Shown piece by piece: positions 1-64,000 of a stretch of 64,000 nt of DNA (within the stretch, counting starts at the first letter, position 1; each line of letters opens with the position of its first letter). This DNA comes from Pohlia nutans (taxonomy: Eukaryota; Streptophyta; Bryopsida; Bryales; Mniaceae), in the NCBI GenBank assembly GCA_022496805.1, contig CM040088.1, forward strand, positions 6,913,001-6,977,000, read 5' to 3'. The position numbers and the translations under genes are program-made. Below the pieces are notes generated by a model. The model was not told where the DNA came from. It worked only from the letters and a program-made list of their open reading frames with translations, and searched no databases.

Positions 1-3
1 CTA

Positions 4-177
4 AAATTACAAAATGGAGTCAATGTACATGACATCATTAGGGCATGCACAGCCCTTAGCAACCTAAATGACCCTCCAACAGAAGATTTCAAATCTGCTC
101 AAGCAGTCAATGGTCAAGTGGCAAACAACACTGAGGAAAGACTGGAGCAAGTAATCAACATTATGAAACTACCATAA
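4..177 (+). pseudogene. C-terminal remnant of an unrecognised reading frame
   Basis: An open frame enters from the left edge and closes with TAA, giving 57 codons with plausible protein composition, including the segment HDIIRACTALSNLNDPP. I do not recognise the family. The middle part recurs at about 61,262-61,315, where the same frame reads IRACTALRNLNDPPP, so this is a dispersed repeat rather than a single-copy gene. It is most likely the tail of a transposon protein or of a duplicated gene. No start is visible because the window begins inside it. Confidence 0.35.
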
Positions 178-816
178 ATGGAAATTTAAAACTGACAAAA
201 CAAAGTTCGAACTCAATAGTACAAGGCGTTGTTTTCTCCAATGTCACACTCAAAATCTGTGCATGGACTGCTGCATGCTCAGGTCGGCTATTGCTGTCCA
301 AACCACTTCAAAGCTCCTCTGAATACCAACATCATCAACTCTACAAGTATTATTGTGACCCACCAACTTTCAGCGTAGACCTGGCTAAACACCAACAACT
401 TATAGCAGATGCAGTATAAAGAGAATGAGATGGAACTATGCTCCTCTTTAAAAGCACACTTGATTTTTGAACACGGCCAAGGCACAAAGAGCCACAATAG
501 CCTGCCATGCCAGGCCTCATTTTCGAAGTCCCTATGGTCAGTGTGAAAAATTACTTCACATTGGCCTCATCCTGCTTGCTTTCACGACAGCCTCATGTGC
601 CGTGAGTCACTACTGCGGAGGGCTGTGGAGGCTCTTCCGCAAGAGCAATCTGACCCTTCTGAAGTAAGAAAAACAATGTGTGCTCCATCATCTTCTCCCA
701 ATGACACCCCAAGGCTATTGCTTAATAACGTTATGTATCAACAATGAAGCAAACGCTTTACATCTAGAAGATGATGGAGCATGAAGATAGTAGCATGAAG
801 AAGATGAATATAATCA

Positions 817-1392
817 ATGAATAAATGTCTAATGGATGAAATAGAAGCTACTCAGATTGACATTGCCACGATGTACCTCCACAATAAGGAGTATGTACAT
901 GCAAAGAAGAAAGCTCCTCACAAATTCATCAGTTACTGTGACACTGAAGGTCAAAGCCACTGTGCACATGGAAAGAAATGCCAGATATTTACAGGGGTGA
1001 TGTCACACTCACCCATTCATGGCCGCAAATTCAATGCAATTCTAGAATTTCAAAGCTCTAGAAAGTCAAAAGATTGAGAGTACTGAAACAACCTCAGAAA
1101 GGAGATCGATTTAGAAGAGAAAGGGCTCCCTCGTGATAGCAACATCATTTGACCTGATCAATGCCCAATACTTGAATTCGAGAACATTAATGGAGGTAAC
1201 TTGATGGCATTCTGGACATTGAGCCCCAGCACTTCAAATCCTTCTAGTGCCCAAATTGAGCATCTCCTGGAGCACCTGACACAATATGGAAAAAATCGTG
1301 TCCATGAAAGCCCTTCAAAATCTGACTACTTGTTGGCTCTTAGAATGATCTATCCCATTGGAGCTTGCACTTGTATCTCTTCACTAGGATAA
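817..1392 (+). pseudogene. Decayed reading frame, unrecognised
   Basis: Two open segments (817-1077, 86 residues; 1201-1392, 63 residues) lie in the same frame. They are separated by about 120 bases containing three in-frame stops, with sensible sequence between the stops. The first contains a Cys/His-rich stretch (SYCDTEGQSHCAHGKKC) that could be a small metal-binding motif. I do not recognise the family. It may belong with the remnant at the left edge, which is also in this frame. It could be a decayed transposon gene or simply chance ORFs. Confidence 0.25.
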
Positions 1393-1423
1393 AGCTGGTA
1401 ATGTGCTGCATTGCTATGCAATA

Positions 1424-1646
1424 CTCCCTCTGTCCAGAAATAACTGTCCTAGATTTTGGCATGTTTTATCTTAACTCAGGACTCAAAAAATGGTCTATCT
1501 TTAATAGTAGTATGTAGTTTTGTGCACTCTCATTATCCGCCCTGTTTGAAGTGGACAGGGATCACGTTTGAAGTATAAAACTTAGGACAGAAATTGCAAA
1601 AAATATAATGCCAAAAACCAGGACAATTATTTCCGGACAGAGGGAG
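1424..1646. mobile_element. Stowaway-like MITE (Tc1/mariner group)
   Basis: The left end reads CTCCCTCTGTCC and the right end GGACAGAGGGAG, a perfect inverted repeat flanked on both sides by TA. The short length and CTCCCTC termini are the hallmark of plant Stowaway MITEs, which are mobilised by mariner-like transposases. It lies about 135 bases downstream of the F-box gene's stop codon. A short internal piece (tttgaagtataaaac) recurs near 13,750. Confidence 0.85.
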
Positions 1647-1780
1647 TATGTCGCACTTCAGAATACAAAAACCACTCAGCCAATGTGGTCTCATGCAGCA
1701 AATAGAAAGCAAGGAAAGATTGACATTCCATTGACAAGCACTAGCATGTTGTACTTACATGGCTTTCAGTCATCTGCTGC

Positions 1781-3828
1781 TCAGGGAACGGCATCCCAAC
1801 AAAGCTCACACATAAAAACTCCTTCAAGCTTTTCGTGTCGGGTTGCGGGGTTCCCGCCCAATTTAGGAAGGTTATGCCATTCATTGGCAGCCATGTCATA
1901 AAGCCTGATCAGCTGACTGACACTTCCATTTTCATCCATGTTGTCCCACGTCGAGAGGATGAACCCTGTGCTGGTGAAGAGCTCCATGTCATGCCGACCG
2001 ACGTATGACCCGATTTGCAGACCCCTCAAGGCGCCCTCGTAGTCGGTCAGTTTCCGCAGTTCCGACGTGTTGCTCTGCCATGCGTATTCTGAAACCACGA
2101 ACATTTCTGAGGTGTGACGCACTGTGTTCGGTTCCATGAGAGCATGCAACACAAACAGACGATCCTTCAGGAACGAGTAGCGTATGACCATGAGATCCTC
2201 AAGAGGAGTGTCAAGACTGTGCAACGTTTTCGTGGCGCAATCGAAAACAAGAGGATCCAATCTGTCGCCCAAGAGCGTGTTACCGGAGCCGTAAACCAGA
2301 CCCGAGTCCATGGTGCTCCATAACCCCGTTTTGGAGTCATAGACATCAACTGCAAGAGTTTGCTCCTTCTTCTCACGACATACCAAGAGCACTCTGTAAC
2401 AGTTTGCATCCGCATCCGTGACCAACTGCAACAAGACGGGCTCCTTCTTGCTAAGAGGCAACTCAGGGAGCGCTTTCCAAGCATTTGTTAAAGGATTGCA
2501 CACGTACACGGAATAGGGCCCCAAATCCTCTTCGTCCTCGCCCTCGGGCACAAAACAAACCAAACCTCCATCACACGCATACCATGAGTCCATGTACCCA
2601 TTCTCCAAAGGCAGGGTGAGCTCCACGCCATACCACTCCTTGGATTTGGCGTCAAACATTCGGGTCCGAAAGGATTCTAAATCATTGTCCCACCCCAGAA
2701 GACCAAAGAGATTGGGATTCGCCTCTGCAAAGCTTTGTTTGAAGCTGGAGGAATCTGACATTGAGGACCACGCACTGGAGCAATTCCTAAGCTCAATGAT
2801 TCGAGGGATAGGTAGTCGTGCAAATACCAGTACTACCAAATCCTCTGATAACTTGCTCCATAGCCCTGGATCTATCATCTCTGGATGATGAACGCATATG
2901 TGCCTACATAGTTGTTGACCGTTTCCTGCAGCAGCTCTTTTCGCTACCCTTCGTTCTGTGCTGAAGCTATTCGTGCATAAGGTGGGAACACCACCCATTT
3001 TTATCACTTTCCCTGAATCCGTCTCCTGAAAAGAAATGAGAATCTGTTAGAAAAGTGATGTGAAATGACAGAAATAAGCATCCTTACGATCCTACTTTTT
3101 AAATTCACAACCCATCCCCTATAACGAATGAGAATCTGTTAACCCCTAAAGGACCAAGAAGCCTCGTGTTTCTTTTGACAATTTTGAGTAGGTCCTAGGC
3201 GGACTTCCTTTTGTTCAAATTTATTATTTTTTGACCCACACAGGCAATGTTCTTCATTGATTCCGATGATATAAAATTTGGCCCTATCTGAATTATATTT
3301 TTTACAATATGATCAATTGAATTTGTCACCTTAAAACCATGAATCCTTGGTCTTTTAGGGGTTAAAAACGTGATGTGAAAAAATCGTCACTTGCAAAAGG
3401 TCTTCACAATTAGAACAATTGAGGGTTCGATTGAATATGGAAATAGCTCCGTCCAAAATAGACAACTCTACTTCTGAAAGTTCACAGAAAATACATTTAT
3501 AGTCCAAAAAACATATCCGGATTTCTGATTCTCAATTCTTCTATGAGAAAAAGGACAGTCCCAACATTCTTCACCCTCCAAAAAATGCTGAAAGGGACAG
3601 AAATGGGTGATGTTTCCTCTTTACCTTGTTTGATTCAGCAGGTTCCAAGACAGGGGAGGGTCTGTTCCACTTGGACCTCCTGTTGTCTTCCTCCGAAGCA
3701 GGGTATAATTCCTTTGTTGAATTAACTATCCGCATGTCTGAAACTCCCTCGAGGCCTGTTTTGAGAGAATTCACTATTCCCCGCAAGGCACCTGCGAGGA
3801 GAACCAGGTCTGGCCTCTCTTCTTCCAT
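1781..3828 (-). CDS. F-box protein with kelch-like C-terminal region
   Basis: Likely a substrate adaptor of SCF ubiquitin ligases. Exon 2 (3025-1781) encodes an F-box beginning IDPGLWSKLSEDLVVLVF, followed by about 300 residues resembling plant F-box/kelch proteins (FALARLP-type F-box core, later CNPLTNAWKALPELP and YDMAANEWHNLPKLGG, typical of kelch blades). Exon 1 (3828-3625) encodes 68 residues and joins exon 2 in phase 0 through a GTAA donor at 3624 and a TTTTCAG acceptor at 3026, giving about 482 residues. A TTAA-flanked MITE lies inside the intron. A shorter protein starting at the Met at 2878, just before the F-box, is an alternative. Further upstream, an ATG at about 3962 opens a helical frame that is one base out of register with exon 1, so the true 5' end is uncertain. 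What is seen: the F-box, kelch-like text and splice sites. The exon 1 link is inferred. Confidence 0.75.
3139..3365. mobile_element. TTAA-flanked MITE, family A, in the F-box intron
   Basis: The ends are TTAACCCCTAAAGGACCAAG and CTTGGTCTTTTAGGGGTTAA: a near-perfect inverted repeat enclosed by TTAA. TTAA target sites with CCC-starting ends fit the piggyBac group. The interior shares long similarity with 13,336-13,577 and 15,823-16,003. No coding capacity. Confidence 0.8.
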
Positions 3829-4681
3829 GTCATCAGCATCCGATGTATTCAGCTGTCACAATAATCCTCTCTACTTCGTTCAGCTCCGCAGAGCAATCTT
3901 TCAATTTGTGAACCACCTGGCCCAGCCTACATAAAGCGCCAATGTAACCTTCTTGCGCCATTGTTGCCCAAGTAGTAACTTACTACTCCTCAAACTGTTC
4001 CCGATTGATCAAGAACCCGCTTTAGAATCATGGAAGAGTTCAGATCAGTGATTTTTAGCCAAACTGCTACATAAAATTAATTGATGCAAAGAATTTTTGA
4101 AAAAGAAGAAGAAATAATAGCCAGATTTCCTACACGGAGTCAAGATGTGTAACCTCTTTAAACCTAGGAATCACCCAGGTATTGCCTAAGTAGCACCTAG
4201 GTAGCACATGTGTATTACCCTGATATTACCTATATATTAATATGAAAAGAGCATCTAAGGAGCCAAGCCATGAAAAAGTAGCAAAAATGCTAAACTGTCT
4301 CCGGACAAAAAAAAATCCACTGGATAGAGCTAAAAATACTCTCTAATGTAACACCAGTTTGAGACAACGAACATTGGTTGATTGAGTACATTCATGAAAT
4401 ACTCTCCATTGCAACAATCCCGGGCACCTCAGACTACGCAAATTCAAATGAGACACAGGCCCGGAGAAAAATTAGGGTTTAAACCTAGCAATTAGGGTTT
4501 AAGCATTCGGACCTCTCACCACTAAAGGCTAGCATCCTGCAATCCTCACGGCGCAGAAAGAAAGAAACACAGCGCAATTGATTCAGTTTCTGATTCTTGT
4601 CTTCACACACCTGGCTAATCATGCTGCAAAAAGAGTTGAAACGAAGCACATACAATCGCCGCATATTCCATTGCAGTCGCC
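3829..4681. other. Intergenic region between F-box gene and a small ORF
   Basis: Holds the possible upstream F-box leader on the minus strand (3962 to about 3840). It also holds the repeat block around 4160-4320 that recurs near 61,025-61,180. Two copies of the telo-box-like motif TTAGGGTTTAA lie near 4473-4503. Telo-boxes are common in promoters of plant housekeeping genes. Nothing else is recognisable. Confidence 0.5.
4160..4320. repeat. Dispersed repeat, copy 1 (partner near 61,025)
   Basis: Shares long near-identical runs with 61,025-61,180, for example AGCACATGTGTATTACCCT, followed by the same ATATATTAATATGAAAAGAGCATC stretch and the same AGCAAAAATGCT block. Both copies are in the same orientation. 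Terminal structure is not evident. The copy at 61 kb sits next to a second repeat shared with position 43 of the window, so a larger, fragmented element probably links both ends of the window. Confidence 0.6.
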
Positions 4682-4861
4682 ATGGATCACGAAATTGTGA
4701 GAAACTCCGAGAATCTCATCGACGGGGCAATTGCGACAGGGATCGCCGAAGCTCGTGATCATGAAATCTGGTCGCAGCGCAAATTTCTGATTCACACGCA
4801 AAGGAGAACTGAGCTGCCTCGTTTGAAGTCGATGGAAGTCTTGGAAGCCGAAACTCTTTAA
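4682..4861 (+). CDS. Small hypothetical ORF, 59 residues
   Basis: Reads from an ATG (MDHEIVRNSENLIDGAIATG...) to TAA. It is charged, without a signal peptide or membrane segment. The GC content is higher than the flanks and telo-box-like motifs lie about 180 bases upstream, which makes a real gene possible. I do not recognise a family. An overlapping minus-strand frame (4867-4619) is equally open, so this is a weak call. Confidence 0.25.
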   Translation: MDHEIVRNSENLIDGAIATGIAEARDHEIWSQRKFLIHTQRRTELPRLKSMEVLEAETL

Positions 4862-5253
4862 TGTCACACAGACTAGATGCTCAATATGAACGTGCTATTA
4901 TGGAGTCTTTGGCAATCGATTGTGTTGCATGTGAAAGTGAGTGATACATAACATTCAGTAGCCTTCACTGGCTCTGCCTTGCATCCCAAGAGAATTTGCA
5001 GCATATGTTGTACGAATTGGACAGAAAATTTAGTAGTTACTTGAGTTGACAGGAAATCACAAGTTAGAAGCAACTAACAGTTGCAAGTTAGCAATGCAAC
5101 TCTCATGCATGAACAGTGTCTTGCCTAAATAAATAAAAAATTATCCCCGCGTGTTCTGGTAGTTGCCTCATATATCCATACAATAATCTCATAGGAAGAA
5201 TCAACATTAATTATAATTGGTGAGTAGAAGTACGTACACAATGAAAAAAATAC

Positions 5254-6440
5254 TTAACCCCTAAAGGACCAAGTGTCCTAACTAGTTATATAAAAGTTAA
5301 CTGGTTATATTTTTAATCGAATTTTGAAGGAAATTTAATAGTAGATTCCCCAATGTGCCACAAAAATGGGGATTCTTTTTTTTTTGAATTCCGACACCGT
5401 ATGTGAAAGTTATGAGGGGAAATGTGTTTTTTTTGGGAGAAAGGGCAGCGGGGCAATAGAGAAATAGTTGAATTTTAGGGGGGGGCAACAAGATGGGCGG
5501 TGTGTGGAAAATGGGGTGGACTGTGGGGGGCAGAAGACCACCCAGTTTTCCAAACTCATAAAAAAAATTTAAAATAATATTTTTTAAAAATTTAAAATTA
5601 ATTTTTTATAAATAAAAATTATTATTTTTAACTGAAATTTATTATTTTAAATTAAAAATATTATTTTAAACTAAAAGTTCAATTTCATAATTAAAAATAT
5701 TATTTAAAAATTTGAAAAATAAAATAAATAAAATAAAAATCGTCCAATGAGGGACTGCCACGTGGCAGTGTACCTTGAGAGTTAGTGGGGTCATGAACAT
5801 TGGAATGGGTTGGCACTTCAATTCCCTTCCTCCACCCTTTATTTCCCCCCTAACCCCCAAAATTCTTAGAAAATGTGCTACATGTCTTCTAAAACTTGGA
5901 GATTTATTTTTTTTTCAAATTTTTTTTCGCCATTATGTAGAGGGTGGAATTTACTTGTGTTTCACCGCTCGGATTCGTATTTTAAATAAAGAAAGTCGAA
6001 AATATTGCAATTCCAAAAACATATAGTCTTTTTTGAACTTTTAAACCCCCAACAAGTGCAAGGTGTTATTCAACATCCTAAACATCTCCAAACGCAACGA
6101 AAATTGGTACACAACTAAGTAACATCATATAGAATGTGAAAGTGAAGTGCGACAAGTTTCGGTAGTGAGGTTTTTTTGATGTAGCTGTGGTCAAACACAT
6201 CTGAAATTTTCGGGCATGTGTTTTTTTGGGGTGTTTTTTTCCATCAAACGCAATTATCTTGCAATCCGTGCGGTCAAAATCAACGAAATTTTTTGTGTAT
6301 GTTTTTCAAGTATTTTAGGACAAGATCTTACGGTTAGAAGGTAAAAAATAACATTCTTTTGGATTTTATGCATGGGCGAGTAAAAATGGCAGCATTGGAG
6401 TGTTTTTGGAGGAAAAACACTCCGGTCCTTTAGGGGTTAA
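5254..6440. mobile_element. Large TTAA-flanked non-autonomous element (1.19 kb)
   Basis: Left end TTAACCCCTAAAGGACCAAG, right end GGTCCTTTAGGGGTTAA: a 13-bp perfect inverted repeat with TTAA on both sides. It shares its outer 20 bases with the 3,139 and 13,336 copies but has a different, longer interior with G-rich runs (5,440-5,530) and AT-rich blocks. I see no transposase frame. The common termini suggest mobilisation by the same transposase as family A. Confidence 0.75.
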
Positions 6441-8015
6441 ATCATTAATAGTTCTAACATAGAATTAAACCATGTCAATTTTAATAAAGAAAAAGTTTGT
6501 AACAAACAATATTAATCCTATAAATTTTTATTTTGAAATGAATATGGAAATGAAATTCAATCTTAAAATCATGACTCTTCATAACTTTTACATTGCGTAT
6601 CCAAATAAAATGAATATAACATTCTCTATATATGAAAGCATGACCTATAGGAAATCATTGCTTCTAATTTTTATTAAAAAATTACATGTTACATTTGATA
6701 TTACAAAATATAAACTATGATTGAAATGACAACAATCACCTTTAGTTTGTTTTTTGATTCTATTAGCTCAATTTTTCAAAAGTAATCATACAAGATATGT
6801 CGTATGTGTAATACCAAAATCTTTTTATTGTTTCATACATTCATTTTCCATTAATGCTTTACGTTGCATTTTACAAAAAAATCTCAATATCGTAACCAAA
6901 TTCATTTGTTCCCAATTACTTTAATTTGTACAATACACATTTGATGACATCAAATTATACGAAAAAAACATAATCATATATGAAATTTATTTCCTATAAC
7001 ATGCACACATACAAGAGAAACAAAATCATCACATTTTCTCAAACCTTCTATATATCAATAATACTATATTCACGTCTTAGTATATACTACAATAATTAAC
7101 AAATTTTCCTATTTTATTTTCCAAACTCATAAAGGCTTAACCCTAAACTATAAGGGTCATGAATAAATGAATGTACTGATGCATTTTGTGCAAAATTTAT
7201 AGCTATAGCCACACTTGTATTTACGTTGTTCACCTCCGTAGTTATCAAATTCTTTCCATTGATTGTCTTTTCTAGTACCACATGTTGAAATTCTCGAATA
7301 TCTAAAGCAATATAATTGTATGTAGATTTTCTACTTTTAATATCACTCGCAATCTCCTCTCAAATATATCATGTCATACCATCATTCCAACGATCCAAGA
7401 TGACATTAATAATAATAATGGTAATATGATTTTGCAATATTTTGCCTCTTTATCTTTGGCACTACAAGTTCATACTCAATATCATTCTCAAGATGAATCA
7501 CATGCGGAGTGGGTGCAACATCAAATAGAGGAGGGACTTTTTTTTATCAGAAGTTTTAGAAGCACATCAAATATAGTTTTGTTTTTTTCGAGAGCAATAA
7601 TATGTCGATCAATAGAACAACAAACGATAATTGAAGCTCTCATGCAAACGTCTATCACTAAATTAGTATTGCTTATAGAATATATAATTCATAGAAAATA
7701 TTGAATATAATAAAACGCATGAAAAATAAGCCTTATGTGCCTTACGTGTGTCTGCGGAACAATCTAGAATAACTGGCTCAGATCATCTGGCAATGAGATC
7801 TTGTAAAAGAGCTGATATTTCTCTCCCGGATCGCACCATGGTACACAACCATTCATAGTATGAAACTCCCGAGTTATGAGATTGTGAACGATATCGTCAC
7901 ACAAGATCTCGATATCATTCGACGTATATTATTTAGCATCCTGCAATGTGATTTTCGAGACAAAAGTTTGCCCTTTCTTAGGCGCTCCAACGTACAGGTC
8001 GATCCCAAACATGAG
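6441..8015. other. AT-rich region with decayed coding sequence, left flank of the 9.1-kb transposon
   Basis: Mostly AT-rich, with no intact gene. From about 8,023 down to 7,700 the minus strand reads as convincing protein text interrupted by two stops. The plus strand is also open over 7,860-8,023. Text around 7,180-7,260 resembles 21,810-21,900 in the same orientation, so this decayed unit appears to be related to the one at 17-22 kb. The family is not recognised. Confidence 0.4.
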
Positions 8016-8023
8016 TGTGGTCT

Positions 8024-8037
8024 CCCGGGGGGTGCAC
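8024..8037 (+). repeat. Left terminal inverted repeat of the 9.1-kb transposon
   Basis: CCCGGGGGGTGCAC, the exact reverse complement of 17144-17157. It abuts the target duplication TGTGGTCT at 8016-8023. Its high GC stands out in an AT-rich setting. Confidence 0.85.
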
Positions 8038-8266
8038 CTTGTATTAAAACCTAGAATCACGTGCGTTCGCAACATACTCTAAAAACCCCCTATATACAAG
8101 TTTTTTTTTGTGAAATTAGGTAATACACATACAATTTTAATAATTAAAATACTAGAGACAATATGTATACACACAAAAAAATCCATTCATAAATAGTCAT
8201 TAACATAAGTATATAAATATACTATTGAACAATAATCAACCTCTACAATATGTATAATGCAATATC

Positions 8267-11200
8267 CTAGCTTTCATCAACAAAGTCGTTGAAAACTTTT
8301 TCATCCCCTGGATGTAACTCATAAGCATCTAATTCTGCAATATATGTCATTGTAGCTAATGCAATTATTGTTTCCAAATCTACCATCAAATGATCACTAA
8401 GGTTATATGTCCATTTGTTGTTAGACCCCTTCTGATACCAACATAAACCAATCTCCATGTTTGATGGACGGTCCATCAAGTCAATCGGATCTCTATATTC
8501 CACCCAACGACTACCAAACTTCCTACGCATCCTATAAACCCTCCCAACAAACCAAACCTTAAGTTGACCTGATTTTTTTGGTCTACCTCTTTTTTTTATA
8601 GTTTGAGCTTGAGGTGTGTTCAAAAAACACACACCAATATCACAACCAAGCTTTAACATAGTATCATGGTTTCCGGCACTAAGGAATTTAGGCTTCATAT
8701 ATAATATACCAGCCTTAATCCGAGTCAACCGATCTTTAGACAAAGTAGGATTGCCATTCAATTGACTAACAAGTGTACTTTTAAAAATTCTAGACTCCCC
8801 TACCATTACATAAGGCACAGCTGACTTTGCATTAGATAATGAGGGAAATTCAACACCTTCATGTTCATCAATAAGAACATCCAAAGTATGTCGAAGCTCA
8901 CTTTCCAACTCAATATCTTCATTTAAGTCATCTTCAACCCATGACTCCACCCCTTCAGCCTCTATGAAACCCTCTTTGCACATATTTGAATTGACTTGTC
9001 CAACACCACAATTTTCTTTGTCACTACCTTGTGTGATAGCATCATTATTCAATATGTGATCATAATCACATTCATCTTCCTCCATACTTCCAAACAAATG
9101 TGCTTCAATTTTTTTTTCATGTATCCATGGCTCTATCCACCAATTACCATCTCTCACAACATCGGGTTTCATACCTAATTCAGCACACATTTCTTGAGCC
9201 TCTTGAAATCCCAACTTCAAAGCTGAGACAATAACATCATCAGTTTCCACACATAAATAGTCACTCAAATCTGCAGCTCCTAATCCATGATTCTTCTCCA
9301 ACTCGGTCCATATGTGCGTTTGCTTCTTGTGAGCCCTCACAAAGCTTGGACCAGTAGGATCAGCCTCAAATTCTGCAATGCGCGCTAATGCTCCTGCACT
9401 TTCCACAAGATCACACCCATCATAGTTTCTCTCGTTTGAAATCATACCACCGACTTTACTGAAAAAAATTTCACAAACATCTTATCCAAGCAAGCCAAAT
9501 GGAACTTCTAAGTGGTTGTACTTATCCTTAAACAACTTGATAAGCAATACAATATAATGACATGAAATCTGCATATCTAAATAAGCTTGGCGACTAATAA
9601 AATTTGTTTTCAAGGAGTAAGTGTGGGTTCCTAAATGCAACCAAAGTTTCCACAAACGAAGAAAGAATGATACTTTTGATGCAAGTTTACATCTATCAAA
9701 CAATGACAAGTGACTCGAAAGAAAGACATCAATATAGGAAGATATAACCTGTAGGTAGTATTGTGTTCCCTTTGTCCTCTCCTTTCGATGTTGTGCACAT
9801 TCTCGAAGTTGCAATAAACAATCTTGCACTTTTTTAGATGCAAGGCGTTGAGCTGCAGTCCAATTTTGTCGATCTTCCCTCTTGATATCACCTTCCTGCA
9901 ATCCATGTTGATCAACAGAAAAAGTAGCATATACAAGATAGATGTGGTTAAGGGATGCATGTTCGTTGCCCAAAATCAAATGGCGTGTTGGTGAGTCCAA
10001 AGGATTTACAAGCTTCTTCCCATTATGCACAAAGTCTTGGTCATGTAAACCATAGATGTGAGAATTTGCTAAGACCTTGGCACTAAATAACCATCCATCC
10101 CATGGAATGCTAAATCGAATACCATCTGCTGCCCCATAGTCTTCAAGCATCAACTTTCTCCTACGAGCATCTCCATCTGATGCATGACCTATCAATGGTC
10201 CAACCACATCCAACAAATGGACAGACCACAATGCCCTTACCTTTTCCCACTGATTGCGAACAAACTCAGCATCAAAACGGTTGCAAGTCAACTGAATTAG
10301 TATCACTAGCCTAGGCAATCTAGGATGCAAAGGATTCACTATCAAAACTCGGGCAAAATGAGCTCTAATATTCATTTTAAAAGCTTGCACAATATTTTCA
10401 TAACCTTCAGCTTCAGACCCTACATTCACAACAAAATTAGAGATGCAATGATGGTTTTCAGCAACACCACAAAATCCAACCAAAGTATCATCTCTAGCTA
10501 TCCATCTCACAGCCCTTTTAACAACAGTTTCATCTTCAGCTACCATAGCAGGTACCTTTCCAAGGGGGATATTTGCAAGTTGCATTACAGATTTATAGAC
10601 TCCGGCAATGTGGCTAAAAACTTTGTCACTCTCTCCAATTCTATATTTCAATCCTTTTTGTAATCCTCGCTTGGTGGTATCCAAGGAAGGACCAGCCATG
10701 TTAGTTGACAAGAAATGATGAAGTCTAGGACCACCCCATAACTTGATGGTTTCAAACATTGCTTTGGTTGTCTTGTTGTATCTTTTTGCCTTATCGTCCC
10801 TTCCTACATTCTTTCCTATATCAGTAAGAAAGTCCCATAAGGATTCTTTTCCTTCAAACTTACCATGGTTATGTGCTACAATGATATTGCGGCAAAAAGT
10901 CTTCACATCACCTCTACCATGATACTCAACTGAAGATTCACGTAATGATCTGACCTTCACGGAAAGAGTTGCAACTCTAACTCTTGCTCTCCACAAGTTG
11001 TACCGTAAAGACCTGGCTTCTTTTCTTGATGATTGTGCAAGCTTAATAATTTCAAGTCTACCGTAATAACCCAACCGCACACCTGTTTTGAAGTTTCTTC
11101 CACCTCTACGAGTCTTGCTCTTCTTAGTACGATAAACCCTCATTCTAAAATCATTTTCAGCAGGAATTGAAGAACATGCAGAGCACCTAAATCCAAGGAA

Positions 11201-12601
11201 ACCTTCACCTCTAGTCAAGGAAATGCGAGCACAATTTATATGACGAAAAGTACCTTTGATAACATATTTGGTGCTACCATTTTGAATGTTAGCACAAGTA
11301 AAAGGTTCTGCATACCACTTCTTTCCTTTCTTAAGATCATCCAAGAATGGCTTTAAGTCCATGCTCACACCATTATAGTCCCACCTATCATCCCACAAAC
11401 CCCAACACATGCACAAAAGATGGGCATAATTGTTTGATTGCTATAAAGCATCAACCCCATCATTAGTAGAAGAGTCATCAATACTTGAAACACCTAAATT
11501 CACCAAGAATGAACTTAGATCTTTTTGTCTAGGATCCTTTACTGATGAAGGTCTAAAAGGACGACCTTTAGGTTTCGGATCTGATTTGGTAGAACAACCA
11601 CCAGAAAGGTTTGAGACTGCATCATGATGGGACTTTCCAATGACATGCTCACGCATGTTGCCTTCTAAGGATCCAGTTTTTGGAAATAACTGCATCCATT
11701 TGTTATCAACAGTACAACGAATTTTCATTGCCCCAAGTCTAGAATAATTGCCAAGTGTAGCTTCTACAAGCTCAAATTTGCTTGTAGGAAACTCAACTTC
11801 AAAGAGTTTAATTATTCCAAGTGCTTCTTGAACCCTGGATTTGTTCTCAATGAAGGTTTCTTCACTGTCATTGTTATAAGCCGTTTTTGAATGTTCCAAA
11901 TTACTTTTGAGCCCATTTCTTGCTTCGTAATTCTTCAAATGTCCATTTGAATTTATGTGCGACCGTAAATAATTAGCACATGCATCCCACGGCTTGTTGT
12001 TACCAGACCGATGATATCGTTCCTGACATTCATGACAAAAAAGATGGAATAGCACATTCTTTCCCTGATCCCTTGTTTCCAACTCTAGAGCATCACATCG
12101 ACCAAGTTTCTTTAATTTTCTTCTCGTATTTTGAATCTCATGTTGCCACTTTTGGACATCTTTGGTAGATGCAAGCTTACTGAACAATCGACCCGTTTGT
12201 TCAGATAGAGGCCCATTAGACTCTTCAATGATTATTTCCGTTGAACATTCCTCAATTCTTGGTTGTTTGCTCATGTTACCATTTTCAAGACCATCACCCA
12301 TTGAGGATGTTGTGGAAGCAACCGATGATAAAGAACGTTTGTTAGCACCTACTCCATTTGAAGGAACTATCAATCGGATGTGCACAACATCTCCTCTTAG
12401 TTTCATTTTCTCTTCTTGTTTAGAGGAAAACACACTACCACCAATACTCAACATCTGAAATTCAGATGTGGTTAATTCATCTTCTTTGATTGCCAACCTT
12501 ATGTCATTGTAAGTGGCACCCAAAGAAGAGAAGACAAACCCCAACTTAGTATGTTTTTCATCATTCACACACACAACTTTTACCTCCAATTCTTCAGCCA
12601 T
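8267..12601 (-). pseudogene. Transposase-like protein, one frame with two stops
   Basis: Three open segments (12601-11441, 11416-9482 and 9445-8267) share one frame. They are separated only by single stops, TAG at 11443-11441 and TAA at 9484-9482, so the parent was about 1,440 residues, intronless and continuous. Segment 1 begins with a ubiquitin- or PB1-like region (MAEELEVKVVCVNDEKHTKL), then a Cys2...His2 finger (CHECQ...H...H) and a second finger-like stretch. Segment 2 has CSAC near residues 78-81 and candidate acidic catalytic motifs AEDETVVK (residue 295) and GHASDGDARRRK (residue 414). It also has DQDFVHNGKKLVNP (residues 459-472), which resembles the D-x2-H, K, N motif of P/THAP9 transposases. 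Segment 3 carries LNGNPTLSKDRLTRIK and a basic patch KKRGRPKKSG. The family assignment is inference. The stops could be read through or edited, but decay is simpler. Confidence 0.65.
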
Positions 12602-12635
12602 TGCTTTGGATGGAAAAGATAAATCAGAATTTTAC

Positions 12636-12706
12636 CTCTTCTTGGTCTTTGGAACCATAATCAGAGCTGGCCACTCTTCTTTCAAGTATGATGCCACTAC
12701 AATTAC
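12636..12706 (-). pseudogene. Captured exon, SMARCAL1/ZRANB3-type SNF2 helicase
   Basis: A 71-base exon bounded by a TTTGCAG acceptor and a GTAAAA donor encodes VIVVASYLKEEWPALIMVP followed by a basic run. This matches the region after the Walker A helix in SMARCAL1/ZRANB3-like annealing helicases, where the pattern (A)I..A.Y...EWP.L..VP is conserved. Only this exon is present; the Walker motifs and the rest of the ATPase are absent. It lies 35 bases upstream of the transposase start on the same strand, so it could be spliced into a 5' leader. The identity rests on one short exon. Confidence 0.5.
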
Positions 12707-12780
12707 CTGCAAATGCATGCTTCATAATTAAAAACTAATTGCACAAATCATAGATTTCGATATATCCTTTGAACAATTGC

Positions 12781-12806
12781 AAACCCTAACCCTAACTCTA
12801 ACAATT
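12781..12806 (+). repeat. Short interstitial telomere-like tract
   Basis: Reads AACCCTAACCCTAACTCTAA, about three units close to the plant telomere strand (CCCTAAA) but with a 6-base period. It is too short to imply a former chromosome end. It may be a telo-box-like element of the transposon's leader. Confidence 0.35.
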
Positions 12807-13335
12807 GCAATTCCTAATCCAGCCCCAACAATTGCAATGGTGCACACACTTGCTTTGATTTTGATGTGAGGGACCAATATGTTCCTGCTATTTATATGCC
12901 TGTTTATTTTCTACACTGGTGCAATCAATTCTATCACAAATTTCTAGATTGAACTCCACCCATTTAAGGATTCTATACGTACATAAAGGAATCATAAATA
13001 ATGATTTGGGCATGACATTGAATGATCAACATATTTTTATGAAGGAGTATTTCACATAATCACATAAGACAACCTAGACACTCTTTTAATTAATCTGACC
13101 AACTTCACTTATCCATATCAACGATTGCAAAGCCTAACCAAAACATGCTAATAATCTTCTAGCCAATTCAATGACACTAATGTTTGACACCTAAGGCAAG
13201 GTAAACAAGAATAGACAAAGGACATTATATTGGTTAATGCAGATTGGATTTCCAGTTATCTTGTGAAGTAGTGGCATAGCACCTTTTGAGAACAGTGCCA
13301 ATTATGGGTCATTTAGAGCAAAGTCATGTACAAAG
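12807..13335. other. Transposon interior, no gene seen
   Basis: Non-coding part of the 9.1-kb transposon between the helicase-like exon and a nested TTAA MITE. Mixed composition, no open frames of note, no repeats recognised. Confidence 0.5.
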
Positions 13336-13577
13336 TTAACCCCTAAAGGACCAAGAAGCCCAATTAAACGTCATGTGTTTTTTATTAGATTTGAGTAAGT
13401 CTTTTGTGAACTTCCTTTCCTTCAAATTTCTTTAACTTTTGACCAACTCATGCAATGTTCTTCATTGATTCTGGTGATATAAAATTTAGTTTAATTTTAA
13501 TTATGTTTTTCACACTATGATTGATTGAATTTGTCATTTTAAAACCATGAACCCTGACTTGGTCCTTTAGGGGTTAA
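13336..13577. mobile_element. TTAA-flanked MITE, family A, nested in the 9.1-kb transposon
   Basis: Ends TTAACCCCTAAAGGACCAAG and TTGGTCCTTTAGGGGTTAA. The interior is collinear with 3,139-3,365 (shared blocks such as GCAATGTTCTTCATTGATTC). Being inside the large transposon, it inserted after that element arrived or travelled with it. Confidence 0.8.
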
Positions 13578-14216
13578 AGTTCTTATATGTGAAGACAATG
13601 ACTCAATCAGCTTGAGGAGCTCTCATTTGTTTAACTTTGCAAGACAAGATGTCACGGATTCCTTTTCATGCTAATTTAAAGGTTGCTCTTTAGACTGTTA
13701 CTGATCAAAACCACTACTACTAGTAATACATAAATAAAACAAGGGTCATGTTTGAAGTATAAAACATAGAATGTGATTGAGCTGCAAAGGATAATATAGT
13801 ATAATATCAAGTATAATATCAATGTGAAACAAAATCACACATGAAGGAGTGATTGAGCTGCAAGTACTTCACATACCATAAATAATATACACACACAATA
13901 AATAATACCAATGTGAAGCAAAATCACACATGAAGGAGTAACTGAGCAACAACTACTTCAAAGACCATTATTAAATTTCGTTTTTCACTGTAAATCCCTC
14001 TGTAAATCCAGAATCATGGGTGCATTGTAGGGACAATCCCAAAACCTCATATGTTGCACCGTACAAAACTCTCAAGAAAAGAAAAGAAAAAATAAACACA
14101 AATTCCATTCCCAATCACGACTTCCAAATTGGTAACCAACTTGCACATTGCCACCACTGCAAACATGCTCCAAAATTCTAGTATACATTGATCTCATTTT
14201 GAGAATGTACACCAAC

Positions 14217-14466
14217 TTAACCCCTAAGCGTATAAAACATCCAATATGGCCATCTGCATCATTGAACTTTGCAATGGTGGCATTTTTTCATTTAACCTCG
14301 GTTTTCTGATTGCAATACATCATTTTAAAGCTCTTGTTCTATACTACAAGATCAACAGTGTCGATCGTGTCAAAACGGAGCCATTTTCACATAAACAAAT
14401 GATTTTCAGCAGGAGGTCTAATTTTCCTATACTACAGAACATACGCAGTGGACGCTTAAGGGTCCA
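14217..14466. mobile_element. Degenerate TTAA element
   Basis: The left end TTAACCCCTAAGCG is intact. The right end is only approximately complementary (CGCTTAAGGG) and lacks a clear TTAA. Length and position match the other short TTAA elements. It ends about 12 bases from the donor site of the reductase-like exon. Confidence 0.45.
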
Positions 14467-14477
14467 AATGACCTTAC

Positions 14478-14564
14478 CTTGGCGATGAGCCGCTTCTTAG
14501 CCATAAACAACTTCCAGTCGAAGCTTATGTCGCCGCTGATGTTCCACCCAATCTCTCTTGAATC
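14478..14564 (-). pseudogene. Captured exon resembling glutathione reductase
   Basis: A GC-rich 87-base segment ends at a perfect GTAAGG donor. It encodes DSREIGWNISGDISFDWK followed by a basic helix. The GW.I....FDWK.....K pattern matches the segment after the redox-active CxxxxC helix in plant glutathione reductases. The cysteines and NADPH-binding parts are absent. The acceptor I chose (GAAG at 14565-14568) is weak, so the 5' edge is uncertain. The identity is tentative, but the exon-like GC content and donor inside a transposon are clear. Confidence 0.4.
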
Positions 14565-14566
14565 CT

Positions 14567-15268
14567 TCACCATCAGAATGCAGGATATTAGTTGACATCA
14601 GCTTAGTTGCACTTGTAAATCAGTTTGCATTCACTCCAAATTTTGGTCACCAAAACCCTGCACTTTTGATAGTCCCACAGAAATAAACACTGAAAAGAGG
14701 GACTTACTTGAAAGTAGCATACTAGTATACTACTTGAGGATGAAGGAATGCAGACTTGAGTTTACAAAACAAAGTAAGGATAGAAAGATTTAGTGCACAT
14801 TCTTACCTGCAAGTGAATACTTCAAGACCCTAGCATGTAAGTTCTATGCAAGATAGGGCTCTGACAGTGTTCACTTCAACTTGACAGAGTTGAGAGAGTT
14901 GACTGCTTATGCAAGATAGAGCTCTGACTGTGCAAAAGTAGGTTTGGTCTCCAAATCTTGATGCAGCCCGAAGTTGAAGTCGGATCACCTCAAAATCCAG
15001 CCCCTGCAAACCCTAAAACAGATGCTTCTGCACACTGTCAGCTTTCAGTACAAAATTAAATGCACTCACTACATTCACAGATTAGATATGAACAAATGAT
15101 TTTCGTATTATTCTTTTGCTACAGCTTGATTGATGCGGCAAGGCTTCAGTCAATCAACAGTGTACGAATTACTACTGCATGCACAGAACTAACTTATTGA
15201 AAAGAAAAAAAGGAATTAAAAAGGAATTAAACATGAGGATCAATTTATTTGGGGTTTAAAACCCTTAC
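14567..15268. other. Transposon interior between captured exons
   Basis: On the minus strand an acceptor-like GGGTTTGCAG near 15,003 is followed by an open frame of about 57 codons, which could be a further captured exon but matches nothing I know. A short duplicated motif (gcaagatagggctctgac / gcaagatagagctctgac) occurs at about 14,850 and 14,910. Nothing else is recognised. Confidence 0.3.
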
Positions 15269-15507
15269 CCCATCTATATCCGATCTGTCAGAACAGAGCT
15301 TGCGGCGAGCCTGACACGTTGCCTTGTAGGCAACGACGATGTGAGCCAATGCGAAGACAGCTGATGAGACCACGAGCAGCGGCAATCTCCTTTGGAAATT
15401 CTCATGCAGAGAGATCTTGAGCGAGAGGATCACGGCGGTACCGATCCCAGAGACGATGGTTACACCCAAGTACCACAGACTCGGAATTCCACATACAGCA
15501 TATGCAC
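15269..15507 (-). pseudogene. Captured exon encoding two membrane segments
   Basis: A 239-base exon sits between a TTGCAG acceptor and a GTAAGG donor. It reads through without stops as a plant-like membrane protein piece. A hydrophobic segment (WYLGVTIVSGIGTAVILSL) is followed by a basic loop (HENFQRR), a second hydrophobic segment (LPLLVVSSAVFALAHIVVAY) and a Cys/Arg-rich cytosolic-looking stretch. The intact splice sites and frame imply recent capture or constraint. I cannot name the parent gene. Its phase does not match the neighbouring LRR exon, so a direct splice between them would be out of frame. Confidence 0.5.
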
Positions 15508-15822
15508 CTGCAATTCATACAACATTCAGCAATCATCAATGGAATGTAAACTCAGGTATATGGTTGAACTTTACCAAAGATCCATGTTTAATAATAGAAC
15601 ATTCAGAAATTATCAATGGAATGGATTATTCAGAAAGTGAGCAGACTACTTGTAAGATTGTAGTCTGCTCACTTCCACTGCTATTGTGTCAGCGGCATCA
15701 CGGAAGGGCAGGGCGGGGGTGACTTGTGCATTACAGAACCAGAGCATAAAAAAGGGTGACTGCCTTCCTGCCTGTACCCTCACCTGTACAGATTAGATAT
15801 GAACAGAATGATTCTATTAGCA

Positions 15823-16003
15823 GTTTTGAATAGGTCCTTATGTAGACTTCCTTTTGATTGTCTTTTGATCAACACATGCAATGTTCTTCAAGTGCTGATT
15901 CCGGTGATATAAAATCTGGTCCTATCTGAACTATATTTTTCACAATACTATCGATTGAATTTGTCATTTTAAAACTATGAATCCTTTGCCCTTTAAGGGT
16001 TAA
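15823..16003. mobile_element. TTAA MITE, family A, 5'-truncated
   Basis: Collinear with the right three-quarters of 3,139-3,365, through CCCTTTAAGGGTTAA at the right end. The left terminus is missing, replaced by unrelated sequence. It lies between the membrane and LRR exons, inside the presumed intron. Confidence 0.65.
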
Positions 16004-16090
16004 ACAGGAATGCATCCTGAGGAATCATCAGATCCTAAGAATCGGCAGACAATGAGCAGAGCGGCCACAGCCAAAGTGAATAGAGCTTAC

Positions 16091-16234
16091 AAGTAATACA
16101 ATCTCGTCAAATTACTAAAGCTTTCCGGAATTGAGCCTTCCAGCATGTTACTCGCCAAATCCAGGTACCGAAGGTTCGCCAAAGTGCCAATCTCTGCGGG
16201 CATGTTTCCAATAATAGAGTTGTTGCGCAAATTC
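16091..16234 (-). pseudogene. Captured LRR exon (144 bases)
   Basis: Between a TTTACAG acceptor and a GTAAGC donor lies an exon of exactly 144 bases, that is two 72-base leucine-rich-repeat units. It has phase-2 borders, as is usual for introns that separate plant LRRs. It reads NNSIIGNMPAEIGTLANLRYL and then LDLASNMLEGSIPESFSNL, the plant extracellular LRR consensus (N.L.G.IP.....L..L..L.L). No signal peptide, other LRRs or kinase are nearby. It is therefore one internal exon of an LRR receptor-like gene carried in the transposon. Confidence 0.75.
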
Positions 16235-16267
16235 CTGTAAACATACAAACACCACAAATTCAGTAAA

Positions 16268-16780
16268 ATGGGATTCAACAGCCGAAGCTCTAAAAGACCA
16301 CAACAGCCTTCGAGAAAACCACAACAGCCTTCGAGAAAACCACAACAGCCTTCGACAGCAACAGCCTTCGACACAACAGCCTTCGACACAAAGACCACAA
16401 CAGCCTTCGACACTTACAAGACAGCCTTCACAAGACAAGACAAGACAAGACAGCCTTCACAAGACAAGACAAGACAAGACACTTACAAGACAGCCTTCAC
16501 AAGACAAGACAAGACAAGACCACAACAGCCTTCGACACTTACAAGACAGCCTTCTCTTGTCGCTCACAGTTCACAGGCACTCACAGCCGCTCCAGCCGCT
16601 CCAGCCGCTCCAGCAACACAACGGCCATCGGCAAAGAGAGGAAGAGGAAGAGAAGACGAGCAAAGCTCACAGTTCACAGGCACTCACAGCCGCTCCAGCC
16701 GCTCCAGCAACACAACGGCCATCGGCAAAAAGAGGAAGAGGAAGAGAAGACGAGCAAAGAGAAGACAAGGAAGATGAACG
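16268..16780. repeat. Subterminal minisatellites of the 9.1-kb transposon
   Basis: Three nested tandem arrays. CCACAACAGCCTTCGAGAAAA-type units run over 16,298-16,400. CAAGACAAGACAAGACAGCC-type units run over 16,420-16,555. A unit of about 110 bases (16,562-16,670) is repeated at about 16,671-16,770 and contains CAGCCGCTCCAGC runs. The plus strand is open for 169 codons, but the protein is a Gln/Pro/Arg repeat that follows the DNA repetition. Tandem subterminal arrays are common transposase-binding regions in plant DNA transposons. Here that role is only inferred. Confidence 0.7.
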
Positions 16781-17143
16781 GTACTAACCTATTGAGCCGT
16801 TCGAAACCCTAATGCTACTACCCCTTCAATCCCTGGATATGATACCCGGTTCTTGTTACCTACATCCTTGATACCCTCGTATGTGTACATAGTATCCCAC
16901 CTACACAACAAGGTAATGAGGAAACTGTACATCCACCTAGTTTCATCCAATGTCAATAAACACCTACTATAAAGTCTAGTACCACTACCATACAAATACA
17001 AATGTTATATATCCTTGTAGTGCCCTCCATATATGTACGTAATCACAAACTATAATATGTATACCATATGTATACGTCATACGGCAATGTTCAAATTAAT
17101 ACCCCTCCTGTGCACTCACGTATACTCGTACGTGTTTAGTACA

Positions 17144-17157
17144 GTGCACCCCCCGGG
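17144..17157 (-). repeat. Right terminal inverted repeat of the 9.1-kb transposon
   Basis: GTGCACCCCCCGGG, matching the left end in inverse orientation. It is followed directly by TGTGGTCT at 17158-17165, the second copy of the target duplication. Confidence 0.85.
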
Positions 17158-17165
17158 TGTGGTCT

Positions 17166-19570
17166 TTGTAGGTCTTTTACAGATGAGAAGCACATGTGGA
17201 TAATACTACATCAATATATGTGGTATACAAATCCGAAATCCTCATTTATAAAGACTTACATCTCGTAAATAGTTCTGCCTCTATCGTCGGCATTCATGAA
17301 TCGACATCAATGCTCCGTCATCATGAAAGAAATCATCATCTATGTCTGTCAACACATCAAAGTACTTAGCGTGTTAAACTTCATTCCACATAGTAAGAAC
17401 TGACGATGAATTCAAAATTCTTGACAATGGCAATCTTTCCGGAATATCAGCAATGATGAGATCAAAGGCTGGTTTGGTTTAGCCAGAACTCTCCAAAACC
17501 GACAAGTTTTGTTTTCAACACAGTTCTTCACAAAATCAAAAATTTCACTATATGTTAGAGGAAGGACCGATTGATTTTTTTCATCTTGATACATTTGCAA
17601 AAAATAAATATTTAAAATAAGCTCTTTTAATGCGTTTAAATTTAGTGATGAAGAAACTAGAGTTTTGACCTTCATATGTGATTGAAGCACGGTCGATAGT
17701 TGTTGCCCAGATGAAGAACGAGTTATTCGAGCAATATACATGACTAAAACGTTTCACCTCCTTCAACGCCTTCTTCTCAATAATTTTCTCCCTTGCCTTC
17801 AACTTGTATTTCACTTTCTTTTCGGTTACCAGTTCTTTTTTTGATGTTTTAATTATTTTTTTGAGAACCTCTGTATCCACTCTATAAATATAAGATTCAC
17901 TACTCTTTTATTTATTATGCAATGTTTTTTTGTCTTCGTCATCACATGCACAGAATGTTTTCACACATTCATGGATTCCGACACTCAGTCTTTAAATGAT
18001 CTTGGTTGAAATTTCTTCTTTGAGCAGTCGAATATACAAACAATGCCGATGTAGATTTTGTCAAACATCCACAAATGTAGGTAATGCAACAATAGTCTTC
18101 TTGCCATACATGTCTTGAACTATGTATGTGCGTTTGTGACAACAAGCGAGTAAACAAAGTTTGAATTGAGTTAATAAAATCAAGTGTGAGGTAATGATTT
18201 ATAAAAGTGCTTCAAAATAAATGTTCAATAGAGGTTTTACCAAAGTAACACACGCATTACTACTATGTTTGTTTGATCAAATTCATGAAACTTTAACGTC
18301 TTGGTATATGCACCTTCTGCAATAAACTAATATGTGTAGGTATTGTTCCTCGCAAAATCATCTTCAATTTTTCAATGTAACTTGAAAAATTCATGATGTG
18401 TTCTCTAATTGTAGATGAAATCGACTCGATATCAACCTCTACTTTTGTTCATTCTACAGTTGTCGCTTCCTCAAGCTGTTGATATATTCAACCATGAATT
18501 ATTCCATTAAAACATTTAATTACCTGATACGACAACAAGTTCATATATTAAGTGAATTATTAAAAAAACTTATACAACCTCAAAATATTGTTTTATTCAA
18601 CTATGATTTTAAGTTTATTTTTGAAAATTGGGCTCTTGAGATAATTATAAGCTTTTCGACCCATGAAATATAAATTTCACCACTGAAGGTATGAGACTTT
18701 GTATATAGGTTCCACCAAAGTCATGGCAACTTGCTGTAATTTTTCAAGTTTTATTTTTACATTTTGCGAATGATAATTGTAATGCTTGTTTATCTGCATC
18801 AACAAAGAAAAATTTAATAAAATGTTCACGTAGCAACTACTAAGTCATCGTGAAAACAATGCAATAAAATCTGTTGGATTCGTCAAACCTTCAACTTCGA
18901 TATCAAACTACCGCTTGACACAAAAAAAAAATTCTTTGATTCTTTGATTATGCGTAAAAAATCAATATATGAAGAACACCGCAGATTCATATCTTCAATA
19001 AAAATTCTTCTCCATTATATGGATTAGCAAATGTCTGTTGTTTAATAAAATGTTCGTTTAATTCTTCTAAGAGGGATTTCTGCAACTTTTTTTTAATTGC
19101 AATCTTCCGGGATATACTCTTCGTAGTAAATCTAAGTTGTAAATCTAAGTTGTTGAGGGTCAAATTCGACAAGTAATATTGAAAACCCAAAATTTTCAAA
19201 AAAATAATAGTTTTTTAATTTTAAATTATGTTTATCCTAAATAAGTAACTTAATCAAAAATAAAATTGATAATCAAATAATGAATTTCTATCTATTTAAT
19301 AATTGTAACATCTTTGCAGATCAATTGCACAGGTAATGTTGTTAATACAGTGTTTAAAATTGAATTATAGTTAATTGAAATAACCAATTAATATAAACAA
19401 TTAGTAAAAATTTAGATGGTAAAACAACCAATAAAGGCGTTGAATAAAAATAGCTAATAAACGTTGAAAGTCTGCCCGGCACCGCATTGCAACGAGATAC
19501 TGCATTAGGTGGTTTTTACAGAAGTATTACAAAGAATAAGTTGACAATGTAGGTTTTAAGTCATTGCATC
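17166..19570. other. AT-rich region with decayed minus-strand coding text
   Basis: The right flank of the transposon. Deleting the element plus one copy of the duplication rejoins a plus-strand open frame of about 87 codons across 7,860-8,023 and 17,166-17,270. That supports a clean insertion into pre-existing sequence. Short minus-strand frames at 17,880-17,412 and 19,199-18,987 read as Lys-rich protein with breaks. No family recognised. Confidence 0.35.
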
Positions 19571-19957
19571 ATGGAAAGTGAAGGAGAAGGAGAGAGCTCC
19601 AGGCGTGGATATCGCGCGCACCCGTACCAAGGGCCGCGATCGCAACCATCGCAGAGCCCTCAAGTGCGACCCACACCACAACCACCCCGACATGGTAATT
19701 GATTTAATCATGTTTTGTTTGCTTTCAAATATTTTTCTTGTTTTGACTGTAGTGACGACTTCAGCATACACAATAAGAGAATCAGTGATAGATTAGGGCT
19801 ATGACGTGTATGAGCTTCTCGAGGTAGAAGCGAATGCTCCCGTGCCAGAGATCAAGCAACCGTACCAAAAGAGATGTCATCCAGATGTCGCCAGCCCTTT
19901 AAATCACGATATGGCCGTATTACTGAACGATGCTTATGCCACTCTCTCCAACCCATA
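19571..19957 (+). pseudogene. J-domain (DnaJ) pseudogene, plastid DJC76/77/82 type
   Basis: Exon 1 (19571-19694) starts with ATG, encodes a Ser/Arg/Pro-rich leader and ends at GTAATT. The acceptor TGACTGTAG opens exon 2 at 19753. Exon 2 reads GYDVYELLEVEANAPVPEIK, then a segment with the diagnostic HPD (KRCHPDVASPLNHDMA) and LLNDAYATLSNP, before a TAG at 19955. HPD is the Hsp70-stimulating motif. RCHPD..GP..HDMA and LNDAY..LS(D/N)P are typical of plastid J-proteins that also carry ferredoxin-like domains. Defects: an in-frame TAG just before the J-domain (19794-19796), loss of about three residues before KRCHPD, and no downstream exons. The GC-rich island in very AT-rich DNA suggests a relocated gene fragment. 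Confidence 0.65.
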
Positions 19958-22900
19958 GCGGATAAACCATCTAATAAATTTAACTGGTATAACCAAAAAA
20001 TAAAACTTATGGGTTAATAAATTTTCCTTCAGATTTTATTATTGATAGTGTAAGTTCGATGTAGCATTTACAAATTTTCAACAATATATTTTAAATTAAA
20101 TTATAAATAATATAGTGCTTAAACTGAGGAGGATTGACAATTTATATGAATCCCCAAAATTCAAATTTTTTTTATTAAAATTGTAAAGAACTTTCAAAAA
20201 ATCAGCAAAAACAGCGAGTAAAATTGGAGTTATAAATGCGAACATTGTTTATAGTAAAGAAGACTAAAAAATTATTAAATATTAAACAAATGATGCTAAA
20301 ATTACTACAAACTTTATACAAGGATCTTAATGTACCTAAAATGGATATAAGAAACTTTAGAATCATTCTGAATTAAAAGTTGTCTTGTTTTAAAAGACAA
20401 GCTTATCATAAACTTTGTACAAGATTGAAAATTTTACCATAATAGTACGCAAGGCAAATTGAAAAGCCAATTATACGTTTACGATATTCAGATTGCACTT
20501 AAAAAATTATTTGGAGATGGATAGTGAAGTGAAATGAACAAGATATGCTATTTTTAGCAAAAGCTTTTTAATTTGGACGTTTCAAAATCATTGGAGCAAT
20601 CCCTTTGTTAATCCGAGCTATATTAAACAAGATTATAAGTTAAATCAATGATAAATTCGTTATTTTTTAAGAATTTAATATTTTTCATTAAAATCTCAAG
20701 AAACGGTGAAATTAAAAATCAAATTGGATCATTTTTAAAGTAAAATAAATTAGATCTTATCAAAAGTAGAAAATAAATTTGAAAGATACAAGTAAAGTCA
20801 AATCGATAGTAAAATAAATCTACTTTATTGATTTTTTTAATTTTTTAATTAAATTAATTTTTAAAAATTGACTTAAAGAGTATATAGATAAAATTAAGAG
20901 TGTTGTTTTAATCTCAAAAAACATCTGAAATTTTAAAGAACCATAATTTTTGTGTATATTGGTTCAATTTAAATGTATCTTAACTTATCAGAAACGTTAT
21001 GAATTATGATTTCACATAATTTGAAGTGCAATTAAAAAATCAATAACTAAAAAAAATTCATTACTTGAAAGATTAAGAAAAAATCTATCATAAAATATCA
21101 TTAAATAAAACTTCAAAATACTTGCAATAGAATCAAACATCTTCTCCATTCTCACTAAGAACTCGTTGTGAATCAAAAATAAAAAAATAAACTCATAATA
21201 GGTAAAAAAGAAATATTAAACTTTTCGTATTATTATAAGCTACCTTATATAGAGAGTGAACAAAAGTCTCTTGAGTGAGGAGATGTCACCCGCGACGTCA
21301 ATTCGGAACCATGCAAGCTTTATATTGTTCGTCTGTGAGATACCATTTCATTGTGTCTATCGAATAACTTTCATACTTTTAAATACGAAATTGCACAAGA
21401 ACTGATTTTGCATGTGTTTTTTTATCGACAGTACGACAAATAAATTTATGAAGTTAGAGATTCACTCCACAACATAACAGGAAACTCAACTGAATTAAGA
21501 AGTGAAAGATTTTTACTCATTTATGTCGTTCATGAACACAATGATCTCATTTTTTCTTCAACAATTTTTCAGATGTATTAGGAGCAATTATGTAACAAAT
21601 GTCGTCATAGATCCTCATTGTGCTCTGAATCAATAACATTTTTTCAAATTAAAAGACGGTGATTTTTGTCATGAATTTAGGACATTAAGTCATATTCATT
21701 GTGTCTGGATCAACCTTCAATTGTTCTTAAAAAAAATTCTCTTCGACTTTTTTAGGCGAACTCCTAGATTATTTTATTTCTTTTGTAACTTTCATCTCGT
21801 GATTTTCGTTTGTAACTGACACACAGATAGTTTGTGCACTATTTTGATAGCTATGCCTACACTTGATCTTTAAATTTTTTACATCTGTGTTAAAAGTTAT
21901 ACAAATCTTATTTATTGTCATCATCCTACAAAGCGAAATTCAAAATCGGCACTTGTCAATTGGTACTCTGCGAGCTGCTCAAATAATTGAATATGAATTT
22001 ATTTTAACAATATCACGTGTGCAATGGTTTATATTGTCCACACCATGATCATCTTCTTCAATCTCTGCATTTGTTTTCTTCGTTGTTAAGTTAGAGGGTT
22101 TTAGATCATCTTCTTTTACATTATATACATCTTTCAGTGCAACGATCTTAACATTCGTATCGGTATATATCTCTTCTTTTACATTGTATACACTTTTCAA
22201 AATAACTCTCGACATTTATATCGGTATTTGTCTCTTCTTCTAAGTCCTCTGCTGATTTGATAACAAGAATCTTTTTAATTTTAATAGAGTATTTGCCAAG
22301 TAAATTACTTGATGTATGTTATACTCTATCAACTATTAATCCAAAAGAGCACCAGAATGTGAACATATCTATCAATAGAAGTAGACAAAAATTCAATCTT
22401 TGTCATCTCACAAAATTTTCATATATCTTATTATCTTCTTTAATTCATTATAATTCATTTAAAAAAATGAAAGTGACATTTAATTAATCAATTGTTTATT
22501 ATTTTATTTTTTTGGTACAGAGTAAGGCAATTACCAATCATATTTGTATGAAATAGTAATTTCATACAAATCCTGAACTCTAAATCACTACTGTACATAC
22601 CGTAGAGACCATGAACATTAATATGAGTGAATTAATACAAAAAAATGAATCAAATGTCACATAGTTTATAATATGTTATTTATGAAGATTAATTACAATT
22701 AATCATTTCGTAAGAATTAATAACCAATAAAAGATATTTATGTAATAATAAAATGTTAAAATTAGGCAAAACAAAAATAAAAGTTCATATTTTAATGCTC
22801 CATTCTCTATGTGCCCCCATAGATTTTACGATGAGTTAATTAATTGATGCAGCCATAGTTAGTGCACACGTTCTTCTTCTCATGCTCCTCTGAAATGCCT

Positions 22901-24139
22901 TAGTCGTTGTAATTACCTCTGTTATTTCTTTTTCCGTAGTCAGATTCTTGTGATGATTCAAATCCTAAACTTCTCGTATTTCAAATACTAGTCTAGTGGT
23001 GCCTCATATCCTAGTCTTAAAGTGTTTCAAATTTATCATGTGTTACTATTGTTTTATATATAATTTTATTTTTAATATATTATATTACATAAAATACATA
23101 TTGAGAACATTAACCCTTAAGTGCCCAACCCTTTTTAAGTGTGTTTTTTCTAAGATAAAAGAGCATGGCCTTAATATGATCCTCTATGAGACAAATTATT
23201 TATTTTTCGAAATTTAACCGTATAGATGTTTAAAGAGCTTGCTTGTTAAATAGGATATCAATTTTGAGTGCGAGATTACATAGAAGTTGTGAGATTATAA
23301 CAAGAGAAATGTACATATTCTTTTTTTATTATGCTGCTCCTTCCCACAATGTTGGGAAAATTTGCACATAAGAGTTTTTTGGGATTGGAGGTGACATGAA
23401 CAATTCTATTTTGTGTAAGGATACTAAAATGCATTTTCAAAAACCCTATATATGAATAAAGAGCTATCAAACTTATTTCACAATCCTCCTTGCAATTGTT
23501 GAAATGCAATTTTTTTTACAATTGACAATTTGAAATTGCAAATAACTTCAAATTATTTCTTATATATCTAAATTTTCAATGGACAAAGGCATGGAGTCTC
23601 TTTATTCTTTGTATAAGGATCATTCTCAAAACAAATGAATAATAATAACTTGTTGGATCTCAAAAACAAGTAAATTTATCATATTAGCAACAAAAACGAG
23701 AAAATAGTCATGTATTGTCCTCACTCATTGCTTAAATCGTGCGAGCGACCCTCCAAGAGCACAAGGTACCTTTTAGCGAATGTCATCTCATCAATTATGT
23801 GACCCTATATCCACTAATTGAAGTGGAATGTTCCCAATGTATCCTCTCCATTCCCAGCCCTACTATTCAAGATGTTGCTATAAAAAATTGTAATTAGTCA
23901 TAAGGCCATATCTATTTAAAAAATTAGTATTTTCCCATTAAATTTGTTTTGACCAGTAGATACAATCTTTATGCACATTTTTCAAGTGGAAAATCTTCAA
24001 AATATTATTTCACTATTCCTTTAAACTAATTCAAAGGGCAGCACCCCTTCGTCACTCCAAGAATTGTCAAAAACTACAGGCCATCTTGTACACTTGATAA
24101 CTTTTGCATATGGTAAGATTCAAAAGTCGAGAGACTTCT
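19958..24139. other. Very AT-rich gene-free region
   Basis: Long poly-A and poly-T-rich stretches without convincing coding sequence. Text near 21,810-21,900 resembles 7,180-7,260, indicating a diverged duplicate of the decayed unit there. At 22,100-22,230 a unit of about 70 bases (TCTTCTTTTACATT.TATACA...) is repeated two to three times. At 23,110 a left TTAA end (TTAACCCTTAAGTGCCCAAC) starts with no right partner that I could find. Confidence 0.45.
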
Positions 24140-24511
24140 CTATTGCGATGGAATCCAAACTCCGAGTACCGCATCCCATTCACCTACCTTAGGAAATCCG
24201 GACATGAAGTCCATTGAGATACTCCTAAATGGTAGTTGCGGAATTGGCAAGGGTCTCAATAGACCCGGTTTCTTTTGAGAACAGTGTTTGTTTGCTTGGC
24301 ACTTAACACAACTACTCACATATTTTTCTACGTCATCCACCATGTTGGGCCAATAGTATTTATTGCCCAACTCCTTAAGAGTAACGCGGATACCTTTATG
24401 TCCCGCCGTGGGAATATCATGAAAATCATGAAGTAAGTTCTTCTTCAACTCCCCCTCCGGATTGTAGAGTCTTGTTCGCTTAAGATAGTGCAACCCATTC
24501 ACTCGCTTCAA
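24140..24511 (-). pseudogene. Integrase N-terminal part of the Ty3/gypsy element
   Basis: The HHCC zinc-binding region is visible (LLHDFHDIPTAGHKGI, then VSSCVKCQANKH), followed by the chromovirus-style linker LLRPLPIPQLPFRSISMDF and the start of the catalytic core. The core breaks off after GFPKVGEWDAVLG. The D-D-E remainder and any C-terminal chromodomain are missing. Confidence 0.8.
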
Positions 24512-24516
24512 GACTC

Positions 24517-25849
24517 TTAGCCTTGAAAACTTATTCGCATTTCCACCAGGTGGACTAGGTTTGTAATCAAAGCACGCGTTGTGTTAGATTGCATCCGCGT
24601 CCGTTTTGTAAGCGTCGTTTTGTACGCTTCTCTCACTTCCTTCAAGAAATGAGAGTCCACATTTTCTTGCACTATAACCATGATTTGGTTTGAAAAGTAC
24701 TCTTTCTTTCTACTTAGTGCATCGGGCACAATATTGTCTTTGTCCGGCTTGTGGATCAATTCCATTGAGACGATAACATCATACCACCTCAACTCTTTAG
24801 GTGTCACATTTGCCTTAGAGTCAAAATACTTTAGTGAGATGTTATTCGTGAAGACCTTTGTCTTCAAACCTCCCACATAATGCCTCCATATCTTAAGGCA
24901 ATGCACCACCGCATAGAGTTCTTTCTCATGCGCTGGCCACCTTAGTTGACTCTCTGTCAACTTCTTACTTTCAAACGCCACAGGGTGTTCATTTTGCATC
25001 AACACCCCGCCAATGGCGTAAACACTCGCGTTCGTGTCTACTTCAAAATAATTTGAGAAGTTAGGATACAACAACACGTCTGCCGTTGAGAGCGCTAACT
25101 TCAAATCATTGAAAGCCGCGTCGCATTCCTCACTTCATTTGATTGCCTTATTTTTTTTACTGAGCAATTCTGACAACGGCGCGACTACTTTAGAAAAGTT
25201 CCTTATGAACTTCATATAGTAGTTAGCAAGTCCCAAAAATGATCTCACACCTTCTTGCGAAACTGGGATCTTCAAATCCATTATGGCCTTAATCTTTTAG
25301 GGGTCGGGCTTGATTCCTTGACTATTAATCACATGCCCCAAAAAATCTAACTCTTCGAACCCAAAGACACTCTTCTACAAGTTAGCATAAAGTTTGTTTT
25401 CTCTGTACTTCTCAAACACATGCCTTAAGTGTTTTGTGTGTTATTCTTGAGTTTTAGAAATCACTAAAATGTAAAAAATGTACACCACCACTAACGCATC
25501 AGTTATTTCATGAAAGATGCCATTCATCAAGGTGGTGAAAGTAGCAGGAGCGTTGCAAAACCCAAAGGGCATAACGACAAACTCATACGAACCATACCGA
25601 GTTCGCATCGCCGTTTTGAACACGTTCTTCTCACTTATCCTAATTTGATGATAGTCGGACTTCATGTCAATCTGGCTAAAGTATTTAAACCCCGACAACC
25701 TATTTAACAAGCCATCGCTTCTAGGTAAGGGATAGTTGTTTTTTATGATGACTTTGTTAAATGCCCTATATTCTATGCACTTTACTCACAAATAAGACCG
25801 GAGCTCCGAATGACGATTTACTTGGCCTAATGTAATCTCTTTCTAAGAG
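24517..25849 (-). pseudogene. Reverse transcriptase and RNase H of the Ty3/gypsy element
   Basis: RT text includes FSQIDMKSDYHQIRI and MPFGFCNAPATFTTLMN. The catalytic YIDD box reads YIFY (25,480-25,470 region), so polymerase activity is lost. After a disrupted stretch come SFLGLANYY.KFIRNFS-type text and RNase H (YPNFSNYFEVDTNASVYAIG). In RNase H the usual TDN/TDH reads TNN, so a catalytic aspartate is lost. The PDALSRKKEY end is typical. This copy cannot have moved itself. Confidence 0.8.
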
Positions 25850-26560
25850 TTAATCTAATTGTCTTTTAAGCTCTTGCAATTCTACTTGATTCAACCGGTA
25901 CGGCGCTTTGTATAGAGGCGTCGCACTGGGAATGAGTTCTATCTTGTGATTTCCCTCCTTTCGTGGCGGCAACTCGTCTGGCAACTCATCCGTCAAAACA
26001 TCATCAAATTCATGAAATAACTTAGACAACTTTTGGCTTAAGAGTGCCTCACGCTTAGGAGTGCCCTCACTTTTATGTCTTAGGAATTCAACATCCCTCA
26101 TTGTGATAACAAATTGTTTCTTTAACATTTGCTTCACACTTCGAACTACATAAATACCAAGGCCGTTCAAGACCGGCTTCCTTGTAAACTTAAGAACTTC
26201 CGGTTTGCGCTTCTCATTCACAACTACAACATGCGGACCTGGTCGCCTTCTAATTTCTATTCCATAATAGCCCATGAAGGTGTTTCCTAAGACCGTGCCT
26301 AAACCTTCTAAGCCGCACACCGTGAAATCCTCCTCAAACACTTTGCGCGGCCTAGCCTTGTCACCCATCTTGACTTTGAACTCCAAGTCCTTCACCACGT
26401 GGGTTGTCAACTTACTCCCTTGTGCAAACAAAACATCGACCGGCTCCGCGGTCTCCGTTTGCTCCAGTAGCAACCGCTTTGCACACGCAGAGCTTACGAA
26501 CGAATTCGTGGCTCCTGTGTCAAGCAACATAAAAAAGTTAGTTCCCTTTACCTTTACCAA
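25850..26560 (-). pseudogene. Aspartic protease and linker of the Ty3/gypsy element
   Basis: MVKVKGTNFFMLLDTGATNS contains the catalytic D-T-G of retropepsins followed by A-T-N-S-F. Downstream text (FHEFDDVLTDELPDELPPRK, then IELIPSATPLYKAPYRLN) is the usual connection to the RT domain in gypsy polyproteins. It lies in a different frame from gag and RT, showing frameshift decay. Confidence 0.75.
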
Positions 26561-26699
26561 AAGATAGACAAGACCCTTAGTGTGCGTGCCTACTCATGCC
26601 TTAGCCTCGAAGCCCTTCTTGAACCATAGTTCTGAAACTCAAACTTTTAAGAATGGAGGGGCCACGTTTGGTGGGGCTTACTTCTTTGGATGTCAATTC

Positions 26700-28764
26700 C
26701 TATTGAGGAAGCTGCGCAAGGTTGGGAGTCGTTGCCGCATGCATGATGCGGCTCTCAACCTTACTACTTACCTTTTCACCCTTCTTTGGCTTAAAGGACT
26801 TTTTGTCTTCACGAGGGACATAGTCATTCTTGCAATCCCTCGCGTGATACCCCGGCTGCTGGCAGTAATAACAAACGTCGTTCTGGTGGCGCGGGTTCTT
26901 ATTCCCGTTCTTCTTGCCTTTTTTCTTAGAGTCACCATCCTCTTTGCTCTTGGAAGTTTTTTCATACTTCCTCTTCTTGAACTTGTTGCCACCCGATTGA
27001 TGAGAACGGCCTTTGTCATTCTCATGAGATGGTTTCCCGGCCGCTTTGCCGTTCGCCATCTCCACTCCGATGCGTTCGGTGAGATCGATCGCATCCTTCA
27101 ACGTTTCAGGAACAGTTTCCCGCTCCCAAAACTTGTTCCTTGTTGGAACTTGCAAGCCCGCATAGTAGAGTACCAACTTAGAGTACTCATCCATTAACTT
27201 GCAAGTGAGGAGTTTGACTGGGAACGCGCGGCCATAACTTCTCAAAGAATCCGCCCCCGTGCCTTGGCGAAGTTGTGCAAGGTTAATGTCATCAAGGAAG
27301 TGTTGATGTTTGGCCTTGTACAAAAACTCACACACTTCTTTGGCCTTAGCTCAAGTGATGTGGTCCTCAATCTTCCCGTCGGCATAATTTGCCGCTTCTT
27401 GGAGCCACCTTGCTTGTGGCCCCGAGTACAACACCAAGGGAGGGGCTATAATGCGGGCGTTGTCATCCGTGATGTCGTTCGCATTAGCCCATATTTCAAA
27501 TTCCTGAAATAACTTCTGGATGGGGACAATTGTGTTCCCCGACATCCCAACTTTTGGGTGTTGGCAAATTCTTGGCAAACTGTTGGCGCGGCTCTTGAGT
27601 TTGCCCAATCGCGAACTCCTGCATCATCGTGGCGATGGTCTTCCTCTAGTCCACTTGGGAGGAGGTGATGAGTTGACTAGCCAAACCATTGTCCACTCCA
27701 TCATCGTTAGCCACTTCCTTAGCCACCTCCTTGGCCTTTTTGGCTTTCTTTTGCGGTGGAGAAGGAGGTGAGGGAGGAGTTGCCTCTTCCTCCTCCTCTT
27801 CTTCACTTTCCACCTCCTCCTCTTGTTCCTCTATTTTCTCATCGTCCTCCTGGTTCGCCTCTTCTCCATCGGAATCTTCCTTTTCGGATTCCTCCTCGGA
27901 AGAATCGGAGGATGAGCCATCAACACTTGGTTCCGATTGAGATACCACGGCCTTTGGTTTGGGCGTTTGGCTTGCCGACGCCTCCTTTACCGCGGCCGCC
28001 CCTTTCAACGTTGATGTTCCTTTCGCCCTAGTCGCCCCCTTAGGTGCCGACGCTGCCACGGCCTTTTGTGCCGGTGCCGCCGGTGCCTCTTTCGACACGG
28101 CCGCCGTCTTTGATGCTGGCGCCTTTTTTGGCGTCGTCGGTGTCTTCTTAGGCGCCGGTTTCTTGCTTTCTTGGGTAGAGACACTTGGTGCTTGAAGAGC
28201 GAAGATTACTTTAGTAGGTTTCTCAACCTCCTTAGGTTTTTCAACGGTGCGTGCCGGGTTCTGGCGGTCACTATCTTCCGTGCGTTCGTCTTCCGCGTCC
28301 TCACTTGACTCTTCCTCTTCATCACCTTCAAGCTTCTCGTTTTAAGCTTGAGACTTGTTAGCCTCCGAAGTGCTTTTAGCACCGCTAACTTCCTTGCCCT
28401 TCGCGGCGGCCTTTACCTCGCTTGGTATGGCCACCTTGGTACCTCTAGTACCGCCCGTCTTGGCGGCGGGAGTGCTTGCCTTAGCACTCGTCGCCGTTGG
28501 GTCCATCGCGACACCTCTCACCTCGGGAGTAAACACCACGGTATCATCTTGTGGCGGCGTCACTTTCTTAGGCCGTCCCAACTTCTTCTTTGGGACAACT
28601 CCCCCTTCCGCTTCTTTGGAAGGGGCAACCTTCTTGCCTTTCTTTATAACGAAGGCACTTGTGTTTTGCATTGCGGCTTCTAATGCATCCCTGCCTTCAT
28701 CCCCAAGGACCTCTTCATCTTGTCGTTGCGGTTTCGCCTCGGCGTTCTTGCTTAAAGGTGCCAT
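26700..28764 (-). pseudogene. gag region of the Ty3/gypsy element
   Basis: Begins MAPLSKNAEAKPQRQDEEVL. A long Lys/Ala/Pro-rich, then Glu/Asp-rich region follows, with one TAA at about 28,342 in an otherwise shared frame and a shift near 27,620. The capsid-like part (IWANANDITDDNARIIAPPL; WLQEAANYADGKIEDHIT) is interrupted by a stop near 27,350 and then continues. It ends with a classic CX2CX4HX4C zinc knuckle, CYYCQQPGYHARDC. The acidic and basic N-terminal extension of some 350 codons before the capsid is unusually long for a plant gypsy gag. Confidence 0.75.
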
Positions 28765-30060
28765 GGTCCTCGCTTAGCTCGCCCCGGACTTTCCTTTAAA
28801 GTTGAAGCACACCTTGGGCACTCCAACTCCCGCAATCTCGACCTACTAGAAAATCGTGACCAAATCAACAAAAAAATCAATTGATCTATGTTGTTTGGGG
28901 TACTGCAATAACCGATTTCACTAATTTTAAACTTTTTTGTAAAAATCAACAAATTGCTACCTACTTTCTGTTAATTTGAATAGTACGATGACCAAATCAA
29001 CAAAAATTTAGCGAATCCAAAATCTTTTTGAAATCTTTTGAAATCATCTGAAATCATTTTGAAATATTTTAGAATCTATTGAAATCTTTAGAATATTTTG
29101 CAATTTATGAACTCAATTTCTTACGTATATAAGATTTGTAATGTTCTTATACCATAGCAGTAGGGCAAGGTTGGCACATTGATGCCAAATAATTAATTAA
29201 CCCTCAAAACTATGAGTCATGATTTCAAAAAAAAAATTCACTTGTGAGTCGACCCTTCTTAATACAATATTTGTTAAATACAATACTTGTACAATAATTT
29301 TTAATAAATTTATGTTTCACTATCAAGTTAATGCCTATAATTTTTTAATCAATTCAAGTTGCAATTTAAAAGTTATTTCTCAAAAGGTGATATGTTTTTA
29401 GTTTTGGGCAATTTCGGGCACTTATGACAAATAGATTCAATTGAAATTCTAAAGACAAACTCTTAACAATATTGTGAACATAATTCCCAAAGTTGAAAGG
29501 CATTAAAACACAAAATTATGATTTTCAAAACACTTAAAACATTTAAAACACCTTCATTTGGGCAACATTTAAAACACCATGGTTGAAGTTCTATGTACTT
29601 TGATTTTTTTTTAAATTTAATCATTCACAATTTTTAAGAAAAAGAACTTAACAAACTTTGGCGGCCATTTTGTCATAGTAGAATAACTTTTTTCAAAAAA
29701 ATTCAACTTAAAAAAGTTGAAAATCCAAGCTAATTTTTATCTCAAAAAATCCGTTTGAGATTTCGAGCCTCCATTTAAAAGCTATAGACAATATTCAGAA
29801 TGAGGTAGCAAGGAATATTTTCTTTGATATTTTCGAATACCCTCTCTGAATTTTGTCTATAACTTTTGAATGCAGGCTCAAATCACAAACGGATTTTTGG
29901 AGATGACACTTAACTTGATTTCTCTACTTTTCATAATTCAAGGATTTTTGAAAAACATTATTTTACTTTGCCAAAATGGTCTTCAAAGTCTGTTGAGATC
30001 CAAAAAACTAAATTGTAAGTGTATGTGTAAGAAAACAATTATGCTTTATTCATCAAATCA
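28765..30060. other. Region upstream of the gag fossil, no LTR recognised
   Basis: Contains two copies of a GACCAAATCAACAAAAA motif (28,857 and 28,989) and a short degenerate tandem of TTTTGAAATC units (29,025-29,100). Then comes AT-rich sequence, including an unpaired TTAACCCTC at 29,198. I could not find matching LTR ends. Confidence 0.4.
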
Positions 30061-30061
30061 T

Positions 30062-30175
30062 AATGGTGGTGAGACGGTTAGAATGTTGAGTCATAAGTGT
30101 GAGTTTCCAAGTTCAAACCCGAGTAACAACCGCGGGTGTAAAGCTTGGGCCCAAAGGCGCCGAACAGCCAAAAAA
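30062..30175 (+). mobile_element. tRNA-derived SINE candidate
   Basis: GGTGGTGAGACGGTTAGA resembles a Pol III A box region. GTTCAAACC at 30,111-30,119 fits the B box consensus, at tRNA-like spacing. Between them GAGTCATAAGT looks like an anticodon loop with CAT, suggesting a tRNA-Met-like source. The body (CGGGTGTAAAGCTTGGGCCC) resembles the conserved body of plant Au-type SINEs. An A-run follows at about 30,170. A true tRNA gene is unlikely because the acceptor stem is absent. Confidence 0.5.
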
Positions 30176-30579
30176 AAAAGTTTTCTACCCGAAAAATCTG
30201 GACAACAAAAAAAAGGTTTTTTATTTTTATTTTTTATATTTTTATATTTGACCAGATCAACAGAAAAAATCAACAAATTTTTATTGATTATTGTCCTATA
30301 CAACTCGTCCAAAACAACTGAAAATATCAACGATTCTCTCTTGATTTGGACATTGAATTTTCTAGTGGTGAGAGGTGGTTGGGTATCTAAATTCAATGCT
30401 TTAAATGAGCTCCGAAAACCATTCGCAAAGGTGCAGAAGTTGATCAGTTTGTATGGCACAATAAAATTCGCAAAGGAGCTGGAAAGCATGTGTAGAAGAA
30501 AGATGGATAATGTTCATAAACTCTGCAAAAATATAAAGAAACGGTCTTCCAAGTGCTATTGTTCGTTTAAATTCAAATA

Positions 30580-31790
30580 CATGTATTCCAACATGTTTTA
30601 CAAATGCATGTGCAAATATTATGCAAATGCTCGTGACATTTTTCAAATGCAAATGTTTTTGCATATGTTTTTGCAGATGCAGGAGTGGCTGATTTTCAAC
30701 TATTGTTAAAATACATGTATGAAAATTAAAATAATAAACAAGACCACATCAAAAATTATGTAAGTATTTCAAATGTACATGTCACTTGAAAATTAAGTGC
30801 AAATACAAAACACAAGTTTGCATTTACATTTCATGCAACATATAGTTATATGTTTATGAAAATAAATTTTACTTGCAAAAACCATGTAATTGAAAAAGAA
30901 TGTGTAAAACACTTGCAAAACATGTAAAAAAATATGTACAAAACAAGTGTAAAACACGTATAAGACATGTGAAGAACATGTGAAAAAGCATATGCAAAAG
31001 CATCTGAAAAAACAAGAGCATTAAAAAAACAAGAAATTGTAGATATAAAAGATCGTAGTTTTTAACGATTTAAAAATCTGTATACAGAACAAACTTGTAT
31101 AATTTTTTTTTACCAAGTTTTCTTGTGATTGTTGTAGTTTGTTGTTATATATTGTGTGATATTGTTTAGTGGTTTATTCTTTTTTGTTGCGTTGTATTGT
31201 GTTGAATTGTCTTATATTGTGTTCTTATATTGTGTTGTGTTGTGTTCCTACATGTAGTTTGTTTTATTGTGTCGTAAGTGTTCAACAAGTGTATTTAAGC
31301 ATACAAGGTTGTTTTGCACGTGTATTACATATGTATACAAGTTTTCAAAAAATAATAATTCAAGTGTACCCGATTGTTTTGTAACTGTTATACGAGTGAA
31401 TACAATATTTTACAAGTATACACACGTGTTTTACAAATATATACAAATGTTCAAAATTTGAGTAAGAATGTGCAAAAGAAGAATAAACAAGTGCGAAACT
31501 TGCTCTCAACGTGTGTGAATCAAGTGTGAGCCGGGGTGTGAGCATTTAAAAATCATATATCAAACATGTCTCATACATGTGTAGAATTACCTACAAATAT
31601 GTCTCAAATTACGTGCAATGTCAAAACTTCTTGCAAAAAATATGCAACAACTATATATGTAAACACATTCGGGACATGTGCGAATTGAAATAAGTGTGAA
31701 AGCATGCAAGCAAGTGCAAATCTTATGCAAACACATGTCCGAATTAAAAAATTGCAGAATATGTATTGAAACTTGGAAAAATGTAATAGT
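30580..31790. repeat. Low-complexity array of AAAACATGTGCAAA-like motifs
   Basis: Short diverged units built on ACATGTG, GTGCAAAA and ATGCAAATG recur irregularly on both strands. Cys/Met-rich open frames here simply reflect the DNA repetition. No gene seen. Confidence 0.5.
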
Positions 31791-33235
31791 CATGTACGCT
31801 CCATGTTTTTCACAACGTAAGCCAAACTATAGAATATTTCACGAGACAATTCATAAATCATGATATTCCAAATGCACTTGATTTATATGTCACAAAAAAC
31901 ATTTACGATTTAAGTGATTTAAAAATTGCAGAAGACAAACATGTGCAGTTTTTTTTTCTTAATCAAGTTTTTTCATAATGTAACAAGTCTACAAAGATGA
32001 TGTGTATAAATCAAGAATGTAATTAAATAAAGTTGAAACAAGGTTGAAACAAAGTTAAATCAATAAGTAGAAGTAGTCTATTAGGTTTGTGTCATGTATA
32101 TGATGTTGGTGTAGATTTTTCCATTCTAGCTTCGATGTGATGTGGTGGGTCAAGTAGCCACATGAAGATTGTCTTCCCTCGCAAAGCTTTGTCGTAGCTG
32201 ATCTAAATCTATCTAAGATTTAAATTTGCATTCACACTCATTTTCTATATCCATACTAATGAGACCTATGCATTGAGGAAAATATCAAGAATCATACATT
32301 GCGATCATGTTTTTTTTTTCTCTTCCCTTGCCTACCTTGTTTTCATTCTAGATCTAGATGTAGATTTACATTTCCACAACCCTTGTAAATTACAACATTT
32401 CTACAAAAACTCTTGTAAGTTTGTCTATCTTACAAATTTAACATTCCATTACTAATCGATCTCAATCCAATGTAACTCATGTTAACGCTTGTCCCGCATG
32501 CAGGAGCACCACAATAGTTTAACCCTGTACAAAGACTAATATATTTTAAAAGCTAAACGTTGTGTAAACATCCTTGTAAATATATTTCATTCGCATTATC
32601 TATATTCTCATTGACATGATTTATGTAATACATGTTTTCAAATCCGTAATTTGTCTTTTCATCCATGTAAATTCATATTATATGTATTTTCATTTACATT
32701 ATACTTATTATTTTTTAATCTTTTTCATCCATTTTTTGATATTCCCTCCAAAATCAACTTCTATATAAACTATATGAAAATGAAAATTTTAACTTATTAC
32801 ATATGGTAACAACATTTTGTTTGTATAGCTAGAGTAAAATCTATCCGTTAATAATGGTTACACTTACAAAAGGCTCTAGAATAGAAGAATCATTAATTTC
32901 TACATCAATATTTGAATAGAATAATGATTTTGAATTAATCTAATAACAAGTAACTTATAGATTATGTGATTTTAAATCTAGCCACAATACACTACCATTG
33001 ATTTAAAATCAAAGAATGAAATTTTAGAAAAATACCGATTGATTCAAGAATAGATGTGCTCAATTTTGAACTAGGAATAAGATCGGTCCCATTATAAGCA
33101 ATCAAACCCAAATTTCCTTGCACTTTTAAATTAACATAACATTCTTGAAATGTTTTAGCTTGTTTTTAAATTTTATTTTTAGTCCATATTTGACTATAAT
33201 AGTTGTAAGATCAAAAGACTACATTACTAACAATA
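31791..33235. other. AT-rich region without recognised features
   Basis: No coding frame, RNA gene or structured repeat that I can support. Confidence 0.5.
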
Positions 33236-34130
33236 GTTGTATGTTATTCCACTACAACACACAATTTTCTATTTAAGCACTCGACCATATAATCATGCAC
33301 TTGATCCCTGAGCACATTAAAAAATCTGTCTAAAAATTCTCTAAAAAACAACGATTTTTGTCTTTTTGCAATCCCTTACATTGTAAACAAACAATTCTTT
33401 TATTTAGTTTTGATCCTTATCTTTATCTTTTTTTTAATCTTTTTTTGTTAGGGCTCAGCTTGCCATTTGTGGCATTGAACCTTGATTTTTTTTTCTTTTA
33501 TTTTTTCCTCTCTCTTTGCATTGCCGTTTAAGGTTTAGCCGATGGCTATACCTATGTTGATTTTTTTAATTTTTAATTTTTTTGGTAGACTTTGGCACCA
33601 CAAATGGCAAGCTAAACCCCTAACAAAGAAGAAGAATATATAAATAAATAAATAAATTTAGGGTTTAGTGCTACAAATGACAAGTTGAAGCCTAAGAAAA
33701 AAGAAGAATCTTGAAGGAAAAAAATTAAAAAAAATACCTTTGGTGTGAGTGCACAAGAAGAGCCAAAAGTGGAAAGAAAAGAATGAAGAAAAAATAGATG
33801 AAAAAAAAAAGACAAGAAGAAAGACAAGAAGGAAGACAAGAAGGAAGACAAGAGGAATACAAAAATGAAGACAAGAAAGAAAACAAGATAAAAGAAAAGA
33901 TAAAAGAAAAGATGAAAGAAAAGATAAAAGAAAAGATAATGATAAGGATAAAAACTAAATAAAAATATCGTTTGTTTATAATGTAAGTGATTGTAGAAAG
34001 ACAAAAATTGTTGTTTTTTAATAGAACCTTTTAAACAATTTTTTTAAAGCCAAATTTGCTCATGAAATGAACGTACTTGGCTAAGTGCATAAATAGTGAA
34101 TTGCGTGTTCGTACACTATTGTAGAGGCAT
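33236..34130. mobile_element. Foldback element (long inverted repeat)
   Basis: The left arm from about 33,240 is matched in reverse complement by the right arm ending about 34,125. For example AACAACGATTTTTGTCTTT (33,350) pairs with AAAGACAAAAATTGTTGTT near 33,998, and TACATTGTAAACAAAC pairs with GTTTGTTTATAATGTA. An inner pair (TAGGGCTCAGCTTGCCATTT at 33,449 and its complement near 33,601) has a further diverged copy at 33,658-33,692. The right arm is expanded by a purine tract. Terminal duplications were not resolved. Confidence 0.65.
33771..33955. repeat. Purine-rich tract (AAGAAAAGA/GAAGACAAG units)
   Basis: Almost pure A/G with occasional C, built from GAAGACAAGAAG and AAAAGATAAAAG units. 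The complement would read as a Phe/Leu-rich frame of no meaning. It is capable of triplex formation. Confidence 0.7.
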
Positions 34131-34727
34131 CATTCTTCAACAATAAAAATGATCTCCCTACAATAGCTTTTCAAACCTTCAATTTAATATTTTTTTGTAT
34201 AGAAAAGGGACTAAAGAAAAGGGAACATAGAAAAGAGACCAAACCAAGGAAATTTAGAAATATATGTGCTATATTAGATATTGGATATATATATATATAT
34301 ATATAAGTGATAATATTTCAATTTTTTTAATATATATATTTATGAGGATCTATAATTGGGTGATTGCTTGATTATTTGCCAAGGGTTTGTCTAAGAGCTG
34401 CTTTACATTATGGCCAAAGGTCGAAAGGCCATTAAATTCCATTAGTTGGATTGCAAAAAAGCCAAAATTTGGCCTCTCGACCTTTCACACTAGAGGCTAA
34501 AGTCCAATTGCCTACATGACAACACGTTTTAATCATTTTGGCGCTAAGATGACGGACTCTTAAAAAGAAAATAGGATCAAACAAGAATGGAAACCAAATT
34601 CATGGTTGAGAGGCTGTTAAATTCTTTTGATGAACTAATGATTTTTAAGATTATTATTATTATTTTTTAAATTTTACGAAAGGCTTAGCCATCAAAGGCA
34701 TAAAATTTGAATTTGGCCTTAGGAGCT

Positions 34728-34858
34728 TTACACTATGCCCGCCCGAAGGCTTGGAATTTGAACTTCCAAAATGGGGCTTCACACTATGCCCGCCCGAAGG
34801 CTCGGAATTTGAACTTCCAAAATGGGGCTTCACACTATGGCTGGCCGAAGGCTCTAAT
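34728..34858. repeat. Tandem repeat of about 62 bases inside element E
   Basis: Two and a bit copies of a unit starting CTTCACACTATGCCCGCCCG and continuing AAGGCT(T/C)GGAATTTGAACTT. Absent from the 46.5-kb copy, so the expansion is private to this copy. Confidence 0.75.
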
Positions 34859-34879
34859 TTTATATTTTATTATATATCG

Positions 34880-35066
34880 TAACTGATTGTCAAGGTCGGC
34901 AAAATTAATTATAAATAAAAAAAGCCCAATTTTTTAGGATTTTTTTTTCTAAAAATGAGAATTTTAGAGAATATCCACCAAATAACAAAAAAATATTTTT
35001 ATGATTTTGGAAAAATAATTAAATATTTGGCATGAGGTGCCAATCTTAATAACCGAGTATAGTACA
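34880..35066. mobile_element. Small MITE, family C1, copy 1
   Basis: The left end (TAACTGATTGTCAAGGTCGG) and right end (CCAATCTTAATAACCGAGTA) are imperfect inverted repeats. The interior is collinear with 61,911-62,127 (shared TTTAGAGAATAT and TTGGCATGAGGTGCC-like blocks). It sits inside element E and abuts the Tc1-like element. Confidence 0.6.
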
Positions 35067-35297
35067 ATACCTCACAAAACTGTTCCAGTGTTGGAAAAAT
35101 CTACCTTTGATGAAATTTAGGTGGCACCAGGCAAAAACAAATGGCTATGTGTAAGTTCCAATTAACTTCTAATGCAAGTTTAGAGGCCACATGTCAGAAG
35201 CAATGGCATGCAGAAGCACACATGCACGATAATCATAAGCTCAAAGCCAGATAAATCAATGGAACAATTTTGTGAGTGCATTGTGTACAAGAACTTG

Positions 35298-35396
35298 CTT
35301 TGTTGTAGAGTTGTGCAATATTGATTAGACTCATACTCTTGTTGTAGAGTTGTGCAATATTGATTAGACTCGTACTCTTGTTGTAAAGTTGTGTGA
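35298..35396. repeat. 39-base tandem repeat in the Tc1-like 5' region
   Basis: Units of CAATATTGATTAGACTC(A/G)TACTC...TTGTTGTA, repeated two and a half times with few differences. Confidence 0.75.
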
Positions 35397-35479
35397 ACAC
35401 ACCATCTTTTTTTTATTTTCTTTGTACTTTGAAGTTCCTGCTCCCAAGTAAAAAAGATGGTTTGTCCATTATCTTCTAA

Positions 35480-36531
35480 AAAGAAATCAGATGTTATTTC
35501 CATGTTGCAGAGGGGTTGGTGTTAGAGAAGTGTTAAAGAGTTTGCATGTAAGTGTTGGAACTGTACACAAGTTTCGAAAGAAATTTGTTTCTATTGTAGA
35601 ATTATCACATGGAGGTAGAACCAAAAAATTGATTCCTGCAATGGAACGGTCTTGTATGTTGGATATGACTAGAGGGGAATTTAATACTGCTGTAGAGGCT
35701 ACAAAAAATGTGCAAGAGGCATTTGGGATGCAAGTGTGTGTTGAAACAATGAGATGTGCTTTGCGTAGAGGTGGTTTACAATCACAAGTGAAGCAAATAA
35801 AACCACGTCTCTCAATCAAGAATGTCAAAGCACGTTTAGACTTTGCAAGAGTCCATTTAGATTGGACTATAGATAATTGGAGTCATGTCAAATTCTCTGA
35901 TGAGTCTAAAATCAATTGATTTTTTCTGATGGAATCTCTTCGTGTTGGAGTCGTGATCGACATGAGTTGTCAACTCACACTGTTACAGAGACAATAAAGC
36001 ATGGTGGTGGTGGGATCATGATTTGGGTAGTATGACTAGTCATGGACCAGGATTGGTGTACAAAATTGAAGGTCGCCTCAATCAACATGGATACCGTCAA
36101 ATTTTAGAGCAAACAATAGATGGTACAATCATAAAATATAAATTAGATGCTACAAAAGTCATCTTTCAGCAAGATAATGCATAAAGATGATGCAAGAATG
36201 GTTCTCAAGGCAAAGTTTTAGTCTTCTAACGTGGCCAGCCCAATCCCATGATTTAAATCCAATAGAACATCTATGGGCAATCTTCAAAAGGAGATTGAAT
36301 CAATATGATTCACCTCCAAAAGGAATGCCATTGAATCAATATGATTCACCTCCAAAAGGAATGCCATTGAATCAATATGATTCACTTCCAAAACGAATGA
36401 TTGAATTATGGGAGCGTGTAGTTCTAGTTTTTTCTTCTATTAGTACACATGATTGCAAGAGACTTGTAGAAAGCATGCCCAAAAGGATGGAAGCTGTAGT
36501 AGCTTCAAAAGGGAAATGGACAAAGTATTAG
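35480..36531 (+). pseudogene. Tc1-like transposase pseudogene
   Basis: An HTH region (VREVLKSLHVSVGTVHKFRK) is followed by the catalytic region. The first Asp is in WSHVKFSDESKIN. After a stop and frameshift come HGGGGIMIW, then MTSHGPGLVYKIEG, FQQDNA with the second Asp, and SHDLNPIEHLWAIFKRRL with the Glu. The spacing and DLNPIEHLW box identify Tc1 (DD34E) rather than plant mariner (DD39D). Breaks: TGA at 35,917, frameshifts near 35,920 and 36,030, and a stop with a small deletion at 36,181. The N-terminus before the HTH is not clear. A 12-residue segment near the C-terminus is triplicated. Confidence 0.85.
36296..36402 (+). repeat. 36-base in-frame triplication in the Tc1-like transposase
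   Basis: The unit TTGAATCAATATGATTCACC... occurs three times, encoding LNQYDSPPKGMP twice and LNQYDSLPKRMI once. Related transposases have this segment once, just after DLNPIEHLWAIFKRR. Confidence 0.8.
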
Positions 36532-36849
36532 GTAACTTACTTAGAGCATTCACAAAACTGTACTAATGTATATACTAATTTGAAACTTTCATTTTTCCTT
36601 CAATGATACTTGTTTTAGTTGGAACTTTTTACATATGTGTACTAGATTGGATGTAATATATGCCTCAAATTACTATTTGAAAGTTTGGACATTCATTTGT
36701 CTGAAACTTCTTCTTGAATTTAGAAGTTCTAATGATTGGAATAATTTTGTGAGGTACTATATGTTAAGCCCCAAGCCTTTGAATTCTCAACATGAATTGG
36801 CCATAAACTCCCATGGCGTCTCGACTTGAACTTGAAGTGCATCCTAACT

Positions 36850-37076
36850 TAAGGTAGGAGCACCTAAAATCAACATTATATCTAATTACGACAAAATCTA
36901 GGCACGATAGTCATTCTAGAACGTAAATCTAGGTAGTCCATAGATAGCTTATTGTTTTGGTCAACATACAATAAAATGGGCTCTATGATGTGCCTAGATT
37001 TGCGTTCTAAAATGATTGCATGGTTTAAATATTGCTGCAAATAAGTACAATGTTGGTTGTAGGTGCTCTACCTTAC
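36850..37076. mobile_element. Foldback MITE upstream of RPT5
   Basis: Left TAAGGTAGGAGCACCTAAAA and right, complement TAAGGTAGAGCACCTACAAC, are long imperfect inverted repeats that continue inward (CTAGGCA...AACGTAAATCTAGG pairing with CCTAGATTTGCGTTCTA). It ends about 275 bases before the RPT5 start codon. The TAAGGTAGAG termini are shared with the element at 59,821-60,217. Confidence 0.75.
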
Positions 37077-37088
37077 ATCCATTTCGTA

Positions 37089-37178
37089 CGGGTGTGATAT
37101 TACAGGAGTCTCGGTGTGTTGGATGAACGTACGGATGTGATATTACAGGAGTCTCGGTGTGTTGGATGAACGTACGGA
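37089..37178. repeat. 45-base direct duplication in the RPT5 promoter
   Basis: TGTGATATTACAGGAGTCTC followed by GGTGTGTTGGATGAACGTAC is present twice in direct tandem. It lies about 175-260 bases upstream of the RPT5 ATG, so it may have doubled any binding site it contains. Confidence 0.8.
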
Positions 37179-37210
37179 TGAAAACCGAGCTCCAGCTGAG
37201 TGGGAGCTTC

Positions 37211-37219
37211 AAACCCTAA
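37211..37219 (+). promoter_or_regulatory. Telo-box in the RPT5 promoter
   Basis: AAACCCTAA, about 135 bases before the start codon. Telo-boxes are known in plant promoters of growth- and translation-related genes. The role here is inference. Confidence 0.4.
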
Positions 37220-37351
37220 TTGCAAAACCAACAACAACGAAGCTTTGTTGTGTGTGGAGATCGGGGTTCCGTTTGTGGTAGAGTTTTGTGTTGTCGATTT
37301 GTATTGAAGGAGGAGACGAGCAGGAAGTGTCGGCAACAGCAAGCAAGAAGC

Positions 37352-40794
<3,443 letters not shown>

Positions 40795-41090
40795 ACATTT
40801 TTTCTCAAAGTGTAGACTTCAGCTTCAGATATCTGCCCTAAAGTTTTCGAACTCTGTCAGTTAGACAGTAGATGAAGTGGCCGTTTTCACCTGCTCTTGT
40901 AAATGAGTCTGATCAGTTTTATATTGTCCCAAAGTGTGTACTGTGGTTTTAGCTCGTCATTGCCCATCAAAAAGGAAGCTGTTGACTCAAGCTATAGTTT
41001 CTAATTAGCCCTTTGCTTACGTCCATTTAATACTCTCTCCTGCCATGTCATCTCCATTTAGTTCTGTTAAGTGTCAACAGATGACAATAG
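40795..41090 (+). other. RPT5 3' region
   Basis: Probable 3' untranslated sequence after the TAA; AT-moderate with no open frame. No unambiguous polyadenylation signal was identified. Confidence 0.4.
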
Positions 41091-43020
41091 GGTTTCAGAA
41101 AGTTATGGATTTTTAATTGAATTTCATCATCATGAATTGAATTAAATTATGAAAAATGGAATATGGGAGTTTTTGTTGTCATTTTTGGCATCGTGAAGGT
41201 CATACTCGACGAGTAGGGGTGTAGTGAAGTTGTTTTGTGGCTTTTGGACATATAGTATAAAAGTTATGGATTTTCAATCGAATTTCGTCATCATAAACTT
41301 AATTAAATTATGGATATATTATTCTAAAATGCAAAGCAAAAACAATAGCATGGAGAACACGAGAATGCACAAGGACATGGGGAACATAGGAAACATCTGG
41401 GCCAGTGGCAAGGCCAAACTGTCTATACATTAAAGAAGGTTGTTTGTTTTGTTTTATTTCGTTTGTTTTGTTTTGTTACATTGAGATCTCTCCGACAGTG
41501 TGTCCGCCGGCTGCATTCTTAGTACCATTGGAAAGCTCTCGACGAAGAGTGCACGGAGTGAGTTTGGTCACGTTTGGACATATGTTGTGAAAGTTATGGG
41601 TTTTTAATCAAATTTTGTCAATGTAATTTGAATTAAATTATGAATAATGGAATATGGGAGTTTTTGATGTCATTCTTGGCATCCTCAAAATGTTCTCGAT
41701 GAGTTGGGGTACACTGAAGCTAGCTTGTCCCATTTGAACCTATGGTGTAAAAGTTATGGATTCTTAATTGAATTTTGTCACTATAAATTGAATTAAATTA
41801 TAGATAAATTATTCTAAAAAATAAAATGAAAAACAAAAGCATAGGGTATGGGGAGCATCGGGATACGTGGAAAACAAGGAACATCTGGGCCAATGGCTTA
41901 GGGCCACACTAGTATACATTAAAGAAGGTTGTTTGTTTTGTTTTGTTTTGTTACGTTGAGATCTCTTTGACTGTACGTCCGACGGCTGCGTTCTTGGTAT
42001 AGACGGAAAGCCCTCGAGGAGGAGGAATGCACGAAGTTGGTTTTGTTGAATTTGGACATTCGGTGCAAAAGTCATGGATTTTTAAACAAATTTTGTCACT
42101 ATAAATTAAAATTAAATTATGAAAAACAAAATATGGGGTTTTTGATGTCATTTTTGGCATTGTTAGAAAGCTCTCGATTAGTAGGGGTGCAAGAAAGTTG
42201 TTTCATAGTTTTTGAATCTACAGTGTAAAAGTTTTGGATTTTTAATCCAATTTTTTGAAAGCTCTCAACGAATAGGGGTGTACAAAAGTTGTTTCGTAGT
42301 TTTTGAATCTACGGTGTGAAAGTTATGGACTATTTTTAATCAAATTTTGTGCATTGTGTTTTGAATTAATTTATGCATCAATTATTTTAAAAAGCCAAAG
42401 AAGTAGCAAAAGCACGGGGAACACGAGGAACACACATGAATACAAGAAACACTAGGAACATGGGGAATACACGGATACACATGGAACGTAGAGAACGCAC
42501 GGAGAACACGGGGAACATATAGGTACACAAGGAACACACAAGTACATGGGAGCATAAAAGACATGTGCAACACACGGAGCATCTGGACCAATTGCACATA
42601 GCCACACTAGTACATATGTTAGAGAAGGTATTTTGTTTGTTTGCTTTGCCGTTTTGTTTTGTTTTGTATGTAAGGTTGAGATCTCCTCAACCGTATGCCC
42701 GTCGACCACGTTCTTGGTATTGTTAGAAACCTCTCGACGAGGAGGAGTGCACCGAAGCTGTTTCGTTACTTTTGGACTTATAGTGTGAAAGTTATGGATT
42801 TTTGAGGGATTTTCGTCATCATAAATTGAATTAAATTATGAAAAATGAAATATGGAAGCTTTTGATGTCATTCTTGGCATTGTTGAAAAGCTCTCGACAA
42901 GTAAAGGTGCACGGAAATAGTTTCGTGAGTTTTGACTTACGGTGTGGAAGTTATGGATTTTTAATTGAATTTCTTTACCATTAATTGAATTAAATAATGA
43001 ATAAATTATTTAAAAAAAAG
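41091..43020. repeat. Degenerate tandem array downstream of RPT5
   Basis: The motif GAAAGTTATGGATTTTTAAT, followed by TGAATT.CGTCA.CATAAATTGAATTAAATTATGAA, recurs at about 41,100, 41,260, 41,590, 41,750, 42,070, 42,230, 42,310, 42,785 and 42,950. It alternates with a second module containing AAGCTCTCGACGA.TAGGGGTGCA and a third containing GAAGGTTGTTTGTTTTGTTT and GAGATCTCT. The order implies a higher-order unit of several hundred bases, diverged. No protein coding. Confidence 0.75.
42413..42570. repeat. GGAACAC-type minisatellite within the array
   Basis: Irregular repetition of GGAACACACGG, GGGAACAC and GGATACACATGG-like units. It expands a short motif that is also present at about 41,350 and 41,860 in the other modules. 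Confidence 0.65.
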
Positions 43021-43623
43021 AATAAGAAGCAAAAGCATGGTTAAATCATGGGAAACATTGGACCAATGACACAAGGCCACACAAACATACACAAATATAC
43101 ATCCGATTCTCATTCTACATCCAAAACATCCAATTCTTTAGATCATTAGCCAAATTTGGAGATAAATAAGTGTCAAGAATTTGAGTCTAGCGCAGAATCC
43201 CGCTTCGGGTTAAAAGACAAAACAACAGGAAACATCCATGAAAACAAGCCCGAAGGCAACAAAGGACACAAGGTCCATTAAATCAAACCAAAAAACTTGA
43301 GTCTGGCGCCTTAGACACTTGACAATATTGACATATATTCCCTTCGTACACCGGGATTCAAGGATCCTCAGAACGGCAATGAACTTTGTATCAGTTCATT
43401 GTTCGTTTTTCATTCCATTCTATGAGCTCATCTCTTAGAGCTGGTTTCTATGAGCTCCTACAATCAACCTGCCCGCAACCATGGCAGATTGGCAGACCTC
43501 CTCCCACACCCTCCAACCTCATATACAACCTTTTTTAGAAAATATTTGTTGCTCATTTCTTTGGATAGACGATCATGGAAACAAACCCTTATAATATACT
43601 TCCATGCAAAAGCAGACTCTAAC
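43021..43623. other. Gene-free interval
   Basis: Mixed-composition sequence between the tandem array and a TTAA element; nothing recognised. A 61-codon plus frame at 43,450-43,635 has no family resemblance. Confidence 0.4.
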
Positions 43624-44144
43624 TTAATCCTTTGACACGCCTTCGTTCTTGTAATGAACGATGAATATATTATAAGCCTTCTCTTGATTACATCCCGTAC
43701 AATTTTTCATTCATCCAAAATTTCCTTGGTTCTTGTGCTAAATGAGGACCATTTTAACAATATGGATCTTCAAAATATGATATTATGATTTTTTTTAAAT
43801 GACAAAATTGGTTTAGTTGAAATTTCATTTTAGGGTTCAAAAAGTGAGACCTTAACAATGATTTTCCAAAACAAGTAGAATCAAATAATGGAAATTATAC
43901 CATCTCATAGTGCATATACTTCCAAATTCGTTATAATTTTTTAAAATAAAAAGTTGTTAATTTGGGATTTTAAAGTGAATTTCAAAAGAAAACCTTGCAA
44001 AATTAATTAAAAACTATTAATATTTTTTTGATAAATCCCACTGTACAGATGTGATCTACACATTGAGATTTACAACTTTTATTTATTAAACATTTTATTA
44101 CACATCTTTGAAATCGGTGGTGGATCAAAATGTTAAAGGGTTAA
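43624..44144 (-). mobile_element. TTAA element, family C, inverted copy
   Basis: Bounded by TTAATCCTTTGACACGCC and AAAGGGTTAA. Its interior is the reverse complement of 56,984-57,515. One clear shared block is the GCACTATGAGATG...TTTGATTCTACTT...TTTTGGAAAATCA stretch. No coding capacity. Confidence 0.7.
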
Positions 44145-45547
44145 ATGCCACTAAAGCGACAATCATGCATTGATCTAGAAGTCCAAAGTTTTTATTATCA
44201 ACATAACTACCACTTGGAAAGTAAAGCTTCAATCATTTCTAGTCCAATTCGATTCGCAGTCGAGCAATTGCATAGCAAAATACTAGCCTTTGCAATGCAA
44301 TTTTAGGCTCGTTTCCAAAATTGTTCTCTCAAAGTTACAAACCTTGATACGACCTCGTAAGAAAAGAAATGCATGAAATGGTATGGTTTTAGTGAAAGCA
44401 CTTCAAACATTCATCAAGAACAAATAGTGTTTCTTGGACCTTATCTATTTAGAACAAAATTTCCTTTAAAAACATGTCATTGGATCACTAAAAATGTGTT
44501 CACAGAAATGTAGAAAAATAACGAACGTTGAGTGGTGTAGGTATTGGAAATTGTCTACAAAAGTGTCAAATTTGTAAATGTGTGAAAAAATGTATGATAA
44601 AGTATATATTTTGTATGGACCTAAAAAGATAGATTATAAATTATGAATTTTAGATCAAATCTGTACAAATGGATTTCCAAAATTCATTGTATACAATTAT
44701 ATATATAATATCTAAATAATACACTTTCAAAACTCAAAACAAATAAAAATTAATTATTTATCTTTCAATTTTGGTATGATTGGCTAAAAGCATAAGGTTA
44801 ATAAGACGCTTAAAGAATTAGTTGCACTTAAACTATTCATTCTGTTAGGTTCTTACATAGTGTTGTTTAAATTGGCATTTAGACAAATTATAAACTCTAA
44901 ATCTTGGCAACTTCTATTTATGTGATGAACATTTATACCTTTAGGTAATAATAATTAAATTCAAAAAAAAATTGAATAATATATTTTTTATGAATGTTCA
45001 AAAAAATTCTTTTAAAATTTATTTATAAAAAATCTAAATGGTTTTAATAGTATTCACGCATATGGATGAAGTTTAGAGATTACACATTACAACTTTCATA
45101 TTTTTACAAACTTCAAAAAATCATATACAACACATAATATAACACATTTAGTTTGTAGCAAAAACCCTCAGGCATTTAAGGGTTAAATCCATAATCTAAA
45201 TGAAACATGAGTGAAATATGGATTAAATATGATTTATTCATATAAAAACATGTACATTCATTCAAAATGTAGTGATATTACCTTTGCATTACACTCTTTT
45301 CCAACAATTTTGCATTATTTTCTTGTGACATTTCAATAGTCTATTTTAAAAAAATATATATTTTATAGCAATTTAGCAATAAATGGTCAAAATAGAACAT
45401 TGAGAAAAGAACATTGAGGGCAAGATCAAATGGTTGTCCATTGAAAGTTGCCAAATGAAGGGAAGGTACTAGCCTTTTTTTAGCTAGGAAATAGCCATGA
45501 AGCAAAATTATTATTAGAAAAAGAAACTTGGACCCAAAACCCATTCT
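44145..45547. other. AT-rich region with an orphan TTAA end
   Basis: A right-hand TTAA terminus (GGCATTTAAGGGTTAA, ending 45,186) is present but I cannot place its left end. Otherwise AT-rich and without genes. Confidence 0.4.
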
Positions 45548-46463
45548 TTAACCCCTAAAATTCCTTGACCGTATTCTCACAAAAAACCATGAAAAACGCA
45601 GCATTTGGAAGTTGCAGAAGAAATCATATGTTTTTTATTTTTTTCATCATTTAACCGTAAGATCTAATACCCAACTTGAATTTTCATGTGAGCACAAAAT
45701 TTGAGAGCAAAATGACCATTAGATTCTTAGATTATAAGGATCAAAGTTGCAAAAGAAGATTTTTTGGGGTTCAATCCGGTGACAAATTTGAACTTTAGAA
45801 ATTAATATCTTTTTTTTGAATGGGTTAGAAATTCATTGAATGGCAAGGCCATGTTAACAATTGAGTTAAGTCTTCAAATATAAAATCTTGTAAGAAAAAA
45901 GCTCATATTAATTTTTTCATAAAACAATTACTAGAAGTGGGTACAAAGTGAAAGGAAAAAGAAAATCATTAATAAGTTTGACATGGAATTGTAAAATGTC
46001 AATCTTAACGGTGAGAATGTTGTACTTGGAAATCTTCACCTAGTGCCTTTTATTTCATTAAAAAATATTGAAAATTGAATTTAGAAATGAGCTTCAAAGT
46101 TTTTTTGTCCAAACTGCCCAAAAAACAGATCTCCTCATAACTTTTATCCTATTGCTCAAAATGGGTTGATTTAAAGCTTCATTTGTAGATGAAGATCAAC
46201 CAATCATGAATCAAAAAAGAAATTTTGAAAAAGAGTAAAAAATAAAAAAATTCTTGTTGCCCGATCTCGCTTCAAAAACTTCAAATGCTTATAACTTTTG
46301 CAATACTTATCGGAATGACATGAAACGAAGTGCGACATGTAGAGTGTAGTTTTTGGAAGCTACACTGAAATTTTCATTGAAACTTTTAAAAGTATGAGGT
46401 CCCTAGAGGCTGCCCAAAAAGTGGAACGACCAGAATATGGTCGCTCAGAATTTTAGGAGTTAA
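45548..46463. mobile_element. TTAA element, 0.92 kb
   Basis: Left TTAACCCCTAAAATTCC, right CAGAATTTTAGGAGTTAA: inverted repeats of about 13 bases within TTAA. The interior differs from the other families and has no transposase. Confidence 0.65.
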
Positions 46464-46551
46464 TCACCAAAATATTCATCTGTGTTGACATATTTTCATT
46501 CAATTATGACCACTTTATCTAAAATCTAAACGAAAGTGCTAAAGAGAGAAA

Positions 46552-47013
46552 GGGACACTTCATACTATGGCCAAAGGTCAAGAGGCTTGAATTCCACCAA
46601 TCAAATTGCAATAAAAAGTTGGCCTCTCAACTCTTCATTCTAAAGGCCAAAGTCCAAAAGGTGCCACCTTCCAAAATGCCTACACGACATCACTTTTTAA
46701 CCATTTTGGCGCGAAGGTGACGGATTCTTGAGGGAGAATTGGGTCGAACGAGAATGAAAACCAAATTCTCCCTCAAGAGACCATCAAATTATTTTGATAA
46801 ACTAATAAGATTTTTTATTTGATAAAGGCCTTTGCCGTCAAAGGCTTGGATTTTGGATTTGGCCTTTGGGGCTTCACACAGTATACGCGACCGCATGCTC
46901 CAGTATTTGTATTTTATTATATATTTTCAACCCAAGCCTTTGGACCCTCAACATGAATTGGCCAAGAACTCCAACGGCCTCTCGACTTCGACGGCCATAC
47001 TGTGAAGCGGTCC
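46552..47013. mobile_element. Repeat element E, copy 2, uninterrupted
   Basis: Left GGGACACTTCATACTATGGC and right, complement GGACCGCTTCACAGTATGGC, are inverted ends. Collinear with 34,393-34,878 plus 36,757-36,845, which shows the pre-insertion form of that copy. No coding frame. The superfamily is unclear because I could not identify target duplications. Confidence 0.6.
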
Positions 47014-47436
47014 TAACTCTGTTCCAAAGGGCCAATGTGCATGAAGAGTTGTTGGGGGCCAAGTGATGCCAACTAGGCCATCAAGACCAAGTTCACATGT
47101 GCTACCCTTAAACCCATGGTCTCTATGTAATATAACATTTAGTAGCATGTACTGTCACTGCCTTGGCTCTACAATAGATACTGTAGAATATTCTACATCC
47201 AACAATATTTCATCACTAGCTAAGTGGATATGTGGAGGCTCAATGTGATGAACAGAATGCATGAAGGAAAGGCAGTGGGCATGAAGGCTATTGAATGTTA
47301 TGAAAGGTGGAACCCTAAGATGACATTATTCTTTTTTTCCACAGCCAATGAACTCTCCTTTTTCTTCTCTGGCACAAGTTTATGGGAAACTCTCTTGTGT
47401 GATGTCATTTTCGGTAGTTACCACCGCACCCTGGGT

Positions 47437-47662
47437 TTAACCCTTAAAGGTTCAGAGAGCCCTTTTCGACCAATATTACATTGTATTTGGCATGGTTCCA
47501 AAACTTCAATGGGTTTAAGATCAAAATTGAAGTTAAAATTCACGTCAATATGATTTTAATGAGCTATTGGGGTCTCAATTTGAAACTTTCTATTTACAAC
47601 AAATGTCAAATACCAGTATGCGTCAACGTATCTACTATCTCCATCAGCCCTTCAAGAGTTAA
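47437..47662. mobile_element. Short TTAA element, degenerate ends
   Basis: TTAACCCTTAAAGG on the left and CCTTCAAGAGTTAA on the right, about 226 bases apart. The size matches family A, but the interior does not obviously match. Confidence 0.5.
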
Positions 47663-48227
47663 TAGACCCACGCACATGTAGCTGCAAGTTGCAGCCGGAT
47701 GCTGCAGCCTTCGTTGATGAATCGTTGATGAATCGTTGATGAAGATACATGTGGAAGGCTAAGAGTGTCTCGCTATTTTCAGCAAGACATTCAATAATAG
47801 TGCCTTCAAAGCTCAACTAGGGCTGTGACAGCTGTGAATAATGACTACAAGTGGTTGCAAGATTTTTGACGACTAGGGAGCGTAGTCGCATCTTGCAGCA
47901 TCTCGCAACTCTTCCAAGGCGAGAACATTGTGCCGCTTATTCTGGTGCCGCGGCTGCAGCCAGCAGTTGAGGTCGATGTGCATTGTGCCCCTCGCTAGCT
48001 AGGCCACCATGACCAAGTTCGCACGTGCAACCCTTCATGCCCCTTTCCAGGGTAGACTCTAGATTCTGAAAGTGCTAACACTGTTTTCATTGGTGCCACA
48101 CTGCCACCTGTTTGAAAATTTTCAACGACGAGGAAAACCCACAAAGTCACAAACCCGTGCTGGCTCACTGCGGCGCTGTTCTCGAGGTGACGAGACGCTG
48201 TCAGCAAAATCCCGGAATAGTGTGGCT
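47663..48227. other. GC-richer interval upstream of small genes
   Basis: Composition rises compared with flanks. It contains a short direct repeat (GATGAATCGTT three times near 47,715-47,745) and several GCTGCAGC motifs. No convincing frame. Confidence 0.4.
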
Positions 48228-48359
48228 ATGGCGGAGGCCCTTCTTTACCTCCTTGCAAGCTTCCTGAGTGCCTGCCTTGCTTGCTTGCCTGCACACGCCA
48301 ACGACCCATTCTCCTTTCTGTCCCTTTCTAGGAACCTCATGATGCTTGACCATGACTAA
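48228..48359 (+). CDS. Possible small secreted peptide, 43 residues
   Basis: ATG to TAA. It starts MAEALLYLLASFLSACLACL, which has a signal-peptide-like hydrophobic core ending near PAHA. A minus-strand frame of 117 codons overlaps it. It lies about 460 bases upstream of the TAXIMIN-like start and might instead be leader sequence of that gene. Weak. Confidence 0.2.
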   Translation: MAEALLYLLASFLSACLACLPAHANDPFSFLSLSRNLMMLDHD

Positions 48360-48818
48360 TTTCCCCACTGCAGCAGCACCTCGTGCATTTGGCGCATTAC
48401 TTACTTGCAGCGATTGCCTGCCGCGAAAATCAGATATAGTCGGGTTTGTGGGTTTTGAGCCTGAGCGACCTTTTCTTTCGAAGCTGAAGTTGGCCGAATT
48501 GGCGACGTTAACGATCAACTCTTGACGGTGTGTGCTGTAGTAGTTTCGGAGCATTTAAGGTCGGGAAGAGCGGCAGACAGGAGGCTTTCAGCTTAAGATA
48601 TTAAGGTGTTGAGTACTCACAGCAAGGTGAGCAAACAGAGGAAATTGGCGCTGAGCGCCCTGTCGTAACAATTGATGCATTAGCAGGATGCTGTCTACAG
48701 TACCGTAGTGTCGTTGTAATTTGCATTAAATCCCTAAAGTAGCAGGGGTTTGTGTTGGCTGACTTTGGAATTTCTTTGTGCAGAGGAACAAGAGATATTT
48801 AAGCGTGAATCAGACAAG

Positions 48819-49576
48819 ATGTGCGAGGGATGCAGACCGCTCGGGTTCCTCATAGGGTTGCCATTCATGTTGGTGGCTTCGCTGCTCTCCCTGGTTGGCG
48901 TGTTGCTATGGATCATCACGTAATTATGTTCTTCCTTCTTTCTATGCTCTGCTCGTGATTTCTTTCGAAAGATCCTTTGTTTAGAAAGGCTCTAGTGTTT
49001 CAAGTTTTGCTAAGTTTCTTTCAAAGCGTTTGATCATGGCTATCAAAAGTACAAGGCTCTAGTAATTTTGAAAAAAGCACAACAAGATCAATGCCCCGTT
49101 CTTGCTTTTTGGATTCTCTTTACTACCGTGGACGAAACCAATCCTTCAGTGTAGAGAATTTTGCAGAGAGAAGCAATTAGGATCGGGTTGTACTTCAATT
49201 CTATGTTTGAGTTATTAGCAATTTAGTGTTTCCTTTACCTCTTTGCACTTAATAATCTTTTCAAGAATGAATATAAAGTATTTATTGTTGAACTCTTTTC
49301 TATGCATCCTTCAACTTCATAAGGTTTTTAGCATAAGGTTTTTGGGCACACATTGTAGGACGTATGCACTTTTTAATAAAAAGTTTGAAAGTTGAAACTT
49401 CACCTTTGAAAAAAACTAATTGTTGAATGCTGGCGATTGTAATGGTGTGCAGGGTGCCGTTCATGTTCTGCTGCCCGTGCATCATTTGCTTCACGCTCCT
49501 GGCTGAATTTGCCGTGAGCCTCATCAAAGCGCCGTTCAACGTCATTACCTGGTTCACCGAGCAAATACCATGCTAG
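48819..49576 (+). CDS. TAXIMIN-like cysteine-rich signalling peptide
   Basis: Two exons (48819-48919 and 49453-49576; GTAATT donor, GTGTGCAG acceptor) encode 74 residues, close to the usual length of about 73. The protein begins MCEGCRPLGFLIGLPFMLVA and continues as a hydrophobic helix, followed by a Cys cluster (MFCCPCIICFTLL). It ends IKAPFNVITWFTEQIPC. The CRPLGFLIGLPF start and the WFT.QIPC end are signatures of TAXIMIN, a conserved plant peptide linked to lateral organ separation and, in Taxus, taxane metabolism. Both exons are short and the join restores a Thr codon, which is why a simple ORF scan misses it. No defects seen. Confidence 0.92.
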
Positions 49577-52215
49577 GTTTTCAAACTGCCGACCTAGTAA
49601 GCACGCAGCTACTTGTGTAAATACTTTTGCTGTGCATAGGATGACTTTATGCTTTGATCTTTGAGTGGTAATAACTTATGTGCTTATTAGGGTTTGAGAT
49701 GTGAATTCCTCTGTCAATTCCAAAACACATGCAACCAGTGTAAGTTGCGAGTGAATTCGGGTCTATTAGCACGTTCTCGGAGACGGGAAAAGTTGGAACC
49801 CTAAAATTTGCTGTAGAGTAGATTTCATCAAGAAACTCATGAGGATTATGCTTCTGGGAACGTAGCTGGCAATCACATTTTCAAACCTCTATTCATATCA
49901 TAAAACAATCATTCTTGAGTTTTGCAATGAAAGTCGCCTGTGAAGTAGCAGAAATATAAGTTCTTCCTTTTCTTCATTTCCTGTGAATGTGTGAGGCAAC
50001 CAATGAACTTGATCTTGAAGATAACAGAAGTCTTGTTAATGTGGCACCTTGTTTCTCGGTTGTTCTAAGTTGTATCATTGAATCTGAAGGAGAACAAATG
50101 TTGTATCACTAATCATGCGTGCGGCTTGTGAGATGAGATGATTAGTGACCGATTCCCATTCAGAGAGCAAAAACCTACTCATGACCAAGGTGATGGCCAG
50201 GGTGAAATGAAATAGTGTGCTTAACTTTTGGAGTGCTTCTCAACCGCTTGTGAATCATTCTCCTAAGAAAAGTTCTCATTTGGACACCTACAAAATTTTC
50301 AATTAAATGTAGGGACTCTAAAAATTGCCGTTGTTTTTTTTGTTGAATATAGTTCTTGTTATTAGATTAGGCAAATTTTGATACGTTCTTGTTGGCGAAT
50401 GGGAGAGGATTTAATACTTTAAACAATGTGTTATTTGGATACTCTTCTAAAAAAGGAATATTTTACAATGTAGAGATTGTATGGTATTATGATTCTATTG
50501 CATAAATTCCAAGTTGCAAAAAGGTCTATATTTCCAGGCTTTAGACGTTCAAGGGTTAATGTATAAATATGAAAATGCATTTTTTCATTGTTATGTTAGT
50601 TTTCATATGCTACATTCGCCATTTGCCAACAAGAACATATCAAAATTTGGTGTTTTGCATCAACATATCAAAATAAGGTGTTTTGCAATTTAGAAATGGG
50701 AGTTTGATCAAGGACATATTTTTCCTAGATAGAGTTCTAGAAATCATGAATAAGCAAAGTGATTCCATATTTTTTTTGCTAATAGAATTTTCTTTACAAT
50801 TTTTCAAATTGTAAAATTTGTCAAACCCCCTATTTGTGTCCTAAAATTATTTTAAATCGATAATGGGTTGACACTAAATTGATATATGGGCTGTCCACCA
50901 CTCTATCCAAAATATAGCAAATGCAAGAAGCCAGTTGGTTGATGTTGATCTCCCAAAAATGGTTTAGGTCGGTATATGATATGGTTCTTGAGGTGTCTTA
51001 GTTTATGGTATTTCTAACTTCATCACATTCTATAATAGTAGGGTTCTACATTTCCTAGGTCCCTATTGCTTCATTTGATTTTTATTGATATGGTAACTTT
51101 TCTTGTGAAATATGACACTTGCCATTATATGAGGGAAATTAGTAGGAGTCAAGCAAGTAAAACAAACTTAGATGTGAAAACAAAGAGCATCTAAGACTAT
51201 TGGAGAGAATCTTGGAAACTTTTGTAGGGGTACAAAGTCTAGGGCTTAACAATGTTGTATAGTGATGAAGTTTTAATATGACGAAATTTTACTTTAGGAG
51301 TGGAGATGCTCTTAGGTACATCTGCAAGTCTTAGGCAATCCTAGAGGTCCTCAAATTTGGCAGTGGTTGGTCCAGAATGACCTTAAACTACCTAGGTGAT
51401 AGCTAAGAGGTGGATTCCGTTTAGGAGTACTTATTAGCAATTTAGTACCAAAGAAGGCAGTGGTTTGATTCTGATCGGATGCACGTCGTGAGGGCTAATA
51501 CTTCCTTGTTTGATAGGAATCCCAAACATGATGGGGATTGCTCTTGGGCCTCATGTCATAGTTGGGGGTGTCGCTCTTTTGTTGGAAATGATTAGGAGCT
51601 TTGGATCTAGTTCAGATATTGTAGGAAGAAAAATCCAAAAAAATCGTGGGGGAGCACTGGAAATGTGTTCTCTTTGTTCACAGTGTGATGTTTGTAATCT
51701 GTTATTGTGCAATGGAAATAAAACATCTATTTGTTTCCAAAAGAAATAAAAATTTAGTAGTGACAAGTGTATGAAAATGTGAGTTGGAGTATTATGTTCT
51801 CTGCATCTAAAAGGAACACCTTCACTTAGGGCCGTTTTATATGACTTGTGAAGGCCAATTTGGAGCGCGAATCCTCGTATGTGATAGGTTTAATGCACGA
51901 AATCAACCCCAAGGCCTTTGCATGATGGTGTCAAGGCCATTTCCTGAAATTCATATTCTAATGCACTAAAGACAAAATCTGATATGGCCCCAAGGAAGAA
52001 AATTGGGTACAAAAATGGACTTCCAATTCACTTCCCTTAAGGCCGTGTTAGAGCTTCTTTCCTTCTTGGCCTGAGCCACTATTTCCTGTGAATTGACTTT
52101 AGCTTTAGCGTGTCATGTAAAGCGGCTTTTACTTGATTTCTTCACAAGCACATAGTGCTGTATTTCATCGTCAGAGCTCGTTCTCTTTACGTAACCCTAA
52201 GAGGTCCTTACACGT
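49577..52215. other. Gene-free interval after the TAXIMIN-like gene
   Basis: Moderately AT-rich. Contains an orphan right TTAA end (GACGTTCAAGGGTTAA ending 50,559) and a 79-codon plus frame at 51,510-51,749 of no known family. Nothing else supported. Confidence 0.4.
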
Positions 52216-52491
52216 CATCAGGAATTTAGGACCTCACTGATTTTTAACGATTTCTATTAGATATTTGATATTTCATGGGTGCATGCATTTTTTGCACGGA
52301 TTTCGCGCTAATCTTGCACTGAATTCACACGAATTCTACATTCATTCTTTTCGTTATCTAACAAAGTGCAGAATCCCTGTGGAATTAGGGCGAAATTCAT
52401 GAAGAATTCGTGTAAAAATGTACAAACCCATGAAATATCAGATGTTGCACGGAAATCGTTTAAAATCTGTGGGGTCCTAAATTCCTGATGG
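52216..52491. mobile_element. Foldback MITE with arms of about 80 bases
   Basis: Left CATCAGGAATTTAGGACCTC and right GGGTCCTAAATTCCTGATG are inverted. Pairing continues through GATTTTTAACGATTTC / GAAATCGTTTAAAATC and GATATTTCATGGGT / ACCCATGAAATATC. The transcript would form a long hairpin. Target duplication not resolved. Confidence 0.75.
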
Positions 52492-53019
52492 TGTCTACAA
52501 TGCATACGATACCTACATGTAAAAGCTCTTTATCGTGTGTGCAAAGTTTCGTAGTTAATTCAATTCTTGATCAAATGATATCTATTGCTCACACAGAGCT
52601 TCAGATTGCAAGTTAGAGTCTGTTGTAAGATGGACTAATTTAATTCATAAATGTCCCAAAATTTTATGCCCATATAAAGAGACAACATCCTTAATGTGAT
52701 ATCTACATTTAGCACTAAAAAGAACGATTATAATCTTTAAAATCAACAATATTTTTCAAAAGTAACCAATGGGAATTGAAAGATTCTTTGATATATCGGT
52801 AACTAATGAGAGCTGATTCATTTGGTGCATAACATTCAGTAGCAATGGGTAGGTGTGCCTTTCAGCTTCATCTAGCACCGGATGAACAATTATATACATA
52901 GATGAACAAAGTCCAAGAAAGGGAGGACAAATGGCACTCATGTTGGAAATGAAGGTCCATTCAAAAATTATATTAATAGAGTGATGTGTATTAGTAATTA
53001 TATTGAACTATTGACGCAT

Positions 53020-53275
53020 GAGACCACTGACACTGCCTTGTAAGGCCATCATTGCATGAACAATATCAATACAATCTCTTATATGGCCATACAAGGGAGT
53101 GACCAAATTTCTTATATAGTAACCTTATAAGAAATTGTATTGATATTGTTCATGCATTAATGAGACCATTGTCTTGTAAAATGTAACTGATTATATTGAT
53201 ATTGTTCATGCATGACACCACTGTCTTGAAACGTGTAATTAATTATATTAATATTGTTCATTGAGACCATTGTCT
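53020..53275. repeat. Hairpin plus three direct copies of a TATTGATATTGTTCATGCAT motif
   Basis: TGCATGAACAATATCAATAC (53,054) is the complement of GTATTGATATTGTTCATGCA (53,138), forming a hairpin with a loop of about 60 bases. The same motif followed by GAGACCA.TGTCTTG recurs at about 53,192 and 53,248. Confidence 0.65.
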
Positions 53276-54640
53276 TCCTCACTTACAACTGTTCGTTCTC
53301 TCAACTTGCAACTTTATGTAAACCAAGGTCGCTACTGATTGTTCTATCCATATGATGATGAATATTTGTGATATTTGCTTGGGGCTCAAGGCATAGCCAA
53401 TGAAGGCTACTAAATGTTATTTGCTTCAAGAGTGCCATAGTGTCAATAGTAAATTCCTCTATGATGAAAATATATAACATCTTATTGAAGTGTTGAAAAA
53501 ATACAAAACAACTTGCATTGTGATTCCTTTCCATTTGTTAAAACACTCATCTTCAAATTCCATACTATACCTTTTACTCAAAAAGTGGGATCAAAACAAG
53601 TGCAGGTTTCACCGATTGCTCAAGATATTTGCACTTTCATGGTTTCTCATCTTTCTTTAGAATCCCATAAAGGTAGTTGGACCCTAAATTTACCCCTAAA
53701 ATGAATGTAATATGTTCATTTCAAGGGATGATTTTAGGTGCACATACGTTAACACAATTAAGTAATTTTTTTTGTTTCCAACATGTTAGCTTCTTGCGCA
53801 TATGCACACTTTTGTACTGATGTTGTGCACATAACCCTATTCTCTTTGGTGTAGAATGAGTTTTCAATTGATCTCACTAGCACAAACCCCGTTTGAAACA
53901 ACATGTTCAAAAACCATTATGAAATAAACAACATTGGGATGTTTCTACTTTCCGGTCGGTTAAAACATCTTAATTTTGTTTAAACCAATGGTTTGTACTA
54001 GTATCTAAATCTAAACAATCACAAGGTAACCTAGAAATCCACATAAGTTGACCTCTAAAATAAAAGCACTGTGTTCATTTCAGGAGATGATTTTAGGTGC
54101 ATATACCTTAGGTAACTCTGTCTCATTATAGCCTGCTCAATGGCAATTGATCAACAACAATCCTGGCCATTCCTTCTGCGCAATTTGATTGTACCGAATA
54201 GGGTGCAATGTTACTCTTCTTTTCTCTAAGTACTATCCCCTCACAGGATTTTGGAATTTTGGAATTTTTTTTCTTCTAAAATCACCTCCTATCCAAATCT
54301 CTCTGGCGAAATCAAATAATGGTTTTCCTTTGAAGCAAAAGAAAACTCGTGCTAACTAAGAACTGCCCACAGTGATCACAAGACACCATTCAAAACCATC
54401 TCGCACTTCCAAGCACACCCTAAGTAGACTGAACTTCAAAGCACACCAGTACCACCAATCAACAAAATGATCAATCAAGAGAATTATAAACATGATGCTC
54501 AAATTGAACACCAGATTAATTAACTATTGCCAAAAATGGTTCAATCGTTCTTTGAAATGTACAAAAGCCGGAGTAAGTGCAGAGCTAATCTGTGGTAGAT
54601 ATATATACATATACCAGAATTAAGTCCGTTTTGATCTAAT
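53276..54640. other. Gene-free interval
   Basis: Contains two related blocks about 360 bases apart (TTCATTTCAAGGGATGATTT near 53,717 and TTCATTTCAGGAGATGATTT near 54,074, each followed by TAGGTGCA.ATAC). Otherwise nothing recognised. Confidence 0.4.
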
Positions 54641-54643
54641 ATA

Positions 54644-54928
54644 TCAATACTGTACACGGCGTGTAGAGGACTGAGGTCTGGTGGAGGACACGCTTTCCAG
54701 AAGCTGCAGGATGAGAGCCACCGTGAAGCCCACGATGAGGATGCCCACCAAGCCGTTGAAAAACAAGCGCGCCACGAAGTACATGACGCACATCACCATG
54801 GCGGACTGAAAGAAATGCTCACCCTCCATCGCGCCGCTGTTTGGCCCTCGGTACACCACTTCCGATGGCCTCCCGTTTCGTGTGTTCATCCAGTAATGCT
54901 CTTGCACTCCCCCATAGTAACTCTCCAT
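54644..54928 (-). CDS. Small membrane protein, 94 residues, unknown function
   Basis: A single-exon frame on the minus strand with higher GC than its surroundings. The N-terminal half is hydrophilic, Tyr/Gly-rich (MESYYGGVQEHYWMNTRNGR). The second half holds one or two membrane helices (SAMVMCVMYFVARLFFNGLV, then GILIVGFTVALILQLL), followed by a Ser/Arg tail. I do not recognise a family. The chosen start is the first ATG after the tandem leader repeats. The compositional island, the intact frame and an organised 5' region favour a real gene. Confidence 0.6.
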   Translation of the reverse strand: MESYYGGVQEHYWMNTRNGRPSEVVYRGPNSGAMEGEHFFQSAMVMCVMYFVARLFFNGLVGILIVGFTVALILQLLESVSSTRPQSSTRRVQY

Positions 54929-54944
54929 GATATATGATCGATAT

Positions 54945-55165
54945 CAATTGATCTGCAAGTCGTCTAGCTCCAAAACAAAGCAATCGTCCGCCTAGCTTGA
55001 TCGAATGATCTGCAAGAGATTCAAAAGAGAGCAATCGTCCGCCTAGCTTGGTCGAATGAACTGCAAGAGCTCCAAAAGAGAGCAATTGTCCGCCTAGCTT
55101 GATCGGTCGATATCAAATGATCTGCACGAGATTCAAAAGAGAGAAATTGTCCGCCCAGCTAGCTT
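54945..55165 (-). repeat. Tandem leader repeats upstream of the small membrane protein
   Basis: Four imperfect copies of a unit of about 55-60 bases built on AAGAGAGCAATCGTCCGCCT, then AGCTTGATCGA. The array starts about 20 bases upstream of the ATG, so it lies in the 5' leader or core promoter of the minus-strand gene. Confidence 0.75.
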
Positions 55166-55169
55166 GATC

Positions 55170-56365
55170 GATCAGGTTCTAGATCGATCTCCAGTCGTGT
55201 CAAATCAATCCTAGACACGAAGAGCCTTACTGCAGATTCTAGTATGTACAGACTGAGCTAGAATTAGTGGAACAATCGACAAATTAAGTGAAGGCGCTGA
55301 ATGGGCTGTGAGGTGTTGTGGTTCAAAACGCAATTGATCAAATACATGGTGATGGTGCATAGGAACAACAGTGAGAATTATACCTGACATGATGAATGGG
55401 TCTCATTTGTTTTTCATTTGTTTTGCAGTCTAGTCACGAGGACACGTACGAAGAAGGCCGTGTGGTCCCGAGAAACTGCCCACCCACGCCAGCCGCCCCC
55501 CGCTAGCTGGCGTAATAAGACTGGAGACTGCTTGACTTTTAGTATTTTACAGAATGATCTAGATGTTTGTGGGATGATCTTTCTTCCTGTTTGAGAAATT
55601 GTGTCTCAGTAGACAGTCGGTAGGTCCCATATGTACACCTTAACCTCCGTATGACTCTGACATACTTTGAATGTGTGCCAAGTGTTCACAAGATGGACAA
55701 AAGAGTTCGTTTTCATACCCTCTTTATAATAATCCTCTCTATAAGGACATTCTAGAATATCTTGTACACTTGGGACTAGCCATTTTTTTTTTGTTTTTTT
55801 AATTGATTGAAAAACATATAGCGAGGTAGGGAAAAAATAGATAGAATTATATATACGTATACGTGTGAGTTCATCCATTAAATTATCTATTATTAGGTAC
55901 TTTCATCCAAATATTGGCTATTCTATAAAGATATTTGAGACGATTTTATCTACTATTTTGCCTATTTTTTTTAGTGTAAAAGTAGCCACTCCCAATATCA
56001 AGTAAGAATTTTTGCCTATAAAAATTTGGCTACTTGAAACACTATCATTGATAGTGGCACACTTGTCATACATTCAAACTATGTAATTGTGAAAAAGTTG
56101 GGATCCAAGTGATCATATTCAAGAGGTTCAAGTGTGTAGGACTTTCAATGAATTATTTGAAAACTTCTAGAAAAGAATGTTTAGCACTTGTACTAAGGTG
56201 GATATACCCATTACCAACGAACACTTGATTCCGGTAGCGCACATTCTGAACATAAATGTATACCTTGGTAAATGAGGGCGATTTTGTTAAATGAATGGTA
56301 ATTATGGATATGAGCCTGCTTTAATGAAAAGAAGAAAATTTGCATTCTGTTTTTAGTTCATACAT
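55170..56365. other. Gene-free interval
   Basis: Includes a C-rich patch (CACCCACGCCAGCCGCCCCC near 55,480) that could belong to the promoter of the membrane-protein gene. Beyond it the DNA is AT-rich with no supported feature. Confidence 0.4.
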
Positions 56366-56942
56366 TTAACCCTTAACTGCCTGGGTGTCCATTTTTTGGA
56401 CGATATACACATTTCATCCATGTTTTCTCATTCGTCATGCACTTTTTGCAGTGTGGATTTTTTACTATAGATTTATGGGCAGTTAGCTTCATGCATGTGT
56501 GATCCAATTAGAAAGGGGATGATTTATGAAAATTTTATCCCTAATTTCATGTTGTAGTGATTCACCCAAAATTTCGAAGATTTCAGTGTAAAAGTGCTCT
56601 TGAAAAAGTCAACCCATAAAATTAAGCAGCCAAAAAATCTCCAAAAATCATTACACTTAGAGTATTACATTTCAATCAATCACAACAGTTTTCATCCATA
56701 GATTGTCAATATTTTATTTGTAATTGAATTACAAAAGAATTTCAAATTTTGAGTTTCAAATTTTATAAAAAAAATATTGGTGATAGCAATCATAGATCTA
56801 ACCGTATGGATAGAATCTAAAATTCATATCGTACAACTTTTATTCATACATCAAGTTCAAAATATCCCTCTTAGTTGTATTTTATAATGCATCTTTGTAA
56901 AACTGCTGAATTTGGAGAGGGCTCTAGGCATTTAGGGGTTAA
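56366..56942 (+). mobile_element. TTAA element, family B, copy 1 (577 bp)
   Basis: TTAACCCTTAACTGCCTGG on the left, GCATTTAGGGGTTAA on the right. Collinear along its whole length, and equal in length, with 58,471-59,047 (shared blocks such as TTAGCTTCATGCATGTGTGA / TTAGCTTCGTGCATGTGTGA). Non-coding. Confidence 0.8.
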
Positions 56943-56983
56943 GAGTTTCACACTAAGGGTAATGAAACAATGGGATTTGAATT

Positions 56984-57515
56984 TTAACCCTATAACGTCC
57001 CGATTCAACATTGTTTTCAAATATTCGTTATAAAATGTTCGATGAAAAACAAAAATGGAGTTGATGTACAAAGAAAAGTTGTAAATGTCAATGTGAAGAT
57101 AACATCTGTACGGTTGTATTCATCATGTTTTTTATTTATATTTTTTGATTATTTTTTCAAGGTTTTCTCTTGAAATTCAATTTAAAATCCCAAATTAATA
57201 CAAAAAAATTTAAAAATATTGTAATGAAATTGGAATAACATGCACTATGAGATGATATGGTTTTCATCATTTGATTCTACTTATTTTGGAAAATCACGTT
57301 TGAACTAAGAATGAAATTTGACATAAACCAATTGTGTTGTTTTTCAAAAAATCATAATATGTTATGTTGAAGATCTATATTGTACAAATGATAGTAGACA
57401 TGCACAAGAACCAAGTATTTTTTTATGGATGAACACTGTTCATGTATGTAACCATGAGAATAGTTTGAACGTGTTCATCATCCACTATGTGGACACAGGC
57501 GCCTCAAAGGGTTAA
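56984..57515 (+). mobile_element. TTAA element, family C, copy 2
   Basis: TTAACCCTATAACGTCCCG on the left, GGCGCCTCAAAGGGTTAA on the right. The interior is the reverse complement of 43,624-44,144. It starts only 41 bases after the preceding TTAA element ends. Confidence 0.7.
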
Positions 57516-58213
57516 TCCTTAGGGCTAAGAAGATTTTCAAATATAATCCATGGAAACATAAATATTCTCCTTACAGTTGAGAGGTTGTTGACATGAAGGA
57601 AAATATATAATATTTAAGGGGCAAGTATAGAGCAAAAAGATTCTACCGTATTGTTCCTGAAGATTTAAATACCATAACTATTAAAAATATGTGTTGAAAA
57701 AGCGACCTTTTAAATTGAGTTAGACTACAAAAAAAATTATCACCAATTATTTTAATAATCACGTAGTTGTGAACCTTTTGCAATTTAAAATTTAAAAAAA
57801 CTGCAATAAAATTTTTATAGGCCAATTTTAATTTTTTTTTGTTGTATATTTCATTTAACAATATATTGATGATAATAATGGTAGATTTAATTGGATTGAT
57901 CTATTTTAAATTCAAAATCTATTGTATGACTTATATTCATTTATCAACTTCAAATTTATTCCTCCAAGCCTTTTAGATCATTAGACATGCCTTTTGGGGG
58001 TGTGGATGGTGGAAAAAACGATCCTTTTGTCATATTAAAGTTTGGACAAATTAAGGTTTTGATAGGAATATTTTGTGAATATGCTCAAGTTGTTTTGGAA
58101 AGTAAGGATTTTAAAACCTATTTGAAAATCAAAACTATTTTTGGACAATTGGGATACTATAATTGGATTCCCGATTGGATTTCAACTGTTTAAATAGCAA
58201 GTACACTTAACCT
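57516..58213. other. AT-rich interval between TTAA elements
   Basis: AT-rich with no convincing gene. The 68-codon plus frame at 57,987-58,193 (MPFGGVDGGKNDPFVILKFG) has no recognised family. Confidence 0.35.
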
Positions 58214-59575
58214 TTAACCCTTTGGTGCCTAGGGTAGTTTTGGAAAAACTACGATTTTTTTGGTGATACTTTTTAAGACTTTCTCTATTGAAATTAGGGA
58301 TACTATTAATAGTATGAAATTGTATAAATGTAAGCATACTTAGCTTAATCAAACAAGTGTCAGTTAAATCTGGGTAAGATTGGACCGTTGGATTGGAAGA
58401 TTATAATATGTTTTTGAACCGTATAATGCACACTCAAAAATGAGATTTTGGAGGATGTGTGACTTCAAAGTTAACCCCTGACCGCCCAACCATGCATATT
58501 TTGCATGATGTACGGATTTGAACTCCGATTTCTCATCCATCATGCACTTTTTGTAGTGTGGATTTTTTTATTGAAACTTTTATGGGAAGTTAGCTTCGTG
58601 CATGTGTGATCCGATTAGAAAGGGGATGATTTGTGAAATTTTTATGCCTCGTTTTATGTTATAGTGTTCCACCCAAAATTTTGAAGATTTTAGTCTAAAA
58701 GTGCTCTTGAAAAAGTCAACTCATAAAATTAAGCAATCAAAAAATCTCCAAAAATCACTACACTTAGAGTATTACATTTCAACCCATCCCAAAAAATTTC
58801 ATTATTAGATTGTCAATATCTTATTCGTAATCATATTACAGAAGAACTCTAAATTTTAAGTTTGAAAATTTATACACAAATATTGGTGATAGCAATTGCA
58901 AATCTAACCGTATGGATAGAATCTAAAATTCATAATGTACAACTTTTGTTCATTCATCAAGTTGAAAATATCCCTCTTAGTTGCATTTTATAATGCATCT
59001 TTGAAAAACTGCCAAATCTAAAAAGGGTGAGAACGTTTAGGGGTTAAATAGAATTTGGGTTAAATTTCAACAATGACATGTGTCATCACTTCTCCATTGC
59101 AATTTTTCATGTCAAGATCAGATTCACATATAATTATTGTGAATTCTATAAGTGAGAGTGACTTATCTATATATGGTTTAGGACAAAAAATCATACGTTA
59201 AAATATGAAAGGGGTTGGTACATTGATCAGGATTGGAATACATACACTAATGGAACATGAACAAAAGAACACAATCCAAAAAATAAATACAAAATAACAA
59301 ACTTCCAAACACAAGAAATATTGCATAGTACATGTGTTGTGTTTGTAAGTATTTGCTATATTTTGAAGTGTTTGCAGTATTTTGGTGTTTTGTACATAGG
59401 TATTTGGATATCTAAGACAGTCTAATTCAAAAAGAGAAATTACATCATATACATAATCAAAAGTCACACATTTGAACTTTAGACACCAGATTGAGATGGT
59501 TGACAGATTTTATATCATTTCATTTTTTGGTGACCTAGTGACCACTTATTGGTTACCTGGGCACTAAAGGGTTAA
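58214..59575 (+). mobile_element. Outer TTAA element containing a nested TTAA element
   Basis: Left TTAACCCTTTGGTGCCTAGG and right CCTGGGCACTAAAGGGTTAA match as inverted repeats (17 of 20 positions). Family B copy 2 sits inside. Without it the element would be about 0.79 kb. No transposase. Confidence 0.75.
58471..59047 (+). mobile_element. TTAA element, family B, copy 2, nested (577 bp)
   Basis: TTAACCCCTGACCGCCCAAC to GAACGTTTAGGGGTTAA, the same length and order as 56,366-56,942 in the same orientation. The many single-base differences between the copies imply old insertions. Confidence 0.8.
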
Positions 59576-59820
59576 ACATCAAAGTAAGCGCATTGGGCTT
59601 AGTTTCTACAGAATCTTCGGACGAACCTCCAATGTAATTAATCAAAGTTGATTACGAGAAAAATGGGAAGGAGCTGTTGGCCTCGAGAAGCAAGATTGCT
59701 TGAAGAGTTTCAAATTTTCTTCAAGTGGTCAGAGTAGGCGGGAGATGGTCTTTACATGCGGGCGTAGTGATTGGAAGAAGCCGTAACCATCTGCCCAGAT
59801 GCTCAGACAAGGGATGATAT

Positions 59821-60217
59821 AAGGTAGAGGTGCCAGAAACCGTGCGAATTTCAGGTTTGCTTACTTGGGACAGTGGTGGAAAAAGTTTAGAATTTTTTGG
59901 TGGTCTGCAAAGTTAGTGCAAATCCATCCCAAAAAAAACACATTTTTTGAGTAAGTCTATAATTTCCTGTGAATTTCTGAGTGTGGAGTCATAGAGTGGC
60001 CATTAACCGTTCATAGGGTCCTGGTTTTCATGAGAGGTTGGATTATGAAAATAAAGCGCTTCTGCACCAATCAGAAGCCCTCAATTTTTCCAGGCATGGA
60101 CAAAATTAGAGCACTCTTGTACACTTTTTGAAACCAGGCTAGGTAAGTTTCTGGGACCTAGCCCTCAAGCCTACTGCTCGGTTTCAGGACCCGCTCGGTT
60201 TTCTGCACCTCTACCTT
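59821..60217. mobile_element. MITE with AAGGTAGAG termini
   Basis: Left AAGGTAGAGGTGCCAGAAAC, right complement AAGGTAGAGGTGCAGAAAAC: strong inverted repeats about 400 bases apart. The outermost bases match the MITE upstream of RPT5, suggesting one mobilising family. The interior is unrelated to it. Confidence 0.75.
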
Positions 60218-61024
60218 ATTTGATGCTCTATGTGCAAAAATGTTGTAGATACCTTACTGACTGCCCTAAAGCACCCTCTTGACGTTTTAAGGATTAATGG
60301 AGCATGCCTTTGCTATAAGAGATCAAAATCCGATAGTGGATTTTGACATAGATGTTGTATACTGTAAGGTATATTAATAGTAATATGGTGAGAATTACGG
60401 TAAGAGCTTTTGTTCACAACAAATTGCTAAATTGCCGCCTATTCAAACTTCGTCTTACAAAAGTTTGTGCACATTTTTATTTATTGAATCGAGTTTAGAA
60501 GTAAAACTAAACTACTTATGCTCTTCATACAATTTTGGCACGCTTTTTGGAGTTCTCTTCAATTTTATTCAAAATTTGAAAATCAAACAACTTGATGTTT
60601 ATATAGTTCATATACTAGTTTTATACACAAAGTAATGATTCCAAAACTTTACATAAGAATTTTTAGTACATAGATTGAAGGATGCAATTATATAAATGAG
60701 CTCCAAAGAAAACTTTGAGTACCACTTGTGAATAATCAGAAATGTGTGGTAGTATATTTACTATATATTGCTAGAAATTGACATATTTGCTATATTTTGG
60801 ACTATATACTATGTTCTTTGGAGAACCTCCTAGTGCTCAATTAATAATCATTTTTTTTAACATTGCATTCCTCTTCTTATTCTCCAAATCTATCATGATG
60901 CAATTGAGAGGATATTTTAAACAAACTAATGTTGTTTGGTTGTTTGCTCGTAATTGCATTAGTAGAATGGTGGTCTATAGGCACCAAGGAATAGTGTCAA
61001 ATTGTGATGCCCGAGGTCACTATT
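60218..61024. other. Gene-free interval
   Basis: AT-rich. The plus frame at 60,778-61,026 is hydrophobic and then basic but matches no family I know. Confidence 0.35.
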
Positions 61025-61180
61025 GATACTATATTGGCTAAGTAGCACTACGGTAGCACATGTGTATTACCCTAATATTTCCTATATATTAATATGAAAA
61101 GAGCATCCAAGGGGCCTAGATTACTCTTCAAGCCATGGAAAAATAGCAAAAATGCTGAAGTGTCTCTTGACGAAAAAAAA
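61025..61180. repeat. Dispersed repeat, copy 2 (partner near 4,160)
   Basis: Same order of blocks as 4,160-4,320, with small insertions. Followed 80 bases later by the second shared repeat. Confidence 0.6.
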
Positions 61181-61261
61181 CAAACACTAGTACAATGGTT
61201 TACAGACATTTTTATAAGCTCTCTTGCATTTTACAGCTCTTTTGTATTGTGAGTTTGTGAC

Positions 61262-61315
61262 AGTCATAAGGGCATGCACAGCCCTTCGCAACCTAAACGA
61301 CCCTCCACCAGGACG
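61262..61315 (+). repeat. Copy of the coding remnant at the left edge
   Basis: AGGGCATGCACAGCCCTT followed by CGCAACCTAAACGACCCTCCA, nearly identical to positions 38-80. It keeps the same reading frame for about 18 codons and then diverges. Confidence 0.6.
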
Positions 61316-61650
61316 GGTGCACATAGCTTGGGAGCGAAGGGCATTTCAGACCAATTAGTAAGGAACGTCATGTTGAATGTGTCAATGTCCGTGATGGGCC
61401 AACATTGCTTGCAGATTATTTTACGTTTTCCAATGCTCTGTCATTGTAACTTGCCCACCTTATACTACATGTTTGCTTGCCGATGTTGATGGGATGATGG
61501 GTATGTCCACCATCAACGCATTGCTTCACCAGTGAGTCAAATGAAATTGAGTATGATTTGGCTTCTACATCCCTGCGCGGATGTTGATGTCATAGTATTT
61601 GTTGAAACTGCAAAATTTCAAGAAATTTGCACTCTTCTAAGTCTACTTAT

Positions 61651-61882
61651 TTAACCCCTAAATGTCCCATGGGATTAGTATATACGCTGCCGTATAATTG
61701 GCATTTGCTACCAACACGAAGCTCTAAATTGGGATCTTAGTAGCTCACTAGAACCGCATTGATTTAAATTCCAACTTCTCTTTTGAACTCAAATCCATTA
61801 AGGTGTGAATCCATTCCAAATACAATCAAAATACACCATATTCTACTTGCCGCAAAGGCATGTTCAGACATTTAGGGGTTAA
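61651..61882. mobile_element. Short TTAA element (232 bp)
   Basis: TTAACCCCTAAATGTCCCA on the left, CAGACATTTAGGGGTTAA on the right, a 14-base inverted repeat with TTAA borders. Non-coding. Confidence 0.75.
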
Positions 61883-61910
61883 AATTTCAAATCCAACGTA
61901 GCTTAATACC

Positions 61911-62127
61911 GTACTTGGTCGTTAGGATTGGCGAAAAATAATTATAAGAAGAAAAACCCAAAGATAGAATTGTTTTGAAAAGAAAATTTCCTAAACAATT
62001 CTATTTTTTATGGTGAATAAAGAGAATCTTAGAGAATATTCATAAAATTTGACATTTGTTGAAAAAGTTTTTTTCAAAAAATTCAATATTTGACATGAGA
62101 TGCCGACCTTGACAATCAGGTCCAGTA
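61911..62127. mobile_element. Small MITE, family C1, copy 2
   Basis: TACTTGGTCGTTAGGATTGG at the left and the complementary CCGACCTTGACAATCAGGTC at the right. Shares interior with 34,880-35,066. Situated just after the short TTAA element. Confidence 0.55.
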
Positions 62128-62296
62128 GCTAGTTCAACGCTAATGTGTTGAATAATTTTGATTTTTGACTTTTGAATTTTGGTATTGCAAATATTTTTCA
62201 ATAGTTATTTTTTCACCATACTAAAAAAATTGATTTTTTTTTCCAAACTAACTTTTCAACTTCTAGTTCTTGAATTAATTTGTGTCACACTGGCTA

Positions 62297-63026
62297 TTAA
62301 CCCCTAAATGACAGAGGGGGTAAGGGCAAAACCTAGATGTGTTATAAAATGTTACTTCTGCAACTTTGATAAAGTTTGGTTCAAAAGAGAAAATGAGAAG
62401 CATGACGTTTAGTAATTATCCCTACGGTCAAAGTTCCAAAAATAGTTTTAGATACTCATTTAATGAATTTAAGAGCATTTACCATTTAAAATTCACCAAA
62501 ATTACAAATTCTATTTTTAGAATTTGAAATTTGGTATGCCATTGGTTAAAACTAGACATTCTATTCTAAAATTTTAAAAAGGCAAAATTTTCAAATGAAA
62601 CATTGAATTAGGAATTTTTGCACTTGGCCATATGACAATGCACTTGTTGCCCGTCGAATAGAAATTGACCTTTTTCAAGTTGCGGGGGGGTATAATTTTG
62701 GTACTCGTGGGTTTTACGGGCCAGGAATTTAGGAAGTGTTAAAGTGGGAATTTTGGGGGTTTTAACTTACTCCAATTAAGCAAATTTGGTCACACATGCA
62801 TTTTAAAATGGTGCATTTGGTACTCCATTTATTCCAAACCAATGTATTAAGGGAGGTAGTCAAAATGGATACAAAGTTATGGACATTTTTCTACCAAAAC
62901 ATCAAGTCATTCAAATCACTCATGCACGATCAACCAAATAATACACGTTGCGCTATACCATACAGCTGTTGCTGCTACGTAATACAACTCATAGTATCAT
63001 GTGTCTCATACGACGTACTAAACCTA
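62297..63026. other. Interval with an orphan left TTAA end
   Basis: TTAACCCCTAAATGACAG begins at 62,297 but I cannot identify a convincing right end; TTTTGGGGGTTTTAA near 62,760 is a possible decayed partner. No gene seen. Confidence 0.3.
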
Positions 63027-64000
63027 TTAATATGCATCAAGGTCATTCTGCAAATGTTCGTTGTCCATCTCTTCCAATTGTAGTGCAATATACTCCACCA
63101 AATGCGGTTTTGTTTCTGTTGGAATTTTGATCTTTGCCTCCGTCAGCTCGCCATGCACTGGCACATTGTTCTCATGTACAAGCCCACCCTTTGTTCTTAT
63201 TGGTGCATTTTCCCATGAAAATATAGCCGCGTCTTTGACAACCCATCCGTGTCCCTCACCAGATGGCTCCCAAAATGCTTCCATGCAATTCGTATACCTC
63301 GCTCTACTAGACTCCCGCTTGTCTTGCATTCCCCGTCCTCTCATGGACCAATACCACACAACCTTCATCTTTGTAGCCCATTTTCCTTGTCCAAACTCCA
63401 GTACCTTCCCCACATAGAACGGTACACCAACTCGCACTTCTACTGGTTCCACGGTGAGAGCCACAAAGTGCCCAACTTTGATGTCACTTTCCGGATTGAA
63501 CGGTGGAAAAGGATCTTCAGCTCCTACAGTAGATGTTGTGGTTGTTGCTCCATCCATAGTAACCACAGTTCTTCTCCTCAATACCGTTGTCACGGCCACT
63601 GCCAAATGTCTCCCCCTACGAGGACCAAAGTACCGTCGAGCTTCTAGATTCGACATAGTTGCCATGATTAAACCGACCTCCGCATTCATTGCATTTGTGT
63701 CATCGTCTTCTTCAACTACTCCATTTGGTTCAGTGACACCGTTTGTATCTCTTCCCGGCTCATCTACCCAGAACGGTTTTGCCCTCTCATCATCCCTGTT
63801 CATATTCGGAAACTCTTTTAGATATGAGGCCAACCATTTCACTTTGTCAATGGCTTCCAAATTCCTCTCTACATTCTATAATCTCTCCACACATCTTTCC
63901 AACGCAATTTGAATTATGACAATCCTAGTTAAACTCCACCCGGGAGAATGTTTCAAAGTGAATCACCTCAACATTGTCTTAGTGTTATAAAATTTGCTAT
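63027..64000 (-). pseudogene. Decayed large ORF running off the right edge
   Basis: 277 open codons (63,860-63,027) continue upstream in the same frame through a single stop near 63,882 (text IQIALERCVERL, stop, NVERNLEAIDKV) and further to the window end, with another stop near 63,960. The C-terminal half has VGHFVALTVEPVEVRVGVPF...GKVLEFGQGKWATKMKVVWYW, which looks like a chromatin-reader or BAH/Tudor-like fold, and ends acidic. I do not recognise the family. The length, lack of introns and isolated stops resemble transposon proteins such as the one at 8-12 kb. It may be the C-terminal part of another DNA transposon gene. Confidence 0.45.

What the first reader, a model, noticed from the sequence alone, without database searches (positions are those of the whole stretch)
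12636..16234. Four host-like exons collected inside one transposon
Upstream of the transposase frame, on the same strand, lie a SNF2 helicase-like exon, a disulfide reductase-like exon, a two-helix membrane exon and an exact 144-base LRR exon. All have GT donors and three have good AG acceptors. They look like pieces of four unrelated genes captured with their splice sites. This would be multi-gene exon capture by a non-MULE, non-Helitron element, with potential to make chimeric leader transcripts.
Basis: partly seen in the sequence, partly recalled or inferred. Interest (0 to 1): 0.92.

Follow-up and report, generated by a model that had tools for sequence, protein, structure and literature searches.

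The report
Transposon collecting host gene exons
A P-element-like jumping gene, apparently of a plant, holds pieces that look like exons of several unrelated host genes next to its own transposase gene, and sister copies of it carry different collections.

The parts
8016..8023 (.). target-site duplication TGTGGTCT (left copy)
   Evidence: 12 of 13 copies with both ends read have an 8-bp duplication, 10 perfect and 2 with one mismatch; L012 has none
8024..8037 (+). left terminal inverted repeat CCCGGGGGGTGCAC
8267..12601 (-). P-element-like transposase frame, 1,444 codons plus stop, with in-frame TAG (codon 387) and TAA (codon 1040)
11435..11443 (-). TAG CAATCA: conserved in-frame stop in a UAG CARYYA context, between the N-terminal part and the catalytic part
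12636..12706 (-). SNF2 (motif Ia) helicase exon piece; matches the SNF2 loci from 12651 to 12706; acceptor shared with them, donor at 12635 not
12707..13241 (-). captured intron of an SNF2 gene (L041 matches 12707-12725, 12731-12778, 13116-13193, 13200-13241 in order; 12779-13115 unmatched)
13336..13577 (.). nested short inverted-repeat element (20-bp perfect ends); related stretches at 15809-16004 and 3138-3366
14310..14463 (.). stretch shared with sister copies; in L022 it abuts an S1 exon instead of the reductase-like exon
14478..14569 (-). disulfide-reductase-like exon (identity weak; 5' limit uncertain; GT donor next to 14478)
15223..15648 (-). block holding the membrane exon; found in 1 of 21 copies examined (the window's)
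15269..15507 (-). two-helix membrane exon, 239 nt, AG/GT
15635..15674 (.). 15-nt perfect inverted copy of adjacent backbone at the border of the membrane block (arms 15635-15649, 15660-15674)
16091..16234 (-). LRR exon of 144 nt, AG/GT, phase 2 to 2
16268..16777 (.). short repeats upstream of the cargo, near the right end
17144..17157 (-). right terminal inverted repeat
17158..17165 (.). target-site duplication TGTGGTCT (right copy)

Best explanation
This is one copy of a multi-copy, P-element-like cut-and-paste transposon family in an unnamed, apparently plant genome. Between its transposase ATG and its right end lies a bay of about 4.5 kb into which pieces of host genomic DNA (exon plus intron flank) have been copied stepwise. 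Shown: the element's ends and TSD, the transposase fold, the genomic origin of the SNF2 piece with its intron, protein homologues of the membrane exon, and different cargo in sister copies. Inferred: host DNA entered by double-strand-break repair of the element with template switching into host DNA (or by aberrant excision), not by retroposition; the SNF2 and reductase-like pieces are older and spread with the family, and the membrane piece joined last. Splicing of the exons into the transposase leader is possible but not shown.
Against: Genome loci of origin were found for SNF2 only; the other three were not searched (server busy). The reductase assignment is not significant by itself (nothing). 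The capture mechanism is read from one junction. L022's right end was not reached, so its S1 exon is inside the element only by its position next to shared sequence. Several copies were not read to the right end, so the absences of LRR and membrane pieces are in part untested. L012 has no matching TSD.
Confidence: 0.85

Rival explanations
1. The bay is selected: captured exons with working splice sites serve as leader exons or as an intron trap that helps express or hide the transposase, so exon-containing fragments are kept preferentially.
For: Where cargo exons were identified they lie between the right end and the ATG. Splice dinucleotides are kept in most copies (SNF2 acceptor and donor in 10 of 10 other copies matched; LRR-144 both in 2 of 3; reductase-like donor in 7 of 8). 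The S1 exon of L022 and the reductase-like exon of the window both end in a GT donor just before the same shared stretch.
Against: Donor lost in L016 (LRR) and L014 (reductase-like); the SNF2 donor is not parental; exon phases do not join; no RNA data. Sister cargo was scanned on the transposase strand only, so its orientation is no evidence, and protein searches see exons but miss intron-only captures.
Confidence: 0.15
2. The four exons come from one ordinary host gene interrupted by the transposon.
For: They are on one strand in a row.
Against: They lie inside the TIRs and TSD, look like unrelated families, phases do not join from LRR to membrane, the membrane block is missing from five sister copies with a continuous flank (L009, L011, L012, L013, L016), and the SNF2 loci elsewhere have their own SNF2 exons on both sides.
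Confidence: 0.01
3. Chance open frames that resemble domains.
For: Possible for the reductase-like piece: no search gave significance.
Against: LRR E 3.9e-8, membrane E 9.5e-29, SNF2 with genomic loci of origin.
Confidence: 0.03
4. The cargo arrived inside nested Pack-type elements that inserted into the P-like element, not by the element's own repair.
For: Nested inverted-repeat elements occur in the bay (13336-13577, 15809-16004).
Against: No clean target duplication was seen at the membrane-block borders, the one junction compared.
Confidence: 0.15

Closest known systems
Tgm-Express1, soybean CACTA element (PMC1947982; abstract and outline seen)
   Same: A TIR transposon with fragments of five unrelated host genes; its fragments are spliced as extra exons.
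   Different: A 5.7-kb CACTA element made up of host fragments; here a P-like transposase frame of 1,444 codons lies beside the cargo, the TSD is 8 bp, and splicing is untested.
Pack-TYPE elements of CACTA, hAT, PIF and Mariner (PMC8903248, passages seen; review PMC13317346, passages seen)
   Same: Host coding fragments between TIRs with TSD; capture in several TIR superfamilies.
   Different: Described there as non-autonomous; 'P element' occurs 0 times in the main text of PMC8903248.
Drosophila P element transposase (PDB 6p5a, 6pe2)
   Same: Same fold over 394-399 residues. An 8-bp TSD is shared too (the P value is recalled), but hAT also has 8 bp, so it is not diagnostic.
   Different: 14-15% identity; no THAP match; longer frame with an N-terminal extension and an in-frame UAG; carries host exons.

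Membership tests
P superfamily | transposase core with the P fold | tested here: met
P superfamily | 8-bp target-site duplication (feature recalled) | tested here: met
   12 of 13 copies with both ends read, 10 perfect; none in L012
P superfamily | catalytic D-D-E at the P positions | tested here: inconclusive
   acidic columns are conserved (D809, D811 invariant, E1044 nearly) but were not mapped residue by residue on the P structure
P superfamily | match to the Pfam TNP-like (P-type) domains | tested here: inconclusive
   TNP-like_GBD E 0.13 and TNP-like_RNaseH_N E 0.21, each in 1 of 18 members; none in the window's own frame
canonical P/THAP9 type | N-terminal THAP zinc finger (feature recalled) | tested here: not met
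   no THAP match in the 1,444-residue frame at E up to 5; HMMER filters drop most weak matches
Pack-TYPE element | host gene fragments between TIRs and TSD | tested here: met
Pack-TYPE element | non-autonomous, without a transposase gene | tested here: not met
   transposase frame present, though with stops, in the window and as one piece over codons 1-1444 in 9 of the 14 other copies tested
Helitron | no TIR and no TSD (feature recalled) | tested here: not met
   TIR and TSD present
MULE | MULE transposase domain | tested here: not met
   no MULE Pfam match; closest solved fold is P
hAT | hAT transposase (8-bp TSD is shared) | tested here: not met
type I stop-codon readthrough | UAG followed by CARYYA | tested here: met
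   TAG in 15 of 15 and TAG CAATCA in 14 of 15 distinct loci covering the site; motif as in PMC5382211 (passages)
type I stop-codon readthrough | readthrough product made | not testable with these tools
   no translation data

The most novel reading that the evidence does not exclude
A plant lineage of P-like transposons has a standing exon-collecting bay in its 5' leader: exons with their splice sites are swapped in and out between subfamilies and spliced into the transposase transcript, while the transposase itself is made through a programmed UAG CARYYA readthrough that yields a DNA-binding protein alone and a full transposase.
Probability: 0.2. Interest if true: 0.87.

Novelty: new variant of a known kind. 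Interest (0 to 1): 0.68.

Why it matters
Gene capture in plants has been described for MULEs, Helitrons and, more recently, CACTA, hAT, PIF and Mariner elements. A P-like family with a transposase gene beside a bay that holds a different set of host exons in different copies gives a natural series of captures of different ages in one genome, from which the capture steps and the fate of splice sites can be read directly.

Tried and rejected
Six-frame Pfam scan of 12602-17143 (both strands, E up to 1) listed only LRR families and an SRP9 match at E 0.027, below its cut-off; it also missed the SNF2, reductase-like and membrane pieces, so it is insensitive to short exons. An alternative frame of the reductase piece gave no PDB match. 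The SNF2 peptide gave no PDB match and two phage records at E 8; the reductase peptide gave no plasmid match. A padded protein search for both had 15 candidates, none with E up to 10. The membrane peptide gave no PDB or Pfam match. A viral-contig scan with the transposase alignment gave no confirmed relative, and the transposase no PDB match by sequence. Pfam scans of the L009, L010 and L012 cargo on the transposase strand gave nothing at E up to 0.1; the oxidoreductase and LRR-72 exons there were found by reading the frames, where L010's listed frames show neither. Of the 17 places, the pieces on C12 (L043) look like element remnants and the one on C22 was not fetched. Four literature searches on P elements (10, 5, 1 and 1 papers listed) showed no title or abstract start about a P-type element with captured genes; most subscription papers are not held.

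Full report
The observation. The four pieces are on the minus strand, upstream of the transposase ATG at 12601. They lie inside a bounded element: 14-bp perfect inverted repeats at 8024-8037 and 17144-17157 (two matches against a shuffled mean of 0.04) and the direct repeat TGTGGTCT immediately outside both. The element is 9,134 bp. Exon limits and splice contexts were read: LRR 16234-16091 (144 nt, AG/GT), membrane 15507-15269 (239 nt, AG/GT), reductase-like ending at 14478 (GT donor, no clear AG), SNF2-like 12706-12636 (AG/GT).

What the exons are. The LRR exon is a plant receptor-kinase type repeat pair (Pfam LRR_1 E 3.9e-8; best PDB hits are plant LRR kinases). The membrane exon hits five proteins: P0020 at 78% over 99% (E 9.5e-29), P0021 and P0022 at 76% and 75%, P0023 at 76% over 68%, and P0024, of 548 residues with alpha/beta-hydrolase Pfam domains, at 50% over 84%; the source organisms are not named. 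P0023 reads on after ...DRSDMDG into a stretch absent from P0020 that ends in HQ before the common VSSIIIL. I read that as a retained intron; it starts exactly where the element's exon has its GT donor. The SNF2-like exon matches two other loci, on C14 and C13, 98.3% identical to each other over 2.9 kb. There the exon reads AIAVASCLEKEWPVLIVVPSSLRLQWAM, between an exon with DEMGLGKTLQ and one with DEAHYLKNA. The match (85%) covers the exon from 12651 and runs on in pieces, in order, through the upstream intron to 13241 (L042 lacks one of the four pieces). The reductase-like piece matches thioredoxin reductase residues 80-100 at E 1.8 only; its resemblance to plant glutathione reductase is recalled, not tested.

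Not one gene. LRR ends two bases into a codon while the membrane exon begins with two bases that complete one, so they do not join in frame (my reading). The families are unrelated, and the membrane block is missing from five sister copies whose flanks run on (L009, L011, L012, L013, L016).

The element family. The genome (697.8 Mb, unnamed) gave 40 scored left ends, the window's included, of 416 candidates. I fetched the 20 best after the window. Of 13 copies with both ends read, the window included, 12 have an 8-bp duplication, 10 perfect and 2 with one mismatch; L012 has none. By similarity: group A is the window and L009-L016 (96-98%); group B is L020, L022, L024, L026 and L027 (about 86-90%), which match over the left end and the transposase to about 12620 and then mostly differ. 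L017 is 91% over 8024-12088, L018 matches 660 bp only, and L019, L021, L023, L025 and L028 are internally deleted. L038-L040 (81-90%) carry the SNF2 piece next to transposase sequence, so that capture is probably older than group A.

The bay. By DNA match in the 21 copies (20 plus window): SNF2 in 8, reductase-like in 9, LRR-144 in 4, membrane in 1. Copies not read to the right end, or deleted, are among the misses; L015 probably also carries the SNF2 piece beyond the fetched stretch (L034). Group A copies L009 and L012 also hold quinone-oxidoreductase exons (PDB E 4.6e-5) and a 72-nt LRR exon. Of the group B copies I scanned L020 and L022, on the transposase strand only: L020 holds a ribosomal S15 exon (E 6e-10) and L022 an S1 exon (E 3.8e-14). 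The S1 exon of L022 and the reductase-like exon of the window abut the same stretch (window 14310-14463), as if cargo had been exchanged there. L020's S15 lies inside its ends; L022's right end was not reached.

The transposase. The frame 12601-8267 has 17 homologues: four from liverworts (Riccia, Calypogeia), one from a coral, twelve of unnamed source; none has a precomputed Pfam domain. A model of residues 540-1180 (pLDDT 81.3, pTM 0.81) matches the Drosophila P transposase far above all else. THAP was not found, and the Pfam P-type domains are only hinted at. I call it P-element-like and do not file it as a canonical P element. That the host is a plant is inferred from the liverwort homologues, the LRR type and an F-box frame nearby.

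A conserved stop. Codon 387 is TAG in 15 of 15 distinct loci covering the site and is followed by CAATCA in 14 of 15. This fits the type I readthrough motif UAG CARYYA described for plant viruses (PMC5382211, passages seen). Between groups A and B (L009 and L020) dN/dS is 0.25 before it (codons 1-386), 0.18 for 388-1040 and 0.40 for 1041-1444, and similar in L009-L022, so both sides were under selection while the stop was present, unless it arose twice. L009, L011, L012 and L013 have no other stop. Against: close A pairs show dN/dS of 0.4 to 2.1, above 1 in parts, and homologues that cover the site have no stop there.

How it most likely works. The element moves as a P-like cut-and-paste unit, and host DNA entered its 5' region in steps. 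The membrane block, seen in no other copy, is probably the latest; at one border the window has a short repeated GGAATTAA stretch, and at the other a 15-nt perfect inverted copy of the adjacent backbone (15635-15649 against 15660-15674). That fits repair with template switching better than nested insertion, but it is one block. Tandem insertion with re-mobilisation, proposed for Pack-TYPE elements (PMC8903248, passages seen), is not excluded. Splicing of these exons into a transposase leader is possible, as reported for Tgm-Express1 within a host gene (PMC1947982, abstract seen), but untested here.

Known or new. Multi-gene capture by TIR elements is known. A P-like family with a transposase gene beside a variable exon bay was not among the papers listed by my searches. 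I rate it a new variant of a known kind.

Noticed in passing
window 11435-11443 (minus strand), and 14 other loci: In-frame TAG in the transposase followed by CAATCA (UAG CARYYA type): TAG in 15 of 15 loci covering the site, TAGCAATCA in 14 of 15, with dN/dS well below 1 on both sides between subfamilies. A candidate programmed readthrough in a DNA transposon.
   Followed up: partly
L020 6862-6985, L022 8672-8834: Sister copies carry ribosomal S15 and S1 domain exons in the corresponding region.
   Followed up: partly
L009 about 8457-8790, L012 about 8103-8440: Sister copies carry quinone-oxidoreductase exons, and nearby a 72-nt LRR exon.
   Followed up: partly
window 13336-13577, 15809-16004, 3138-3366: Short element with 20-bp perfect inverted ends TTAACCCCTAAAGGACCAAG at 13336-13577, with related stretches.
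   Followed up: no
L012 and L013 (C5, 25 kb apart, opposite strands): Two copies with the same left flank ACTCATTG and the same match statistics; L012 lacks the duplication at its right end. Perhaps an inverted segmental duplication with a rearrangement.
   Followed up: partly
window 1781-3007 (minus strand): F-box protein frame with a beta-propeller match (Pfam E 4.8e-8; F-box E 0.00031).
   Followed up: no
window 24517-28098 (minus strand): Frames that look like pieces of a gypsy-type retrotransposon, judged by eye.
   Followed up: no
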